Source: Egicoccus sp. AB-alg2
GTDB taxonomy: Bacteria > Actinomycetota > Nitriliruptoria > Nitriliruptorales > Nitriliruptoraceae
Assembly: GCF_041821065.1 (NCBI RefSeq)
Contig: NZ_JBGUAX010000001.1
Coordinates: 372,001-436,000 of the forward strand
Direction of reading: 5' to 3'
Length of the DNA: 64,000 bases
Notes under the pieces: model-generated
The model's database searches: none
What the model was told of the DNA's origin: nothing
Seen by the model: only the letters and a program-made list of their open reading frames with translations
Program-made: the position numbers and the translations under genes
In this document: piece by piece, positions 1 through 64,000 of the stretch
How positions within the stretch are numbered: the first letter of the stretch is position 1
How the letters are laid out: every line of letters begins with the position of its first letter

Positions 1-1837
1 CGAGGGTGAACCCGGTGGACAGCATCTCGTAGGCCTTGGGGTCGTCCATGTCCCCGAGCAGTTCCGGGTCGTCGAGATCGACCTCGACCCCCCGGTTGGC
101 CTTGATGTGCCGTTCGGCGTCCGAGATGACGGTGAGGTTGCGCAGGCCGAGGAAGTCCATCTTCAGCAGACCGATGGCCTCGGCCGCGCCCATCTCGTAC
201 TGGGTGACGATCTCGCCGTTGTCGGTCTTCAGCAGCGGCACGACCTCGTCCAGCGGCGAGGCGCCGATGATGACCGCGGCCGCGTGGATGCCGTGCTGGC
301 GCTTCAGTCCCTCGAGTTTCTCCGCCGTCTCCAGCACCTTGCGGTAGGTGGGGTCGTTGCGCGACTCGCGCAACTCGGAGGACTTCTCGTAGGCCTCGAC
401 GAGCGGCGCCTCCTTGCCCTGCACCGGCGGCGGCATCATCTTGCACAGCGTGTCGCCGACGCTGAACGGCTCGTCGAGCACGCGGGCGGCGTCGCGGATG
501 GCCGACTTGGCCTTGATGGTGCCGAAGGTGACGACCTGCGCGACGTGGTCGTCGCCGTAGCGCGAGGCGGCGTAGCGGATCATCTCGCCGCGGCGGCGGT
601 CGTCGAAGTCGATGTCGATGTCCGGCATCTGGATGCGTGCCGGGTTGAGGAAGCGCTCGAAGATCAGCCCGTACTTGATCGGGTCGACGCGCGTGATGTC
701 GGTGCAGAAGGCCACCACCGACCCGCCGGCCGAGCCGCGCCCGGGCCCGACCCGGATCCCGGCGCTGCGGGCGTACTCGCACAGGTCGGCGACGATCAGG
801 AAGTAGGCCGGGAAGCCCATGTTCTCGATGACGCCGAGCTCGTACTCGATGCGCTGGGCGACCGCGTCCGGGACCGGGTCGCCGTAGCGCTCCTTCGCGC
901 CCTCCCAGACCTTGTGGCGCAGGAACTCGGCCTCGGTCATGCCGGGTGGGCACGGGAACGCCGGCAGCAGGTCGAGGTCGAACTCGATCTTCGCGTCGCA
1001 CATCTCCGCGATGTCGAGCGTGGCGTCGAGCGCGTCGCGGTACTGGTGGAACTCCTCGCGCATCTCACGGGCGGTCTTCACGTAGAACTGGTCGCCCGAG
1101 AACTTGAACCGGTCCGTGTCGGAGAGTTTCGAGCCGGTCTGGATGCACAGCAGGACGTCGTGTGCCTCGGCGTCCTCGGCGTTGGTGTAGTGCGAGTCGT
1201 TGGTGATGACGGTGCGCAGGCCGAGCTGCTTGGCCAGCTCCTCCAGGACCGGCCAGGTCGTCTTCTGCTCCGGGATGTCGTGGTCCTGGAGCTCGACGAA
1301 GAACCGCTCGGCGGTGTAGATGTCCTTGAAGTCGCTCAGGGCCTGGCGCGCCTTCTCCTCGTCGCCGGCGAGCAGGGCCTGGTTCACCTCGGAGCCGAGG
1401 CACCCCGACAGGACGACGATGCCTTCGCTGTGGGCCGCCAGCAGTTCCTTGTCGACGCGCGGCTTGTACCAGTAGCCGTCGAGGTAGGCCTTGGTGGACA
1501 GCTTGACGAGGTTCTTGTAGCCGGTGTCGTCGGCCGCCAAGGTCGTCAGATGGAAGTAGCGCTGCCGGCCGTCGGAGCCGCCGAGGCGCTGCTCGTTGCG
1601 CGACCCGATCGCCTGGTAGAGCTCGGAGCCGAGGATCGGCTTGACGCCCTTGGCCGTGCCCTGCCGGTAGAAGTCGGCGAGGCCGAACAGCACGCCGTGG
1701 TCGGTGATGGCGACGCCCGGCTGCCCGTCCTGGGCGACCTTGTCGAACAGCTGGCCGACACGCGAGGCGCCGTCGAGCATCGAGTACTCGGTGTGGACGT
1801 GCAGGTGGACGAAGCTGTCGCGGTCGCCACTGCCCAC
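1..1837 (-). CDS. dnaE1: DNA polymerase III alpha subunit (replicative DnaE1), 3' end outside window
   Basis: Catalytic subunit of the replicative polymerase. The N-terminus shows the PHP-domain signature HLHVHTEYSMLDG, followed by long colinear C-family polymerase sequence including GRGSAGGSVV and the catalytic aspartate motif PDIDIDFDD near residue 405. About 612 codons are present and the rest runs off the left edge, so motifs beyond the palm cannot be checked. The GTG start at 1837 is chosen because GGGGAG lies about 10 bases upstream and the PHP motif follows within a dozen residues. It belongs to the same strand as map-rluD-lspA but is separated from map by 285 bp, which suggests its own promoter. 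Intact PHP histidines and the position next to lspA/rluD mark it as the essential replicase; the second copy at 53104-56982 is the DnaE2 type. Confidence 0.95.
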   Translation of the reverse strand, partial: MGSGDRDSFVHLHVHTEYSMLDGASRVGQLFDKVAQDGQPGVAITDHGVLFGLADFYRQGTAKGVKPILGSELYQAIGSRNEQRLGGSDGRQRYFHLTTLAADDTGYKNLVKLSTKAYLDGYWYKPRVDKELLAAHSEGIVVLSGCLGSEVNQALLAGDEEKARQALSDFKDIYTAERFFVELQDHDIPEQKTTWPVLEELAKQLGLRTVITNDSHYTNAEDAEAHDVLLCIQTGSKLSDTDRFKFSGDQFYVKTAREMREEFHQYRDALDATLDIAEMCDAKIEFDLDLLPAFPCPPGMTEAEFLRHKVWEGAKERYGDPVPDAVAQRIEYELGVIENMGFPAYFLIVADLCEYARSAGIRVGPGRGSAGGSVVAFCTDITRVDPIKYGLIFERFLNPARIQMPDIDIDFDDRRRGEMIRYAASRYGDDHVAQVVTFGTIKAKSAIRDAARVLDEPFSVGDTLCKMMPPPVQGKEAPLVEAYEKSSELRESRNDPTYRKVLETAEKLEGLKRQHGIHAAAVIIGASPLDEVVPLLKTDNGEIVTQYEMGAAEAIGLLKMDFLGLRNLTVISDAERHIKANRGVEVDLDDPELLGDMDDPKAYEMLSTGFTL

Positions 1838-1989
1838 TGCCGTCCACTCCCCTGCCCCACCACGGGGCACCGCATGCTCGTCGCTCGACCACATCCGGCC
1901 GGACCCCACCCGACCATGGCGGTGGGCAGCGTCGGCGCAGGCGGGAGTCCTCGGGGAAGGACCGCCGGGTCGACGCGCCGACGGTGCCA

Positions 1990-2009
1990 GAACCACACGC
2001 CTGTGGTTC
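1990..2009. promoter_or_regulatory. Perfect 8-bp inverted repeat between map and dnaE1
   Basis: The arms GAACCACA and TGTGGTTC enclose a 4-base loop. On the minus strand a TAGCGT hexamer (2018-2013), a plausible -10 element, sits just upstream, so the repeat would fall at the transcription start of dnaE1. It could be an operator or the residue of a map terminator; there is no T-tract. Nothing else is visible in the 285-bp gap. Confidence 0.4.
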
Positions 2010-2122
2010 GTCACGCTACCAGCCGCGGCCGCAGGCGCCCGGCAGCGCCTGCCACCCCCGCGCCAGGCGCGCAGCCGCCGCTCGGCCCCGCGCACCGCGG
2101 CCGAGGGTCTTGGTGCTCGCGC

Positions 2123-2890
2123 CTAGGGAAGGGTCAGGATCTGCGGGCCGTCGTCGGTGATGGCGATGGTGTGCTCCGCGTGCGAAGCACGGCTGCCATC
2201 GACCGTGCGGATCGTCCACCCGTCGTCGTCGATCCGGTAGTCGTCACGACCGCCGGCCATGAACATCGGCTCGATCGCGATGACGAGCCCGGGGCGTAGG
2301 CGCAGGCCGCGGCCGGGCTGGCCCTCGTTTGGCACCGACGGCTCCTCGTGCATGGCGCGGCCGACGCCGTGCCCGCCCCAGCCCTGTGGGATGCCGTAGC
2401 CGTGGCCACGACCGATCGCGCCGATCGCGGCGCCGATGTCGCCGAGCCGCGCCCCCGGCGCCGCGGCCGCGATGCCGGCGGCCAGGGCGTCCTCGGCCGC
2501 CTGGCGCAGGTGCTCGTCCTCGGGCCGCACGGTGCCGACCGAGAACGTCACGGCGGCATCGCCGACCCAGCCGTCGAGGATGGCGCCGAAGTCGATGCTG
2601 AGCAGGTCGCCGTCCTTGAGCGGATCGTCGTTGGGGATGCCGTGGACGATGACGTCGTTCTTCGACGCGCAGATGACCCCGGGGAACGGCGTGGGTGCGA
2701 AGTGCGGGTGGTAGTCGAGGAACGCCGAGGTGGCTCCGTGCTCGCGCAGGACGTCGCGCGCGACCTCGTCGAGGTCGCGCAGCGTCACACCCACGTCCGC
2801 GGCGGCGCGCATCGCCCGGTGCGCGAGCGCGACGACGCGTCCGGCCTCGCGCAGCCCGGCGATGTCCTTGCGCGACTTGCGGATGATCAC
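2123..2890 (-). CDS. map: Methionine aminopeptidase, type I
   Basis: Removes the initiator methionine from nascent proteins in the cytoplasm. The 255-residue protein carries the full set of type I metal ligands in order: His in VIVHGIP, Asp in SIDFGA, Asp in VGDAAVTF, His in GHGVGRAMHEEP, Glu in IAIEPMF and Glu in AEHTIAI. There is no N-terminal zinc-finger extension. The GTG at 2890 is chosen over upstream codons because it overlaps the rluD stop as GTGA, a translational-coupling arrangement, and has AAGGA just upstream. Map is more often found near secY/adk, so its place behind rluD is a minor difference from the usual order. The protein is otherwise complete. Confidence 0.95.
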   Translation of the reverse strand: MIIRKSRKDIAGLREAGRVVALAHRAMRAAADVGVTLRDLDEVARDVLREHGATSAFLDYHPHFAPTPFPGVICASKNDVIVHGIPNDDPLKDGDLLSIDFGAILDGWVGDAAVTFSVGTVRPEDEHLRQAAEDALAAGIAAAAPGARLGDIGAAIGAIGRGHGYGIPQGWGGHGVGRAMHEEPSVPNEGQPGRGLRLRPGLVIAIEPMFMAGGRDDYRIDDDGWTIRTVDGSRASHAEHTIAITDDGPQILTLP

Positions 2891-3912
2891 GATGGTCCTT
2901 CCTCGGCGTCGGCGGTGTCGGTGGCGTCGGTGACGGCCGTGGCGCCAGCGGCTCCGTGGTCGATCGCCTCCCACCAGCCGGTCGGGATCCGCAGTCCCAG
3001 CCGGTCGCGAAGCGCCGCCAGGTCGTCGGGCAGCGGTTCGTCGACGGCCACCTCGACGCCCGTGATCGGGTGCACGAAGGCCAGCCGGCCGGCGTGGAGG
3101 GCGATGCGGGACACACCGAGCCGCTCGGCCAGTGTCGCGGACCCACGATACGTGGTGTCGGCCAGGATGGGATGGCCGAGGGCCGCGAGGTGCACACGGA
3201 TCTGGTGCGTACGGCCGGTCTCGAGCGCGCAGGCCAGCGCGGCGACGTGCTGGCCGGAGCCGCCGGCCGCGACGTCGTCGAGGACGACGTAGCGCGTGAC
3301 CGCCGGCTTGCCGTCCGCGCGTACCGCGAACCGGGTGCGGTCGCCGGGCGCGCGGGCCAGCGGTGCCTCGACTCGACCCCGGCGGTTGGGAGGCACGCCC
3401 TGCACGACGGCGAGGTAGCGCCGCGCCACCTGCCGTCGCTTCAGGGCCGACACCAGCCCGGCGTGGGCGGCGTCGGTCTTGGCGACCACCAGCAGACCCG
3501 AGGTGTCACGGTCGAGCCGATGGACGATCCCGGGCCGTTCGTCACCGCCGACCGCCGCCAGGGGCACGCCGGCGCCGCGCAGGGCGTCGACCAGCGTCCC
3601 GTGCGGCCGTCCGTGCCCCGGGTGCACGACCATGCCGGCCGGCTTGGCGACGACCAGCAGGTGCGCGTCCTGGTAACGGACCGGCGGCAGCGGCGGAGGT
3701 GCGGGTGGCGCCGCGGCCGGCGCGGCCGCGCGCACCTCGACGGTCTGCCCCGCGCGCACCCGCTGCTGCTTGCCGGCCGGGCGACCGGCGAGCGTGACGT
3801 CGCCGGCCGCCAGGCGCGCCGCCGCCCGCGACCGTGACACGTCGAGCAGGCCGGCGACCACCACGTCCAGGCGCTGGCCGTCCTGCTCGTCGGGCACGAC
3901 GAACCGGCTCAC
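2887..3912 (-). CDS. rluD: RluD-family 23S rRNA pseudouridine synthase
   Basis: Isomerises uridines in 23S rRNA to pseudouridine. The 341-residue protein has an N-terminal S4 RNA-binding domain (about residues 10-65), a proline/alanine-rich linker, and the RluA/RluD catalytic domain with the signature GIVHRLDRDTSGLLVVAK containing the catalytic Asp. The C-terminal 30 residues are an Ala/Thr/Asp-rich tail beyond the usual family end. It starts with ATG overlapping the lspA stop as ATGA, and its own stop overlaps map. The order lspA-rluD next to dnaE is common in actinobacteria. RluD is inferred from that order; exact target positions cannot be read from sequence. Confidence 0.93.
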   Translation of the reverse strand: MSRFVVPDEQDGQRLDVVVAGLLDVSRSRAAARLAAGDVTLAGRPAGKQQRVRAGQTVEVRAAAPAAAPPAPPPLPPVRYQDAHLLVVAKPAGMVVHPGHGRPHGTLVDALRGAGVPLAAVGGDERPGIVHRLDRDTSGLLVVAKTDAAHAGLVSALKRRQVARRYLAVVQGVPPNRRGRVEAPLARAPGDRTRFAVRADGKPAVTRYVVLDDVAAGGSGQHVAALACALETGRTHQIRVHLAALGHPILADTTYRGSATLAERLGVSRIALHAGRLAFVHPITGVEVAVDEPLPDDLAALRDRLGLRIPTGWWEAIDHGAAGATAVTDATDTADAEEGPS

Positions 3913-4553
3913 GGCGTCTCCGGCGCCCCGGCGCGCTGCGGGCGACCGTCTGCGACCCCGGATGACCCGGGCGAGTCGCGCTCGACGGCCGCGTCGGCGT
4001 CGTCGACGCCTGGCGCGGTGTCGACGGCCTCGTCGCCACGTGCGCTGCGCTCTTCACGCCACAGGGCGAGCGTGAGCAGCACGAAGCCGACCGTGATGGC
4101 GGAGTCGGCGACGTTGAAGCGCGGGAAGGTGCCCCAGGCGACGAAGTCGACGACGTCGCCCTGGAAGAACCCGCTGACCTCCCCGACGACGTTGGGTCGC
4201 ACCAGGCGGTCGATGGCGTTGCCCAGCGCTCCCGCCAGTAGCAGTCCGTAGGCCGCCGCCTGCAGCAGGGAGGTGGTCCGCGGCAGTGCCCGCGCGACGA
4301 TCCAGGTCACCAGGACCGTCACGATCAGGAACAGCCACGCCGGCGCCGGGATGCCGAACGCCGCGCCCGGGTTGTAGACCAGTTGCCAGCCGATCCGTTC
4401 ACCGAGGAACGGGACGAACTCGCCGAGCTCCAGCAGCGCCTCGGCCAGTTCCTTGGTGGCCTGGTCGAGCACCACGACGGCGGCGGTGACGAGGACGCCG
4501 ACCTGCACCGCGAGCCGGGACGCCGCCCGCGGGGCGCCCGCGGCGGGGTCCAC
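3909..4553 (-). CDS. lspA: Lipoprotein signal peptidase
   Basis: Aspartyl membrane protease that cleaves the signal peptides of prolipoproteins after lipid modification. Four hydrophobic segments are visible, with both family catalytic aspartates in NAIDRL and FNVADSAI, and the conserved YNPGAAFG motif. The C-terminus has an acidic extension of about 45 residues not needed for catalysis. The GTG start at 4553 lies five bases beyond the stop of the upstream zinc-finger gene; a longer frame exists but would be antisense-like through that gene. The last bases overlap rluD by four. Probable substrates in this window are the lipobox proteins at 57556, 58667 and 63516. Confidence 0.93.
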   Translation of the reverse strand: MDPAAGAPRAASRLAVQVGVLVTAAVVVLDQATKELAEALLELGEFVPFLGERIGWQLVYNPGAAFGIPAPAWLFLIVTVLVTWIVARALPRTTSLLQAAAYGLLLAGALGNAIDRLVRPNVVGEVSGFFQGDVVDFVAWGTFPRFNVADSAITVGFVLLTLALWREERSARGDEAVDTAPGVDDADAAVERDSPGSSGVADGRPQRAGAPETP

Positions 4554-4558
4554 GTCGT

Positions 4559-4936
4559 TCAACGACCAGTCTCGTCCCGGCGCTTGCAGTCCATGCACAG
4601 CGTCGCATACGGCAGGGCCTCGAGGCGCGCCTGTTCGATCGGGTTGCCGCAACGCTCGCAGGTGCCGTAGTTGCCGGCGTCCATGCGGCGCAGCGCCTCG
4701 TCGATCTGTGCGAGCAGCCGGCGGGCGTGGTTGGACAGCGACTGCGCGGTCTCGCGCTCGAAGCTGGCCGAGCCCGCGTCGGCCGGGTCGTCGTCGAAGC
4801 CGCCCTCGCGCCAGTTGTTGACGTCCGCCTCGGCGTCGAGGTCCTCGACCTGGCTGAGCAGCGTCGCACGCTCGTCCAGCAGCTCCTGCCGGAGGCTGGC
4901 GAGCTGCGTCTTCGTGAGCGTCTTGTTGCGTGCCAT
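4559..4936 (-). CDS. DksA/TraR-family zinc-finger protein
   Basis: A 125-residue protein with an N-terminal coiled coil (about residues 8-45), an acidic patch and a C-terminal four-cysteine zinc finger (CERC...CMDC), the DksA/TraR fold. In proteobacteria DksA acts in the RNA polymerase secondary channel; actinobacterial members of this family are mostly uncharacterised and often sit beside lspA and ileS as here. The ATG start at 4936 follows a short purine-rich stretch. The coiled-coil tip does not show the classic DxxDxA arrangement, so a DksA-like function with ppGpp should not be assumed. It is probably transcribed with lspA, whose start lies 5 bp downstream of this stop. Confidence 0.85.
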   Translation of the reverse strand: MARNKTLTKTQLASLRQELLDERATLLSQVEDLDAEADVNNWREGGFDDDPADAGSASFERETAQSLSNHARRLLAQIDEALRRMDAGNYGTCERCGNPIEQARLEALPYATLCMDCKRRDETGR

Positions 4937-5018
4937 GGCGGCGGACGGTACCAGACCGGATGCGCACCACCGCCCGCTCGGGACGGCCGCGCGCCGTGCG
5001 CCAACGGCCCGTCCGACC

Positions 5019-5192
5019 TCACGCGGCGCCCCGTACCTCCCCATCCTCGACGGACCCCTCGGAGCCCTCTGGGGCACGCGCCGGTCCGGCCTGTGCGAGC
5101 AGCTCGAAGGCGTCACGGACCCCCGCCTCGTAGGCGGAGGGGTCCTCGTACAGGAACGCTCGGCGCAGGGCGATCTCCAGCAGGTTCTGCAT
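5019..5192 (-). CDS. Possible small protein, 57 residues
   Basis: A short frame starting MQNLLEIALRRAFLYEDPSAY and ending in an acidic stretch, located 80 bp upstream of the DksA/TraR gene on the same strand. Support: a GGAG sequence about 9 bases before the ATG, plausible composition with alternating hydrophobic and charged residues in the first 35 positions, and position at the head of the lspA operon. No family is recognised. It is too short for codon statistics to be decisive and could be chance. Confidence 0.4.
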   Translation of the reverse strand: MQNLLEIALRRAFLYEDPSAYEAGVRDAFELLAQAGPARAPEGSEGSVEDGEVRGAA

Positions 5193-5316
5193 CGTCTCCG
5201 GCTCCCCGTTCGCGTCGTGTCGGCACCGCCGACCCCTGCGGCGCGGGCGGCGATCGGCGGGAACGCTACGCCCGGGCCGTTACCGCGAGGTTTCCCCGCC
5301 GTGAAACGTCGATGCG

Positions 5317-5322
5317 TATGCT
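5317..5322 (+). promoter_or_regulatory. Candidate -10 element (TATGCT) of the ileS leader
   Basis: TATGCT fits the actinobacterial TANNNT -10 pattern and lies about 50 bases before the start of the T-box leader, as expected for its promoter. No convincing -35 hexamer is visible at 16-18 bases upstream. Confidence 0.3.
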
Positions 5323-5369
5323 GGGCGTGCAACATCCACGCTGTGACGCGGACGCGGCGGCGGGGCCAC

Positions 5370-5610
5370 ACGCGCGAGAAGCGAGCCGGGACGGTGGAAG
5401 CCGGTGGCGCGTGCCCGACGTCATCACCGCCGAGCGGCCGGCACGAAGCCCGGGACCTCCTGGGTGCGTAGGGCCGGACGGATCCCGCACGACACGCGGG
5501 CCGGCCGGGACGTCGAATCCCGGCGGGAGCCAACGAAGTGGGCAGGGACCGCCGCCGGCGGCCCGGCCAACGAGGGTGGTACCGCGGCGCCACGGCGTCG
5601 TCCCTCGGGC
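5370..5610 (+). promoter_or_regulatory. T-box riboswitch leader of ileS (isoleucine-specific)
   Basis: Leader RNA that reads the aminoacylation state of tRNA-Ile and controls ileS. The hallmark T-box sequence GGGTGGTACCGCGG is at 5574-5587, with TGGT available to pair with the free NCCA end of uncharged tRNA. It lies in a stem formed by CGAGGG (5571-5576) and CCCTCG (5602-5607). Upstream GC-rich helices form stem I, and an ATC at 5423-5425 in an unpaired-looking stretch is the likely specifier codon for isoleucine. The stem is 45 bases from the start codon and no poly-U terminator is visible, in keeping with actinobacterial ileS T-boxes that control translation rather than termination. The stem I boundaries are estimates. 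Confidence 0.85.
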
Positions 5611-5652
5611 AGCAGCACCGCCGCGACGCGGACCCGACCGCCCGAGGACGCC

Positions 5653-8600
5653 ATGACCACCTGGCCCACCGTCGCCCCGCAGCCCGACCTGCCCCGGCTC
5701 GAGGAGGAGGTCCTCGAGCGCTGGCGCGAGCTTGACGTGTTCGCCCGCAGCCTGCGCCAGCGGGCCGACCAACCCGTCTGGACCTTCTACGAGGGCCCGC
5801 CGACCGCCAACGGCCGACCCGGCACCCACCACGTCGAGGCCCGCACCTTCAAGGACATCTTCCCGCGCTACCGGACCATGAAGGGCCACTTCGTCCGGCG
5901 CAAGGGCGGCTGGGACTGCCACGGCCTGCCCGTCGAGCTGGAGGTGGAGAAGGAGCTCGGGCTCAACTCCAAGGCCGACATCGAGGCCTACGGCATCGAG
6001 AAGTTCAACGCCCGCTGCCGCGAGTCGGTGCTGCGCTACGTCGACGTCTGGGAGCGGCTGACCGAGCGCATCGGGTTCTGGATCGACACCGACGACCCGT
6101 ACCGCACGATGGACGCCACCTACGTCGACTCGTTGTGGTGGGGGTTGAAGGAACTGTGGGACCGCGACCTCATCTTCGAGGACTACCGGGTCGCGCCCTA
6201 CTGCGGCCGTTGCGGGACCGCGCTGTCGGACGCCGAGGTCGCGCAGGGCTACGAGACGGTCGAGGACCCCAGCGTCTACGTGCGCTTCCCGCTGCTCGAC
6301 GGCCCACTCGCGCAGGAGGGCGCTGCGCTGGTCGTGTGGACGACCACCCCGTGGACGCTGGTGTCCAACACGGCCTGTGCCGTCGGTGCCGACGTGCGCT
6401 ACCAACTGGTCCGGCAGGGCGGCGACCTGCTCGTGCTGGCGGCCGACCTCGCCGACGCGGTGCTCGGTGAGGGCGCCTACGAGGTGGTCCGCGACGTGGC
6501 GGTCGACGAACTCGTCGGCTCCCACTACGAGGCGCCCTTCACGGTCGTGACGCCGGGCGCGACCGAGACGGGGGACCCGGCTGGCGGGGGGCAACGAGGG
6601 AGCGCAGCGACCGAGACGGGGGACCCGGCTGGCGGGGGGCAACGAGGGAGCGCAGCGACCGAGACGGGGGACCCGGCTGGCGGGGGGCAACGAGGGAGCG
6701 CAGCGACCGAGACGGGGGACCCGCCACAGGACTGGCGCTACGTCGTGACGGCGGACTTCGTCACGACGACCGACGGATCGGGCATCGTGCACCTCGCGCC
6801 GGCGTTTGGTGCGGACGACATGGAGGTCGGGCGCGCCAACGGGCTGCCCGTGCTGAACCCGGTCGACCGCGAGGGCAAGTTCACCGTGGGACCGTGGGCC
6901 GGCACGTTCGTCAAGGACGCCGACCCGGCCATCATCGAGGACCTGCAGGCGTCCGGGCGGCTGCTGCGGGCCGACCGGTACACGCACACCTACCCGCACT
7001 GCTGGCGGTGCAAGCGGCCGCTCATCTACTACGCCAAGCCGTCCTGGTACATCCGGACGACCGCGGTCCGCGACCGGTTGCTGGAGAACAACGCCGGCAT
7101 CGACTGGCACCCCGAGCACATCCGTGACGGGCGGTTCGGCAACTGGCTGGAGAACAACGTCGACTGGGCGCTGTCACGTGACCGGTACTGGGGGACGCCG
7201 CTGCCGTTCTGGCGCTGCGCCAGCGGGCACGTCACCGTCGTCGGCTCCCGCGCGGAGCTGTCCGAGCTCACCGGCCAGGACCACTCGGCGCTCGACCCGC
7301 ACCGGCCCTACGTCGACGAGGTGAAGCTCGACTGCGCGACGTGCGGCGCCACGGCGACCCGCGTGCCGGACGTCGCCGATGCCTGGTTCGACTCGGGTGC
7401 GATGCCCTACGCCCAGTGGGGCTATCCGCATCAGGGCCACGAGGAGTTCGGACGCCACTTCCCCGCCGACTACATCTGCGAGGCGATCGACCAGACCCGT
7501 GGCTGGTTCTACACGCTGCTGGCGGAGTCGACGCTGCTGTTCGACGGCCGCTCCTACGAGACCGTGCTGTGCCTCGGCCACATCGTGGACGAGGACGGCC
7601 GCAAGATGTCCAAGTCGGCCGGCAACATCCTGGACCCGTGGGAGCTGATCGGCCGGCACGGGGCCGATCCGCTGCGCTGGCTCATGCTCGCCGAGGGCAA
7701 CCCGTGGGTGTCGCGGCGGGTGGGCCACCAGCTGCTCGAGGAGATCGTCCGCCGCTTCCTGCTGACGATCTGGAACACGCACGTGTTCTTCACGACCTAC
7801 GCGGCGATCGACGGGTTCGCGCTGTCGGCGCCCGCACCGGCCGTCGCCGATCGACCGGCGTCGGACCGCTGGGTCCTGGCCGAGCTCGCGGACGTCGTGA
7901 CGGTCGTGGATGCCGCGATGGACCGCTACGACGTGTCGACGGCGACCCGCCGGCTGGAGCGCTTCGTCGACGACCTGTCGAACTGGTACGTGCGCCGCAA
8001 CCGGCGCCGTTTCTGGAAGGCGGCGTCCGACGACCCGGCCGACAAGGCCGCCGCCTACCACACGCTGCACACGTGCCTGACCACGCTCGCGCAGCTGATG
8101 GCGCCGTTCACGCCGTTCTTCGCCGAGCGGTTGTGGCAGGACCTGGTCGTCTCCCAGGACACGGACGCGCAGCCGTCGGTGCACCTGACCGACTTCCCGG
8201 TGGCGGACCCGGCCTGGGTCGACGACGAGCTGCGCGCGGCCATGGGCACGGCCCGCCGGGTCGTCGAGCTGGGGCGCCAGGCACGCACGACCTCGGCCGT
8301 GAAGGTGCGCCAGCCGCTGGCCCGGGCCCTCGTGACCGTCCCGGAGAGCGAGCGGGCCGGCCTGGTCGGCCTGGTGGCGGACATCGCCGACGAGCTCAAC
8401 GTCAAGCAGGTCGAGCTCACCGACGGCACGGGTGATCTGGTCGAGCGATCGCTGCGGCCCAACTTCCGGGCGCTGGGTCCCGCGTTCGGCAAGCGGTCGC
8501 CGGCGGTCGGCAACGCCCTGCGCGACGCCGATCCGGACACGGCCGCAGAGGTGGCCGCGGCCCTCGCGACCGACGGCGCGGCGCGGCTGACCGTCGACGG

Positions 8601-8988
8601 CGACGAGGTGAGCCTCACTCCGGAGATGGTGGAGGTCGTGGAGACCTCGCGCACCGGCTGGGCCGTCGCCTCGCAGGGCAGCACGTCGTTCGCGCTGGAC
8701 ACCGCGCTGACGCGTGAGCTCGAGGTGGAGGGCGTCGCCCGCGAGCTGGTGCGGGCCGTCAACGACCTGCGCAAGAGCGCCGGCCTGGCGCTCGACGACC
8801 GCATCGTGCTGTCGGTCGTCGTGGAGCCGGCCGCACTGGACGGCGAGCTGGCCGACGCCGGGCTCTACGACCTGGTCGCCCGCGAGGTGCTCGCCACCGA
8901 CGTCGTGCGCGGCGAGGTGGTGGACGACGCCACCGAGGTGGAGCTCGGGCTCGGGATGGCGAGCGTGGCGATCGAGCGGGTCGCATGA
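5653..8988 (+). CDS. ileS: Isoleucyl-tRNA synthetase (type 2) with a tandem-repeat insertion
   Basis: Charges tRNA-Ile and edits valine. The 1111-residue class I enzyme has the HIGH-type motif in GRPGTHH near residues 53-59 and KMSKS at residues 651-655. The segment beginning YCGRCGTALSDAEVAQGYE and the long C-terminal region typify the eukaryote-like IleRS2 group, which in known cases is mupirocin-insensitive. Start is ATG 5653, directly behind the T-box stem; a longer frame upstream would translate the riboswitch and is rejected. Odd: residues about 303-357, in the CP1 editing domain just before VTADFVTTTDGSGIVHLAPAFG, are three and a half copies of the 16-mer ATETGDPAGGGQRGSA, absent from ordinary IleRS. 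The reading frame is intact, so the enzyme should still be made. The last codon overlaps the next gene as ATGA. Confidence 0.96.
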   Translation: MTTWPTVAPQPDLPRLEEEVLERWRELDVFARSLRQRADQPVWTFYEGPPTANGRPGTHHVEARTFKDIFPRYRTMKGHFVRRKGGWDCHGLPVELEVEKELGLNSKADIEAYGIEKFNARCRESVLRYVDVWERLTERIGFWIDTDDPYRTMDATYVDSLWWGLKELWDRDLIFEDYRVAPYCGRCGTALSDAEVAQGYETVEDPSVYVRFPLLDGPLAQEGAALVVWTTTPWTLVSNTACAVGADVRYQLVRQGGDLLVLAADLADAVLGEGAYEVVRDVAVDELVGSHYEAPFTVVTPGATETGDPAGGGQRGSAATETGDPAGGGQRGSAATETGDPAGGGQRGSAATETGDPPQDWRYVVTADFVTTTDGSGIVHLAPAFGADDMEVGRANGLPVLNPVDREGKFTVGPWAGTFVKDADPAIIEDLQASGRLLRADRYTHTYPHCWRCKRPLIYYAKPSWYIRTTAVRDRLLENNAGIDWHPEHIRDGRFGNWLENNVDWALSRDRYWGTPLPFWRCASGHVTVVGSRAELSELTGQDHSALDPHRPYVDEVKLDCATCGATATRVPDVADAWFDSGAMPYAQWGYPHQGHEEFGRHFPADYICEAIDQTRGWFYTLLAESTLLFDGRSYETVLCLGHIVDEDGRKMSKSAGNILDPWELIGRHGADPLRWLMLAEGNPWVSRRVGHQLLEEIVRRFLLTIWNTHVFFTTYAAIDGFALSAPAPAVADRPASDRWVLAELADVVTVVDAAMDRYDVSTATRRLERFVDDLSNWYVRRNRRRFWKAASDDPADKAAAYHTLHTCLTTLAQLMAPFTPFFAERLWQDLVVSQDTDAQPSVHLTDFPVADPAWVDDELRAAMGTARRVVELGRQARTTSAVKVRQPLARALVTVPESERAGLVGLVADIADELNVKQVELTDGTGDLVERSLRPNFRALGPAFGKRSPAVGNALRDADPDTAAEVAAALATDGAARLTVDGDEVSLTPEMVEVVETSRTGWAVASQGSTSFALDTALTRELEVEGVARELVRAVNDLRKSAGLALDDRIVLSVVVEPAALDGELADAGLYDLVAREVLATDVVRGEVVDDATEVELGLGMASVAIERVA
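6559..6723 (+). repeat. 48-bp tandem repeat, 3.4 copies, inside ileS
   Basis: Three identical units of 48 bp (6559-6606, 6607-6654, 6655-6702) and a partial fourth to 6723. The period is a multiple of three, so each unit adds 16 residues rich in Gly, Thr and Ala. The copies appear base-for-base identical, including third codon positions, which indicates recent expansion or strong homogenisation. Confidence 0.97.
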
Positions 8989-9563
8989 TCCGCCGCCTGC
9001 TGTGGATCGGGCTGCTGGCGACGCTGGCCGCCGGCCTGGTGGGCGCCGCCCGCCAGCGTCGCGAAGTGGTCCACCCCGGGTCCGCCACCCGTCCGCCGAC
9101 GTCCCCGCCGCCGCGTCAGGGTCCGCTCGGCCGGCGGCTGTCCGCGTGGGTGCCTGCGCCGCCGCGGACGCGGCTGGGACGGGTCGCCGCGTTCGTGTGG
9201 GCCTCACCGCTGACGGCGGTTGGCCTGCTCGTCGCGCTGGTCTCCGGTGGCCGACCGCGCTGGCAGCCACAGTACGGCTGCTTCGTCACCGAGGGCGTGC
9301 GTGGCCCGTCGGCGGCGGCCCTGCGGATCGTCGGCGCGCAGGCGAACGCGATCGGCCACGTCGTGCTGTCGCGCGAGGGCACCAGCGCGCCGGCACTGCT
9401 GGCGCACGAGGCGGTGCACGTCCGTCAGGCCGAGCGGCTCGGCCCCTTGCTGTTCCCGCTCTACCTCTGGTTGTCCGCGCGCTACGGCTACCGCCACCAT
9501 CCCATCGAGCAGGCGGCCCGACTCGGTGCCCGGCGCGCGACGGGACCGGGTTCTGGCGGCTGA
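8985..9563 (+). CDS. Membrane protein with HExxH metallopeptidase-like motif
   Basis: A 192-residue protein starting ATG within the ileS stop (ATGA overlap), so translationally coupled to it. Residues 1-21 form a hydrophobic signal or anchor, followed by a proline-rich stretch and a second hydrophobic segment near residues 68-87. The C-terminal half contains LLAHEAVHVRQAERLG (about residues 139-154), an HExxH zinc-binding motif, then a hydrophobic stretch and YRHHPIEQAA, whose Glu could be a third ligand. This arrangement resembles small gluzincin-like proteins of unknown substrate. No specific family is recognised. It is conserved-looking and complete; protease activity is an inference from the motif only. 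Confidence 0.75.
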   Translation: MIRRLLWIGLLATLAAGLVGAARQRREVVHPGSATRPPTSPPPRQGPLGRRLSAWVPAPPRTRLGRVAAFVWASPLTAVGLLVALVSGGRPRWQPQYGCFVTEGVRGPSAAALRIVGAQANAIGHVVLSREGTSAPALLAHEAVHVRQAERLGPLLFPLYLWLSARYGYRHHPIEQAARLGARRATGPGSGG

Positions 9564-9644
9564 CGCCGGCGGGTTCCGGCCGCTCGACCGCACGAGGCAC
9601 CGGCGGCTGGGAGGGCGCCCCCGACGGGGCCTGCCCGCCCGGTC

Positions 9645-10325
9645 TCAGCGGTCGAGCTGGGCCTTGACCGCGCGGGCCAACTGCGGGGTGAGTCCGGGCA
9701 CCTCGGCGAGGTCCGCCTCGCTGGCGCCACGGATCCCGTCCACCGAGCCGAACCGCTCGAGCAGCGCCTCGCGGCGGCTCGGGCCCAGCCCCCGGACCCC
9801 GGCGAGCGGGTCGGCATCGGCACCGGCTTCCTCGGCGGACGGGTCGTGGGGGTCGGGACCCGGACGTCCCGGTCGCACCACGGCGGCGCGGCGCGTGCGG
9901 GGCGACGCTGCGGGGGCCGGCTCGTCCTCGACCTCGGCGCTCGGCGTGGTTGTGTCGGCAGTCACCGGACGCGCCGGATCCTCGGCCGTCGTCGCTGCGA
10001 CCTCGGTGTCGGCGGCGTCCTGGTCCGTGCGGTCGGTCGTCGACCGCCCCGCCCCGGGGTCACCAGCCACCGGGCGGGCGCCCGCGTCCGCGGCAGCCGT
10101 CGCCTCCGCGCCGGTCCCGACCGGTGTCCGCGCGGCCGCCGGTGATGGCCGTCGCGGGACCGTGACCTCGCCGCCGCGGCGCACCAGGACGCTGGCGCCG
10201 AGCAGCAGCATCGACAGCAGGCAGGCGCCGATCGAGAGGTAGACCAGCTGGAGGCCGTCCTGGAACCAGCCGACGACGAGCAGCACCGCGGCCGCGATGA
10301 CGAGGACGAGGCTGAGAAGGATCAC
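9645..10325 (-). CDS. Membrane-anchored helix-hairpin-helix protein
   Basis: A 226-residue protein with two N-terminal membrane segments (about residues 2-22 and 26-48), an Ala/Thr/Pro/Asp-rich low-complexity linker of about 110 residues, and a C-terminal pair of helix-hairpin-helix motifs (LAGVRGLGPSRREALLERFG and ADLAEVPGLTPQLARAV). The tail resembles the UvrC C-terminal DNA-binding HhH2 domain. The predicted topology is a cytoplasmic, membrane-tethered nucleic-acid-binding module. It lies immediately downstream of divIVA on the same strand, after 107 bp. Its biochemical role is unknown; a link between the pole or septum membrane and DNA is a reasonable guess from the neighbourhood. Confidence 0.75.
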   Translation of the reverse strand: MILLSLVLVIAAAVLLVVGWFQDGLQLVYLSIGACLLSMLLLGASVLVRRGGEVTVPRRPSPAAARTPVGTGAEATAAADAGARPVAGDPGAGRSTTDRTDQDAADTEVAATTAEDPARPVTADTTTPSAEVEDEPAPAASPRTRRAAVVRPGRPGPDPHDPSAEEAGADADPLAGVRGLGPSRREALLERFGSVDGIRGASEADLAEVPGLTPQLARAVKAQLDR

Positions 10326-10432
10326 CGGTCACCACCCCTGAGTCGGACGCGCTGCCACCGGGCCGAGGGATGCCGGCGGCGCCACCGCCTAGAACGCGGG
10401 AACACGTGCGGAGTGACGGCGCCGTGCGCCTG

Positions 10433-11803
10433 CTAGCCCCGATCCGCGCCCGGCGGAGGTGCCGCCGACCCTAGTGAGCCGGACTCCTCGGGCAAGGACC
10501 AGCGGTCGTGTCCCTCGTCCTGGCCGGATGGCGGCTCCTCGGACGGTGGCGTGTGTGCGGCCGGTTCGGTGACCACATCCTCGGGCGCCCCGTCCTCCAC
10601 CTCCGGTGCCCCATCACCCGACGCGTCCGCCAGTGCCGCTGCCTCCTCGCCGGAGGCATCGGGCAGCTCCGCCGCTTCCGAATGATCCGAGGCGTCGGGC
10701 AGCTCGCGCGCGCCCTCGCTCGGGACGACGTCCAGCACGGGCGCCGGCTCGATCGGCGGCACGAAGTCGAGCGCGGCGCCGGGCGCGCCGTCGAGCAGGC
10801 GCAACTGGTCGAGCTGGGCCAACAGGTGCTGCTCGTAGACGGCCCGGTTGCGGTCGGCGAGCGCGCGCAGCGCGTCGATGCGGACCTCGATGGCGGCACG
10901 TTGCTCGCGAATATCGGCCAGCTCGGCCTGCGCTTCCGCCTGGGCGGCCTCGATGATGCGCCGGGCGCGGTCCTCGACGCCCTCGGCCTGCCGGGCGGCC
11001 GCGTCGAGACGCTCGCGCGCCTCCTGCTCCGCCCGCTCGAGACGTTCCTCGGCGGCCCGCTCGGCCTCGTGCTCGGCCTGCTGCCTCCGCTCGGCGATCA
11101 GCCGCTCGACTTCCTGATCGGCCTGCCGGCGACGTTCCTCGGCCTCCTGCTCGGCCGTGGCGAGGCGCTCCGTCGCGGTGCGGCCGGCCTCGGCGAGCCG
11201 CTCCGTCGCGGCGCGTTCTGCCTCGGCCAGGCGCTCCGTCGCGGCACGATCGACCTCGGCGAGCCGCTCGGTGGCCAGCCGCTCGGCTTCGGCGAGCCGG
11301 TCCTGTGCCTCCTGCTCGCCACGCAGGCGCCGTTGCGCCACGTCCTCGTCGGCCGCTCGCAGGCGGTCGGCGGCCTCCTGTTCGGCGGCGGCGAGGCGGC
11401 GGGTCGCCTCCTGCTCGGCCTGTGCCAGTCGCGCCGACGCGGCCTGGTCGGCCTGCTCCACCAGCTCGCGAGCGCGCGTCTCCGCCGCCGCGAGCTGTGA
11501 GCGGACCTCGTGCTCGCACGCCTCGCGCAGCTCGTCGGCCTGCTCGCGGGCATCGGCCAGCGCCCGCTCGGCCGCACCCTCGGCCGTCGCCGCCTGGCGA
11601 CGGATCGCGCTCTCGCTCTCCAGCGCCTGGGCGAGCCGGGCCTCGGACTCGCGGACCCGCCGGCGCAGCTGGTTCAGCTCGGTGTCGGTCCGCTCGATCT
11701 GGTCGGCGAGCTGGTCGAGCAGTTCGTCGACCTGGTCGGTCGCATAGCCGCGAAACGACTGCCGGAGCTGGTAGTTGACCACGTCCTCGGGTCGCAACGA
11801 CAT
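10433..11803 (-). CDS. divIVA: DivIVA/Wag31-type polar growth protein
   Basis: Coiled-coil scaffold that marks curved membrane at poles and septa and directs peptidoglycan synthesis in actinobacteria. The N-terminal 50 residues match the DivIVA lipid-binding domain (RPEDVVNYQLRQSFRGYATDQVDELLDQL). A coiled coil of roughly 270 residues follows, rich in Glu/Arg/Ala, including several near-identical 11-residue units of the type RAATERLAEAE around residues 165-215 (DNA 11157-11310). The last 110 residues are acidic and low complexity. At 456 residues it is longer than typical Wag31. It sits 28 bp from yggT, in the usual place after sepF-yggT. Confidence 0.93.
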   Translation of the reverse strand: MSLRPEDVVNYQLRQSFRGYATDQVDELLDQLADQIERTDTELNQLRRRVRESEARLAQALESESAIRRQAATAEGAAERALADAREQADELREACEHEVRSQLAAAETRARELVEQADQAASARLAQAEQEATRRLAAAEQEAADRLRAADEDVAQRRLRGEQEAQDRLAEAERLATERLAEVDRAATERLAEAERAATERLAEAGRTATERLATAEQEAEERRRQADQEVERLIAERRQQAEHEAERAAEERLERAEQEARERLDAAARQAEGVEDRARRIIEAAQAEAQAELADIREQRAAIEVRIDALRALADRNRAVYEQHLLAQLDQLRLLDGAPGAALDFVPPIEPAPVLDVVPSEGARELPDASDHSEAAELPDASGEEAAALADASGDGAPEVEDGAPEDVVTEPAAHTPPSEEPPSGQDEGHDRWSLPEESGSLGSAAPPPGADRG

Positions 11804-11831
11804 GACGCCCCCTCCGCGTTTCTGCTGCCGT

Positions 11832-12086
11832 CTACAGACCGACGCTGCGTGTGACCGCCATCAGGATCCGCACCCCGATGAACAGGATGATGATGGACAG
11901 GTCGAGGCCGACGTTGCCCAGCCGCAGTGGCGGGATGACCCGCCGGATCGGCGCCGCCACCGGCTCGACCAGGCGCCGCACGCCCAGCACGAACGGCATG
12001 ATCGGTTCCGGCGGGCGCGGCACCCACGAGAAGATGACGTGGGCGAGCAGGACGACGAGGTAGATCTGCAGGAGCAGGGTGATCAT
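11832..12086 (-). CDS. yggT: YggT/YlmG family membrane protein
   Basis: An 84-residue protein with hydrophobic segments at both ends (about residues 2-20 and 60-80) joined by a loop with the family features FSWVPRPPEP and PIRRVIPPLRLGNVGLDLS. YggT/YlmG proteins occur downstream of sepF in many Gram-positive dcw clusters; they are associated with division or membrane organisation but have no known enzymatic activity. It is separated from sepF by two bases, so the two are very likely co-translated. Confidence 0.92.
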   Translation of the reverse strand: MITLLLQIYLVVLLAHVIFSWVPRPPEPIMPFVLGVRRLVEPVAAPIRRVIPPLRLGNVGLDLSIIILFIGVRILMAVTRSVGL

Positions 12087-12088
12087 GG

Positions 12089-12718
12089 TCAGCTTTCACC
12101 GCCGGCCGAGACGCGGTAGCCGAGGTCGCCCAGCCGGCGCCGCTCCTCGGCTGGCAGGTGGACGCCGTCGGGGACGAGCAGGAACGCCCGGCCGCCGACC
12201 TTGGTGAGCTGGCCCCGCAGGGCGTAGGTCAGGCCGGACACGAAGTCGACGACCCGGCGCGCCTCGGCGGCGCTGGCACCGGACACGTCGAAGAGCACGG
12301 CCTGGCCGGTGCGGTAGCGCGAGCCGATCGCCGGGACGTCGTCGAAGCTGGAGATCTCCACGACCGCGGCGCGTGCCACGGGCACGTTGGGCACCGCCCG
12401 CACGTGCACGTCGCCCGTCGCCGCCGCCGCGACCGCCTCCTCGCGACGGATCGGCCGCACGGTCGCCTCGTCGTCGCGCTCGTGGACCTCGGCCTCGCGT
12501 AGCGAGGCCGGCCGCGGCTCGGGTCGGGGCTCGGGCCGCGGGCGTGGGACCGCCCGGACCTCCTCGCGGGCACGTGCCGGCACCGGGCGCGGCTCGGCGT
12601 GCTCGGCGTACGGGTCGTCCTCGGGCACGAACCGCTCCGGGCCGCCCTCGAAGTCGTCCTCCGGCTCTTCCTTGAGCCCGAGGTAGATCAGCGTGCGGTT
12701 CCACATGCCGCTGCTCAC
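12089..12718 (-). CDS. sepF: Cell division protein SepF
   Basis: Membrane-binding protein that anchors FtsZ; in organisms without FtsA, as here, it is the main FtsZ tether. The N-terminal amphipathic stretch MWNRTLIYLGLKEE is followed by a long charged Pro/Arg-rich linker and a C-terminal SepF core of about 80 residues (from VVEISSFDDVPAIG to GGRAFLLVPDGV). The 209-residue length is normal for actinobacteria. The GTG at 12718 overlaps the yggS stop as GTGA; ATG 12706 is the alternative start and would put the amphipathic helix at the very N-terminus. It is expected to bind the FtsZ C-terminal peptide encoded by the gene at 14217. Confidence 0.93.
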   Translation of the reverse strand: MSSGMWNRTLIYLGLKEEPEDDFEGGPERFVPEDDPYAEHAEPRPVPARAREEVRAVPRPRPEPRPEPRPASLREAEVHERDDEATVRPIRREEAVAAAATGDVHVRAVPNVPVARAAVVEISSFDDVPAIGSRYRTGQAVLFDVSGASAAEARRVVDFVSGLTYALRGQLTKVGGRAFLLVPDGVHLPAEERRRLGDLGYRVSAGGES

Positions 12719-13452
12719 GTGCCAACCTCCTCTGGGCGCCAGGGCCCCGACTCGCGGGGTCCGAACAGCGCCGTGCCGATCCGGATCATGGTTGCACCCT
12801 CGGCCACGGCCGCCTCGAGGTCGGCGGACATGCCCATGGAGAGGTGCACCACCTCCGGGAAACGTGCTCGTGCTTCGTCGCGCAAGCGGCGCAACGTGGC
12901 GAAGTGTGGCCTGGCGGCCGCCGACGCATCTTCGCCCGCCGCCGGGAGCGGCGGGATGGTCATCAGCCCCTCGATCGCCAGGTGAGGCAGGTCGCGAGCG
13001 TAGGCGACCAGGTCAAGGGCCTCGTCCACCTGGCAGCCGTGCTTGGCGGGATCCTCCCCGACGTTCACCTGCACCAGCACGCGCTGCACGACCCCGGCGG
13101 CGGCCGCCCGGCGCGAGAGCGCGTCGGCCAGGGAGCGGCGGTCGAGGGTGTGGACGAGGACGGCGTGCCCGACGACGTCCTTGACCTTGTTGCGCTGCAG
13201 GTAGCCGATCAGGTGCCACCGCGCCGAGGGCACCAGCGGCAGCTTGGCCAGCAGTTCCTGGACGCGGTTCTCGCCGAGTTCCGTCACGCCGGCGGCCACG
13301 GCGGCCCGCGCGACCTCGGGTGGATGCGTCTTCGTCACGCCGATGAGGCGGACGTCGGCTGGCTTGCGGCCGGCGGCCGTGGCGGCGGCCGCCAGGCGCG
13401 AGCGCACCCGCGCGGCGCGGGCCTCCACGTCGGCGAAGGGCATCCCGGTCAC
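12715..13452 (-). CDS. yggS: YggS/YlmE family PLP-binding protein
   Basis: Pyridoxal-5'-phosphate-binding protein thought to buffer PLP in the cytoplasm. The 245-residue protein has the fold-type III alanine-racemase-like barrel signature, with the PLP lysine in RLIGVTKTHP, GENRVQELLAK, WHLIGYLQRNK, LSMGMSADLEAAV and the phosphate-binding stretch IRIGTALFG. No second racemase domain is present, as usual for the family. GTG 13452 overlaps the pgeF stop; a second start at the Met four codons later is equally possible. It lies between pgeF and sepF as in most actinobacterial dcw clusters. Confidence 0.93.
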   Translation of the reverse strand: MTGMPFADVEARAARVRSRLAAAATAAGRKPADVRLIGVTKTHPPEVARAAVAAGVTELGENRVQELLAKLPLVPSARWHLIGYLQRNKVKDVVGHAVLVHTLDRRSLADALSRRAAAAGVVQRVLVQVNVGEDPAKHGCQVDEALDLVAYARDLPHLAIEGLMTIPPLPAAGEDASAAARPHFATLRRLRDEARARFPEVVHLSMGMSADLEAAVAEGATMIRIGTALFGPRESGPWRPEEVGT

Positions 13453-14204
13453 GCGGTGGCCCGTTCGCGCACCACGAGGCCGAACTGTCGCCCGGTGGTC
13501 GGATCCGCCCGGTGGCTGAACCAGCGGGCGTCCGGGTCGCAGCGCGTGCAGGTGGCGAGTCGCTGCACGCCGCCGACGCCCGCCTTCTCCAACGTCGTGT
13601 GCACGGCGGCGGCCAGGTCCAGGGCGTGCGTCCCCCAGGTGGTACGCGCGTCAGCGGCGGGATGCTCGGCGACCACCTCGGTGTGCAGGTCGGCTGGCAC
13701 CTCGTAGCAGCAGCCGCCGATGGCCGGCCCGATCGCGGCCCGGATGCCGGCCACGTCGTCGCCGAGACCCGCCATGGCGTCCAGCGCGGCGGTCACGACC
13801 CCGGTCTGCACGCCGCGGCGTCCGGCGTGTACGGCCGCGACGGTGGTCGCACCGGCCAGCAGGACGGGCACGCAGTCGGCGACGGAGACGGCGAGGGTGC
13901 GGTCCGTCAGGCGCGTCACCAGCGCGTCGACGCCCCGCAGTTCGGCACCCGGCGGCACGGTGTCGTCGACGACGCCCACCCGCGCGCCGTGGACCTGGTG
14001 CATGGTGTGCCAGGTCGCGGGGGCGCGACCGGTCCGCCGGCCGACCTCGGCGCGCGTGCGCGCGAGCACGGCCGGCTGGTGCGGCCGTCGGTGCGAGAGG
14101 TTGCCGGCCGCGCCGACCCCGGGTGGAGACCCGGTCCGGTCGCGGCCGGTGAACCATGCACCGACGCCGTCGGCCAGGTCGACGTCGAGGACGAGCACGG
14201 GCAC
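13449..14204 (-). CDS. pgeF: YfiH/PgeF-type peptidoglycan-editing or nucleoside enzyme
   Basis: Member of the DUF152/laccase-domain family. E. coli YfiH (PgeF) prevents misincorporation of serine for alanine in peptidoglycan precursors, and other members act on purine nucleosides. The zinc-site residues are present: His72 in HQVHGARV, Cys111 in VADCVPVLL and His126 in VAAVHAGRRG. The 251-residue size is normal. The start is GTG 14204, 13 bp downstream of the ftsZ stop. Its position directly behind ftsZ is standard in actinobacteria and suggests a wall-related role, but substrate cannot be decided from sequence. Confidence 0.9.
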   Translation of the reverse strand: MPVLVLDVDLADGVGAWFTGRDRTGSPPGVGAAGNLSHRRPHQPAVLARTRAEVGRRTGRAPATWHTMHQVHGARVGVVDDTVPPGAELRGVDALVTRLTDRTLAVSVADCVPVLLAGATTVAAVHAGRRGVQTGVVTAALDAMAGLGDDVAGIRAAIGPAIGGCCYEVPADLHTEVVAEHPAADARTTWGTHALDLAAAVHTTLEKAGVGGVQRLATCTRCDPDARWFSHRADPTTGRQFGLVVRERATA

Positions 14205-14216
14205 CTCGGCGGTGGG

Positions 14217-15386
14217 TCAGCGCAGGAAGGACGGGACGTCGAGGTCGTCATCGTCCTCGCCGTCCTGGACCACCAGCGCCGGACGCTCCTCGGCGGGCGC
14301 GGGCGCGGGACGGAAGACCTCGTCGGGCTCGTCGTCGTCATCGTCGGCTGCGACCGGCGCCGCGGCCGGAGCGGCCGCGATCCGGCTCGTCGTGTCGGCG
14401 CTGGCGGCGACGCTGCCGGCCAAGTGGGCCGGGGCGTCGTACTTGTCGAACCCGGCCGCGATGACGGTGACCTTCACCTCGTCGCCGAGGGAGTCGTCGA
14501 TCACGGCACCGAAGATGATGTTGGCCTCGGGGTGGGCGGCCTTGGTGATCACGTCGGCCGCCTCGTTGACCTCGAACAGGCCGAGGTCGCTGCCGCCGGC
14601 GAGCATCAGCAGCACGCCGCGGGCCCCGTCGATGGAGGCCTCGAGCAGCGGCGAGCTGATCGCCAGCTGGGCGGCCTCGAGCGAACGGGCGTCGCCGCGC
14701 GCCTTGCCGATCCCCATCAGGGCGCTGCCGGCGTCCTTCATGACGGTGCGCACGTCGGCGAAGTCGAGGTTGATCAGCCCCGGCGTGGTGATCAGGTCGG
14801 TGATGCCCTGGACACCCTGCAGCAGGACCTCGTCGGCCAGCCCGAACGCCTGCACCACCGAGGTCTGCCCGTCGGCGATCTGCAGCAACCGGTCGTTGGG
14901 GATGACGATGAGGGTGTCGACCTCTTCCTTGAGCTTGGAGATGCCGTCCTCGGCCTGCAGGGAGCGCTTGCGCCCCTCGAAGGCGAACGGGCGTGTCACC
15001 ACGCCGATCGTCAGCGCCCCGAGTTCCTTGGCGACCTGGGCGACGAGCGGCGCCGCACCCGTGCCGGTGCCGCCGCCCTCGCCGGCGGTGACGAAGACCA
15101 TGTCGGCGCCCTTGAGCACCTCGGTGATCTCGTCCTTGTGGTCCTCGGCGGCCTGGCGGCCGACCGACGGGTCGGCACCGGCGCCCAGCCCGCGGGTCAA
15201 CTCGCGCCCGATGTCGAGCTTGACGTCCGCATCGGACATCAGGAGCGCCTGGGCGTCGGTGTTGATCGCGATGAACTCCACGCCACGCAAACCGGCGTCG
15301 ATCATGCGGTTGACGGCGTTGACGCCGCCGCCGCCGATACCGACGACCTTGATCACGGCGAGGTAGTTCGACGGGTTCGCCCCCAT
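14217..15386 (-). CDS. ftsZ: Cell division GTPase FtsZ
   Basis: Tubulin-like GTPase that forms the division ring. The 389-residue protein has the nucleotide motifs [13 protein letters not shown], the tubulin signature [12 protein letters not shown], and the T7 loop [11 protein letters not shown] with its catalytic aspartate. The variable acidic linker is short and ends in the conserved tail DLDVPSFLR, the SepF-binding peptide. ATG 15386 is chosen because GGAGGAG precedes it at good spacing; the frame stays open upstream but the extra residues have no FtsZ similarity. Unusually, ftsQ is not adjacent: a 5-kb divergent gene island lies between them, so ftsZ must be transcribed from its own upstream region (15387-15893). 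Confidence 0.97.
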
Positions 15387-15893
15387 GGGCTCCTCCTGCG
15401 GTTCTCGACCGGGCGGCGCGCTCGCGCACACCACCTGCGGACACGCCGGACCGGGCGGTCCAGCGGCGGGTCGAGGCCGGGCCCGCCCGCACGGGGCTCG
15501 CGCACCATGCGAACGGGTCAAGCCTCGACCTCAAGTAGAGGTCTAAACTTATGTCAACCTCTGGTGGCGGGTGACCGTAACGCCCGTGCCCGACCCGAGC
15601 AAGCAACCGGCACCGCGGCGAGCCGTCGTCGCGGTCGCCGCCCGTTCACCGCTCGGCAACCGCACGCCGGGAACTCGTCGGTCAGGAGCTGCACGACGTT
15701 GGGCCCCTCTGAGCCCTTCCCGTGCCACACGATCGTCCGTACGGGCGGCCATCCCTCACGGTGGTCCGACGCGCCCGCCCATGGTGTGCTGGAGGGGGCC
15801 CGCTCCGGTCATCTGGCCCTTCCCCACTTCTCCGGACGTCGGCACGGTGTCGGAGGGTCGTCCCGAGACAGGAGAAGCCGTGAGGACCGCGCG
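15387..15893. promoter_or_regulatory. Divergent 507-bp intergenic region between ftsZ and the prenyl/polyketide island
   Basis: Must hold the promoter of ftsZ (leftward) and of the five-gene island (rightward). On the minus strand a TTGACA hexamer (15558-15553) could be a -35 for ftsZ but no good -10 follows at 17 bases. A palindrome at 15527-15543 lies between them. The right-hand 300 bp are GC-rich with no clear gene; a 108-residue frame at 15571-15897 has no protein-like composition. Confidence 0.55.
15527..15543. promoter_or_regulatory. Perfect inverted repeat GACCTC-N5-GAGGTC upstream of ftsZ
   Basis: Six-base arms around AAGTA. Related half-sites flank it on the minus strand: AGAGGTTGACA to one side and GAGGCTTGACC to the other, so TTGAC occurs twice about 36 bp apart. 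The layout resembles an operator sitting over a promoter, possibly for a MerR-like regulator given the CCTCAAGT core, but no such regulator is in the window. Confidence 0.45.
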
Positions 15894-16727
15894 GTGACCA
15901 CCGGCGCTGGAGCAGCCCGCCCCACGGTCGCGGTCCCGCTGCTCCGTGCCGCGCACGTCGGACCGTCGGTCGCGGTCACGACCATCGTGGCGCTGTTGGC
16001 CCTCGCCCTCGGCCTGCCCGGCCGCCAGGCCGCCCTCGTGGTCTTGGCCGTGTTCACCGGCCAGCTGACCGTCGGCTGGGGCAACGACCTCGTCGACGTC
16101 GACCGGGACCGCGCGGCCGGCCGAGCGGACAAACCGCTGGCGAACGGTGAGCTGACGCCCTCCTTCGTGCGACGCTGCCTGGTCGTCGCGGCTGCCGCCT
16201 GTGTGGTGCTGTCCCTGCTCGCGGGTTGGCGCAGCGGGGCGACCCACCTGGTGGTCCTCGTCGCCTTCGCGCACCCGTACAACCTCTACTTCAAGGCGAC
16301 GGCCTGGTCGTGGCTCCCGTACGCCGTGGCGTTCGGCTCGCTCCCCGCCATCGCCAGCCTGGCGAATCGCCCGCCCCACTGGCCACCGACGTGGATGGTC
16401 GTCGCGGCCGCCATGCTCGGCGTCGCCGCCCACTTCCTCAATGCGCTGCCGGACTTCGACGACGACGCCGCCACGGGCGTGCGCGGGCTCCCACACCGAT
16501 GGGGTGCCGCCCGGAGTCGCAACGTCGCCACGGCGTTGCTGGTGCTCGCCTCGGTGGTCGCGGTCCTCGGCCCCGCCGGCGCGCCGCCGACCTGGGTATG
16601 GGCGGTCCTTGCCCTCGTGGTCGCGCTCGCTGCCGTCGCGCGGTTCGGCAACGGCAAGGCGCCGTTCTACGCCGCGGTCACGATCGCGCTGGTCGACGTC
16701 GCGCTGCTCGCGATGGTGGCCGCATGA
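15894..16727 (+). CDS. UbiA-family prenyltransferase
   Basis: Integral membrane enzyme that transfers a polyprenyl chain to an acceptor ring or glyceryl phosphate. The 277-residue protein has about eight hydrophobic segments and both magnesium-diphosphate motifs: NDxxDxxxD in GWGNDLVDVDRDRA and DxxxD in LPDFDDDAATG. Start GTG 15894 has GAGG nine bases upstream; the frame is open much further upstream across the ftsZ antisense and that part is discarded. The stop overlaps the next gene as ATGA. First gene of a five-gene island with a geranylgeranyl-reductase-like flavoprotein and a type III polyketide synthase, so the acceptor may be a polyketide-derived ring; it is not close enough to MenA or protohaem farnesyltransferase to name. 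Confidence 0.9.
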   Translation: MTTGAGAARPTVAVPLLRAAHVGPSVAVTTIVALLALALGLPGRQAALVVLAVFTGQLTVGWGNDLVDVDRDRAAGRADKPLANGELTPSFVRRCLVVAAAACVVLSLLAGWRSGATHLVVLVAFAHPYNLYFKATAWSWLPYAVAFGSLPAIASLANRPPHWPPTWMVVAAAMLGVAAHFLNALPDFDDDAATGVRGLPHRWGAARSRNVATALLVLASVVAVLGPAGAPPTWVWAVLALVVALAAVARFGNGKAPFYAAVTIALVDVALLAMVAA

Positions 16728-17875
16728 CGGCCTGGGACCTGGCGGTGGTGGGCAGCGGACCAGCCGGATCCGCCACCGCGATCGGCGCGCTGCGCGTGGA
16801 CCCCTCGCTCCGGGTGGCGCTGCTCGACCGCGCCGAGTTCCCGCGCGACAAGCCGTGCGGCGACGGCATCGCCCCGCAGGTCATCGACCTCCTCGAGGAC
16901 GCCGGCGTCACGGGGATCGTCGACGGTCATGTGCCGGTGCCTCGACTGCGGCTGGACCGGGGCTCGGCCGGCGTCGACCGGAAGATGGTGCGACCGACCT
17001 GGGTGATCCCGCGAACGGTCTTCGACCAGCGCCTGGTCGAGGCGGCGCAAGCAGCCGGCGCGACGCTGCGCCGGCACCGGGTCCGCGAGCTCTCCCAGAG
17101 CTGTTCGGTGCTGCTGGACGGCGCGGTGGAGGCGCGGACCGTCGTCGGGGCGGACGGTGCGAACTCGACCGTCCGACGGGCCATCGGGATGACGCCGGGG
17201 CCGATGGCGGTCGCGATCCGCGGCTACTCCCCCACCCCTTCGATCCGTCCCAACGCGCAGGTCGTGGTCTTCGACACGGCACGGCAGCCGGCGTACGCCT
17301 GGTCCTTCGATCGCGGCGACGGCCTGGCAAACGTCGGGTACGGCGAGCTGCTCGGCCACCGGCACGACCGGCCCGCCAAGGCCCAGTTGCTCGAGCGGCT
17401 CGACACCCTGCTGCCAGGTGCGACCGACGGCGGTACCGGCTGGAGGGGCCACCAGCTGCCCCTGTCGACGGGACGCTGGCGTCCACCCACCGGGCCGATA
17501 CTGCTGGCTGGCGACGCCGCCGGGCTGGTGAACCCGATGACCGGCGAGGGCATCTACTACGCCGTCGCCACCGGACTCGCCGCGGGTCGAGCCGCTGCCG
17601 AGGCACTGAACGCGGGCGAACCCTCGAGCGCCGGAGCACGCTACGCCAGGGCCGCCGAGCGGCTGCTCGACGTCCACCTCCGCCACGTCGCGGCGGCCGC
17701 GTGGCTCTGCCGGCACGGCAGCGTGATCGACGCGGGACTGCGCGCATCCGCCGCCGACCAACGGGTCTTCGACGACCTGGTCGAACTCGGGCTGGCGCGA
17801 GGCCGCATCACCCCCACCATCGTCCGTGGCCTCGTCCGTGAGCTGGCAGGCGCCACCCGGGGCCGGCGCCCCTGA
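16724..17875 (+). CDS. Geranylgeranyl-reductase-family FAD oxidoreductase
   Basis: Flavoprotein of the GGR/UbiH-like superfamily; GGR members reduce double bonds of prenyl chains. The 383-residue protein begins with a Rossmann FAD motif (VVGSGPAGSATAIG), has the family segment PRDKPCGDGIAP near residue 40, VVGADGANSTVRRAIG near residue 140 and the second FAD motif LLAGDAAGLVNPMTGEGIYYA near residue 258. ATG 16724 overlaps the UbiA stop by four bases. Coupling to a prenyltransferase suggests it saturates the prenyl chain that enzyme installs. An alternative is ring hydroxylation, which related flavoproteins perform. The next gene follows after 30 bp. Confidence 0.88.
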   Translation: MTAWDLAVVGSGPAGSATAIGALRVDPSLRVALLDRAEFPRDKPCGDGIAPQVIDLLEDAGVTGIVDGHVPVPRLRLDRGSAGVDRKMVRPTWVIPRTVFDQRLVEAAQAAGATLRRHRVRELSQSCSVLLDGAVEARTVVGADGANSTVRRAIGMTPGPMAVAIRGYSPTPSIRPNAQVVVFDTARQPAYAWSFDRGDGLANVGYGELLGHRHDRPAKAQLLERLDTLLPGATDGGTGWRGHQLPLSTGRWRPPTGPILLAGDAAGLVNPMTGEGIYYAVATGLAAGRAAAEALNAGEPSSAGARYARAAERLLDVHLRHVAAAAWLCRHGSVIDAGLRASAADQRVFDDLVELGLARGRITPTIVRGLVRELAGATRGRRP

Positions 17876-17905
17876 CCGCCGGAACGACATCGAGGAGACA
17901 CCCGC

Positions 17906-18994
17906 ATGCGAATCGTGAGCGTCCAGGGGGTCCTCCCCGAGTACCGGTATCCCCAGGCGGAGATCACCCATGCCTTCACGCACGCGCTGCTGCGCAGCAC
18001 CGTGGACGAGCGGATCGTGCAGCGTCTGCACGCGAACGCCCGGGTCCGGACGCGGCATCTGGCGCTGCCGCTGGAGCGCTACGCCGAGTTGGTCGACTTC
18101 ACCGAGTCCAACAACGTCTTCATCGACGCCGGCGTCGAGCTGGGCGCCCGGGCCGTCACCGACGCGCTGAAGGCCGTCGGGCTCACCCCGCAGGACGTGG
18201 ATCTCATCGTCTCCGCGACGGTCACCGGCCTCGCCGTCCCGTCTCTCGATGCACGCGTCGCCGCTCTGATCGGGATGCGCCCTGACGTCGTCCGCCTCCC
18301 CCTGGTCGGGCTGGGCTGCGTCGCCGGCGCCGCCGGCGTGGCGCGGCTGCACGACTACCTGCGCGGACATCCCGGCCACGTGGCGGTGCTCATGGCGGTC
18401 GAGCTGTGCTCGCTGACCCTCCAGCGCGACGACGCCTCGATGCCGAACCTGGTCGCCAGCGGGTTGTTCGGCGACGGCGCGGCGGCGGTCGTCGCGGTCG
18501 GCGCCGACCGAGCCCGCGAGTTCGCCGACACGCCCGCCGTGCCCCAGCCGGACGTGCTGGCCGCACGAAGCCGGCTCTACCCCGATTCCGAACGCACGAT
18601 GGGCTGGGACGTCGGCACGACCGGGCTGAAGATCGTCCTGGACAGCAGCGTGCCGGTGATCGTGAAGCGGTACGTCGGGGACGACGTCCGGGCGTTCCTC
18701 GCCGACTGCGGCCTGAGGACGGACGACATCGAGTGGTATGTCGCGCATCCCGGCGGCCCGAAGGTGCTCGAGGCCTTGCAGGAGACGCTCGGGCTCGACC
18801 GCGAGGCGCTCCAGGTGACCTGGGACTCCCTGGCCCGGATCGGCAACCTGTCCTCGGCGTCCGTGCTGCACGTGCTGGCCGACACCCTCCGTGAGCGGCC
18901 GCCGAGGCCGGGTTCCTACGGCCTGATGCTCGCCATGGGCCCCGGCTTCTGTTCCGAACTCGTGCTGCTCCGGGCGCCGGAGGCGGCCGCATGA
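17906..18994 (+). CDS. Type III polyketide synthase (chalcone-synthase-like)
   Basis: Homodimeric ketosynthase that extends an acyl-CoA starter with malonyl-CoA and cyclises it to pyrones or resorcinols. The 362-residue protein has the full catalytic triad: Cys138 in VGLGCVAGAAG, His281 in WYVAHPGGPKVLEAL and Asn314 in GNLSSASVL. The C-terminal family motif is present as MLAMGPGFCSELVLL. ATG 17906 follows GAGGAG at ten bases. The order with the next two genes (methyltransferase, flavoprotein) matches srsA-srsB-srsC of Streptomyces griseus, where SrsA makes alkylresorcinols from long-chain acyl starters. The starter here is unknown; the bacterial phenolic-lipid type is the best guess. Confidence 0.93.
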   Translation: MRIVSVQGVLPEYRYPQAEITHAFTHALLRSTVDERIVQRLHANARVRTRHLALPLERYAELVDFTESNNVFIDAGVELGARAVTDALKAVGLTPQDVDLIVSATVTGLAVPSLDARVAALIGMRPDVVRLPLVGLGCVAGAAGVARLHDYLRGHPGHVAVLMAVELCSLTLQRDDASMPNLVASGLFGDGAAAVVAVGADRAREFADTPAVPQPDVLAARSRLYPDSERTMGWDVGTTGLKIVLDSSVPVIVKRYVGDDVRAFLADCGLRTDDIEWYVAHPGGPKVLEALQETLGLDREALQVTWDSLARIGNLSSASVLHVLADTLRERPPRPGSYGLMLAMGPGFCSELVLLRAPEAAA

Positions 18995-19542
18995 CCTGGT
19001 TCACCCTGCTGATCGTCGCCGTCGGTCTGGAGCGACTCGCCGAGTTGGTGGTGTCCAAGCGCAACGCGGCGTGGAGCTTCGCGCGGGGCGGTGTCGAATC
19101 GGGACAGCGGCACTACCTCGTGATGGTGGTGCTGCACACCGGCCTGCTGGTCGGCGCACTGGTCGAGGTGTGGCTCCGGCAGCCACCCTTCCTCCCGGTC
19201 CTCGGCTGGACGATGCTCGCGCTGGTGCTGGCCGCCCAGGCGCTTCGGTGGTGGTGCATCACCACGCTCGGCCACCAGTGGAACACCCGGGTGATCGTCG
19301 TACCCGGGCTGCGACGGGTCACCAGGGGCCCGTACCGGTTCATGGACCACCCCAACTACGTCGCCGTCGTCGTCGAGGGCTTCGCACTCCCGCTCGTCCA
19401 CTCCGCCTGGGTCACGGCGCTCTTGTTCACGCTCTGCAACGCCGTGCTGCTGGCGGTCCGCATCCGGGTCGAGAACCGGGCCTTGACCTCGATGAGCACG
19501 GCGGCACCCGCCGGACCGCCGTCCGCGGACGTGACGCGATGA
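18991..19542 (+). CDS. ICMT-type membrane methyltransferase (SrsB-like)
   Basis: A 183-residue integral membrane protein with about five hydrophobic segments and the isoprenylcysteine-carboxyl-methyltransferase signature GPYRFMDHPNYVAVVVEGFALPL, preceded by LGHQWNTRVIV; these are the SAM-binding elements of the family. In Streptomyces, the homologous SrsB O-methylates alkylresorcinols. The start overlaps the polyketide synthase stop by four bases and its own stop overlaps the next gene, so the three are tightly coupled. There is no prenylated protein substrate in bacteria of this kind, so a lipid phenol is the likely acceptor. Confidence 0.88.
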   Translation: MTWFTLLIVAVGLERLAELVVSKRNAAWSFARGGVESGQRHYLVMVVLHTGLLVGALVEVWLRQPPFLPVLGWTMLALVLAAQALRWWCITTLGHQWNTRVIVVPGLRRVTRGPYRFMDHPNYVAVVVEGFALPLVHSAWVTALLFTLCNAVLLAVRIRVENRALTSMSTAAPAGPPSADVTR

Positions 19543-20564
19543 AGGACCTGCTCGTGGTCGGCGGCGGCCCCGCGGGGCTGGCCAGTGCGCTCTACGCCGC
19601 CCGTGCCGGCCTGGACGTGACCGTGTGGGACAAGCGCGCCGGCATCATCGACAAGGCCTGTGGGGAGGGGCTGATGCCCGGCGCGGTCACCGCGCTCGGA
19701 GACGTGGGGGTCGCGCCGGCCGGCGAGGACCTCGTCGGGATCCGCTACCTCGCGGGCCACCGCACGGTCGAGGCAGCATTCCGCAGCGGGCTCGGTCGCG
19801 GTGTCCGTCGCACGACCCTGCACGCCGCGATGCGGTCCGCGACCCAGGCCGCCGGGATCCCGCTCGAGCAGCGGTGTGCCAGGGAGGTCCTGCCGAGCCC
19901 TGACGGTGTCGTGGTGGACGGGCAGCGCTTCCGCTACGTCGTCGCCGCCGACGGGCTCCACTCGCCGGTCCGGCGCCGGCTCGGACTCGACGGGCGACCC
20001 TCGCCTCGCCGGCGCTACGGCGTACGACGTCACTACCGGCTCGCGCCCTGGACGTCGTACGTGGAAGTGCACTGGGCCGAGTCGGTCGAGGCCTACGTCA
20101 CGCCCGTGGCCGCCGACGTCGTCGGGGTCGCCCTGCTCACGTCCGTTCGCGGCTCGTTCGACGACCATCTGACCCGGTTCCCGTCCCTGCGCGGGCGGCT
20201 GCGTGACGCCGCGCCCCTCGGCGACGTCCGGGGAGCCGGGCCGCTGCGACAACGGTCCCGGTCCCGGGTGGCCGGGCGGGTGCTGCTCGTCGGGGACGCC
20301 GGCGGCTACGTCGACGCCCTCACCGGTGAGGGTGTGGCGATGGCCGTGACGCAGGCCCGTGCGGCCGTTGCCGCGATCCTCGATCACGACCCGATGCGCT
20401 ACGAACACGACTGGCACACCATCACGCGGCGGTACCGCTGGCTGACGTCCTGCCTGCTGGGCGCCACCCGGTGGAATCCCGTTCGACGGCGGTTGGTCCC
20501 GACGGCCGAGCGGCTGCCGGTGGCGTTCTCGGCGGCGGTCAACGCCCTGGCGAGACCGGCGTGA
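19539..20564 (+). CDS. FAD-dependent monooxygenase/oxidoreductase (SrsC-like position)
   Basis: A 341-residue flavoprotein with the N-terminal FAD motif LLVVGGGPAGLASALYAARAG, the KACGEGLMPGAV segment, the central VVAADGLHSPVRRRLG motif and the second FAD motif LLVGDAGGYVDALTGEGVAMA. This is the aromatic hydroxylase / geranylgeranyl reductase superfamily. By position after a type III synthase and an ICMT-type methyltransferase it corresponds to SrsC, which hydroxylates methylated alkylresorcinols so that they oxidise to quinones. Reduction of a lipid chain is the alternative. Last gene of the island; it converges on ftsQ. Confidence 0.86.
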   Translation: MKDLLVVGGGPAGLASALYAARAGLDVTVWDKRAGIIDKACGEGLMPGAVTALGDVGVAPAGEDLVGIRYLAGHRTVEAAFRSGLGRGVRRTTLHAAMRSATQAAGIPLEQRCAREVLPSPDGVVVDGQRFRYVVAADGLHSPVRRRLGLDGRPSPRRRYGVRRHYRLAPWTSYVEVHWAESVEAYVTPVAADVVGVALLTSVRGSFDDHLTRFPSLRGRLRDAAPLGDVRGAGPLRQRSRSRVAGRVLLVGDAGGYVDALTGEGVAMAVTQARAAVAAILDHDPMRYEHDWHTITRRYRWLTSCLLGATRWNPVRRRLVPTAERLPVAFSAAVNALARPA

Positions 20565-20674
20565 CCGCGGAGCCGATCAGCGGCGACGGTGCGATCGGCC
20601 CACGGCCCGGCTCGCCGCGACGCCAGCAGACCGAGGTCGAGGCGGGCGTGGCCCGATCATCACCCGACGTCTCG

Positions 20675-20699
20675 CCCCGCCGATGACCTCAGGGCGGGG
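20675..20699. terminator. GC-rich hairpin between the island and ftsQ
   Basis: CCCCGCC and GGCGGGG (7 bp, 11-base loop) form a stem at the point where the island (plus) and the ftsQ end (minus) converge, overlapping the ftsQ stop. No T-tract follows on either side. Another arm pair, GCCGATC/GATCGGC, lies at about 20571-20598. A bidirectional transcription end is plausible. Confidence 0.4.
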
Positions 20700-21438
20700 T
20701 GACCACCGGTGAGGAGGGCGCGCGGACGTCGATGGCCTCCACCTCGGTGTCGCCGAGGTCCTCGAGCACGGCGCCCAGGGAGCGGACCTTCTCGTCGACG
20801 CGCTCGGCGCGCCCGAAGCGCACCGTCACCCCGGACGCCAGGCGCAGGTCGAGCTCATCGGGCCCGGACGCGTCGTAGCGCACCACCTCGGCGCGCAGCG
20901 GGCCGGACAGCTCACGCCACGCGCGGTGGGCGTTGGCCAGGGCCGGCTGGGCGGTGACGTCCTCCCCCGGCGCCGGCGGAGCCTCGTCGACGCGGATCTG
21001 CGGCAGGCCGCGGAGGTTGCCCTCGGCCACGACCACGCCGTCGCGGTCGACCAGGACACGCTCGTCGCCGTGGCGCACGTTGAGGGCGGGCACGCGCTCG
21101 GCGACCCGGATCTCGACCGTCAACGGGTCCACGCGTCGCGCGCTCGCGTCGCGTACCAGCGGCAGCCGCTCGACCCGGTCCTCGGCCGCTCCCAGCCCGA
21201 GCCGCAGCGTCGAGGTGCCCAGCGGCAGGTCGGCGGCCGCGACCACCTCCTCGACGCTCAGCCGCTGCGTGCCGACCACCTGGACCTCCTCGAGGCCGAC
21301 GAGGTCGCTGCGCTCGACCACCACCAGGGCGACGACGATGGCCAGCAACACCGCGAGGACGATCGTGCGCCGGAGGCGGTGGCGTCGACGCTGGTCGCGG
21401 ACCTGCCGCCGCCGTTCGGCGATCCGCTCGTCGATCAC
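20689..21438 (-). CDS. ftsQ: Cell division protein FtsQ
   Basis: Bitopic division protein that bridges early and late divisome proteins. The 249-residue protein has a basic cytoplasmic N-terminus, one membrane segment (about residues 22-42), then a POTRA-like domain beginning LVGLEEVQVVGTQRLSVEEVV and the FtsQ beta domain. GTG 21438 overlaps the murB stop as GTGA; longer upstream frames are shadows of murB. FtsQ is the last gene of the leftward mraZ-ftsQ run; in most actinobacteria ftsZ would follow directly, but here the prenyl/polyketide island intervenes on the other strand. Confidence 0.92.
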   Translation of the reverse strand: MIDERIAERRRQVRDQRRRHRLRRTIVLAVLLAIVVALVVVERSDLVGLEEVQVVGTQRLSVEEVVAAADLPLGTSTLRLGLGAAEDRVERLPLVRDASARRVDPLTVEIRVAERVPALNVRHGDERVLVDRDGVVVAEGNLRGLPQIRVDEAPPAPGEDVTAQPALANAHRAWRELSGPLRAEVVRYDASGPDELDLRLASGVTVRFGRAERVDEKVRSLGAVLEDLGDTEVEAIDVRAPSSPVVTPP

Positions 21439-22406
21439 GGTTCCAGTCCCCCGTCGTCGAAGTCCCCGAGCATCGCCACCTCGGGCCGTAGCCGGACGCC
21501 GAACTGCTGCTCGACCCGCCGGCGTACCTCGCGGATCAGGCCGCGGACGTCCGCCGCGCCGGCCCCCGGCGTGGTGACGATGAAGTTGGCGTGGCGGTCG
21601 CTGATGCGTGCCCCGCCGATCACGAGCTGTTTGCCCCCCACCGCCTCGACCAGCCGGCCCGCGCTGTCGCCGGGCGGGTTGGTGAACACCGAGCCGCAGT
21701 TGGGCTCGTTCAACGGCTGGTGCTCGCGGCGCCAGGCGCGGATCTCGCGGATCTCGGCCTTCAGCTCCTCGGTCGAGCCCGACTCCAGCGCCAGCGTCGC
21801 GTCGACCACCACGGCGTCGTCGGGCAGTGCGGAGTGCCGGTAGGTGAGCCCGAGAGCCGCCACCGGCCACGTCTCGCGGGTGCCGCTGGACAGGCGCACG
21901 ACGTCGACCTCGACGAGGTGGTCGGCCATCTCGCCGCCGTGCGCGCCGGCGTTCATCCGCACCGCGCCGCCCAGGGTGCCGGGCACGGCGCAGGCCCACG
22001 CGAAGCCGCCGAAGCCGGCCTCGGCGACCCGCACGGCCAGGGCGGGCAGCGGCTCGGCCGCGCCCGCGCGCACGCGACCGTCGCCGGTCTCCAGGCCACG
22101 GAACCCGCGCCCGAGCTGCACGGCGACGCCCGGCCAGCCGGCGTCGGCGATCAGCAGGTTGGAGCCGCGACCGACGACCGCCCACGGCACGCCGTGGGCC
22201 CGGCAGGCGGCGCCGACGGCAGCGAGGTCGGCGTCGCGTTCGGCGACGACGAGCGCGCGGGCGGGTCCGCCGACGCGCAGGGTCGTCAGCTCGGCCAGCG
22301 AGGCCCGCGCGCGAACCTCGCCGACGACCTCGCCGCGCAGCTCGGCGACCAGCGGGTCGGTGCTCGGCGCGGCCTCGAGACCGGTCCGGGAGGGTGACGC
22401 CGCCAT
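21435..22406 (-). CDS. murB: UDP-N-acetylenolpyruvoylglucosamine reductase
   Basis: Reduces UDP-GlcNAc-enolpyruvate to UDP-MurNAc with NADPH and FAD. The 323-residue protein shows the FAD-binding stretch TTLRVGGPA, VVGRGSNLLIAD, and the MurB motifs GIPG-like CAVPGTLGGAVRMNAGAHGGEM, YRHSALP and GSVFTNPPGDSAGRLVEA, where the Ser of GSVF corresponds to the catalytic proton donor. The start ATG 22406 shares one base with the murC stop (TGATG). The pairing of murB directly behind murC is normal for Gram-positive dcw clusters. Confidence 0.95.
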   Translation of the reverse strand: MAASPSRTGLEAAPSTDPLVAELRGEVVGEVRARASLAELTTLRVGGPARALVVAERDADLAAVGAACRAHGVPWAVVGRGSNLLIADAGWPGVAVQLGRGFRGLETGDGRVRAGAAEPLPALAVRVAEAGFGGFAWACAVPGTLGGAVRMNAGAHGGEMADHLVEVDVVRLSSGTRETWPVAALGLTYRHSALPDDAVVVDATLALESGSTEELKAEIREIRAWRREHQPLNEPNCGSVFTNPPGDSAGRLVEAVGGKQLVIGGARISDRHANFIVTTPGAGAADVRGLIREVRRRVEQQFGVRLRPEVAMLGDFDDGGLEP

Positions 22407-23770
22407 CAGTTGCTGCCGAGCCGGGCGAGCAGGGCCGGACCGACCTGGGTCACGTCGCCGGCGCCGGTGGTCAGCACGAGGTCCCCGGGGCGGACCTGCT
22501 CGACGAGTGCGTCGACGACGTCGACGAGGTGCGGCTGGTACAGGACCTTCGCGCCAGCCGCCTCGGCCGCGTCGGCCACCAGCCGCCCGGTAACCCCCGG
22601 CACGGGCGACTCGCTGGAGGCGTACACGTCGGTCACGACGACGAGGTCGGCGGCCGCCGCCGCGCGTCCGAGTTCCGCGCCCAGCACCTGCGTGCGCGAG
22701 TAGCGATGTGGCTGCACGACGACCACGACCCGGTCCGCGGCGGTCGAGCGGGCGGCGGCGAGCGTCGCCCGCAGCTCGGTCGGGTGGTGGGCGTAGTCGT
22801 CGACCACCTCGACGTCGTTGACGGTGCCCAGGCGCTGGAAGCGGCGGGCCGCGCCGGTGAAGCGGGTGAGGCCGTCGGCGGCGGCCTGCAGGTCCACGCC
22901 GACCCAGTCGCACACGGCCAGCGCGGCCGCCGCGTTCAGGGCGTTGTGGCGGCCCGGCACGTTGAGGCGCATCGTGCAGACCGGCTCGCCGTCCCGGCGT
23001 ACCTGGTGGACGCCGTCGTCGCCGAGCAGCAGCCGCAGACCGGCGCGCGGGTCGGTCCCGTAGGTGACCACCGGGCCGGCGATCTGGTCGGCGAGCGCCA
23101 GGCTGCCGGGGTCGTCGGCACACAGGATCGCCGGTGCGTCCTCGGATCGGCGCGCGAGGAAGTCCCGGAACGCCGCGACGACGTCCGCCTCGTCACGGAA
23201 CTCGTCGGGGTGGTCGTGTTCGAGGTTCGTCACGACCGCGAGGTCCGGGCGGAAGTAAAGGAAGGACCGGTCCGACTCGTCCGCCTCGGCGACGAACAGG
23301 CCGTCGCTGCCGCCGTGGGCGTTGGTGCCGCTCTCGTTGAGCGAGCCGCCGATCGCGAAGCTCGGGTCCTTGCCGGCGGCCTGCAGGGCGACCACGGCCA
23401 TCGAGGTGGTGGTGGTCTTGCCGTGGGTCCCGGCGATCAGCACGGCACGCTCGTCGGCCATCAGCGCGGCGAGCATCTCTGCACGGCGCAGCACGTGCAG
23501 GCCGCGCGCGCGGGCCGCCTCGACCTCGGGGTTGTCGCGCGGGACCGCGGACGAGATGACGATCACCTCGGCGTCCACGAGGTTGTCCGCACGGTGCCCG
23601 ACCTCCACGCGCGCACCGAGCATGCGCAGTTCGCCCACGGCCCGGCCCTCCTGCAGGTCCGAACCGGACACGGTGTGGCCGCGCTGCAGCAGGATGCGGG
23701 CGATGCCCGACATGCCGGCACCGCCGATGCCCACGAGATGTACCCGTCGCGGCGTGTCCAGCAGCGTCAT
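22406..23770 (-). CDS. murC: UDP-N-acetylmuramate-L-alanine ligase
   Basis: Adds L-Ala to UDP-MurNAc with ATP. The 454-residue Mur ligase starts with the UDP-binding VHLVGIGGAGMSGIARIL motif, has the ATP loop LIAGTHGKTTTTSM near residue 112, EADESDRSFL, the hinge NLEHDHPDEF and the C-terminal DDYAHHPTE and PHRYSRTQ motifs typical of MurC. All family features are intact. Upstream is a 57-bp gap to murG, one of the few real gaps in the cluster; downstream murB shares one base with its stop. Confidence 0.96.
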   Translation of the reverse strand: MTLLDTPRRVHLVGIGGAGMSGIARILLQRGHTVSGSDLQEGRAVGELRMLGARVEVGHRADNLVDAEVIVISSAVPRDNPEVEAARARGLHVLRRAEMLAALMADERAVLIAGTHGKTTTTSMAVVALQAAGKDPSFAIGGSLNESGTNAHGGSDGLFVAEADESDRSFLYFRPDLAVVTNLEHDHPDEFRDEADVVAAFRDFLARRSEDAPAILCADDPGSLALADQIAGPVVTYGTDPRAGLRLLLGDDGVHQVRRDGEPVCTMRLNVPGRHNALNAAAALAVCDWVGVDLQAAADGLTRFTGAARRFQRLGTVNDVEVVDDYAHHPTELRATLAAARSTAADRVVVVVQPHRYSRTQVLGAELGRAAAAADLVVVTDVYASSESPVPGVTGRLVADAAEAAGAKVLYQPHLVDVVDALVEQVRPGDLVLTTGAGDVTQVGPALLARLGSN

Positions 23771-23827
23771 CGCGGAAGACTCCTTGGCTCGTCGTGCGGG
23801 TTGCGGGAGGGGCGCCGGTCGGTCCTG

Positions 23828-24958
23828 TCAGCGGGCGGCGCGGTCGAGTTGCTCGAGGACCAGCCTGGCGACGTTCGCCGCGGCGTCTGGCCGTCCGAAG
23901 GCCCGCGACGCGGCGGCCATGCGGCCACCCCGGTCGGGGTCGGTCAGCAGGGGTTCGGCCGCCGCGACCAGCGCGGCGCCGTCGAGCTCGGCGTCCTCCA
24001 CGACCACCGCACCGCCGGTCTGCTCGAGCGCGCGAGCGTTGGCGGTCTGGTGGTCGCCGGTGGCATGAGGATAGGGAACCAGCACGGCCGGAAGACCGAG
24101 CACGGTCAGCTCGGCGATCGAGGTGGCACCCGCGCGGCAGACCACGACGTCGGCGGCGGCGTAGGCCCGCGCCATGTCGTCGATGAAGTCCAGCACCTCG
24201 ACGCGGATGCCCGGCCGGGCCGCGCGTGCGGACTCCCAGGCGGCGACGGCCTCGTCGTGGAGGCCGCGGCCCGCGGCGTGCAGGATCTGCAGCGAGTCCA
24301 CGCCCCAGCGCCCGTGGGCCTCGGTGACGGCCCGGTTGAGCGATCGGGCACCCTGGCTGCCACCGAACACGAGCAGCGTCGGGACGACCGGATCGAGCCC
24401 GAATGCTTCGCGCGCGTCGGCACGCTGCGCGTCCCGGTCGAGGTGGAGCAGGTCCTCACGGACCGGGTCACCCGTGACCGCGCAACGTTCGGGGTGCGGG
24501 AACCGGTCCGCCGAGCCGGGGAACGTGACGGCCACGCGATCGGCCCAACGGGCGGCGATCCGGTTGGTCAGGCCGGGGACGGCGTTCTGCTCGTGGATGA
24601 CCAGCGGCAGGCCGAGCCGCTTGGCGGCGCGGTCGAGCGGGAACGACACGTAGCCGCCGAAGGTCGCGACCGCGGCGGCCTGCTCCTCCCGGGCGATCCG
24701 CTCGCACTCCCGGACGGCCGCCCGCACGGCGAAGGGGACCTTGAACAGCGCCGGCGACGGCCGCCGCGGGACCGACACGGCCGCGATCTCGTGCATGCGG
24801 AAGCCGGCTTCCGGGACCAGCCGCGCCTCGAGCCGGTCGGGCACGCCGACGAACACGGGGTTCACGTCGGCCTGGCGGGCGAGTTCCTTGGCGACGGCGA
24901 TGGCGGGGAAGACGTGACCGGCGGTGCCGCCGCCGGCCACGAGCACGGTCCGGGTCAT
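23828..24958 (-). CDS. murG: Lipid II synthase MurG (GlcNAc transferase)
   Basis: Peripheral membrane glycosyltransferase that adds GlcNAc to lipid I, forming lipid II. The 376-residue GT-B protein has the N-terminal VAGGGTAGHVFPAIAVA loop, the second glycine-rich loop LLVFGGSQGARSLNRAV, and the UDP-GlcNAc-binding segment VVCRAGATSIAELTVLGLPAVLVPYP with HATGDHQTANA. The start ATG 24958 overlaps the ftsW stop as ATGA. A far longer open frame in the same phase begins inside ftsW but is a shadow there. Confidence 0.96.
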   Translation of the reverse strand: MTRTVLVAGGGTAGHVFPAIAVAKELARQADVNPVFVGVPDRLEARLVPEAGFRMHEIAAVSVPRRPSPALFKVPFAVRAAVRECERIAREEQAAAVATFGGYVSFPLDRAAKRLGLPLVIHEQNAVPGLTNRIAARWADRVAVTFPGSADRFPHPERCAVTGDPVREDLLHLDRDAQRADAREAFGLDPVVPTLLVFGGSQGARSLNRAVTEAHGRWGVDSLQILHAAGRGLHDEAVAAWESARAARPGIRVEVLDFIDDMARAYAAADVVVCRAGATSIAELTVLGLPAVLVPYPHATGDHQTANARALEQTGGAVVVEDAELDGAALVAAAEPLLTDPDRGGRMAAASRAFGRPDAAANVARLVLEQLDRAAR

Positions 24959-26220
24959 GAGTGGTCTCCGGCACGGTGGATCAGGCGGGGCGCGGCCCCC
25001 GCCGACCGCAGGCGGCTCACCGGTGGCGGCGTCGCGCGCGCGATGCTGACGAGGAGGCCGAGGGCCACGAGCGTCGAGACCAGCGAGGACCCACCCACGC
25101 TGACCAGCGGCAGCGTCACGCCGGTGATCGGCAGCAGACCGGTCACCGTGCCGATGTTGATGAGCGCCTGGCCGACGATCCATGCCGTGACACCGAAGGC
25201 GACGGTGCGGCCGAAGCCCTCCGCGGCGGCGTAGGCCACGCGCAGGCCGAGGTAGAGCACCGCGGCGAACAGGCCCAGCACGAACGTGGCGCCGACGAGC
25301 CCGAGCTCCTCCCCGATGATGGCGAAGATGAAGTCCGTCTCCGGGTTGGGCACGAAGTTCCACTTCGCGCGCGACGAGCCCAGGCCGACGCCGAACGTGC
25401 CGCCCTCGCCCAGCGCGAACAACGCCTGCATGAGCTGATAGCCGGTGCCCAGCGGGTCGGCCTCGGGGTCGAGCCAGCCCGTCACGCGCCGCAACCGGTA
25501 GGGCGCCACCACGGCCAGCGCGGCGATGGCCGCCAGCGCCGCGATGCTGGCGATGCCGACGTACTTGCCCGGCAGCCCCTCGACCCACAGCACGGCGCCC
25601 ACGATCAGGCCGAGCAGGATCGTGGTGCCCAGGTCGGGCTGGGCGAGCACGAGCACCGCCAGCAGGATCAGCAGCGGGATGGCCGGCACGTTGAGGTGCG
25701 ACGGCCGGTGCAGCGTGCCGTCCTTGGGCCGCTTGCGCTCCAGCACGTCCGCGAGCCAGACGAGCGCCGCGAGCTTGGCGATCTCCGAGGGTTGGATCAC
25801 GAGCGGTCCGAACCCGAGCCAGCGGGTGGACCCGAAGCGGGTGATGCCGACGCCCGGGACCAGGACGAGCACCAGCCCGACGAGCGAGCCGATCATCAGC
25901 GGCCAGGCGATCCGGCGCCACACGCGGTGGTCGAGGTTGGCCACCAGCACGAAGGCCGGCACGCCGATCGATGCCCACACCAGCTGCCGTCGGAAGACGC
26001 CGAACGGGTCGCCGGCCTCGGCCGCGTCGACGATGCTGGCCGAGTAGCTCATGACCAGCCCGACCAGCAGCAGCACGATCGTGACGACGGTCAGCCCCGT
26101 CGCGTCGCCGTTCCAGGCGCCCGGCCGCCACTGCTCGCGCCACTGACCGAACCGGCCCCGTGCGTCGGTGTCCCTCGCCGGCCTCGTCGACGTCCGCCGC
26201 CTGCCCTGCCGCACGCTCAT
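24955..26220 (-). CDS. ftsW: SEDS glycosyltransferase FtsW
   Basis: Polytopic peptidoglycan polymerase of the divisome that works with the class B penicillin-binding protein encoded at 31767. The 421-residue protein has about ten membrane segments after a 40-residue basic N-terminus, and the SEDS hallmarks IQPSEIAKLA, PDLGTT, the extracellular WLDPEADPLGTGYQLMQALFALGEGG loop and PNPETDFIFAIIGEELG. The end carries the typical cytoplasmic Arg-rich tail. ATG 26220 overlaps the murD stop by four bases. FtsW rather than RodA is supported by location between murD and murG. Confidence 0.95.
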   Translation of the reverse strand: MSVRQGRRRTSTRPARDTDARGRFGQWREQWRPGAWNGDATGLTVVTIVLLLVGLVMSYSASIVDAAEAGDPFGVFRRQLVWASIGVPAFVLVANLDHRVWRRIAWPLMIGSLVGLVLVLVPGVGITRFGSTRWLGFGPLVIQPSEIAKLAALVWLADVLERKRPKDGTLHRPSHLNVPAIPLLILLAVLVLAQPDLGTTILLGLIVGAVLWVEGLPGKYVGIASIAALAAIAALAVVAPYRLRRVTGWLDPEADPLGTGYQLMQALFALGEGGTFGVGLGSSRAKWNFVPNPETDFIFAIIGEELGLVGATFVLGLFAAVLYLGLRVAYAAAEGFGRTVAFGVTAWIVGQALINIGTVTGLLPITGVTLPLVSVGGSSLVSTLVALGLLVSIARATPPPVSRLRSAGAAPRLIHRAGDHS

Positions 26221-27626
26221 GCCTCTCCTCCGTGACCGCCCTCGGGCGCGGTCGTGGGGCGCAAGGCTTGCACGGCGGCGGCGAATCTCTCGCCACGTTC
26301 TGCATAACCGGCGAACTGGTCGAACGAGGCGCAGGCCGGCGCGAGCAGCACGGTGTCTCCCGGACGGGCCTGCCGGGCGGCCGCGACGACGGCGTCCTCG
26401 ATCGAGTCGGCGATCTGCGCGGGGACACCGGCGCCCGCGCAGACACCAGCCAGCTCCTCTGCCGCGGTGCCGATCAGCACGGCGTGACGCACGGCGCCGA
26501 GGTCGGCGGCCAGCGCCGAGAGGTCCACGCCCTTGGCCAGTCCCCCGGCGACCCAGACGATCGAGGGCGCGGAGTGCAGTGCGGCCGCCGCGGCGTGGAC
26601 GTTGGTGGCCTTGGAGTCGTCGACGTAGCGCACCCCGTCGAGCTCCGCGACCAGTTCGAGGCGGTGGCGGCCGGGGTGGTAGGCGCGGGCGGCCCCGGCG
26701 ACGGCGTCGGCCGGGACGCCGGCGAGCAGCGCGGCCGCCGCGGCCGCGGCCACGTTGGCGCGGTGGTGGGGGGCGTCCAGCGGCAGCTCGTCGAGTGCGA
26801 CGACGCGTCCGTGGAAGGCAGGCGTGTCCGCGACCAGCGCACCGTCGCGGACGCCGACGCCGTGGCCGTCGACGGCTCCGGCGCCGTCGAAGTGCGCGCG
26901 CCCCGCCGGCGCGAGACGTTCGGCCAGTTGTCGGGTCAGTGGGTCCCGGGCGTTGGCGACCGCCCAGTCACCCGGCTGCTGGGCGTGCCACAGCCGCGCC
27001 TTGGCCTCGCCGTACGCGGCCAGGCTGGGGTGCCAGTCGAGGTGGTCGGCGGCGAGGTTGAGCAGCACCCCCACCTCGGGACGCAACTGCTGCACGAACC
27101 GCAGCTGGAAGGAGGACAGCTCGGCCACGAGGACGGCGTCGGCGGGCGCCTCGGCGGCGGCCGCGGTGAACGGGACACCGATGTTGCCGCACGTCCGCGC
27201 GTCGAGCCCGCCGGCGCGCAGCATGGCGGCCAGCAGCTCGGTGGTGGACGTCTTGCCGTTGGTGCCGGTGACCGCGAGCAGGCGACGTGGGAACAGCCGG
27301 GCCCCCAGTTCCGGTTCGCTCCACACCGGCACGTCCAGCTGGTCGGCCCGGACCAGCACCGGGGCGTGTTCCGGCACGCCCGGGGAGGGCACGACCAGAT
27401 CGGCCCCGTCGACGCGCTGCACCGGCGCGACGCCCAGCGCCACCTCGATGCCGCTGTCGGCCAGTTCCGCGGCGGCCGGGTGGTCCGGCCGGTCGTCGAC
27501 CATCGTCACGGCGACGCCTGCATCGCGCAGTGCACGGGCGGCGGCGGCGCCCGAGGCACCCAGACCGATGACCAGGGCCCGCTCGACCCCCGCCAATGGC
27601 GTGCGTGGCTGGTCGGGCGTGGTCAT
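26217..27626 (-). CDS. murD: UDP-N-acetylmuramoylalanine-D-glutamate ligase
   Basis: Adds D-Glu to UDP-MurNAc-L-Ala. The 469-residue ligase has a dinucleotide-like UDP-binding N-terminus (ALVIGLGASGAAAARAL), ATP loop LLAVTGTNGKTSTTELLA, ELSSFQLRF, the hinge NLAADHLDWHPS, and the C-terminal VDDSKATNVHAA and LLAPACASFDQFAGYAERGERF motifs that distinguish MurD. ATG 27626 overlaps the mraY stop as ATGA; the frame upstream is a shadow of mraY. Ends in an ATGA overlap with ftsW. Confidence 0.96.
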   Translation of the reverse strand: MTTPDQPRTPLAGVERALVIGLGASGAAAARALRDAGVAVTMVDDRPDHPAAAELADSGIEVALGVAPVQRVDGADLVVPSPGVPEHAPVLVRADQLDVPVWSEPELGARLFPRRLLAVTGTNGKTSTTELLAAMLRAGGLDARTCGNIGVPFTAAAAEAPADAVLVAELSSFQLRFVQQLRPEVGVLLNLAADHLDWHPSLAAYGEAKARLWHAQQPGDWAVANARDPLTRQLAERLAPAGRAHFDGAGAVDGHGVGVRDGALVADTPAFHGRVVALDELPLDAPHHRANVAAAAAAALLAGVPADAVAGAARAYHPGRHRLELVAELDGVRYVDDSKATNVHAAAAALHSAPSIVWVAGGLAKGVDLSALAADLGAVRHAVLIGTAAEELAGVCAGAGVPAQIADSIEDAVVAAARQARPGDTVLLAPACASFDQFAGYAERGERFAAAVQALRPTTAPEGGHGGEA

Positions 27627-28657
27627 CCCAGCGGCCCGAAGCGCGACAGGTACTCGGCGTAGAACGAGCCGAGGCCGAGCGCGATCCCGATCCCGGCGAT
27701 GATCCAGAAGCGCACGATGATCGTGGTCTCCTGCCACCCGAGCAGCTCGAAGTGGTGGTGCATGGGGGCCATGCGAAAGACGCGCTTGCCGCTGGTGCGG
27801 AAGACGGCGACCTGCACGATCACCGACAGGGTCTCCAGCACGTACAGCCCGCCGAGCAGGACCAGGAGCACCTGGGTGTTGGTGACGACCGCCACGGCGG
27901 CCAGCAGCCCGCCCAGGGCCAACGAGCCGGTGTCACCCATGAAGATGCGGGCCGGTGGGGCGTTGTGCCACAGGAAGCCCGCACAGGCGGCCATGACGGC
28001 CGCGACGATGATGGCGACGTCCAGCGCCTCGCCTGCGTCCATGGGATAGGCGAACGGGTTGCGGAACTGCCAGAACGCGATGAGCGTGTAGGCCCCGAAG
28101 ATCAGCGCGCCGGAGCCGGCGGCCAGGCCGTCGAGCCCGTCGGTGAGGTTGACGGCGTTGGACGCCCCCGCCAGCAGCAGGAACATCCAGAAGAAGAACG
28201 CCCAGTTCGGCAGCTGCAACTCGATGGCACCCACCACCGAGACGTTGGTCGGCAGGTCCGCCAACGCCGGCCCGGCGAACGCGAACACGGCCGCGATGAT
28301 GGCCTGGCCGAGGAACTTGGTGGTCTTGTTGAGGCCGAGGTTGCGGCGCATGCGCAGCTTGATGAAGTCGTCGGCGAACCCGACGGCGGCCATGCCGACG
28401 AACACGAACATCACCAGCCAACCGGCGCTGGTGAACGACACCGAGGTCATGTGCGCGACGAGGAAGCCGACCAGCGCCGCCAGCACGATGGCGGTGCCGC
28501 CCATGGTCGGGGTGCCGGCCTTCGCGTGGTGCGCCTCGGGGCCCTCCTCGCGGATGAACTGGCCGAAGCCGCGCTCGCGGAAGTAGCTGATGACCAGCGG
28601 CGTGCCGGCCAGGGCAGCGATCAGGGCGATCGTGCCCGAGATGAGGATGGCGATCAC
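27623..28657 (-). CDS. mraY: Phospho-MurNAc-pentapeptide translocase
   Basis: Integral membrane enzyme that moves phospho-MurNAc-pentapeptide to undecaprenyl phosphate, forming lipid I. The 344-residue protein has ten predicted membrane segments and the active-site motifs: AGTPTMGG, the Asp pair in GFADDFIKL, NLTDGLDGLA and the MraY C-terminal PMHHHFEL. GTG 28657 overlaps the murF stop as GTGA; an upstream open frame is antisense-like to nothing but lies within murF and is not used. Confidence 0.96.
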   Translation of the reverse strand: MIAILISGTIALIAALAGTPLVISYFRERGFGQFIREEGPEAHHAKAGTPTMGGTAIVLAALVGFLVAHMTSVSFTSAGWLVMFVFVGMAAVGFADDFIKLRMRRNLGLNKTTKFLGQAIIAAVFAFAGPALADLPTNVSVVGAIELQLPNWAFFFWMFLLLAGASNAVNLTDGLDGLAAGSGALIFGAYTLIAFWQFRNPFAYPMDAGEALDVAIIVAAVMAACAGFLWHNAPPARIFMGDTGSLALGGLLAAVAVVTNTQVLLVLLGGLYVLETLSVIVQVAVFRTSGKRVFRMAPMHHHFELLGWQETTIIVRFWIIAGIGIALGLGSFYAEYLSRFGPLG

Positions 28658-30090
28658 GGCAGGTGGGCCTCCGTGTCGGAGTCGTCCCCCCGTACCGGTG
28701 CGTCGCCCGGACCCGTCGAGGTCCGGTGGGCGACCAGACCGTCGGCCACGCGCTCGAGCCCGCCCACGCGGGACGCCTTGACGAGCACGACGTCGCCGTC
28801 GTCGGCAGCGTCCAGCAGGTGCTTCAGCGCCGCGTCGGCGTCGGCGACCTCGTGGATGCGGTCGAGCGGCAGGCCGGCCTCGCGGGCGCCCTCGGCGATG
28901 CCGGCGGCGTCCTCGCCGACGACCACCAGGTCGTCGAGCCCCAACTCGGCGCACCGACGGCCGACGACGACGTGCTCGGCGTGATGGTCGTCGCCGATCT
29001 CCGCCATGACGCCGAGGACGGCGTGGGTCCGCCCGGTGCGCTCGACGGCCACCAGCGTGTCCAGCGCGGCGGCCACGGAGGTCGGGTTGGCGTTGTAGGC
29101 GTCGTTGACGACGACCACCCCGCCAGCGTCGACCACCTCGCCGCGCCAGCGGCTGACGGGTGCGGCGGCCAGGGCGGCCGCGGCGGCATCGAGGTCGACC
29201 CCGAGGTGGCCGGCGACGGCCAGTGCGAGCAGCGCGTTGCCGATGTGGTGGCGCCCGGCGATGGGCAGGGTGATCTGGGTGCGGCCCCACGGCGTGACGG
29301 CGGTGGCGCTCGGGCGGGCGTGGCGGTCGAGGACCACGTCGACGGCGTGGACGTCGGCGCTGGGGTCGTCCAGCGCCACGCCGATGACGGCCGGCGCGTG
29401 GGGCGCCATCGCGGCGACGCGCGGATCGGCGACGTTCAGCACGGCGGTGCCGTCGTCGCCCAGCGCCTCGACCAGCTCCCGCTTCGCGATCGCGATCTGC
29501 TCGATGGTGCCGAAGATCTCCAGGTGGACGCCGGCGACCGCCGTGACGATCGACACGTCGGGTGCGGCCAGCGGGGCCAGCTCGGCGATGTCACCGACGT
29601 GGCGGGCGCCGATCTCCGTGACCAGCGCCTGGGTGTCCTCGGCCAGCCCCAGGAGCGTGAGCGGCACGCCGAGCTCGTTGTTGAACGAGCCCTGGGCCGC
29701 GACCGTGCGGCGCTGAGAACCCAGCGCGGCGGCGGTGAAGTCCTTGACGGTGGTCTTGCCGACCGAGCCCGTGACGGCCACCGTGACGGGGTCGACCCGG
29801 CGGCGCACCTCGCCGGCCAGCGCACGGAGGGCCTGCCAGGTGTCGGCGACGCGGATCTGTGGGACGTCCAGTTCCAGGGGTCGCGAGACCAGCAGCGCCC
29901 CGGCGCCCTGCGCGAGCGCACCGGCGGCGTGGTCGTGCCCGTCGGCCTGCTCGCCCGGCAGCGCCACGAACAACGCGCCCGGGCTCAGCTGCCGTGAGTC
30001 GGTGCCGACCGCGCTCACCTGCCGCGTGCCGTCACCGGTGAGTTGCCCGCCAACGGCGCGGGCGACTTCCTCGAGGGTCATCCGGATCAC
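28654..30090 (-). CDS. murF: UDP-MurNAc-tripeptide D-alanyl-D-alanine ligase
   Basis: Attaches D-Ala-D-Ala to the UDP-MurNAc tripeptide. The 478-residue ligase shows TDSRQLSPGALFVAL, the ATP loop AVTGSVGKTTVKDFTAAAL, NNELGVPLTLL, the hinge region and NDAYNANPTSVAAAL, the MurF signature. GTG 30090 overlaps the murE stop; an ATG three codons later (30081) is an alternative. The C-terminus has an acidic tail. Overlap with mraY is four bases. Confidence 0.95.
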   Translation of the reverse strand: MIRMTLEEVARAVGGQLTGDGTRQVSAVGTDSRQLSPGALFVALPGEQADGHDHAAGALAQGAGALLVSRPLELDVPQIRVADTWQALRALAGEVRRRVDPVTVAVTGSVGKTTVKDFTAAALGSQRRTVAAQGSFNNELGVPLTLLGLAEDTQALVTEIGARHVGDIAELAPLAAPDVSIVTAVAGVHLEIFGTIEQIAIAKRELVEALGDDGTAVLNVADPRVAAMAPHAPAVIGVALDDPSADVHAVDVVLDRHARPSATAVTPWGRTQITLPIAGRHHIGNALLALAVAGHLGVDLDAAAAALAAAPVSRWRGEVVDAGGVVVVNDAYNANPTSVAAALDTLVAVERTGRTHAVLGVMAEIGDDHHAEHVVVGRRCAELGLDDLVVVGEDAAGIAEGAREAGLPLDRIHEVADADAALKHLLDAADDGDVVLVKASRVGGLERVADGLVAHRTSTGPGDAPVRGDDSDTEAHLP

Positions 30091-31559
30091 GTCGTCACTC
30101 CGATCAGCAGCTCGCGGGCGACCTCCCGGTCGTCGAAGGGCAGCGTCCGGTCGGCGAACTCCTGCCCCGTCTCGTGGCCCTTGCCGGCGATGACCACCAC
30201 GTCCCCCGGACGCGCGAGCGCGAGCGCCTGCCCGATGGCGGCGCGCCGGTCGAGCTCCCCGTACACCTCGGCCGTGGCACCGTCGGCGACCGCCCGCCGT
30301 GCGCCGGCGACGACCGCGTCCAGGATGGCGGCGGGCTCCTCGGTGCGGGGGTTGTCGGACGTCAGGACCGCGACGTCCGCGGTCGCGGCCGCCGCGCCCA
30401 TCGGCCCACGCTTCTCCCGGTCGCGGTCGCCACCCGCGCCCAACACGACCAGCACCCTCCGGCCCGGCTCGAGCAGCCGACGGACGGTGAGCACGACCTG
30501 CTCGACGGCGTCGGGCGTGTGGGCGTAGTCGACGAGGACCGTGAAGGGCTGGCCGACGTCCACGCGCTCCAGCCGGCCCGGCGCCCCGGGACAGGCGGCG
30601 ATCCCGGCGGCCGCCGCCTCGACGGGCACGCCGGCGGCGACGGCGGCCACCAGCCCGGTGGCGGCGTTGGTCAGGTTGAACCGGCCGGGGAACCGCGTGG
30701 CCACCTCGACGTCCAGGCCGGCGCCGACCAGGCGGGCACGGGAGCCGCCGACGTCGGCGTGCTCGGCCACGATGCGCACGTCGGCGTCCTCGTCGCGGCC
30801 GACCGTGGTGACCGGCACCTCGCTGCGCTCGAGCAGGCGGCGTGCCCACGGGCCGTCGAGGTGGACGACGCCCTGTTCGGCGAACTCGCGCGTGAACAGG
30901 CGCGCCTTGGCCTGGAAGTAGGCCTCCATCGTCCCGTGCCAGTCGAGGTGGTCCTGGGTGAGGTTGGTCCAGACGGCGACCGTGAAGCGGGTGCCGTCGA
31001 CGCGGTGGAGGTCGAGGCCGTGCGACGACACCTCCATCGCGACCGCGTCGGCCCCCTGGTCGTGCATGCGCCGCAGCAGCCGCTGCAGGTCCGGCCCCTC
31101 GGGGGTGGTGCGCACGCCCGGCTGGGCCTCGCCGTGGATGCGCGTCTCCACGGTGCCGATCACCCCGGTCCCCTGCCCGGCGGCCGCGAAGGCCGCCTCC
31201 AGCAGGTAGGCGGTGGTGGTCTTGCCGTTCGTGCCGGTCACGCCGACGACCGTCAGTTCCTGCGAGGGCCGGCCGTGCACGACCGCGGCGGCCGGCCCGG
31301 CCGCCGCCCGCACGGAGGGCACCAGCACCTGCGGCGCCGGCACGTCGAGCCAGCGCTCCACCAGCAGCGCCGACGCGCCCTGGGCGACGGCCTGCGGCGC
31401 GTGGTCGTGACCGTCGGCCGTGGCGCCCCGGATGGCACAGAACAGCCACCCGTCGCCGACCTGACGGCTGTCGTGGGTCGCGTCCACCAGGGCCACGTCG
31501 TCGCCACGGAGTTCCGCCTCGGGGAGGGCAGCGGCCACGTCGGACAGGTACGCCGTCAC
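30087..31559 (-). CDS. murE: UDP-MurNAc-L-Ala-D-Glu meso-diaminopimelate ligase
   Basis: Adds the third stem-peptide residue. The 490-residue ligase has THDSRQVGDGWLFCAIRG, the ATP loop VVGVTGTNGKTTTAYLL at about residues 105-120, EVSSHGLDLHRV, NLTQDHLDWHGTMEAYF with the carbamylated-Lys context FQAKARLF, DYAHTPDAVEQV, and LTSDNPRTEEPAAI. The DNPR box is the established marker for meso-diaminopimelate specificity, which predicts an A1-gamma-type peptidoglycan. The GTG at 31559 has GAGGA upstream and gives the normal family length; an upstream start would add a 68-residue basic extension without similarity. A gap of 207 bp separates it from ftsI. Confidence 0.95.
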   Translation of the reverse strand: MTAYLSDVAAALPEAELRGDDVALVDATHDSRQVGDGWLFCAIRGATADGHDHAPQAVAQGASALLVERWLDVPAPQVLVPSVRAAAGPAAAVVHGRPSQELTVVGVTGTNGKTTTAYLLEAAFAAAGQGTGVIGTVETRIHGEAQPGVRTTPEGPDLQRLLRRMHDQGADAVAMEVSSHGLDLHRVDGTRFTVAVWTNLTQDHLDWHGTMEAYFQAKARLFTREFAEQGVVHLDGPWARRLLERSEVPVTTVGRDEDADVRIVAEHADVGGSRARLVGAGLDVEVATRFPGRFNLTNAATGLVAAVAAGVPVEAAAAGIAACPGAPGRLERVDVGQPFTVLVDYAHTPDAVEQVVLTVRRLLEPGRRVLVVLGAGGDRDREKRGPMGAAAATADVAVLTSDNPRTEEPAAILDAVVAGARRAVADGATAEVYGELDRRAAIGQALALARPGDVVVIAGKGHETGQEFADRTLPFDDREVARELLIGVTT

Positions 31560-31766
31560 GGAAACGGTTCCTCGGAGCGCTCGAAGGGGGGCGGACGTCG
31601 GTCGTGCCGACGGAGCCGCGTCAGGCGCGGCGACGACCCCTCGCCTCGGGCCCGGGTCGGGCACCGAGCGAGAGGCGGGATGCACGGCGACGCGGGAGCC
31701 TAACGCCGTCGCGGAGCCCGTCGGTGCACCCCGCAACGGTCGCTCGGCCGTGCCACCGCCCACCGG

Positions 31767-33680
31767 TCAGTCGCCGACGGGGTCGCCGACCGGCGGAGAG
31801 CCCGGATCGTCGGGGGGCAGCGGCGGATCCTCGGTCGCGGCGGCGGCCTCCGCCGCCGCGAGGCGGGCCTCGTCGATGGCGTCGTCGAGGCTGCGCGAAC
31901 CGCCGTCGGGCACCACCCGGCGTGCGGACAGCGCGGCACCCATCACCTCGCTGAAGACGGGCGCGGCCACCAGGCCGCCGTAGAAGGGCCGCGGCTCGTC
32001 GACCATGACCGCCACGACGATCTCGGGCGACTCCACCGGCGCGAAACCGACGAACGTGGCGATGTACTCGCCCGAGTAGCCGCGCGAGTCGGCGCTGGGC
32101 TTGCGGGCCGTGCCGGTCTTGCCGGCGGCGGTGTAACCCGGCACGGCGGCGCGGTTGCCGGTGCCGTGCTCGCCGCTGACGACCCGCTCCAGCATCGCCC
32201 GGACCTGGGCGGCGGTGTCGGCCGAGACGACCCGTTGCTCGCCGCCGCTGGCGGTCGGCGTCAGACGGCCGTCCTCGCCGACCGTGCCACGCACGATCTT
32301 GGGGGTGCGGGCGACGCCGTCGTTGGCCAGCGTGGCGTAGGAGGTGGCGAGCTGCATCAGGGTCACGGCGACACCCTGCCCGATGGAGATCGTCGGCAGC
32401 GAGGTGCCCCACCAGTTCTCGGTCGACATCAGCAGCCCGTCGGACTCGCCGGGGAAGCCGACCCCCGTGGACTGGCCGTAGCCGAACGCGCGCAGGTAGT
32501 CGTAGAGCCGCTCGGGGCCGAGCTCCTGGGCGAGTTCGATCGTGCCGACGTTGCTGGAGCGCTCCATGATGTCGCCGACCGTCCACGTCTCCCCCGGGTA
32601 GGGATGGGTGTCGGTGAACGTCTTGCCGCCGACCCGCACCCCCCGGCTGCTGGGCGTGACGGCGTCGGGATCGACGATGCCCTCCTCCACGGCGGCGGCG
32701 ATCGTCAGCGCCTTCTGGGTCGAGCCGGGTTCGAACACGTCGGTCACGGCCCGGTTGCGCCAGGTGTCCGGTTCGGTGTTGCCGCGGTCGTTCGGGTCGA
32801 AGGTGGGGGTGCTGGCCATCGCGAGCACCTCGAACGACTTCGCGTCCATCACGACCACGCTGGCGCCCTTGGCACCGAACTCCTCGACGACGTCGGCCGC
32901 CGACTGCTGGGCGGCGTACTGGATGTCGCGGTCCAGCGTCAGAACCAGGTCGGTCCCGGGCTCGGACGGCGACAGCTCGCGGGTGCCCGAGGTGATGCCG
33001 AGCCCGCCGGGCGCCTGTTCGAAGGCCAGCATGCCCGGGCGACCCCGTAGCACGCGGTCGTACTGTGCCTCGAGGCCCTGCAGCCCCTCGCCGTCGATCC
33101 CGGTGAACCCGACGATCTGTCCGGCCAGGGGGCCGGCCGGGTACACGCGCTTGGGCTCGCTGAGCACGCCGATGCCGGGCAGGTCCAGGTCGCGGATGCG
33201 CTGGCCGAGCTCCCAGTCCAGCTGGCGGCCCAGGTAGACGAAGTGGGCGTCACGTTCCAGCCGGTCGCGGACGTCGGCGACGGAGAGATCGAGCAGCGGC
33301 GCCAACTCCTCCGCCGCCGCCTGGCTGTCACCGGCCGCCGGCACGGGTTGGCCGTCCGGAGTCTCGGTGGGCCGGTAGGCCCGCGGGTCGGCGTAGACCG
33401 TCGCCGACTGCACGGACGTCGCCAGCACGTCGCCCTCGCGGTCGTAGATGCGCCCGCGGGTAGCCGCGAGGTCCACGATCCGGGCCCGCTGGCGGACGCT
33501 GCGGTCGGCGTAGTCCGAGCCCTGGACGACCTGGATGTTCACGAGCTGTCCGAAGGTGAGCAGGAACACCAGGCCGTAGATCAGCAGCAGCCAGCGGATG
33601 CGGCGGGTCCCGACGTCACGGGCGGTCCGCTGGACGCGCGGGGCGCCAAGAGCACGGAACCGGCGCGGCTGCTGGGTCAT
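31767..33680 (-). CDS. ftsI: Divisome transpeptidase (class B PBP, FtsI/PBP3)
   Basis: Cross-links septal peptidoglycan. The 637-residue protein has one membrane segment (about residues 28-48), a pedestal domain, and a transpeptidase domain with all three motifs: S320-T-Q-K323, S375-S-N377 and K521-T-G. The last 45 residues form an acidic Pro-rich tail. ATG 33680 directly abuts the ftsL stop with no gap. The 207 bp after its stop (31560-31766) contain no gene; a TAGGCT hexamer on the minus strand at about 31703-31698 could be a promoter for the murE-ftsQ run. Confidence 0.95.
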   Translation of the reverse strand: MTQQPRRFRALGAPRVQRTARDVGTRRIRWLLLIYGLVFLLTFGQLVNIQVVQGSDYADRSVRQRARIVDLAATRGRIYDREGDVLATSVQSATVYADPRAYRPTETPDGQPVPAAGDSQAAAEELAPLLDLSVADVRDRLERDAHFVYLGRQLDWELGQRIRDLDLPGIGVLSEPKRVYPAGPLAGQIVGFTGIDGEGLQGLEAQYDRVLRGRPGMLAFEQAPGGLGITSGTRELSPSEPGTDLVLTLDRDIQYAAQQSAADVVEEFGAKGASVVVMDAKSFEVLAMASTPTFDPNDRGNTEPDTWRNRAVTDVFEPGSTQKALTIAAAVEEGIVDPDAVTPSSRGVRVGGKTFTDTHPYPGETWTVGDIMERSSNVGTIELAQELGPERLYDYLRAFGYGQSTGVGFPGESDGLLMSTENWWGTSLPTISIGQGVAVTLMQLATSYATLANDGVARTPKIVRGTVGEDGRLTPTASGGEQRVVSADTAAQVRAMLERVVSGEHGTGNRAAVPGYTAAGKTGTARKPSADSRGYSGEYIATFVGFAPVESPEIVVAVMVDEPRPFYGGLVAAPVFSEVMGAALSARRVVPDGGSRSLDDAIDEARLAAAEAAAATEDPPLPPDDPGSPPVGDPVGD

Positions 33681-34115
33681 CTAGCGCTCCACCGAGAGGA
33701 CGGGCTTCAGGGGGTCGGCGGTCCGGCCGGCGCCGTCGAGTTCCGACACGGCGCCATCGGCCGGCAGGTTGCGGGCGAGCTGGACGTGACGGCCGGGCCC
33801 GCCGGGGACCAGGCCGAGCTCGGTCGCGGCGGCACGGATGCGGGCCGGGTCCTCCAGTGCCGCGACGTCGGCCACCAGTTGCGCGTAGACCCGCTCGGCC
33901 TCGTCGACCCGCCGGTCGAGCTCACGGGCCTGGACGGCGTCGGCGGCCGCCAGCGCGTTCAGGGTGACGGTCCCGAACACGGCGCCACCGAGCACGGCGA
34001 TGATCAGCAGCGCGAACAACAGCGTGTGCCGCTTCTGCGGCTCGCCGACCACTTCGAGGTGGCGCTGCGGATCGTCGGTGTGGACGTGCTTGCGGGGGGC
34101 GGTGAGGGCGCTCAA
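33681..34115 (-). CDS. ftsL: FtsL-like bitopic division protein
   Basis: Small divisome protein that with FtsQ and FtsB regulates FtsW-FtsI. The 144-residue protein has a polar N-terminus, one membrane segment (about residues 30-50, beginning LLFALLIIAVLGG) and a periplasmic coiled coil with leucine-rich heptads (LDRRVDEAERVYAQLVADVAAL). Sequence conservation in the family is low, so the call rests on topology and the invariant place between rsmH and ftsI. The TTG at 34115 is chosen because GGAG lies eight bases upstream; a CTG at 34121 overlapping the rsmH stop is another possibility. Confidence 0.85.
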   Translation of the reverse strand: MSALTAPRKHVHTDDPQRHLEVVGEPQKRHTLLFALLIIAVLGGAVFGTVTLNALAAADAVQARELDRRVDEAERVYAQLVADVAALEDPARIRAAATELGLVPGGPGRHVQLARNLPADGAVSELDGAGRTADPLKPVLSVER

Positions 34116-34117
34116 CG

Positions 34118-35091
<974 letters not shown>

Positions 35092-35095
<4 letters not shown>

Positions 35096-35517
35096 GTGAA
35101 GGTGAACGGGGCGTCGAGGCTGGCGAACGCCTCCTCGGCCGCTTCGCGGTACTGGTCCCAGGTCGCGCGGTCCCAGATCTCGACCTTCTCGTCCGCACCG
35201 TTGACGGTGAGGTCCTTGTCGAGTCCGGCGTAGGTGCGCAGCCGCGGCGGGATGGTGACGCGGCCCTGGGCGTCGGGCTTCTCCTCGTGGGCGCCAGCGA
35301 GGAACACGCGCAGGTAGGCCCGTGCCCGCTGGTCCTCGCGGGGCACGGCACGCAGTTCCTCGACCCGGCGCTCGAAGGCGGTCAGGGGGTAGACGTCGAT
35401 GCAGCGGTCCTGCGAGGGAGCGAAGACCAGGCCGCTGGAGAGCCGCTCACGGAAGCGCGCGGGCAGGATCACGCGCCCCTTGGCGTCCAGCGTGTGCTGG
35501 TGCTCTCCGAGGAACAA
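35092..35517 (-). CDS. mraZ: Transcriptional regulator MraZ
   Basis: DNA-binding protein with AbrB-like fold that controls the dcw operon. The 141-residue protein has two MraZ repeats: FLGEHQHTLDAKGRVILPARFRE near residue 2 and AHEEKPDAQGRVTIPPRLR near residue 77, each with the DxxGRVxxP loop that contacts DNA. The start is TTG 35517, which encodes the universally conserved N-terminus (fM)FLGEHQH. The repeats at 35569-35583 upstream match the direct-repeat operators MraZ is known to bind, so autoregulation is likely. Confidence 0.95.
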
Positions 35518-35568
35518 CCCCGTCCCTGCCTGTTCGTTGCCTCGTGCTCCCCCGGCCGGGAAAGCCCT

Positions 35569-35583
35569 CCACTTCGCGCCACT
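35569..35583 (-). promoter_or_regulatory. MraZ operator: two AGTGG boxes 10 bp apart
   Basis: On the minus strand AGTGG-CGCGA-AGTGG, in the direction of mraZ and about 52-66 bp before its start codon. MraZ proteins bind direct repeats of a GTGG/TGGG core spaced by ten bases, so this is the likely autoregulatory site. Confidence 0.7.
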
Positions 35584-35746
35584 CTACGTCACCCGGACAC
35601 CAGTCGGCAACGACCCGGGTCACGAAAGCGCAGGTCATCGCCGACTTCTGGCCGACCTCGCCCGACGGTGGTCGGCCCGCCGCCGGGCTGGCGAGCGGAC
35701 GGCCTGGATCGGGCGAACGCGGCGAAACGCCGAGTCGGTCGCACGG

Positions 35747-35791
35747 AGTGGCGCGAAGTGGCGCGCCCGCGTGGCGCGAAGTGGCGCGCCC
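35747..35791 (+). promoter_or_regulatory. Second MraZ-box array in opposite orientation
   Basis: Four GTGG cores starting at 35747 (AGTGG), 35757 (AGTGG), 35770 (CGTGG) and 35780 (AGTGG): two 10-bp-spaced pairs, forming a 23-bp tandem duplication. They share the CGCGA spacer with the mraZ-proximal set but point away from mraZ, about 230 bp upstream of it. Confidence 0.55.
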
Positions 35792-35877
35792 TCGCGCCGA
35801 GACGGTTGCGTGCATCCGGGCGCGCACGGGCGGCGGGTCCGGATGCACGCACGACTCGCGGGTGGCGAGGTCGTGCG

Positions 35878-36486
35878 TCAGGCGGTGGGGTCCATCAGCC
35901 GCAGCAGACCGCCGAACCAGATCGACGACAGGGTCCGCACCACCGAGGCGCGCTGTGCCTCGTCGTCGGTCGTCATGCCCTGGGTCGCGTAGCCCTCCAC
36001 CATGGCGACCAGCGCGGCGGCGGCCACCTCGGCGTCGTGCGGGGTGGCGTCCAGGGCCGGGGCGAGGTTCTCCGCCACCCGTTCGACGTAGCCGACCCGG
36101 ACCTCTCGGAGCCGGTCGCGGAAGTGCTTGTCGTGGGCGCTGGCCTCCAGCCAGGTGCGCACCACGTCGGCGTGCTGGGAGAACACGTCGACGAAGCGGT
36201 CGATGACCGCGGCGATGGTGGCGAGGACGTCGGGGCCCTCCCACGGCTCGTCGACCACCGACTGCAGCTGCCCGGCCGTCTCCTCGATCAGGGCGTCGAG
36301 CACGGCCGCCTTGTTCTCGAAGTACGTGTAGAAGGTGCCGTGGCTGACGCCGGCCCGGGCGACGACGTCCTCGACCCGCGCCGCCGCGTAGCCACGCTCT
36401 GCGAACACCGCGCGGGCGGCCTCGCGCAGACGCGCGGCCGTGCGTTCGCCGCGGGTCGTGCGCGGCGCGACGGGCTCGCCGGTCAC
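35878..36486 (-). CDS. TetR-family transcriptional regulator
   Basis: A 202-residue one-component repressor. The N-terminal helix-turn-helix domain (about residues 10-58) reads RLREAARAVFAERGYAAARVEDVVARAGVSHGTFYTYFENKAAVLDALI, shown here in part; the C-terminal ligand domain is helical and variable. GTG 36486 has AGGAGAGG upstream. A 14-bp palindrome (36504-36517) lies 18 bp before the start and is a likely operator. The divergent neighbour is a small zinc-ribbon protein at 36616. The ligand cannot be predicted; TetR regulators of this form often control lipid or efflux genes, and the MoxR operon or the dcw cluster on either side are candidates only by proximity. Confidence 0.9.
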   Translation of the reverse strand: MTGEPVAPRTTRGERTAARLREAARAVFAERGYAAARVEDVVARAGVSHGTFYTYFENKAAVLDALIEETAGQLQSVVDEPWEGPDVLATIAAVIDRFVDVFSQHADVVRTWLEASAHDKHFRDRLREVRVGYVERVAENLAPALDATPHDAEVAAAALVAMVEGYATQGMTTDDEAQRASVVRTLSSIWFGGLLRLMDPTA

Positions 36487-36503
36487 GGCCTCTCCTGGTT
36501 CAC

Positions 36504-36517
36504 CGGTGCGGGCACCG
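36504..36517. promoter_or_regulatory. Palindrome CGGTGC-GG-GCACCG, candidate TetR operator
   Basis: Perfect 6-bp arms 18 bp upstream of the TetR start. A second, imperfect element of similar composition (GGTGGCACCACG, 36544-36555) follows, and a TTGACA hexamer at 36560-36565 could be the -35 of the rightward gene, so the sites would cover both divergent promoters. Confidence 0.5.
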
Positions 36518-36615
36518 TAGTGGCCGGACGGCCTCACCCGCGAGGTGGCACCACGTCCGTTGACACCGATGTCGACGTCAGGCACCGTGCGGCGAGCCAG
36601 CGATCGGGATGCAGC

Positions 36616-36867
36616 ATGGCGTTCGACTGCGACGGCTGCGGGCGGCAGCAGGACGGTCGGCGGGTCGTGTTCAGCACCGAGGCGACCGACGAGACCGGGC
36701 TGGACGTCGAGGTGACCAAGCGCTGGGTCACCTGCCCGGACTGCGCCGACGAGGTGTTCGGCCGGATCGGCATGCGCTCGCCCTGGGACGACGCCGACGG
36801 TCGGGCCCTGACGTATCCGGACCAGGTGCTCACCGAACCGGCGCTGACGCCCGTCCACCCCGGCTGA
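36616..36867 (+). CDS. Small zinc-ribbon-like protein
   Basis: An 83-residue protein with two CxxC pairs, CDGCG at residues 5-9 and CPDC at about residues 40-43, spaced as in a zinc ribbon, followed by an acidic region. No specific family is recognised. ATG 36616 has a weak CGGGA ribosome site. It is divergent from the TetR gene and precedes the moxR operon by 146 bp. Composition and the paired cysteines argue for a real gene; function unknown. Confidence 0.65.
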   Translation: MAFDCDGCGRQQDGRRVVFSTEATDETGLDVEVTKRWVTCPDCADEVFGRIGMRSPWDDADGRALTYPDQVLTEPALTPVHPG

Positions 36868-37013
36868 GCCGATCCGCCGTCGCCGCCCGCCGGCCGGAAG
36901 GCCGTGGGTACCATCGGCCAGCCGACAGGGAGGGACGCGGGCATCGTGTTCCGCGCGCCGTCCCGCCGCGGAGCGTCCGCGGCCCCGACCACCGGGCAGA
37001 CGGGGAGGACCGT

Positions 37014-37987
<974 letters not shown>

Positions 37988-37991
<4 letters not shown>

Positions 37992-39256
37992 CCCACATGC
38001 CCCGGCGGCCGACCCGAGGGCCCTTCGGGCTGTTCACCCAGCGCGGGCTCGGCCTGCTGGGCGGCGCGGTCGCGCTGTGGGTCGCGGCGCGCGGCTTCGG
38101 GGTACGTGAGTTGCAGATGGCGGCGGTCGCGCTGCTGGCGCTGCTCCTGTTGAGCCTGCTGTTCCTGCTGTTCACCTCGACCCGCCTGCACGTCGACCGG
38201 CTGGTGCGTCCCGGACGGCTCTTCCACGACGGGGTCGGCGAGGTGGAGCTCACCATCACCAACACGGGGCGGCTGCCGACCGCCACCATGGAGGTCCGTG
38301 ACACGGTCCCGGCGATGCTGAGCTCGCGGTCCGCGGCGGTGGTCCCGCCGCTGCGGGCGGGGACGCGGACGACGGTCCGCTACCCCGTCCGAGGGCTGCA
38401 GCGCGGCCGGTTCACGGTCGGGCCGGTCGTGGTGGCGATGCGCGACCCGTTCGGCGTCGTCACCCGCCAGCGCGTGCTCGGCAACGCCGGGGAGCTGGTC
38501 GTCTACCCGCCCATCTGGCGCCTGCCGGACGGCGTGCCGCTCGGCGGCACCACCAACATGGGCGGCGAGGGACGTCCGCGGCCGCTGCCCAGCGGCGAGG
38601 ACCTCGCCAACGTTCGCGAGTACGTGCGCGGCGACGACCTGCGGACCGTGCACTGGCCCACCACCGCCCACCGCGGCAAGCTGATGGTCCGCCAGGCCGA
38701 GTCGCCACAGGACCCGCGCGTCGTGCTGGTCCTCGACGTCCGTGGCGACCGGCATACCGGCCGGGGCCCGTCCGCGAGCTTCGAGACCGCCGTGTCGGCC
38801 GCCGCGAGCATCACCTACCACGTGTCCGCCCGCGGGCGCCAGGTCGTGCTCCTGGACCGGCCACTGCCGGCGCCACCACGGTCGCTGCCGTGGCAGGAGT
38901 GGCTGGAACGTCTCGCCGACGCCACCCCCGCCGAGGTGGACCTGCCGGCCCTGCTGCAACAGGTCGGCCAGGGCACCGCCGGTGACGGCACATTCATCGG
39001 GGTGCTGACGATCCCCGACCCGCTGGAGTTGCGCACGCTCGTCCGCGCCGGCCGGGGCTTCTCCACACGCATCGCGGTGCTCGTCGACGCGGACAGCCAC
39101 CAGGGCCGCGCGAGCGCCGCATCGCGCGAGCACACCCAGGCCACCGCGGCCGCGCTGCAGGCGGCCGGCTGGCGGGTCACGGTGGTGGCGGCCGGCGAGC
39201 GACTCGACGAGCGCTGGCAGCAGTTGCTGCGACGCCCCCGGCTGGCGGTCACATGA
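37988..39256 (+). CDS. DUF58 domain membrane protein
   Basis: A 422-residue protein with two N-terminal membrane segments (about residues 17-63) followed by a beta-rich region and the DUF58 core, recognisable by the motif GEDLANVREYVRGDDLRTVHWPTTAHRGKLMVRQ near residue 205, shown here in part, and the following VLVLDVRGDR that begins a von-Willebrand-like fold. GTG 37988 overlaps the moxR stop, and the stop overlaps the transglutaminase start by four bases. The DUF58 protein is the expected partner of MoxR. Confidence 0.9.
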
Positions 39257-41583
39257 GACGTCGCGACGGGATCCTCGCGGTCGTCACCCTGCTGGTGGTG
39301 CTGGCCACGCTGCCGGCGTACGGGCGCGTCTTCGGCGACCCCGCCTGGCGTGGGCCGGTGATCGTCGCCGCGCTGCTCGCGCTCGTCACCGCCGCGGCCC
39401 TGCGGGCCCTGCGCGTGCCGTGGTGGGTGGCCCTGGTCGTCTCCGCCGGGGCACTGGCGATGCTCACCTACGTCCTGCACCTTCCGCCCGACGGGCTGCT
39501 GCCCGGCACCGAGCAGTGGCAGCAGGCACGGGAACTGTTCGCCGAGGCGCTGGTCGAGATCCGCGAGACCCCCTCCCCCGCACCGGTCCTCCCGGGGTTG
39601 CTGTTGCTCCTGACCACGGGTTTCTGGGCCGTCACGCACCTCGCCCACGAGGTCGTGGTCCGCTGGCGCCGGGCCGGGCTCGGCCTCGTGCCGGTGCTGG
39701 TGTTGTGGGCGGTGCCACTGGCGATCACCGCCGGCGACGGCCCGACGTGGCGGGTCGCCGTGCCGTTCCTCGCCGGCGCCGGCCTGCTCCTCCTGCTCTC
39801 GGCACCCGACGCACTGCCAGCAGGGCAGCGCCCGGTGCCGCGGGCGACGACCAGCGGACTTGCCGTCGGCACCGCCGCGATCGTGGTCGCCGTCGTGGCC
39901 CCCGGCGTGCTCCCCGGCTACGACGCCGAGGCCTGGATCGACCTCGGTTCGGCCGCCGACCCCCGGGGCTATCAGCCGATCGTCGACGTGTCCGATCGCC
40001 TCAAGCTGCCGACCGAGCGCGACGTGCTGCGGGTGCGCACCGAGCAACGCACCTACCTGCGCCTGGCCGGCCTCGACAGCTTCGACGGCTTCACCTGGCG
40101 CCTCGGCCCCACCGGCGAGGGCTCCTACCGGCCGGATCCGTCGTCGCTGTTCTCCGCCCGCGACGTCCTGCCGCCCGAGGCCGACGCCTCCGCCTCCGAG
40201 CCGCTGTTCGTCGACGTCGAGGTCCTCGAGCTGCAGAACATCTACGTGCCGGTCCCCTACCAGCCCGTCCAGGTGCTGGGCCCGCAGCGCGACGAGATGG
40301 TGTGGTCCACCGAGGGCGGCTTCCTCGCGACCTGGGACACGGTCGACGGTGAGCTCGCCGGCCAACCACGTGTCGGCGTGCGGGAAGGCGTGACCTACCG
40401 CGTCCAGGCGTCCCGACCCACCCCGAGCTACGAGCAGCTCCGCGAGGTGGAGATCGACGACGCGACGCGCGAACGGCTCACGCAGTTGCCGCGCGAGTAC
40501 GAGGGGCTGCGCGAACAGGCCGAGGAGGTCTACGCCGCCGCGGACGCGGACACGACGGTCGACCGCGCGCTGGCGCTGCAGGAGTGGTTCATCGGCGACG
40601 AGGGCGGATTCACCTACGACCTCGACGTCCCGGCGCTGCGCGGCGACCGTGCCCTCGAACGGTTCGTGCTCGAGGACAAGGTCGGCTACTGCGAGTACTT
40701 CGCCACGGCGATGGCGGTCATGCTCCGCGAGACCGGCATCCCCGCCCGCGTGGCCGTCGGGTTCCTGCCGGGCCGGTTGTCGGCGCCGGCCGATCCCGCA
40801 CTGGGGCGCGAGATGGACGAGTACACCGTGTCCACCCGCGATGCCCACGCCTGGGTCGAGGTGCTGTTCCCCGGGTACGGGTGGGTCACGTTCGAGCCCA
40901 CCCCCCGCGACGACCGCACCCAGATCGTGCCGCGCGAGGCGGACCTGACGCCACTGGAGAACGAGCGTGAACGCGCCGCACGCCTGCGCGCCGAGGAGCG
41001 CGAGGAGCAGGGTCCCGACGCGCGCGACAACACGACGCCGAACGTCCCGCTCCCGCTGCCCAACGAGGACACCGCCCCACCACAGGCGACCTCACCGGAG
41101 GCGGGCACGCAGGCAGGACGCACGGCGATCTGGCCGCTCGCGCTGATCGGCCTGGGCCTGCTCGGCGTGGCCCTCGTGACCGTCCGCTCCCAGCGGGGCC
41201 GAGCCCGGTCGGCCGGCGACGGACCGGCCGGTCGGGTCCTCATGTCGCAGCGTCGCCTGCTCGCGGGCGCGGCGTCGTTGGGGCTCGTCCGCCGCCCGTC
41301 CGAGACCACCCCGGAGCTGGTCGCCCGCTGGCAGGCCGAAGGGCGGGTCGACGGGGCGGGCACGCGGTTCGCTCAGCTGGCGCAACGCGCCGCGTTCGGC
41401 GGCGACGTCGACGACCGCCTCGCCGACGAGGCCGAGGTGCTGGCCACCGAGCTCGAGGAGGACCTGCGGGCGTCGGTGGACACCCGCGACCGGCTGCTGT
41501 CGCCCGTGCGCGTGCCCGTCACGCAGGGTGTGTCACGGACCCGCGAGCTCGTCGGCGCCGTCCGCGACCGCTGGCGCGGGTGA
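39253..41583 (+). CDS. Transglutaminase-like membrane protein (TgpA-type)
   Basis: A 776-residue protein. Residues 1-225 contain about seven membrane segments (TgpA N-terminal domain); an extracytoplasmic transglutaminase-core domain follows with Cys480 in KVGYCEYFATAMA, His532 in STRDAHAWVEVLFP and the acidic position in VTFEPTPRD. One more membrane segment lies near residues 625-642, then a cytoplasmic DUF4129-like tail. The catalytic Cys and His are intact, so it may act as a protease or cross-linking enzyme on cell-envelope proteins. It ends the moxR-DUF58 operon; the triad is common in actinobacteria and usually cell-envelope related. Confidence 0.9.
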   Translation: MRRRDGILAVVTLLVVLATLPAYGRVFGDPAWRGPVIVAALLALVTAAALRALRVPWWVALVVSAGALAMLTYVLHLPPDGLLPGTEQWQQARELFAEALVEIRETPSPAPVLPGLLLLLTTGFWAVTHLAHEVVVRWRRAGLGLVPVLVLWAVPLAITAGDGPTWRVAVPFLAGAGLLLLLSAPDALPAGQRPVPRATTSGLAVGTAAIVVAVVAPGVLPGYDAEAWIDLGSAADPRGYQPIVDVSDRLKLPTERDVLRVRTEQRTYLRLAGLDSFDGFTWRLGPTGEGSYRPDPSSLFSARDVLPPEADASASEPLFVDVEVLELQNIYVPVPYQPVQVLGPQRDEMVWSTEGGFLATWDTVDGELAGQPRVGVREGVTYRVQASRPTPSYEQLREVEIDDATRERLTQLPREYEGLREQAEEVYAAADADTTVDRALALQEWFIGDEGGFTYDLDVPALRGDRALERFVLEDKVGYCEYFATAMAVMLRETGIPARVAVGFLPGRLSAPADPALGREMDEYTVSTRDAHAWVEVLFPGYGWVTFEPTPRDDRTQIVPREADLTPLENERERAARLRAEEREEQGPDARDNTTPNVPLPLPNEDTAPPQATSPEAGTQAGRTAIWPLALIGLGLLGVALVTVRSQRGRARSAGDGPAGRVLMSQRRLLAGAASLGLVRRPSETTPELVARWQAEGRVDGAGTRFAQLAQRAAFGGDVDDRLADEAEVLATELEEDLRASVDTRDRLLSPVRVPVTQGVSRTRELVGAVRDRWRG

Positions 41584-41649
41584 ACCGACGGAGGCGCAGC
41601 AGGCGGCATCGCGGCGACACCGGACCCGCCTGAGGGAGCGGGCCGGACG

Positions 41650-41958
41650 TCAGCTGGACTCGTCGGGAGGAACCGGCGCGGGCGTCGGCTGTTCCGGACG
41701 TTCGCGGAGTGCCGTCGCACCGAGGAGGATGGCGCCCAGCAGCAACGCCATGCCGACGACACCGAAGGCGATGCTGAACGTCAGCCCGAGCAGCGACAGG
41801 ACCCCGAGCACCGCCATCGCGACGGCCAGGCGAAGCCGCAGCGTGCGGGACGGGCCTTTTCGGGTTCGGCGCGCACGGGCGACGAACCGTGGATCCTCGG
41901 CGGCGAGCTGACGCTCGATCTCCGCGAGGATCCGCTCCTCGTGCTCGGACAACGGCAT
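41650..41958 (-). CDS. DUF3040 membrane protein
   Basis: A 102-residue protein starting MPLSEHEERILAEIERQL, the conserved N-terminus of the actinobacterial DUF3040 family, followed by two adjacent membrane segments (about residues 42-83) and a Pro-rich tail. The function is unknown. DUF3040 genes commonly flank mraZ or dinB in actinobacteria; here it lies 6 kb from mraZ. ATG 41958 is the start used by the family. Confidence 0.88.
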   Translation of the reverse strand: MPLSEHEERILAEIERQLAAEDPRFVARARRTRKGPSRTLRLRLAVAMAVLGVLSLLGLTFSIAFGVVGMALLLGAILLGATALRERPEQPTPAPVPPDESS

Positions 41959-42124
41959 ACGGATTCCACGTGGCCGACGGTCGTGAGAATGTACCGACGG
42001 GCCGGGGGCGGTGCACCCTGTCGTGTGGCCGATGCGCGCCCCGGCCGACGTCGCGGCGCCAGGGGTGCGCGACACCGATCCGACCGGCCCCGCGGCTCCG
42101 GATGCCTCGTCTCGGCGAGGTCGG

Positions 42125-42901
42125 TCAGGCGCCGACGAAGCGTGGCAGCCTGCCGTGCCATCTCGCGGTCACCGCTTCGGTGAAGTCGGGTCCGGAGAGG
42201 CAGGCGAGCTGCGTGGCGGCCTCCGCACCCAGTGCCTCGGTGCGGCCACGTTCGAGGTTCTCGCGCAGCAGCCGGGGCGCACGGCGGAGGGCGCCGGGAC
42301 CGGCCGCGAGCCGTGCGGCCAGTGCATGCGCCTCCCCTTGCGGGTCCTCGCCGCCCAGCCGGAGCTCGGCCAGCCCCATCGCGAGTGCCTCGTCGGCCTC
42401 GACGGTGCGGGCGGTGAGCGTCAGCTCCGTCGCCCGGCCGAGACCGACCAGGCGCGGCAGTCGCCACGTGCCGCCGAGGTCGGGTACGAGGCCCCAGTCG
42501 GCCTCCTTGACGGCGAGGCGGGCGGTCGGCGCCACGGCGCGGAGGTGGCAGGCGAGCGCCAGCTGGATGCCGCCTCCGAAGCAGTATCCCTCGATCGCGG
42601 CCAGCGTCGGCTTGTCGAGGTCTTCGAACGCGGAGAAGGCGTCCTGGAGCCCGCCGATGAACTCGGGCGTCACGCCGCCCTGCACCTGGTCGCCGAACAC
42701 GGAGACGTCGATGCCCGAGGAGAACGTGCCGCCCTCGCCGGCGACGACGACCGCGCCCACCCGGTGGTCGTCGGCTGCCCGGCCGGCGGCGTCGCGAAGT
42801 CCCTCGAACACCTCGAGGGACATCGCGTTGCGCTTGTCGGGTCGCTGGATCGTGACGTGCGCCACACCCTCGGCGATCTCGTAGCCGACGGCCTCGCTCA
42901 T
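42125..42901 (-). CDS. Enoyl-CoA hydratase/isomerase family protein
   Basis: Crotonase-fold enzyme of 258 residues acting on acyl-CoA thioesters. The oxyanion-hole segments GGTFSSGIDVSVFG (about residues 57-70) and GYCFGGGIQLALACHLR (about 104-120) are intact. The catalytic region reads VKEADWGLVPDLGGTWRLPRLVG; the Asp before LGG is seen in PaaG-type hydratase-isomerases rather than classical crotonases, which favours isomerase or ring-opening chemistry. It stands alone between DUF3040 and the histidine kinase gene, so its pathway is not shown. ATG 42901 is the clear start. Confidence 0.9.
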   Translation of the reverse strand: MSEAVGYEIAEGVAHVTIQRPDKRNAMSLEVFEGLRDAAGRAADDHRVGAVVVAGEGGTFSSGIDVSVFGDQVQGGVTPEFIGGLQDAFSAFEDLDKPTLAAIEGYCFGGGIQLALACHLRAVAPTARLAVKEADWGLVPDLGGTWRLPRLVGLGRATELTLTARTVEADEALAMGLAELRLGGEDPQGEAHALAARLAAGPGALRRAPRLLRENLERGRTEALGAEAATQLACLSGPDFTEAVTARWHGRLPRFVGA

Positions 42902-43081
42902 GTGTTGCCCTTCGCGTCACAGGGGACCGCGATCCTCGCAGGTGGCGTCCGCCGGTGACGAACCATCGGCGGGTCGCCCCGTCCGCGGACCCGGATCTGG
43001 CGTCGCGAGCGGGCCAGTAACTAGGATCGCCCGGCGACGATCGCAGGGCCATGAGGGGCCGCCGGAGGGGACGCCGGCGAC

Positions 43082-44611
43082 ATGGCCGGACTCGGGGACG
43101 TCTTGCAGCACTATCAGGGGGAGGACCGTCGTAACGCGCTGGTGTGTGCGTCGGTCGGTCCGGGGTGGACGCTGGCCTGGTTGCCGCTGGTGGTGGTCGC
43201 GGCCCTGCCGGCGATCACACTGGCGGACCGACTGAACGAGTTGGCGCTGCTGGGTCGGCCGACCTGGCGTGCCGTGACGGTGGCCTTGGCCGTCGTGCTG
43301 TCCCTGGTAGCCGCCCTGCTCCACCGGGCGACGGGTGAGGCGCGCGCGGTGCGCCTGTGTACTGCCACCGCGCTCCTGGCCGCCGCGAGCCTGCCCGCCT
43401 CGGTGCTCGGTGGCCGCCAACCGCGGCTCGGCGACGCGCTCGTGGTGGCGGGCACCGCCGTGGCGGGCTGGTGGTCGGTGCGCCTGTCCGACACCGCGGA
43501 GGTCGACACCTCGCTCCGCCCCGCGCCGGACGTGGTCCGTGGCCTCGGTGCGCTCGTCGTCGCGATGCTCGCGATCGTCGGCGCCGGCGAGGTGATGGGC
43601 GCCGTGCCGGTGCCGGTGCTGGCGGCAGCGGTGGCGACGATGCTGTGGACGGTCGCCGCCGCGCGTCTGCTGGTTCGTTGGCGCAGCCGCAGCGCGACCG
43701 CCCTGCAGGCCTGGACGGCCACCTTCGCGGTCGGCATGGCGGTGGCAGAGGCGGCTCGGCTCGTGGCCCGGTGGTCGCTGCAGCCGGGGTGGTTCCTGAC
43801 CAGCGCGGTCGTGCGCTTGGCGGGTCTGCTCGTGCTGACGGTCGGCGTGGTGTACCTGCTCACCCAGTCGCTGGAGGTGCGTCGTTCCGAGCTGCACCTG
43901 CTGCGGGTCGAGCGCGTCCGTTCCGAGCGCGACCGCGAACACCAGCAGCTGCAACTCCAGCACGAGGTCCGCAATGCGCTGCTGGGTCTGGAGGCCGCGA
44001 CCGCCGTCCTGCGCGGCGGGGAACGCCTGGCCCCGGACCGGCGCGAGGAGATGACCGCCGCGCTGGCCACCGGTCTGTCCCGGCTGCGTGTCCTGTTGCT
44101 CCCGGACGGCCAGCGGACGGCGGCGACGACCGTCCCCATCGGCCAGATCGTCGTGCCGACGGTCCTGCTGGCCCGGGCACGCGGTACGCAGCTCCTCCTC
44201 GACGGCGACCTCGACGCGACCGTCCAGTGCGTACCCGGGGCCCTGGCACAGGCACTGGACAACCTGCTGGTGAACGCCGACCGCCACGGCCGTGCCCGGG
44301 AGGTGCCCGCGCTCGTCCAGGTCGACCGCGACGGCGACCGCGTGCTCGTGCGCGTCAGCGATCGTGGTCCCGGCGTGCCCGACGGCCTGCGGGAGCAGGT
44401 CTTCGCGCCGGGCGTGACGCTCGCCGCCACCGGCGGTCACGGCGTCGGCCTCCCGCTCGCGCGTCGGCTGGTGCGCGAGGCCGGCGGTGAGCTGTGGGTC
44501 GATGCAGGCCTGGATCACGGCGCCTGCTTCGTGATGTCACTCCCCCTGGCTGGCTCGATGGACGCCGCCGGCGCCGGCGCCGGTGAGGAGCAGCGTGATC
44601 AACTCGTCTGA
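43082..44611 (+). CDS. Membrane sensor histidine kinase
   Basis: A 509-residue kinase. Residues 30-262 contain about eight membrane segments with almost no extracytoplasmic domain, indicating membrane-borne sensing. A cytoplasmic helix leads to the phosphoacceptor motif QLQHEVRNALLGLEAA, His294, followed by the N box DNLLVNADRHG (Asn394), G1 DRGPGVP (427-433) and G2 GGHGVGLPLARRL (451-463). The final 18 residues after the ATPase fold (Gly/Ala/Glu-rich) are antisense to the gene at 44537-44914. ATG 43082 follows a GC-rich leader; TAGGAT at about 43022 is a possible -10. It is likely paired with the response regulator at 44945 and may control the secretion operon that follows. Confidence 0.9.
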   Translation: MAGLGDVLQHYQGEDRRNALVCASVGPGWTLAWLPLVVVAALPAITLADRLNELALLGRPTWRAVTVALAVVLSLVAALLHRATGEARAVRLCTATALLAAASLPASVLGGRQPRLGDALVVAGTAVAGWWSVRLSDTAEVDTSLRPAPDVVRGLGALVVAMLAIVGAGEVMGAVPVPVLAAAVATMLWTVAAARLLVRWRSRSATALQAWTATFAVGMAVAEAARLVARWSLQPGWFLTSAVVRLAGLLVLTVGVVYLLTQSLEVRRSELHLLRVERVRSERDREHQQLQLQHEVRNALLGLEAATAVLRGGERLAPDRREEMTAALATGLSRLRVLLLPDGQRTAATTVPIGQIVVPTVLLARARGTQLLLDGDLDATVQCVPGALAQALDNLLVNADRHGRAREVPALVQVDRDGDRVLVRVSDRGPGVPDGLREQVFAPGVTLAATGGHGVGLPLARRLVREAGGELWVDAGLDHGACFVMSLPLAGSMDAAGAGAGEEQRDQLV

Positions 44612-44914
44612 GGCGACCGAGCCCAGGTACCGGCCGTCGCTGGCGGTCAGTGCCGCGCCACTGCCGGTACCGCCGGTTTCGTCCAGAGTCGCGTACAGCA
44701 GCGCTCGGATGTCCGTGCGGTCCTGCGGGTCGAGCACGACCGCGACGTCGAAGACCTCCTCGGTGCCGACCGGCGCGACCGCCACCTCGACACCGCCGGC
44801 GCGCAGCACGGTGCACAACGTGTCCACGAGCAACGGCGGACGGGCCGCGAGCACGACGCGGCGGGGTGGAGGCGAAACGGCTGTCACACCCGCAGTCGAC
44901 CATGCCCACTCCAC
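44537..44914 (-). CDS. Small receiver-like protein, overlapping the kinase gene tail to tail
   Basis: A frame of up to 125 residues on the minus strand between the kinase and the response regulator; its last 75 bp overlap the kinase 3' end. The central part reads VVLAARPPLLVDTLCTVLRAGGVEVAVA followed by DVAVVLDP, the alternation expected of a response-regulator receiver fold, but the phosphoacceptor region is atypical and no output domain follows. Third codon positions are strongly G/C in this frame, which supports coding. GTG 44914 or GTG 44887 are possible starts. It could be a degenerate receiver or CheY-like partner of the adjacent kinase. A chance frame is not excluded. Confidence 0.55.
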   Translation of the reverse strand: MEWAWSTAGVTAVSPPPRRVVLAARPPLLVDTLCTVLRAGGVEVAVAPVGTEEVFDVAVVLDPQDRTDIRALLYATLDETGGTGSGAALTASDGRYLGSVASDELITLLLTGAGAGGVHRASQGE

Positions 44915-44944
44915 GGCCGCATCACACGAATTGGGGAAACGCGC

Positions 44945-45604
44945 GTGACCAGTCGCCTGGCCATCGTCGAGGACCACGGGCTGATCGCGCACACGGTCGC
45001 GTCGGCGTTCCGCAGCCGCGACGTCGAGGTCACCGTCGTGCCGCCGGCGTCCGCCGACGCCCTCGTGACGACGGTCGTCGGCCTCGCCCCCGACCTCGCG
45101 CTGGTCGACCTCGACCTCGGTGACGACGTCAGCGCGCTGGACCTGCTGCCCGCCCTGGCCGAGCACGAGGTCCCCGCCGTCGTGCTGACCGGCGTACGTG
45201 ACCGCGTCCGTCACGCGCAGTGCGTCGCCGCCGGCGCCCGTGCGGTGCTCACCAAGGACGGTTCGTTCGATGAGCTGGCGGCGACGGTGGACCGGGCGCT
45301 GGCGGGCGAGCCGCTGCTGTCCCGCCACGAGCGCGAGGAACACCTCGCGTTGCTGCGCCAGCACCAGCGCGCCGAGGAGGCCCGGTTGGCACCGTTCCGC
45401 GAGCTCACGCCGCGCGAGGCCGAGGTGCTGGCCGGCCTGATACGTGGCCGGTCCGTGGAGCAGATCGCGACCGAGTGCGTGGTGGCGGTGTCGACCGTTC
45501 GCAGCCAGGTGCGTGCCATCCTGCGCAAGCTCGGCGTCAGCTCACAGCTGGCCGCGATCGCCCGCGCCAAGGAAGCCGAGTGGCAGCCGCCCAGCGGCTC
45601 CTGA
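44945..45604 (+). CDS. NarL/FixJ-family response regulator
   Basis: A 219-residue transcription factor. The receiver domain has Asp55 in LALVDLDLG as likely phosphoacceptor, acidic residues in VEDHG, the Thr in VVLTGV and the Lys in AVLTKDG. A charged linker leads to a C-terminal LuxR-type helix-turn-helix (FRELTPREAEVLAGLIRGRSVEQIATECVVAVSTVRSQVRAILRKLG, quoted here only by its ends in spirit: LTPREAEVL and VRAILRKLG). GTG 44945 has GGGGAAA upstream. It is immediately followed, after 199 bp, by the TasA-like/SipW operon and is the best candidate for its regulator. Confidence 0.9.
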   Translation: MTSRLAIVEDHGLIAHTVASAFRSRDVEVTVVPPASADALVTTVVGLAPDLALVDLDLGDDVSALDLLPALAEHEVPAVVLTGVRDRVRHAQCVAAGARAVLTKDGSFDELAATVDRALAGEPLLSRHEREEHLALLRQHQRAEEARLAPFRELTPREAEVLAGLIRGRSVEQIATECVVAVSTVRSQVRAILRKLGVSSQLAAIARAKEAEWQPPSGS

Positions 45605-45607
45605 GGC

Positions 45608-45638
45608 GGCGATTCGCCGACGTTCCTCAACTTTGAGG
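45608..45638. promoter_or_regulatory. Two inverted repeats between the response regulator and the TasA-like operon
   Basis: GGCGA-T-TCGCC (45608-45618) and CCTCAA-CT-TTGAGG (45625-45638) lie just after the regulator stop; a third pair GGTGCG/CGCACC spans about 45688-45709. The second is short-spaced and AT-richer than its surroundings, like a LuxR-family binding site. The remaining leader up to 45803 shows no clear -10. Confidence 0.4.
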
Positions 45639-45803
45639 ATGTCACGAGCGTCGACGCCCGGGAGTCTTCGGCCTGTCAGAGCGCGGGTGCGACGGCAATG
45701 ACGCACCGACCGAGAACTGGTCGCCAGGTCCGTGTCGAGCCAAGTGGCGAATCCACCCCCCGCGCACAGCTCGCCACACGGGCGAGCAATCAAGGGGTGA
45801 AAC

Positions 45804-46493
45804 GTGAACAAGAAGATTCTGGGCTCCGGCGTCGCCGTCGTTGCGGCCGCCGCACTGCTCACCGGCGGCACCTTCGCCGCCTGGAGCGACTGGGACACCA
45901 TCGAGGACAACAGCTCGGGTGCCGACCACCTCACGCTTGACCTCAACGGCAGTGGCATTGAGGGCTTCTCGAACGTCAAGCTCGCGCCGGGCGTCGAGGT
46001 CGAGCGCCAGTTCGTCGTCGCTAGCCGCGACGGTGAGACGGTGCCGGCGGCCGATCTCTACATCTCGATGGAGGAACTCGTCGGCAAGGAAGACGGCTGC
46101 CGCGGCAACAGTGAGCGAGAAGAGCAGGAGGCGATTTACGAGACCACCTGCGACGCGGAGTTCGAGACTGAGGAATTCCGGTTCGACGAACACGGTCAGT
46201 TCATCAAGGAGGCGCGCATCAACATCACCTCCACGAACGTGCCGACGGACGACCTCGACACCGCCTGCAACTCGACCCTCAACCCGCGGGGTGGCCGTCT
46301 GAACTCCATGTCGCTGCAAGACTTCGCGGCGAAGGATCGTGTGAGCCTCCTCAGCGCGGGCGAGACGCTCGGTAAGGGCGAGGGCGTCTGTGTGGGCGTC
46401 GTGATCCAGCTCCCGCAGAACGCGACCAACGCTTCCCAGGGCGACAGCGCAAGCTTCGATCTGCGTTTCGACCTCGAGCAGGCGATCAGCTGA
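45804..46493 (+). CDS. TasA/camelysin-like secreted protein (SipW substrate)
   Basis: A 229-residue exported protein. The N-terminus MNKKILGSGVAVVAAAALLTGGTFAAWSD is a signal peptide with the GTFAAWSD cleavage context typical of SipW-processed TasA, camelysin and related proteins; it is followed by the family-like segment NSSGADHLTLDLNGSG. The mature part is acidic, has several cysteines and a beta-rich pattern ending ASFDLRFDLEQAIS. TasA-type proteins polymerise into biofilm fibres in Bacillus. GTG 45804 has AAGGGG upstream. Third codon positions are somewhat less GC-rich than in the neighbours (codons such as ATT, GAA and CAA are frequent), which hints at a different history. Assembly into fibres is an inference. 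Confidence 0.82.
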   Translation: MNKKILGSGVAVVAAAALLTGGTFAAWSDWDTIEDNSSGADHLTLDLNGSGIEGFSNVKLAPGVEVERQFVVASRDGETVPAADLYISMEELVGKEDGCRGNSEREEQEAIYETTCDAEFETEEFRFDEHGQFIKEARINITSTNVPTDDLDTACNSTLNPRGGRLNSMSLQDFAAKDRVSLLSAGETLGKGEGVCVGVVIQLPQNATNASQGDSASFDLRFDLEQAIS

Positions 46494-46569
46494 GGCTGAA
46501 GCCGACGACCGGGTGGGCTGAGGCCCGCCCGGTCGCTCCATGTTCGGTTGCTTGGAGGAGATGTCGACC

Positions 46570-47136
46570 ATGACGGCCATCGCGCGCGCGGCCAGCAGGC
46601 TGGCGACAGCCGCAGCGGTGCTGCTGGCTGTTCTCGTTCTCGCGGTGGCCTTCGTGATTCCTCGCCTGACCGGTGGCGCGGCGCTCACCGTGTTGAGCGG
46701 ATCGATGACCCCCACGTATCCGGTGGGATCAATCGTCCTCGTGGTCCCGGCGAACCCGACCGAGATCGTGCCGGGTGACGTCATCACCTTCCAGACGCAG
46801 CCGGGCGTCCAGGAGTTCGTCACCCACCGTGTCGTTCGCGTGCAGGACACTGATCCGCTCAGTTTCGTCACCAAGGGCGACGCCAACTCCGGCGAGGACC
46901 GGGAACCGGTCCCCGCGGGCGCCGTTCGCGGCACCGTCCGGTTTCACCTTCCGTACCTGGGGTCGATCTCCGACTTCGTGCGGACGCCGGCGGGGATGCT
47001 GACCCTCGGTGGGCCGCTCCTACTGCTCTTCATGGTCCAACAGTTCGCGAACATGCGAAGCGAACTCCGCCGCGAGCGGACAGACGCCTCCCACGACTCC
47101 CCCACCGCGACGGAGAAAGTGGACAGCCGTGCCTGA
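46570..47136 (+). CDS. sipW: SipW-type (ER-like) signal peptidase I
   Basis: Membrane signal peptidase expected to process the TasA-like proteins on either side. The 188-residue protein has an N-terminal membrane segment, the nucleophile motif VLSGSMTPTYPVGSIVLV (catalytic Ser), THRVV with His in place of the Lys of ordinary bacterial signal peptidases, TKGDANSGED, and a C-terminal membrane segment. The Ser-His arrangement and two anchors define the ER/SipW type. ATG 46570 is chosen because GGAGGAG ends nine bases upstream; ATGs at 46540 and 46561 are alternatives. The gene order substrate-sipW-substrate mirrors the Bacillus tapA-sipW-tasA layout. Confidence 0.88.
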   Translation: MTAIARAASRLATAAAVLLAVLVLAVAFVIPRLTGGAALTVLSGSMTPTYPVGSIVLVVPANPTEIVPGDVITFQTQPGVQEFVTHRVVRVQDTDPLSFVTKGDANSGEDREPVPAGAVRGTVRFHLPYLGSISDFVRTPAGMLTLGGPLLLLFMVQQFANMRSELRRERTDASHDSPTATEKVDSRA

Positions 47137-47986
47137 CTCTCGCAGCGCTCCCGTTGCGCGAACGCGGCGCGCCGACCGGCCGCGTCGGCGACGCGCACGC
47201 TGGCGTCGCTGCAGCGCCGCTACGGCGTCGCTCGCCCTCGTGCTGGCGACCGCGAGCCTCGTCGTACCCGGCACGTACGCCGCGTGGTCCGACTTTGACG
47301 TCATCGAGGGGAATTCGGTCGGCGCCGACGTCTGGGAGCCGGACGAGGTCGAGTTCCGGATCATCGTCTGCCAGACGATCAACGTCGGCGAGCAGGGCCG
47401 CGTCCGCGTGCTGATCCCACAGACGGCGGCCTTCAACCCTATGGATCTCGACGTCACGACCCTCCGCTTCGGCGCGGAGGGCCACGAGGTGGCGCCCGTA
47501 CTCGAGGACAAGGGCCTTGGCGGCGTGTGCGAGCCAGGCCCGGCTCGAGGCCGCGTCCTCTACTTCGACATGCCGGTACCGGAGCTGACCCCTGACGACA
47601 CGCACGGCTGCGTCATCGGGGCGCTGCTCGATGGATCTCCTGGCCGTGGCTGCACGACCCTCGAGTACTCGAGCAGTCCTAGGCCCGCGTTACTCGAGGA
47701 TTCCGAGGTAGAGCAAACGCGCGATGACCTCGAGAAGTCTGCGGCCGAAGCCGAGGCTCCGACGGACGTGCCGGTGCCGGACGGCGACGTCACCGACGAC
47801 GAGCGCCCTCTGGATACTTCAGGCGACGGCACCGGGCGGACGACGGAACAGCGCCCCGGCGAGACCGACCGAGGGGCATACCTCGATGACACCACTGTCG
47901 AGGAGAGCCAGCCCATCCAGCCGGCCGAAGCCCCGACGGTGGACGTCGATGTCGACGAACCCGCAGGTGTCGAGAGACGACCGTGA
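47129..47986 (+). CDS. Second SipW-type secreted protein with acidic repeat-like tail
   Basis: A 285-residue exported protein. After an Arg-rich N-terminus and a hydrophobic segment it has GTYAAWSDFDVIEGNSVGAD, nearly the same cleavage and post-cleavage motif as the TasA-like protein upstream (GTFAAWSDWDTIEDNSSGAD). A beta-rich domain with four cysteines follows to about residue 180, then an acidic Glu/Asp/Pro/Thr-rich tail of about 100 residues with no membrane anchor. GTG 47129 overlaps the sipW end by eight bases. It may be a minor or capping subunit that associates with the TasA-like protein. Confidence 0.8.
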   Translation: MPDSRSAPVARTRRADRPRRRRARWRRCSAATASLALVLATASLVVPGTYAAWSDFDVIEGNSVGADVWEPDEVEFRIIVCQTINVGEQGRVRVLIPQTAAFNPMDLDVTTLRFGAEGHEVAPVLEDKGLGGVCEPGPARGRVLYFDMPVPELTPDDTHGCVIGALLDGSPGRGCTTLEYSSSPRPALLEDSEVEQTRDDLEKSAAEAEAPTDVPVPDGDVTDDERPLDTSGDGTGRTTEQRPGETDRGAYLDDTTVEESQPIQPAEAPTVDVDVDEPAGVERRP

Positions 47987-48870
47987 TGCCACCGTCAGCT
48001 CCTTTCACGCGGCGTCTGACACTGGTGCCCACCTTGACGATGCTGCTCCTGGCATCAGCGGCCGTCGTCCACGCGCAGTCGCCGGCGATTGACATCCGGA
48101 TCCTCGATGCACATGGCGACGTCGTGCCGGCGATCGAGGTCGAGGGGATCTATCCCACCGCTACCGCCGAGCACCTCGTCTTCCTGACCGTCGGCGCGTC
48201 GGGTGGCGTCGGCCCCTCGAACGTCGACGTGGAGATCCGCGACCTGCGTGACTACGAGAACGGGTGCTCACGTCCGGAGGTGCGAGCGGGCGACACGACG
48301 TGCGGACCCGGCCCGGACCAGGGCGAGCTATCCGGGCAGCTGGAGATGACCTGGCAACGAGGCGTCGCTGACAGCGACGACACGTGCGCGGTCGACGAGA
48401 CTCTCCTCTCCGGATCGACCCTGCGCGACCTCGAGGGGGTCCGCATCGGCATCGGCCAGGTCGGGACCGATGAGCGCATCTGCCTCGCCCTCACGCAACA
48501 CTTCCGCGCGGATCCGAGGAACAACCTGGCACAGGGCGACTCCTCCGTGTTCGACCTACGCGTCCATGCCGAGCAGGTGCTCGGGGACGCCCGCGACGCA
48601 CCTGATACCTCGCCCGAAGTGGTTCCGCCGGAGGACGTCGACGGCGGTTCTGTCCCTGAGGGCAAAGACGACGAGAGTGCCGATGGCCGGCAGGAGACGG
48701 TCCTGTCAGAACGCCATGATCGGACGGCCCGGACTTCACCAGACTCGGTACCCGACACCCGCGGCCTGCCGCGCACCGGTTTCGACCTGTCAGTGCTCGT
48801 CGCGGTCGCTGCCCTCGCACTGTTGGCCGGGCTCCGCGTGCTGCGCCGCCCACGGAAGCCACCGGGGTAG
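47983..48870 (+). CDS. LPXTG-anchored surface protein of the SipW operon
   Basis: A 295-residue protein with an N-terminal signal peptide (to about residue 32, ...VVHAQS), a beta-rich domain with several cysteines and the SVFDLRVHAEQ ending that echoes the TasA-like protein (SFDLRFDLEQ), an acidic linker, and a complete sorting signal: LPRTG at residues 262-266, a hydrophobic stretch and the basic tail RRPRK. It should be covalently attached to peptidoglycan by a sortase. It overlaps the preceding gene by four bases. No sortase is encoded in the window, so it must rely on one elsewhere. A likely role is to anchor the fibre formed by the upstream proteins to the wall. Confidence 0.82.
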   Translation: MMPPSAPFTRRLTLVPTLTMLLLASAAVVHAQSPAIDIRILDAHGDVVPAIEVEGIYPTATAEHLVFLTVGASGGVGPSNVDVEIRDLRDYENGCSRPEVRAGDTTCGPGPDQGELSGQLEMTWQRGVADSDDTCAVDETLLSGSTLRDLEGVRIGIGQVGTDERICLALTQHFRADPRNNLAQGDSSVFDLRVHAEQVLGDARDAPDTSPEVVPPEDVDGGSVPEGKDDESADGRQETVLSERHDRTARTSPDSVPDTRGLPRTGFDLSVLVAVAALALLAGLRVLRRPRKPPG

Positions 48871-48901
48871 GGTGGAGGGCTGCCGTCGGAGCGAGGTACC
48901 G

Positions 48902-49627
48902 ATGCTCGAACGCGAATGGGTCAGCGTCCGTGATCCCGCCGACGACCATCGGCGCTACACCTTCGACGTCTCGTTCCTGCTGTCCAACTACACCTGCATC
49001 TACGGCGCCGGCTGCCAGGGCATCACCGCGGACGACGACCCGATCCTCGGGTGTTGCATCCACGGCGCCTACCTCAACGAGGACGACGACGCCGAGGAAC
49101 TGCTGCGCATCGTCGAGGAGGATCTCGACCCCGCGACGATGCAGTTCCACCGGCAGGCGATGCGCAAGGGACTGCTGGTCGAGGACGAGGAGGGCGAGCA
49201 GCACACGCGCGTGCACAAAAGCGCCTGCATCCTGTTGAACCGGGCCGGATTCCCCGGCGGGGAAGGGTGCGCGTTGCACCACCTCGCCGAGCGGCAGGGT
49301 GTCCACCACATGACCCACAAGCCGGTCGTGTGCTGGCAGGTGCCGCTGCACCGCACGGTCTCCGAGGAGACGGCCGACGACGGGGCCACCCTGGAGGTGC
49401 ACACCATCGCCGCCTACCAGCGCGGTCACTGGGGCGAGGGCGGCGCCGATTTCGGCTGGTGGTGCCTCGACGACGACCAGGCCTTCGTCGGCCGGCGACC
49501 GGTGTACCGCTCCATGGAGACGGAGTTACGCACCATGGTGGGCGACGACGTCTACGACACCCTGGCGGGCTTCCTGGACCAGCGACGTGGACAGCGTGGA
49601 CGGGTGCGGTTCCTGCCGATGCTCTGA
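48902..49627 (+). CDS. Cysteine-cluster protein, YkgJ/DUF3109-like
   Basis: A 241-residue cytoplasmic protein. Near residues 28-55 it has the cluster NYTCIYGAGCQGI...GCCIHGAYL, with four cysteines in the C-x5-C-...-CC pattern of zinc or iron-sulphur cluster proteins of the YkgJ type, and further Cys at SACILL, GCALHH and VVCWQ. It ends with an aromatic/acidic region (FGWWCLDDDQAFVG). ATG 48902 is the first plausible start. TAGGGT formed at the preceding stop (48868-48873) could be its -10. The function is unknown. It lies five bases from the convergent dinB end. Confidence 0.75.
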   Translation: MLEREWVSVRDPADDHRRYTFDVSFLLSNYTCIYGAGCQGITADDDPILGCCIHGAYLNEDDDAEELLRIVEEDLDPATMQFHRQAMRKGLLVEDEEGEQHTRVHKSACILLNRAGFPGGEGCALHHLAERQGVHHMTHKPVVCWQVPLHRTVSEETADDGATLEVHTIAAYQRGHWGEGGADFGWWCLDDDQAFVGRRPVYRSMETELRTMVGDDVYDTLAGFLDQRRGQRGRVRFLPML

Positions 49628-49631
49628 CCGT

Positions 49632-50903
49632 TCAGCGGTCGTCGAGCCGACGGTCGTCCGCGCTGGGGGTGTCGTCCGGCTCGTCCTCGTCGAGCAGCGC
49701 CGCGTACGAGACGCCGATGCCGCGGAAGCGCTCGGCGACCGAGTCGGCGACCCGTTCGACGTCCTCCCAGCGGCGATCGCCCCAGCCCGGCTGGGCATCG
49801 GTGGCGTCGGCCGGGAACAGCTCCTTCGGCGCATCCAAGGCGAGCTGTCGGGCGGCGTCACCGTCGCCGAGGTTGGACACCCCCACGCCGAGCAGGCGGA
49901 CCCGTGCCCGCTCCAGGCGCAGCCCGTCGAGCAGGTCGGTGGCGACGGTGACGAGGTCGTGCGTCCGGTCGGTCGGCGCCGGCAGGGTCGAGGACCGGGT
50001 GACCGTCTCGAACGAGCCGAAGCGGACCTTCAGCGTGATGGTGCGCCCGGACAGGCCGGCCTTGCGCAGACGGCGGCCGACCTTCTCGCACAGGCGCAGC
50101 AACTGGCGGCGCAGGACGTCCGGATCGTCGATGTCCTCGTCGTAGGTCTGCTCGGCCGAGACGGACTTCGTCGGTTGGACCGGGGTGACCGACCTGGGGT
50201 CCTCACCGCGCGCGAGGCGATGCAGGTTGTTGCCGGCGACGTCGCCGACGACCCGCTGCAGCGTGCGCAGGTCCGCGTCGGCCAGTTGCCCGACGGTCGT
50301 GAACCCGTAGGCGGTCAGCCGCTCGACGGTCTTCGGGCCGGCGCCCCACAGTTCGGCGACCGGCAGCGGGCGCAGCCGTCGCCGCACCTCGTCGCCGGGC
50401 CAGTGCAGCAGACCGTCCGGTTTGGCCTTGGCCGACAGCAGTTTCGCGACGGACTTGGTCGGGCCGATCCCGACCGAGCAGGGCAGGTCCAGGCGCCGAC
50501 GCACGTCGGCGCGGATGTGCCGCGCGATCTCCACCGGCGGCCCGAACAGCCGGACGGCGCCGGAGACGTCGAGGAAGGCCTCGTCGAGCGAGAGCGGCTC
50601 GACCAGCGGCGTGTAGCTCTGCAGGATCGTCATGACCTCGCGCGAGACGTCGCGGTAGACGTCGAACCGCGGGGCGGCGACCACGAGGTCCGGACACAGG
50701 CGCCGGGCGCGGACCATCGGCATGGCGCTGCGGACGCCGAAGCGGCGGGCCTCGTAGGAGGCGGCGGCAACGACGCCCCGGCCTCCTGCACCGCCGACGA
50801 CGACCGGACGTCCCCGCAGGCCCGGGTCGTCGCGCTGTTCGACCGAGGCGTAGAACGCATCCATGTCGACGTGGAGGATCGGCTCGTCGACACGGGCGGT
50901 CAC
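49632..50903 (-). CDS. dinB: DNA polymerase IV (Y family)
   Basis: Translesion polymerase. The 423-residue protein has the metal-binding motifs HVDMDAFYASVEQ at residue 11 and PLSLDEAFLDVSGA near residue 105, so it is catalytically complete and not an ImuB-type inactive paralogue. The YxxR-like segment SYEARRFGVRSAMPM, the helix-hairpin-helix (LPVAELWGAGPKTVERL) and the little-finger domain follow. The C-terminus is an acidic tail without an obvious beta-clamp motif. GTG 50903 has AGGAGGAG upstream. A perfect LexA box at 50963-50976 lies 60 bp before the start, indicating SOS induction. Confidence 0.94.
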   Translation of the reverse strand: MTARVDEPILHVDMDAFYASVEQRDDPGLRGRPVVVGGAGGRGVVAAASYEARRFGVRSAMPMVRARRLCPDLVVAAPRFDVYRDVSREVMTILQSYTPLVEPLSLDEAFLDVSGAVRLFGPPVEIARHIRADVRRRLDLPCSVGIGPTKSVAKLLSAKAKPDGLLHWPGDEVRRRLRPLPVAELWGAGPKTVERLTAYGFTTVGQLADADLRTLQRVVGDVAGNNLHRLARGEDPRSVTPVQPTKSVSAEQTYDEDIDDPDVLRRQLLRLCEKVGRRLRKAGLSGRTITLKVRFGSFETVTRSSTLPAPTDRTHDLVTVATDLLDGLRLERARVRLLGVGVSNLGDGDAARQLALDAPKELFPADATDAQPGWGDRRWEDVERVADSVAERFRGIGVSYAALLDEDEPDDTPSADDRRLDDR

Positions 50904-50962
50904 GACCTGCTCCTCCTCGCGCGGCACGGCCCGGCGCGGTTCCCGTTCGTGATGCGGGCGAC

Positions 50963-50976
50963 CGAACGCACGTTCG
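50963..50976. promoter_or_regulatory. LexA (SOS) box of dinB
   Basis: CGAAC-GCAC-GTTCG is an exact match to the actinobacterial/Bacillus-type LexA operator CGAAC-N4-GTTCG. On the minus strand it follows a TACGCT hexamer (50986-50981) by four bases, so LexA would cover the transcription start. Confidence 0.88.
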
Positions 50977-51108
50977 CCGTAGCGTACCGGCCGGGGGCCC
51001 ACGTCCGTGGCGAAGGGGCTGCGGTGACGGATGAGCATGCGAATGTGAACGATCACTAACCTTTGCCGTCCGACTCCTCTTCCCCCGCTGCGACGAAGGG
51101 CTCCACCG

Positions 51109-51816
51109 ATGCCGATCCAGGCCGTATCCGACCACGTCGCGGTGGCTGTGCCGTCGATCGAGGACGCGGCCGGCCGCTGGCACGACGCGCTCGGTGGTGG
51201 GTGGGTGACGCCGCGCTTCGCGGCCGAGCGTGCCGGGTTCGCGACCCGGCAACTGCGCTACCCGGGCGGCGCGAAGCTGGAACTGCTGGAGCCGACCGAC
51301 GAGGACGGGTTCGCCGCTCGTTTCCTGGAGCGTTTCGGGGCACGGATCCACCACGTCACGCTCAAGGTGCCGGCGCTGCTGCCCGCGGTTGAGACGCTCG
51401 AGCAGGACGGGTTCGACGTGGTCGACGTCTTCGCCGAGGGTGACGTCTGGCACGAGGCGTTCCTACGGCCGACGCAGGTCGGCGGACTCATCGTGCAGGT
51501 CGCCTGGGCGGGGCGAACCGAGGAGGACTGGGCACGGCTGACGGGCACGTCGCCGGAATCGCCGCGTCCGGACGCTGCGACCCTGTTGGGACCGACGCTG
51601 CAGCATCCGCGCCCGAGCGAGGCCGCGCAGGTCTGGAAGTGCCTGGGTGCCGAGGTGGTGGGTAGCGATGACGGCATCGTCGCCCGCTGGCCGGACGCAC
51701 CGCTGGACGTCGTGGTCGAACCGGGTGCGGCGGCCGGCCCGGTGGGCCTGCGCTTCACCGACGCCTCCCCCATCGCCGCCGACGATACGCACGGGCCGCC
51801 GGTCATCTCCAGCTGA
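51109..51816 (+). CDS. VOC-family (glyoxalase/methylmalonyl-CoA epimerase-like) protein
   Basis: A 235-residue metalloenzyme-like protein made of paired beta-alpha-beta-beta-beta units. The first module starts VSDHVAVAVPSIEDAAGRWHDALGG with the His of the first metal position, and RIHHVTLKVPAL begins the second, giving the His pairs typical of the fold; LELLEP offers a Glu ligand. The C-terminal 80 residues form another, less conserved half-module. The epimerase-like N-terminal sequence suggests an acyl-CoA or hydroxyacid substrate, but the family is too broad to name one. It is divergent from dinB. Confidence 0.8.
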   Translation: MPIQAVSDHVAVAVPSIEDAAGRWHDALGGGWVTPRFAAERAGFATRQLRYPGGAKLELLEPTDEDGFAARFLERFGARIHHVTLKVPALLPAVETLEQDGFDVVDVFAEGDVWHEAFLRPTQVGGLIVQVAWAGRTEEDWARLTGTSPESPRPDAATLLGPTLQHPRPSEAAQVWKCLGAEVVGSDDGIVARWPDAPLDVVVEPGAAAGPVGLRFTDASPIAADDTHGPPVISS

Positions 51817-51881
51817 CTGATGGCCGCTTCCGTCATCCAGACGAAGCGCGCCGTGCGACGGTGCCGTGATCGCCCGTCGGT

Positions 51882-52544
51882 TCAGGGCTCGGTGATCAGG
51901 CCGGCGAGGTCGAGTGCCTGGGTGAGGGTGTCGACGACCGGCACGCCGGTCGCCTCGAGTTCCTCCCGGGGATGCGACCCACCGTCGTAGAGCACGCAAC
52001 GGGCACCCACGTGCTGGGCGGCGACGGCGTCGTCGATCGCGTCACCGACGACCAGGATCTCCTCCGGAGCGGCGCCGGTCACCGGCAGGATGTGCTCGAG
52101 GTGCGCTTCGAGGTAGGGCGCCTTGCGGCCACCCCCGGCACCGCGCAGCCCGTCGATGCGCAGGAAGTGATCGTCGATCCCGAGCTGCTGCACGAGCGGC
52201 ACCAGCTGCTCGTGGCGGTACATCGACAGCAGCGACTGCGACCGACCGGCACCGGCCACCCGGTGCAGTGCCACCTCCGCGTCGACGGCCAGCTGGGCCC
52301 GCTCCAGCGCGGAGGCGTAGCCGTGGTGGTAGACGTCGTCGAGGTGCTCCCACTCGTCCGGCTGGATGGGCCGGCCGAACAGACGCTCATAGAACGTCTG
52401 CACCGGGCGGGTGTACAGCCGCTGATAGGTCGCCAGGTCGGTCGGCGGCAGGCCGCGATCGGCCAACACCGCGTTCAACGCCTCGACGACGACCAACTGG
52501 TCGTCGAGCAGCGTGCCGTTCCAGTCCCAGACCACGTGTCTCAT
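51882..52544 (-). CDS. HAD-superfamily hydrolase (phosphoglycolate phosphatase-like)
   Basis: A 220-residue phosphatase-like protein. Motif I is VVWDWNGTLLDDQ with both aspartate positions represented as D-W-N (the second catalytic Asp is replaced by Asn), motif II lies in SLLSMYRHEQL, motif III Lys in GGGRKAPYLEAH and motif IV in ILVVGDAIDDAVAA. The DWNGTL variant is seen in a subset of actinobacterial and archaeal HAD proteins; the Asn may lower or change phosphatase activity. ATG 52544 is clear. It stands alone, 31 bp from the coiled-coil gene upstream. Confidence 0.85.
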   Translation of the reverse strand: MRHVVWDWNGTLLDDQLVVVEALNAVLADRGLPPTDLATYQRLYTRPVQTFYERLFGRPIQPDEWEHLDDVYHHGYASALERAQLAVDAEVALHRVAGAGRSQSLLSMYRHEQLVPLVQQLGIDDHFLRIDGLRGAGGGRKAPYLEAHLEHILPVTGAAPEEILVVGDAIDDAVAAQHVGARCVLYDGGSHPREELEATGVPVVDTLTQALDLAGLITEP

Positions 52545-52575
52545 GCGGCGAAACGGTACCGCCACAACCTGGTGG

Positions 52576-53010
52576 TCAGAACCGCACGGCGGCGAACGCG
52601 AGGGAGGCCGCCGTGAAGATGGCACCCACCATAGAGAAGAACAGCAGCCGGTTCTGGGTGATGATCTCGTGGCGGAACTCGGCCAACAGTCGGTTCTCCA
52701 GGGAGACGAACCGTTCGTCGATGCGCACGAGGTGCTGCTCGACCACATCCATGCGTCCCTCGATGCGGTCGAAGCGCTGATCCAGGTGCTCGAAGCGCTG
52801 GTCGATCTTCTCGAAGCGCTGGTCGACCGCGTCGAAGCGCTGCCCGATGCGCACGAACTCGCGATCGATGGCCCGCAGGTCCTCACGCGTGGCGAGATCG
52901 TCCCATCGTCGCGGAGGAAGCTGTTCCATGAGGGCTCGCGCCGGTTCGGTTCCGAGGGCGCGTTCGAGCGCCAGGAAGAGCTCGTGTCGTTCGTGTTCGG
53001 TCGGGGACAT
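52576..53010 (-). CDS. Coiled-coil protein with C-terminal membrane anchor
   Basis: A 144-residue protein: a helical N-terminal region (HERHELFLALERALG...LMEQLPP), then a long coiled coil built from heptad-like units RFDAVDQRFEKIDQRFEHLDQRFDRIEGRMDVV (quoted by its start, RFDAVDQRFEKIDQ), and one C-terminal membrane segment (LLFFSMVGAIFTAASLAFAAV). This layout is found in small actinobacterial and alphaproteobacterial proteins of unknown function, some compared with CCDC90/DUF1640. ATG 53010 is chosen over an upstream codon at 53037. No partner is evident. Confidence 0.75.
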   Translation of the reverse strand: MSPTEHERHELFLALERALGTEPARALMEQLPPRRWDDLATREDLRAIDREFVRIGQRFDAVDQRFEKIDQRFEHLDQRFDRIEGRMDVVEQHLVRIDERFVSLENRLLAEFRHEIITQNRLLFFSMVGAIFTAASLAFAAVRF

Positions 53011-53103
53011 CGTGCCTGCCGGAGGTCGGGGTCGCAACGGACACCCAACCGGCCCAGCCCGGCGACGTCCGGTTCGGTCGCGGCGGTGCTGTGGACGACG
53101 GCC

Positions 53104-56100
53104 TCAGCGGCTGCCGCGGCCGAACTCGGAGGCGTTCAGTCCGGCCGGTCGCGCGACGGCGCGCTCGTGCGGTGCCGGGGTGCCGCGCTCGGCCAGCGCC
53201 GCCTCCAGCCAGCCCTCCTGCCAGGCCCGCCACAACCTCGACAGGTCCCACGCCCGCGTGCCGGTGACCGTGGCGCCCATGTGCCCGCGGCGCGACACCC
53301 GCCCCTCGGCGACCACCAGCCAGGCGTGCAGGACCGTCCAGGCACAGTCGTCGAGGTGCCGCTCGAAGTAGGTGGTCTGGGTGGTGCCGGTGCGGTCGTC
53401 CAGCGACAGGAACAGCACCCGCTGTCCGGAGCGCTGCGCCGGTGACTGCACCGCGACCTTCACGCCCGCGACCCGGACGGTGGTCTGCGTCGGCAGGGTC
53501 TGCAGGTCGCAGGCACGCACCACCCCGAGCACCTCCAGCAGCGGCTCGTAGAAGCTGATCACGTGGCGGGTGACGTCCATGCCGGACACGGCCAGCTCGG
53601 CGCGCACGCGGTCGGCGTCGCGGTCCTCGGGCAGCTGCGGGGTGTGGTCGGCGTGCAGGTCCAGCGCCGTCTGCTCGGCGCGCCGCTCCTCCCCCGCCCC
53701 GCGCCGGCGTCGCCGTCCCGTGCCCGCCCACAGCTCCTCGACGGCCAACCGCAACGCCCGCCGGCCGGCGGGACCACCCTTGCGTCCCACGCCGGCGAGC
53801 TGGTCGAGCGCACCGACGTCGACGAGCGCCTCGGCGGTGGGACGCGACAGCCCGGCCCGCTCGCGTAGGTCCGCCAGGGTCGTGAACGGCCGGCCCTCGA
53901 GCAGCCTGGCCACCTCGGCGTCCGTGATGCCCTTGACGTCCTGCAGGCCGATCCGCACGGCGTAGCGGTAGCCGCCGCCCGCGTCGCCGCCGTCGAACCC
54001 GGTGGGCGGCACGGGGCGCGGCACCCGGACCGGCCGGGGTGGCGCTCCCGCCTTGGGTCGCGGCACCCGACCGGCCGGCACCTCCTCCGGCCAGGTCCAG
54101 CCCGGCGGCAGGTGCGGGGCCGGGTCCTCGCGGCGCTGGACCGCCCGCACCGCCGCGGTCAGCCCCAGCAGGTGGTCGGCCAGGCCGCGGTCGAGCACCT
54201 CGACGGTGTAGGGGCCGACCGAGCGGTTGACGTCCGGTGGCAGCACGGCGATGCCGAACAGTCGGCACTCGTCCAGGATCATGCGTCGCGGGTACATCCC
54301 GGGGTCGTGGGTCAGCAGCCCGGCCGCGAACTCCGGGAACACGTGCGCCTTCAGGAACGCCGAACGGTAGGTCGGCACCGCGAACGCCGCGGCGTGGGCC
54401 TTGCAGAACCCGAACGCCGCGAACGAGGCGAGCTGGTCCCACACCCGCTCGGCGTCCTCGCGGGTCAGTCCCCGATCCAGTGCCCGGGCCACCACCCAGC
54501 CGCGGATCGACGACGCCTTGCGGGGATCGGCCAACTGCCGGCGCAACAGGTCGGCGTAGGCGAGGTCGCAGCCGGTCAGCGCCGCGAGCACCCCCATGAC
54601 CTGCTCGTGGTAGACGATCACCCCGTGGGTCTCCGCCAGCACCGGTTCCAGACACGGGTGCAGGTACGAGGTCGCTTCCTCGCCGTGCCGGCGCGCGACG
54701 AACGGCGTCACCATGTCGGCCTTCACGGGCCCCGGCCGGAACAGCGAGATCTCCGTGACCAGGTCACCGAACCGGTCCGGCTGCAACCGGCCGAGCAGTT
54801 CGCGCTGGCCCGGCGACTCGATCTGGAACACCCCGACCGAGTGGGTCGAACGGATCAGCGCGTAGGTGTCCTCGTCGCCGTTGGGGATGGCGTCCACCGA
54901 CAGCCGGCCCCGCGCGTCGCGACCGGGCAGCGTCGGGTCCGGTTCGCGGGTCGCCGGCAGACACGACGGCCTCGGCGCCTCGCCCCGGGTCAGGTCACCG
55001 GTCGCGGCCGAGGGCGGGGCGACCTCCAGCGTGCCGTTGACCAGCCCCAGCGCGTGGGACATCGCCGACAGCATCCGCACGCCGAGGACGTCGAGCTTCA
55101 GCAGGCCCAACGCGGCGACGTCGTCCTTGTCGAACTGGCTCATCGCGTAGCCGTGGGCGGACCGCTCCAGCGGCGTGCGCGCCGTGAGCGTGGTGTCGGC
55201 GAGCAGGATCCCGCACGGGTGCATGGCGAGGTGACGCGGGAAGCCGTCGATGCGTTCCACGAGGTCGAACAGGCGCGTGAGCTGGCCGGCGTCGAGGCGG
55301 CTGTTCTTGAGCTCCGGCAGCCGTTCCAGCGCCGTGCGCACGTCGCGGGCGCGGGCGTGGTGGAAGCCCTTGGCGATGAGGTCGAGCTCCTCGGGCGCGA
55401 TGCCCAACACCTTGCCGACCTCGCGGACCGCCATGCGGGCCTGGAAGGTCTCCACCATCGCCACGCAGGCGGTGCGGTCCTCACCGAAACGGGCCATCAC
55501 GAGGTCGTAGACGTCCTCGCGCCGGTGCGACTCCACGTCCAGGTCGATGTCGGGCAGCTCGTCGCGGTAGGGGTTCATGAACCGCTCGAACGCGAGCCCG
55601 TTGGCGATCGGGTCCACGTCGCTGATCCGCAGCGCGTAGCAGACCAGGCTGCCGGCGGCCGATCCGCGGCAGGCGACGAGGATGCCGAGATCGCGGACGT
55701 CGGCGACGATGTCGGCGACGGCGAGGAAGAGGTCGTGCAGGCCGAGCTGGTCGATCATCTCCAGCTCGCGCTCGAGCCGTTCGCGTACGGCCGGGGTGAT
55801 CCGGGTGAACCGCTCGGCGGCGCCCGCCCAGCAGCGACGGTGCAGCTCGCCCGCCGCGGTCTCCGCCGACAGCCCCGACAGCCGCGGCACGTGCAGGCCA
55901 CCCAGGCCGAGGTCGACCGTGCAGCTGGTGGCCAGCTCGTGGGCGGCCGTCAGCAGGTCGGGCCGTTCCCGGAACCGCTCGTGCTGGTCGGCGGCGCTGG
56001 TGAACCATGCCTCGGCGGTCGAGCGCCCGAGGTGGTGGCGGCCGAGCGGTACCTGCTGGCGAACGCAGCGCAGCACGTCCGCGACGGCCGCGTCGTCGCG

Positions 56101-56982
56101 GGTCAGGTAGCGCACGTCGTTGACGGCGACGGCGCGCACCCGCAGACGCTGCGCCAGCTCCAGCGTGCGACGGATGCGGGTGTCGTCGCCGGGTTCGGTC
56201 GCGTCGTGACCGCCCGCCCCGCCGGCCAGCGACCGCCGTCCGCCCGGCGCGACCCGGTGGTTGCGTACGCCCAGGACGACGCCGTCGCGGCCGAAGACCT
56301 CCAGCCAGGCACGCAGTTCCTGCTCGGCCGTGTCGAGATGGCCGCGTGCCAGCAGCCGGCCGACCGGCGAGTCGACCCCCAGCACCGCGACGACCCCGCT
56401 GGACGCCGCCGCGGTCGCGAGTGCCTCGGCGGGCAGGTGCGGGTCGCTGCGGGCGTCGGCGTGTGCGGCCGACACGGTCCGGCACAGGTCCCCGTAGCCG
56501 TCCTGGGTCCGGGCCAGGAACGTCACGCGCGCGGCGTCGTCCTCCAGCCACCCCGGCCCGCGGCCGGGACGGGCGTCGCCGGCGTCGCGGGTCCGGCCCC
56601 CGCGGGTGCGCTCCCAGCCGGGCCGCTCGCCCGGGCGCAGCGCGAGGTCGCTGCCGAACACCGGGGTGACCCCCTCGGCGACGCAGGCCTGCGCGAACCG
56701 GACCGCGCCGTACAGGCCGTCGCGGTCCGTGACCCCGACGTGCGTCATGCCGGCCGCGGCGGCCGCGGCGGCCAACTCGCGGGGACGGATCGCCCCGTCG
56801 CGCAGCGAGTACGAGGTGCGGGCCGTGAGGTGCGCGAACGGTGGCGTGCCCGGCGGCGCCGGACGGGTCTTGCCCGCCCGGTACAGCGCCTCGGCCGCCT
56901 CGGCGGCGCGTCGGACGTCGACCTGGTGGTCCTCGACCGACGCCTCGTGTTCCTGCGGCGACCAGCGGCGGGTGGCCGGCAT
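53104..56982 (-). CDS. dnaE2: Error-prone DNA polymerase DnaE2
   Basis: C-family polymerase for damage-induced mutagenesis. The 1292-residue protein has an N-terminal PHP domain beginning FAHLTARTSYSLRDGA, where the usual HxH is reduced to a single His, the catalytic motif PDIDLDVESHRRED near residue 480, CRGSAAGSLVCYAL, fingers and a helix-hairpin-helix, and a C-terminal OB fold (LSLDDRTGTTQTTYFERHLD). It lacks the long C-terminal tail of DnaE1. ATG 56982 shares one base with the stop of the small upstream gene (TGATG). With the LexA box at 57385 it should be SOS-induced. Its usual partners ImuA' and ImuB are not adjacent; dinB 2 kb away is a complete Pol IV. Confidence 0.94.
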   Translation of the reverse strand: MPATRRWSPQEHEASVEDHQVDVRRAAEAAEALYRAGKTRPAPPGTPPFAHLTARTSYSLRDGAIRPRELAAAAAAAGMTHVGVTDRDGLYGAVRFAQACVAEGVTPVFGSDLALRPGERPGWERTRGGRTRDAGDARPGRGPGWLEDDAARVTFLARTQDGYGDLCRTVSAAHADARSDPHLPAEALATAAASSGVVAVLGVDSPVGRLLARGHLDTAEQELRAWLEVFGRDGVVLGVRNHRVAPGGRRSLAGGAGGHDATEPGDDTRIRRTLELAQRLRVRAVAVNDVRYLTRDDAAVADVLRCVRQQVPLGRHHLGRSTAEAWFTSAADQHERFRERPDLLTAAHELATSCTVDLGLGGLHVPRLSGLSAETAAGELHRRCWAGAAERFTRITPAVRERLERELEMIDQLGLHDLFLAVADIVADVRDLGILVACRGSAAGSLVCYALRISDVDPIANGLAFERFMNPYRDELPDIDLDVESHRREDVYDLVMARFGEDRTACVAMVETFQARMAVREVGKVLGIAPEELDLIAKGFHHARARDVRTALERLPELKNSRLDAGQLTRLFDLVERIDGFPRHLAMHPCGILLADTTLTARTPLERSAHGYAMSQFDKDDVAALGLLKLDVLGVRMLSAMSHALGLVNGTLEVAPPSAATGDLTRGEAPRPSCLPATREPDPTLPGRDARGRLSVDAIPNGDEDTYALIRSTHSVGVFQIESPGQRELLGRLQPDRFGDLVTEISLFRPGPVKADMVTPFVARRHGEEATSYLHPCLEPVLAETHGVIVYHEQVMGVLAALTGCDLAYADLLRRQLADPRKASSIRGWVVARALDRGLTREDAERVWDQLASFAAFGFCKAHAAAFAVPTYRSAFLKAHVFPEFAAGLLTHDPGMYPRRMILDECRLFGIAVLPPDVNRSVGPYTVEVLDRGLADHLLGLTAAVRAVQRREDPAPHLPPGWTWPEEVPAGRVPRPKAGAPPRPVRVPRPVPPTGFDGGDAGGGYRYAVRIGLQDVKGITDAEVARLLEGRPFTTLADLRERAGLSRPTAEALVDVGALDQLAGVGRKGGPAGRRALRLAVEELWAGTGRRRRRGAGEERRAEQTALDLHADHTPQLPEDRDADRVRAELAVSGMDVTRHVISFYEPLLEVLGVVRACDLQTLPTQTTVRVAGVKVAVQSPAQRSGQRVLFLSLDDRTGTTQTTYFERHLDDCAWTVLHAWLVVAEGRVSRRGHMGATVTGTRAWDLSRLWRAWQEGWLEAALAERGTPAPHERAVARPAGLNASEFGRGSR

Positions 56983-57287
56983 CAGTCCCAGACGCGGTCG
57001 AGACGCCAGGTCTCGCCGCGCCGGACCAGTTCGTAGACCCCGCGGGTGGGCTTGCCGTTGCGCGCTTCGACGCGCCACAGGTCGGTCTGCTCGATCTGGA
57101 CGGGCTCGCCGTCGGGACGCCGCCACCAGCCCGGGTCCTCGCGCCAGTGCCCGAGGACCTGCAGCACCTGGTAGCGCTGGCCACGCCACCTGAACGCGGT
57201 GGGGGCGGCGTCGCCGTTCGCCTGGGTGGGGGGAAGTTCGACCTCCTCGAGGTGCTCGCGATAGCGCTTGGTCATGGTGTCTGCCAT
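56982..57287 (-). CDS. DUF6504-like protein upstream of dnaE2
   Basis: A 101-residue protein with a predicted small beta-rich fold: RWRGQRYQVLQVLGHWREDPGWW, then IEQTDLWRVEARNGKPTRGVYELV and a Trp/Arg-rich end. Proteins of this kind are found next to dnaE2 or Y-family polymerase genes in actinobacteria and have no assigned activity. ATG 57287 is used; a Met four codons later is possible. One-base overlap with dnaE2 and a LexA box about 98 bp upstream make it the first gene of a damage-inducible pair, so it is a candidate accessory factor of the mutasome. Confidence 0.8.
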   Translation of the reverse strand: MADTMTKRYREHLEEVELPPTQANGDAAPTAFRWRGQRYQVLQVLGHWREDPGWWRRPDGEPVQIEQTDLWRVEARNGKPTRGVYELVRRGETWRLDRVWD

Positions 57288-57384
57288 CCGGTCCCGTCAC
57301 GCCCTCGGCGTGTCTCGAAAACTCGCCCTCGTTCGGCCCGCCGCGTCCGCCCTACGGTGGCCGGCGCGCCTCCCGAGCAGCGCT

Positions 57385-57398
57385 CGAACGTGTGTTCG
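57385..57398. promoter_or_regulatory. LexA (SOS) box of the DUF6504-dnaE2 operon
   Basis: CGAAC-GTGT-GTTCG matches the LexA operator exactly. On the minus strand it follows TACGGT (57417-57412) by 13 bases, the same kind of layout as at dinB. The rest of the 268-bp gap (57288-57555) is GC-rich without other clear signals. Confidence 0.88.
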
Positions 57399-57555
57399 AT
57401 TGAAGGACGGCACCGTACGACTCGGCTGCGACACCCGCCAGCGAACGACCACCGCCGGCCGCGCCGCGCGCGACCCCGCGCACCACTTGGCGCACCGCCG
57501 CGGGGAAACCCGGGCGGGACGCGCACCGGCCGTGCCACGGGACCCCGCGCACCGG

Positions 57556-58530
57556 TCAGGCCGCGGGGCCATCCTCCGGCAGAGTGCGACCGGCGCGCAG
57601 GAGCAGTTCGCGGGCGGCTTCGTCGGCGACCTGCTCGATCGGTTCGCCCGCCACCACCCGGGCGTTCCAGGACCCCAGCAGCGCCGTCGTCAGCTGCGCG
57701 GCCATCGGCCCCAGCGCCACCCGGACGCCCGGCTGCTCGGCCAGCAGATCGGCCCGGATCTGCGGCAGCGGCACGAAGGCCGGGAAGACGCGCAGGTCGT
57801 CGACCAGGGGCCGCAGGCCGGCCTGCCAGGCGTTGCCGTCGGTCGCGGTGGTCAGGCCGGCGAGGCAGTCGCCCGCTGCCACACCGCGGACCGCCTCCTC
57901 GGGATCGGCGGCCAGGAACTCGCGGTCGCTGCGGACGCTGTAGGCCTCCAGCACCGCCCGCAACCCGTCCACGCGCGTGCCGAACTCCCGGTCGACGCAC
58001 ACCCGGGCGTCGGGCTGCTCGGACAACCGACGCGCCAGGTCGGAGAGGGTGCGCAGGTCGGCGCCGACCGATGGCGGTCCCTGCACGACGAACGCGAAGG
58101 TGGCGTTGGCCGGCGGCTGCTCGAGGCTGCCGTCACCGAAGCGGGGCCGCAGCCAGATCAGGTCGTCGGGCTCGTCGTGGTCGCGCACCGCGACGAAGCT
58201 GGCGCGCGGGTCGCCGGGCGGATCGGCGCGGCCGAGCACCTCCAGCCACGCCTCGCCGGTGTAGGCGGCCTGCACGTCGACGTCGCCGAGCTCCAGGGCC
58301 TGCCGCGCGTCGCGGGCGTCGGTGAACGCGACGATCTCCGCCGACTGGCCGGACAGCTCCAGCAGCGCCAGCATCGTGCGGGCGAGGACCTGCGTCTCCA
58401 CCTCGGTGCCGCCGGCGATCCGAACCGGCGCCACCGCCGGGGCACGCTCGTCGCTGCCGGCGGGCACGCCGGAGCCGACCTGGGAGCTGCAGGCGACCAG
58501 GAGCAGCAGGAGCGACAGCCAGCGACGCAC
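57556..58530 (-). CDS. Glycine betaine/choline-type ABC substrate-binding lipoprotein
   Basis: Extracytoplasmic solute-binding protein. The N-terminus VRRWLSLLLLLVACSSQ is a lipoprotein signal peptide with lipobox LVAC. The mature part matches the OpuAC/ProX fold pattern: IAGGTEVETQVLARTMLALLEL, then GDVDVQAAYTGEAWLEVLG (the mobile-domain entry) and AFVPLPQIRADLL. GTG 58530 is preferred because it gives a normal signal peptide; GTG 58578 would add 16 residues. No permease or ATPase gene is adjacent, so it is an orphan binding protein whose transporter lies elsewhere. The aromatic-box residues for betaine cannot be assigned with certainty. Confidence 0.8.
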   Translation of the reverse strand: MRRWLSLLLLLVACSSQVGSGVPAGSDERAPAVAPVRIAGGTEVETQVLARTMLALLELSGQSAEIVAFTDARDARQALELGDVDVQAAYTGEAWLEVLGRADPPGDPRASFVAVRDHDEPDDLIWLRPRFGDGSLEQPPANATFAFVVQGPPSVGADLRTLSDLARRLSEQPDARVCVDREFGTRVDGLRAVLEAYSVRSDREFLAADPEEAVRGVAAGDCLAGLTTATDGNAWQAGLRPLVDDLRVFPAFVPLPQIRADLLAEQPGVRVALGPMAAQLTTALLGSWNARVVAGEPIEQVADEAARELLLRAGRTLPEDGPAA

Positions 58531-58653
58531 GCGCCAAGGCTGCCACACCGCCGCCGCCACCGCCCCCGGCGAGGTCACCGGCGCGCGGTGGCGCGAACCG
58601 GCCGCAGCGCGTCACGGAGCCGCGTCGCGTGTGGTGGCCCCCGGCCGTCGCCC

Positions 58654-58659
58654 TACACT
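58654..58659 (+). promoter_or_regulatory. -10 element TACACT, leaderless start
   Basis: TACACT is followed by 7 bases and then the ATG of the lipoprotein gene, with no ribosome-binding site between. This spacing is the signature of a leaderless transcript in actinobacteria. Confidence 0.6.
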
Positions 58660-58666
58660 CCCGGAC

Positions 58667-59707
58667 ATGCGTTCACGACTCCCCCGCCTGTCCGCCCTCG
58701 TGGCCCTCGCCCTGCTCCTCGCCGCCTGCAGTGGCGGTGGCGCCCAGGACGAGCCCGAGTCCGCCACGACCGAGGAGGCCGGCGAGGCCGACGCCGACCG
58801 CCAGCTCGCGGTCGCCGTCGCCAGCTTCGACCTCGCGGTCGGCGAGGACCAGCGCCTGCTGACCGGCATCTACACCTCCGAGCGGCAGCTGCTCGGGTTC
58901 GGGGAGGTCACGTTCGACCTCGGCTACCTCGGCGAGGAGGCCGGCGGCGAGGCCGAGCTGACCGAGTCGGTCCAGGCCGGTTTCCTCCCGGTGCCGGGCG
59001 CGGAGCCCGAGGGCGCGTCCAGCCAGCCCACCGTGCTGATGGGACAGGACGGCGCCGGCGTCTACCAGGCGCGCGTCGATCTCGACCAGGCCGGCTGGTG
59101 GGGCGTGCGCGTCACGGCCGAACTCGCCGACGGCACGGTCCGCGAGGGCCAGACCACCTTCGAGGTGCTGCCGGAACCGGCGGTCCCCGCGGTCGGTGAC
59201 GAGGCGCCCGCCACGGAGAACTTCACGATCGCCGACGTGGAGGCCGGCAACGCCACGCCGGCCGCGCTGGACTCGCGGGCCGAACAGACCGGCGACATCC
59301 CGGCGCCGATCCTGCACCGCGCGACCATCGCCGACGCCGTCGAGCAGGGCCGCCCGGTCGTCGCGATCTTCTCCACACCCGTCTACTGCGTGAGCCGGTT
59401 CTGCGGGCCGCTGGCCGAGACCGTCGAGGACCTCGCCAACCGCTACGAGGACCGCGCCGACTTCGTGATGGTCGAGGTGTGGGAGGACTTCGAGCAACAG
59501 CGGCTGAACGCCGCCGCGGCCGAGTGGATCCAGACCGAGGCGGGCGGCAACGAGCCGTGGACCTTCCTCGTGGGCGAGGACGGCCGGATCGCCGCGCGGT
59601 GGGACAACGTGCTCGACGTCGAGGAGCTCGAGGCCGAGCTCGAGGCGTTGCCGGCCATCCCGCCGCGCGCCGAGGGCACCCCGGCCGACGACCTCGTCGA
59701 GGACTGA
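58667..59707 (+). CDS. Thioredoxin-like-fold lipoprotein
   Basis: A 346-residue lipoprotein with lipobox LAAC in the first 22 residues. Residues 30-170 form an acidic beta-rich domain; the C-terminal half has a thioredoxin-like pattern: PVVAIFSTPVYCVSRFCGPLAETVEDLANRY with a CxxxxC pair, then FVMVEVW, EPWTFLVGEDGRIAARW and a closing helix. The Cys spacing of four differs from the usual CxxC of TlpA-like proteins, and resembles SCO1 or peroxiredoxin-like variants. It may act in extracytoplasmic redox or metal handling. Transcription seems leaderless. It is divergent from the binding-protein gene and converges on the aconitase gene. Confidence 0.82.
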   Translation: MRSRLPRLSALVALALLLAACSGGGAQDEPESATTEEAGEADADRQLAVAVASFDLAVGEDQRLLTGIYTSERQLLGFGEVTFDLGYLGEEAGGEAELTESVQAGFLPVPGAEPEGASSQPTVLMGQDGAGVYQARVDLDQAGWWGVRVTAELADGTVREGQTTFEVLPEPAVPAVGDEAPATENFTIADVEAGNATPAALDSRAEQTGDIPAPILHRATIADAVEQGRPVVAIFSTPVYCVSRFCGPLAETVEDLANRYEDRADFVMVEVWEDFEQQRLNAAAAEWIQTEAGGNEPWTFLVGEDGRIAARWDNVLDVEELEAELEALPAIPPRAEGTPADDLVED

Positions 59708-59722
59708 CCGACGCGGCGATGC

Positions 59723-61720
59723 TCAGACGGGGCGGTCGGCGGCGTCGACCTCCTCGTTGTCGAGCTGCTGCTTCATGAACCGGATGACACCGCCGGACAG
59801 CACCCGCTCCACCTGGGTCGGTGACAGGCCGTGCCGGACGCGCAGCGTCGTGCCGCGCGTGACGTTCTCGATCTCGAACTCGGGGCCGGCCTGGAGGGCG
59901 TCCCGCAGGCCGGTCAGCCGCAGCACGTCGTCCTGCTCGACGGCGTCCAGGCCCTCGGGGTCGGCGAAGGTCAGCGGCACCACCCCGAAATTGGCGAGGT
60001 TCTGCTCGTGGATGCGGGCGTACTCCTCGACCAGGACCACCCGGAGGCCGAGGTAGCGCGGTGCGAGCGCGGCGTGCTCGCGCGAGCTGCCCTGGCCGTA
60101 GTTGCGTCCGCCGACGACGGCGTGCCCGTCGCCGTCGCGGTGCGGCAGGGCGCGGTCGTGGTAGCTCGGGTCGATGCGGTCGAACGCGAACCGGGCGATC
60201 TCCGGGATGTTGGACCGATAGGGCAGGACCTCGGCACCGGCCCGCAGGATCTCGTCGGTGGACACGTCGTCGCCCATCTTGAGCACGACCGGCAGCTCCA
60301 GCGTGTCGGGCAGCGGTCCGACGTCCGGCAGCGTCGCGATGTTGGGGCCCTTGCGCAGCTGCACGTGCAGCGCCTCGTCGGGCGGGGGCGGCGGCAGCAG
60401 GTTCGCGGTGTCGACGAGCAGATCGGTCGGCTCGCCGATCCGCGGGTACCGGATCCCGAAGCGCTCCTCGAGGTCGCGGGGATCGGTGATCTCGCCCGTG
60501 ATCGCACTGGCGGTGGCCGTCTCCGGCGAGCACAGGAACACCCGGTCCTCGCGGGTGCCGGAACGGCCCGGGAAGTTGCGCGGCGTGGTCCGCAGCGAGT
60601 TCTCGTGCGTGGCGGGCGCCTGCCCCATGCCGATGCAGCCGTTGCAGCCGGCCTGGTGGATGCGCGCTCCCGCGGTGACCAGCGACAGCAGGTGCCCGTC
60701 ACGGATCAGGTTCCCGAGGATCTGCCGGCTCGAGGGGTTGACGTCGAAGGACACCCGATCGGAGACGGGCCGCCCGACGGCGGCGACGATCTCGGCGGCC
60801 ACCGCGAAGTCGCGGTAGCCCGGATTGGCCGACGAGCCGATGTAGGCCTGCGCGATCGGCTCCCCGGCCACCTCGCCGACCGGCACGACGTCGCCCGGCG
60901 AGCTCGGCCGTGCGATCAGCGGCACCAGCTCGGCGAGGTCGATGCGCTCGGTCACGTCGTAGCCGGCGTCGGGGGCCGCCACCAGCTCGCGGAAGTCGTC
61001 CTCGCGGCCCTGCGAACGCAGGAACCGACGGACCTCGTCGTCGGCCGGGAAGATCGAGGTCGTCGCGCCGAGCTCGGCGCCCATGTTGCAGATGACGTGC
61101 CGGTCCATCGCGGACAGGCTCGCCACGCCCTCGCCGTGGTACTCGACGATGCGGCCGTTGCCGCCGTCGACCCCGTGGCGGCGGAGCAGCTCCAGGATCA
61201 CGTCCTTGGCGGACACCCAGTCCGGCAGCTCGCCGACGAGTTCGACGCCCCAGATCTCCGGCATCCGGATCCGGAGGGGCTCGCCGGCCATCGAGGTGGC
61301 CACGTCCAGCCCGCCGGAGCCGATCGCGATCATGCCCAGTGCCCCGGCCGCCGGCGTGTGCGAGTCGGCACCGGCCATGGTCGCGCCGGGCTTGCCGAAG
61401 CGTTCCTGGTGCACCGGATGGCTGATGCCGTTGCCGGGTCGCGAGTACCACAGCCCGAAGCGCGTCGCGGCCGAGCGCAGGAACAGGTGGTCGTCGGGGT
61501 TCTTGTGGTCCTCCTGGATGAGGTTGTGGTCCACGTACTGCACCGACACGTCGGTGCGGACGCGGTCCAGGCCCATCGCCTCGAGCTCCAGCATCACCAG
61601 CGTGCCGGTCGCGTCCTGCGTCAAGGTCTGGTCGATGCGGATGCCGATGGGCGTCCCCGGCGTCATGTCGCCCTCGACGAGGTGCTCACCGATCACCGTG
61701 CGCGCGACGTTCTCCCCCAC
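59723..61720 (-). CDS. acn: Aconitate hydratase, short type
   Basis: TCA-cycle enzyme interconverting citrate and isocitrate through a 4Fe-4S cluster. At 665 residues it belongs to the short, mitochondrial/Aquifex-like group rather than AcnA (about 900). The cluster cysteines are in VICNMGAELGATTS and AGCNGCIGMGQAP; other active-site stretches are GADSHTPAAGALGM, SSANPGYRDF, and the swivel-domain GRNYGQGSSREHAAL. GTG/ATG choice: ATG 61720 in MGENVARTVIGEHL fits the family start. The gene stands alone and the reading frame is complete. Confidence 0.93.
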   Translation of the reverse strand: MGENVARTVIGEHLVEGDMTPGTPIGIRIDQTLTQDATGTLVMLELEAMGLDRVRTDVSVQYVDHNLIQEDHKNPDDHLFLRSAATRFGLWYSRPGNGISHPVHQERFGKPGATMAGADSHTPAAGALGMIAIGSGGLDVATSMAGEPLRIRMPEIWGVELVGELPDWVSAKDVILELLRRHGVDGGNGRIVEYHGEGVASLSAMDRHVICNMGAELGATTSIFPADDEVRRFLRSQGREDDFRELVAAPDAGYDVTERIDLAELVPLIARPSSPGDVVPVGEVAGEPIAQAYIGSSANPGYRDFAVAAEIVAAVGRPVSDRVSFDVNPSSRQILGNLIRDGHLLSLVTAGARIHQAGCNGCIGMGQAPATHENSLRTTPRNFPGRSGTREDRVFLCSPETATASAITGEITDPRDLEERFGIRYPRIGEPTDLLVDTANLLPPPPPDEALHVQLRKGPNIATLPDVGPLPDTLELPVVLKMGDDVSTDEILRAGAEVLPYRSNIPEIARFAFDRIDPSYHDRALPHRDGDGHAVVGGRNYGQGSSREHAALAPRYLGLRVVLVEEYARIHEQNLANFGVVPLTFADPEGLDAVEQDDVLRLTGLRDALQAGPEFEIENVTRGTTLRVRHGLSPTQVERVLSGGVIRFMKQQLDNEEVDAADRPV

Positions 61721-61850
61721 CGTCGACTCCCTCGTCGTGACATCCGGGTCGCGAGAACGACCCTAGGAGTGCGACGGCGACCCGGTCCGGCCGGTCGGCC
61801 GAGGCCGCGAGGGGGCAGCCTCGTCCGGAGGCACGCCGCGGGGCAGGGAC

Positions 61851-61907
61851 GCGTCAGCGGCGCCGGGAGGCGTCAGCGACGCCGGGCCGCGTCAGCGGCG
61901 CCGGCGG
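61851..61907. repeat. Three copies of a 19-bp repeat at a gene end
   Basis: GCGTCAGCGGCGCCGGGAG-type units start at 61851, 61870 and 61889 (one base difference in the middle copy). The third overlaps the stop codon of the gene at 61892, so each unit carries a copy of its TGA and the codons before it. Confidence 0.75.
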
Positions 61908-62266
61908 CGCAACTGGGGCGGCAGCAGGGAGACGTCGGCGCTGGCGAGCCGGTCGCCGCGTTCACCGGCCGCCAGCAGGCCGCGCACGGCCGAGCCGCCG
62001 ACCACGACCACCTCGGCGACGAACGCGAGCAGGATCCCGAAGCCCACGAGTTCGCCCAGCAGGCGCAGGGTGAGCCGGTCGCCGCCGATGCCGACGACCA
62101 GCCAGGTCACGAGGACGAGCAGGCCGATGACGGCCAACTGCCAGCGCAGGCGCCGGGCCGTGCGTCCCCAGTCGACGATCGGGTGCTGCCCGGTGTCGCG
62201 GGCCTCGACGCGCGGCGAATCGGACGAGGCCGGGGACGGCACGGGGCGCGGGTCGGTGGCGGTCAA
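61892..62266 (-). CDS. Small two-segment membrane protein
   Basis: A 124-residue protein with a polar Pro/Ser/Asp-rich N-terminus, two membrane segments (about residues 43-60 and 72-90) and an Arg-rich end (LLPPQLRRRRR). No family is recognised. Hydrophobic pattern and codon use support coding. GTG/ATG start near 62266 is uncertain; an in-frame start closer to the first membrane segment is possible. The gene ends inside a 19-bp tandem repeat. Confidence 0.65.
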   Translation of the reverse strand: MTATDPRPVPSPASSDSPRVEARDTGQHPIVDWGRTARRLRWQLAVIGLLVLVTWLVVGIGGDRLTLRLLGELVGFGILLAFVAEVVVVGGSAVRGLLAAGERGDRLASADVSLLPPQLRRRRR

Positions 62267-62372
62267 ACGTGGCCTCGGGCGGGACGGGGATCGGCGTGGC
62301 GGGACGGGGTCGGCGTGAGGGTACCCACGCCGGCGCCCCCGCCCCGTCCGGGCCGGGAAGGCGGCGCGCCGC

Positions 62373-62933
62373 CTAGCCGCGTGCCTTCTCGATGAGCGCG
62401 ATCGTCTCGCGGTCGAAGGCCTCGAGGTCGTCGGGCTTGCGGCTGGTCACGAGCGGGCCGGGGCCGTTGTCGTCCACGACGACCTCCTGGTCGACCCAGG
62501 TGCCGCCGGCGTTACGGATGTCGGTCTGCAGGCTCGGCCACGAGGTGAGCGTGCGCCCGCGCACGCAGTCGGCCTCGACCAGCGACCACGGCGCGTGACA
62601 GATCGCCGCGACGGGCTTGCCGGACTCGACGAAGTCGCGTACGAACGCCACGGCATTGCCGTGCATCCGCAGCTGGTCCGGGTTCGCGACCCCGCCAGGG
62701 AGCACCAGCGCGTCGAAGTCGTCGATGCTGACGTCGTCGACCACCTCGTCGACCTCGAACGTGTCGGCCTTGTCGAGGTGCTCGAAGCCCTGGACGGTGC
62801 CGTCCTGCGTGGACAGCAGGACCGGGGTGCCGCCGGCCTGCTTGACGTCGGCCCACGGCTGGGTCAGTTCGACCTGCTCGACGCCCTCGGTCGCCACGAG
62901 GAAGGCGACCTTGGCTCCGTCGATGCTCGCCAT
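62373..62933 (-). CDS. DJ-1/PfpI-family protein
   Basis: A 186-residue protein of the class I glutamine-amidotransferase-like superfamily, PfpI/YhbO group. The catalytic nucleophile is in VAAICHAPWSLVEAD (nucleophile elbow, about residues 108-122), the conserved Glu in ATEGVEQVEL and LVLPGGVANPDQLR is the conserved loop. Members are stress proteins reported to act on damaged proteins or methylglyoxal adducts; the exact activity is disputed. ATG 62933 is chosen because AAGGAG is at nine bases upstream; the longer frame has no similarity. Confidence 0.88.
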   Translation of the reverse strand: MASIDGAKVAFLVATEGVEQVELTQPWADVKQAGGTPVLLSTQDGTVQGFEHLDKADTFEVDEVVDDVSIDDFDALVLPGGVANPDQLRMHGNAVAFVRDFVESGKPVAAICHAPWSLVEADCVRGRTLTSWPSLQTDIRNAGGTWVDQEVVVDDNGPGPLVTSRKPDDLEAFDRETIALIEKARG

Positions 62934-63092
62934 CTGCTGCTCCTTCTGCGATTCGGTTGTGCCTGCGATGGTCGGCGTGGACGCGTCAGTGCGGGAGCGC
63001 CCCTCCTGCACGAACGGTCCAGTCAGGGGGACCACCCCCGTGCGGGCGGTCGGCGACCCATCCGGACCCGTCGTCACTTGCCGCGTCAGCCG

Positions 63093-63473
63093 CTACAGCG
63101 CGGGATCGCCCAGATCCAGGCGCAGCGTCGTGAGCACGCGGGTGATCTCCCCGTGGAGCGCGGTCACGTCCAGCGGTAGCCGCACGTCGTGCTGCGGGTA
63201 GAGCTCGGTCGTCGAGGTGTCCGTGGTGCTGACCTGCCAACCGCGTTCCAGCAGGTAGTCGCCGAGCGAGAAGGACCACGTCAGCACGATGGCGTCGTGG
63301 TAGTCGTGCAGCATGAAGGTGAGGAAGCGGTTGAACGGCAGCGTCCACATCCGCCCGCCGCGTCGGGACACGCCCTGTGGCCGGAACCCGAGCGCCTCCA
63401 GCTCGTCGTCGAACGTCTGCGGCCCCCCGCCGTTGCTGCCCACACCCGGCTCCTGCTCGTCGTGACGGGGCAC
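63093..63473 (-). CDS. Hypothetical protein, 126 residues
   Basis: A soluble protein with an aromatic-rich middle (RGGRMWTLPFNRFLTFMLHDYHDAIVLTWSFSLGDYLLERGW in outline: TLPFNRFL and HDYHDAIVLTWSFSLG) and a regular helix at the end. The sequence looks like a compact alpha/beta domain and is well coded, but no family is recognised. GTG 63473 is the likely start; the first 20 residues are low complexity. It is divergent from the lipoprotein at 63516, 42 bp away. Confidence 0.7.
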   Translation of the reverse strand: MPRHDEQEPGVGSNGGGPQTFDDELEALGFRPQGVSRRGGRMWTLPFNRFLTFMLHDYHDAIVLTWSFSLGDYLLERGWQVSTTDTSTTELYPQHDVRLPLDVTALHGEITRVLTTLRLDLGDPAL

Positions 63474-63501
63474 GCTACTGGGAGCTGCACGCCGGACTCC
63501 C

Positions 63502-63507
63502 TACGCT
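63502..63507 (+). promoter_or_regulatory. -10 element TACGCT, leaderless start
   Basis: TACGCT lies 8 bases before the ATG of the coiled-coil lipoprotein, with no ribosome-binding site between, the same arrangement as at 58654. Confidence 0.55.
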
Positions 63508-63515
63508 TCGGGCCC

Positions 63516-63974
63516 ATGTCCGCGCTCAGAAGGTCCGTCCTCGCCCTCGCCGTCGTGCTGGGCGCCGTCGCCTGTTCCGCCGATGCCGCCGAGCAGGACC
63601 CTGTCCTCGCGGAGATCCGGTCCGAGTTGGCTGCCCGCTCGCAGGCCGAGACCGCCCTGGTCGAGCGCGTCGAGGAACTGGAGGCCCGGCTCGAGCGGGT
63701 CACCAGCGACCGTTCTACGGCCCAACGCCTCGGCGACGTCGACGAGCAGCTGTCGTCGCTGTCGGATGCGGTCACCGCGCTCGACGAGCGGCTCGCCAGC
63801 GAGGCCGAGGCCCGCGACGCCGTGGCCGAGGAGGCCGCCGGCGCGTCCGCGGACCTGCGCCGCAGCCTGACGGACCTGCAGGGCCGCCTCGACCAACTGC
63901 AGGGCGAGACCGACGAACTGCGCACCCTGTACGGCACGCTGCGCGACCGCGTGGACCGCCAGCAGCGCGAATAG
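63516..63974 (+). CDS. Coiled-coil lipoprotein
   Basis: A 152-residue protein with a lipoprotein signal peptide (lipobox GAVAC, Cys at residue 20) followed almost entirely by an Ala/Glu/Leu/Arg-rich coiled coil (about residues 30-150, e.g. ALVERVEELEARLERV). It would be a membrane-tethered extracytoplasmic rod. No family is recognised. The frame is complete, ending 26 bp before the window edge; nothing is visible after it. Confidence 0.75.
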   Translation: MSALRRSVLALAVVLGAVACSADAAEQDPVLAEIRSELAARSQAETALVERVEELEARLERVTSDRSTAQRLGDVDEQLSSLSDAVTALDERLASEAEARDAVAEEAAGASADLRRSLTDLQGRLDQLQGETDELRTLYGTLRDRVDRQQRE

Positions 63975-64000
63975 CACGGGGAACATGGGGTACGCGGGCC

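Follow-up and report, generated by a model that had tools for sequence, protein, structure and literature searches.

A conserved operon with a SipW-type signal peptidase and a TasA-like LPXTG protein in Egicoccus sp. AB-alg2

Gene content and layout of the operon

We analysed a window of 64 kb (the whole stretch of DNA, 64,000 nucleotides) and found a real and conserved operon of six genes, all on the forward strand, in the order kinase, LuxR-type regulator, A, SipW-type signal peptidase, B and LPRTG protein C. The first gene encodes a membrane sensor histidine kinase (43082-44611; HATPase_c E 6e-20) and the second a response regulator with a receiver and a LuxR-type helix-turn-helix (44945-45604; Response_reg and GerE). 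They share 36% and 38% identity, respectively, with the kinase at the corresponding place and the regulator of an operon in G123, a genome from another family of the same phylum. The 333-nt gap between the two genes holds a coding-like frame on the minus strand. A (45804-46493) starts 199 nt downstream of the regulator stop and is followed by the peptidase (46540-47136), B (47129-47986, with 47129 as its likely start) and C (47983-48870). The peptidase gene overlaps B by 8 nt (47129-47136) and B overlaps C by 4 nt (47983-47986). A, the peptidase gene, B and C have a G+C content of 64-70%, whereas the kinase and regulator stand at 74% and the window as a whole at 73%; this lower G+C, together with the patchy distribution described below, suggests lateral acquisition.

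A preliminary description of this DNA had claimed a kinase and a LuxR-type regulator, overlaps among the last three genes, an ER-type signal peptidase with a serine and a histidine, sequence features in two secreted proteins, and a protein ending in LPRTG, a hydrophobic stretch and RRPRK; all of these were borne out. The peptidase has its serine in LSGSM and its histidine in VTHRV, and it scored 102.9 bits against TIGR02228 (cut-off 51.85), as expected of an ER/archaeal-type signal peptidase, with SEC11 as its nearest relative in the PDB. It did not exceed the cut-off of the Bacillus SipW equivalog (NF046067; 88.3 vs 190 bits). The two secreted proteins are A, which carries GTFAAWSDWDTIEDNSSGAD, and B, which carries GTYAAWSDFDVIEGNSVGAD, and both scored above the cut-off of TIGR04088, a model of the SipW-dependent signal. 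As a chance control, we used all 539 stop-to-stop frames of at least 60 aa in the whole 64-kb window: the signal T[FYLW]A.[FW][ST] occurred in A and B only, and a properly placed LPxTG tail occurred in C alone. This tail (48766-48867) comprises LPRTG, the hydrophobic stretch and RRPRK, which is the arrangement of a proper wall-sorting signal.

The kinase/regulator pair lies beside A in the window, in G123 and in another genus of the phylum (g253). Just 3' of the regulator stop is a dyad, TCCTCAA-CT-TTGAGGA (45624-45639). At this position g253 has TCATCGA-TT-TCGACGA, or TCATCGA-AA-TCGATGA in one species, and a weaker likeness is present in G123. In shuffles the similarity had a p value of about 0.02, both for the window and for G123, and elsewhere the window holds matches to the 23-mer that are equal or better; as a putative operator, the dyad is suggestive only. 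A sigma-70 promoter scan and an Rfam scan found nothing. Regulation dedicated to this operon had also been proposed. What stands is the co-occurrence of the kinase/regulator pair and the operon; the linkage itself has a precedent in Clostridium perfringens, where the two-component system BsaRS is required for the SipW fibre operon sipW-bsa (PMC7395162).

Relationship of A, B and C to TasA

A matched the camelysin family profile (PF12389) at 25.3 bits (cut-off 22.5), over residues 3-74 only, while neither B nor C matched this profile. Against the Bacillus TasA equivalog (NF046066), A scored 16.4 bits, far under the cut-off of 450, which marks it as a relative and not Bacillus TasA proper. A and C aligned to each other by BLAST (E 3e-5) and by profile-profile comparison with hhalign (E 9.3e-11), the C profile picked up the A protein of G123 (E 3e-8), and each protein has four cysteines in matching contexts. 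On the strength of these alignments, C is a paralogue of A.

We built AlphaFold models of A and C from shallow three-row alignments in which each protein was a row in the other's alignment, and the two models are therefore not fully independent. Both models were of low confidence (A: pLDDT 46, pTM 0.47; C: pLDDT 65, pTM 0.61). We performed Foldseek with these low-confidence models against the whole PDB (350,542 chains), and the best match was a TasA structure each time, namely 5of2/5of1 for the A model (E 2e-4, prob 1.00) and, for the C model, 8aur, a TasA fibre (E 8e-4, prob 1.00). In a second comparison the A model aligned with TasA at Z 8.2 (rmsd 3.3, 137 aligned), and the C model gave Z 7.1 (rmsd 4.2, 147 aligned); both scores were tied with those of other jelly-rolls, and we thus consider a TasA-type fold for A and C likely rather than proven. 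Profile searches of the PDB that started from the A family and from the C family returned no TasA, and pairwise BLAST of A against the TasA N-terminus was not significant. The earlier interpretation was largely right: its view of the exported proteins as TasA-like is supported for A and C, and it fails for B, whose common ground with A is limited to the export/donor segment.

Once SipW has cut TasA, the residues at its new N-terminus serve as a donor strand and complete the subunit that follows (PMC9674648). TapA begins almost as TasA does (AFHDI vs AFNDI), and its domain is already complete, for which reason it has been proposed as the initiator (PMC10151520). In this operon, A starts AWSDWDTIEDNSSGAD and B starts AWSDFDVIEGNSVGAD, and across the cut the two are 58% identical (33 aa). 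The presumed donor segment of A (WSDWDTIEDNSSGADHL; 45882-45932) is placed as the TasA donor strand is (PMC9674648) and is common to A and B.

Outside the signal and donor segment, B had no Pfam match; it consists of a central domain (47348-47671) different from that of A and an acidic tail. The central domain aligned weakly, though collinearly, with a different family of extracellular domains from the class, with an hmmsearch E value of 1e-4 in a single comparison and an hhalign E value of 0.006 at a probability of 6%. We located this family through a consensus sequence. We rejected B as a TasA-like subunit, given that its central domain differs and aligns weakly with this other domain.

C combines a signal peptide, a TasA-like domain, an acidic linker and the LPRTG anchor. 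Its mature chain begins at the strand following the donor segment, and a donor-like segment is absent; in the model alignment, the first TasA residue paired with C is 42, which lies downstream of the donor strand. The signal peptide is of the ordinary type and ends VVHA (we assessed the signal peptides of C and of the G123 orthologue by visual inspection), and because it is conventional, C is probably not a SipW substrate. LPXTG anchor HMMs (TIGR01167 and the Pfam anchors), which are short, degenerate models, did not report C at E <= 1. The assignment of C as a putative wall-anchored protein draws on the motif itself and its conservation in G123 at 34% overall identity.

Anchoring by this signal calls on a sortase, and we found six sortase domains in the genome. 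The preliminary description had named two outcomes that would refute its reading, a genome lacking sortases and predicted folds unrelated to TasA/camelysin, and neither was obtained. According to the NCBIfam sortase classes, one is class E and one is class F over cut-off. The remaining domains are one class E-like and two class F-like, all below cut-off, and one degenerate fusion. One of the sortase queries had a few N-terminal residues mistyped, with its sortase domain intact. None of the six domains was over cut-off as a class C pilin sortase. The 64-kb window contains no sortase, and anchoring of C would thus fall to a general one. Sortases were present in all other checked genomes with an LPXTG neighbour, and also in genomes without one.

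Conservation and distribution

We searched 60 relatives, three of the same genus, and found neither A nor C (an extra A match in G034 was weak, E 0.002); given this absence, the system is, as far as these searches reach, not a core trait. SipW-dependent signals were detected in 36/396 sampled genomes of the phylum. Among the regions retrieved, G123 has the matching locus, where the kinase, regulator, A, SipW and an LPRTG protein occur in the same order, with identities to the window of 71% for SipW, 41% for A and 34% for C, the LPRTG being identical. The third SipW-type protein of G123 bears RTX repeats, and B is thus, judging by this comparison, not conserved as such.

Five species of g253 have kinase-regulator-A, with SipW in four of the five; the fifth contig ends just after A. 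We saw no LPXTG neighbour of A at these five loci. Among the genome contigs scanned, A was found in Nocardioides litoris only, together with SipW; an LPXTG protein was not found at that locus, and a SipW-type protein with RTX repeats lies on the opposite strand. From these gene orders, the core is the regulator pair with A and SipW, and C is an addition common to the window and G123.

SipW operons that include an LPXTG protein with a conventional signal peptide were also found in G707 (MPDTG) and in G076 and G339 (LPKTG). A relationship of C to the LPXTG proteins of G707 and L086, seen by eye, was unsupported by single-sequence hhalign. For the G707, G076 and G339 loci we therefore claim a shared arrangement only. 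Searches of plasmid collections and of viral collections found nothing.

A proposed wall-anchored fibre and comparison with known systems

We propose, with a probability of roughly 60%, that this operon builds an extracellular fibre of the TasA type, joined by donor strands and covalently held on peptidoglycan. Bacillus biofilms are held together by threads of this kind. Fibre formation, polarity and anchoring are what we infer as the best explanation, and so are its individual steps. The kinase/regulator pair would turn the operon on, perhaps via the dyad upstream of A. SipW would cut A and B, releasing their N-terminal donor strands, and A would polymerise, with each donor strand going into the next A. 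B, having a donor segment without the A domain, may initiate or tip the fibre, as proposed for TapA. C has the A-type domain and lacks a donor strand; it would take the last donor strand and end growth, and a class E or class F sortase of the genome would attach it to the wall. A specific division of labour, in which B is strand donor only, A is both donor and acceptor, and C is acceptor only and sortase-linked to peptidoglycan, is put forward tentatively; it is the simplest reading of a donor segment that is present in A and B and absent in C.

Several other explanations bear on the same observations. It is rather doubtful, though conceivable, that a TasA-type fibre forms and C is not its anchor; C could be an independent wall protein, or A could be freed as matrix with C as a decoration or cell-cell receptor. 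The five species of g253 and N. litoris, whose A and/or SipW genes have no LPXTG protein beside them, fit this, as does BsaA of C. perfringens, which is found mostly outside the cell and does not require a sortase (PMC7395162). However, C is in one operon with B (the 4-nt overlap), is a paralogue of A and occupies the same place in G123. We consider it unlikely that there is no fibre at all, in which case A and B would be secreted in soluble form, with C as a distinct surface protein or receptor anchored to the wall. Such an account would accommodate the different domains borne by B and the third G123 protein, but A and C have a domain in common, the stretch that surrounds and follows the cut is common to A and B (58% over 33 aa), and known SipW partners polymerise (PMC9674648, PMC7395162, PMC13082335).

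The LPRTG of C might instead point to a pilus polymerised by sortase, with isopeptide bonds linking C and perhaps other proteins. We regard this as very improbable: the sorting signal is on C only, the genome has no class C pilin sortase over cut-off, and there is no sortase in the window. That A is a secreted protease of the camelysin type is hardly credible. The Pfam family is named Camelysin metallo-endopeptidase, but HExxH is absent from A and C, the Pfam match is confined to the signal and first strands, and the family takes in non-enzymatic fibre proteins such as TasA (PMC10151520).

If the proposed division of labour among B, A and C is real, a subunit that has lost its donor strand would cap the fibre and root it covalently, joining two assembly routes hitherto treated separately. 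The SipW and LPXTG arrangement in G707 and in G076 and G339, from two other lineages of the phylum, would then make the design a recurrent one. In Bacillus, how the TasA-type fibre is attached to the cell is unsettled; TapA or CapP is thought responsible, in neither case covalently. A naturally occurring operon that includes a putative wall-anchored TasA-like subunit makes this question of fibre attachment testable. It would also extend the TasA-type fibre and its linked regulation to actinobacteria, and would provide a covalent anchor for the threads, a feature not known from the Bacillus system. In a literature search of open-licence papers, we found none describing a wall-anchored TasA-like LPXTG protein or such fibres in actinobacteria.

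Like tapA-sipW-tasA of B. subtilis, the operon has a SipW of its own and pairs a TasA-type subunit with a second SipW-type protein that copies the subunit at its N-terminus. It differs in the adjoining kinase/regulator pair and in C, an extra TasA-like LPXTG protein with an ordinary signal peptide. The likeness of B to TapA lies in this arrangement, an N-terminal donor segment of the subunit type joined to a different central domain; that of B is without a Pfam match. The sipW-bsaABCRSD operon of C. perfringens likewise encodes SipW and a matrix protein that polymerises, and it is under the control of a two-component system; in contrast to the locus described here, its regulator genes are inside the operon, BsaA is without LPXTG, its polymers are mostly extracellular, and the flanking srtB is dispensable (PMC7395162). 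In B. cereus, sipW-tasA-capP-calY similarly provides two SipW-exported fibre proteins and an accessory protein, the chaperone-like CapP, which has a wall-binding disordered C-domain and, unlike C, has no LPXTG and is described as sortase-independent (PMC13082335). Among other members of the phylum, the loci of G123 and g253 have the kinase-regulator-A-SipW core, with C in G123 as well. The g253 and N. litoris loci differ in being without C, and in G123 and N. litoris an RTX-repeat protein replaces B. Fibre type, peptidase and linked regulation all belong to known kinds; what is new is C, a TasA-like protein bearing LPXTG.

Genes around the fibre operon

Between the kinase and regulator genes of the window lies a coding-like frame on the minus strand (44537-44884) with high G+C at third positions; by eye it resembles a degenerate receiver domain, and it had no match in Pfam. 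A gene that looks moaA-like by eye adjoins the operon in G123, a distant genome of the phylum (L089), and in genus g253 (L134-L136), but not in the window. The window's SipW-type peptidase lacks the long extension found at the C-terminus of its counterparts in Nocardioides litoris (L123, 10473-11495) and genus g253.

RTX-repeat proteins with SipW-type signal peptides

Two lineages, represented by G123 (L089, 3892-5370) and N. litoris (L123, 11652-12248), pair the fibre operon with a neighbouring protein that has RTX calcium-binding repeats and bears a SipW-type signal peptide.

A degenerate sortase and a further SipW cluster

In the Egicoccus genome, one sortase-like domain (L006; G000:C1:546344-546661, minus strand) follows a VanY-like D-Ala-D-Ala carboxypeptidase domain in a single fusion protein. 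Because TLTTS stands at the position of TLTTC in sortases, this domain probably has no sortase activity.

Next to the SipW cluster of G707 (L137) are an MPDTG protein and a 900-aa frame that, by eye, resembles a large surface protein in which a von Willebrand-type domain is present; this may be a further anchored fibre.
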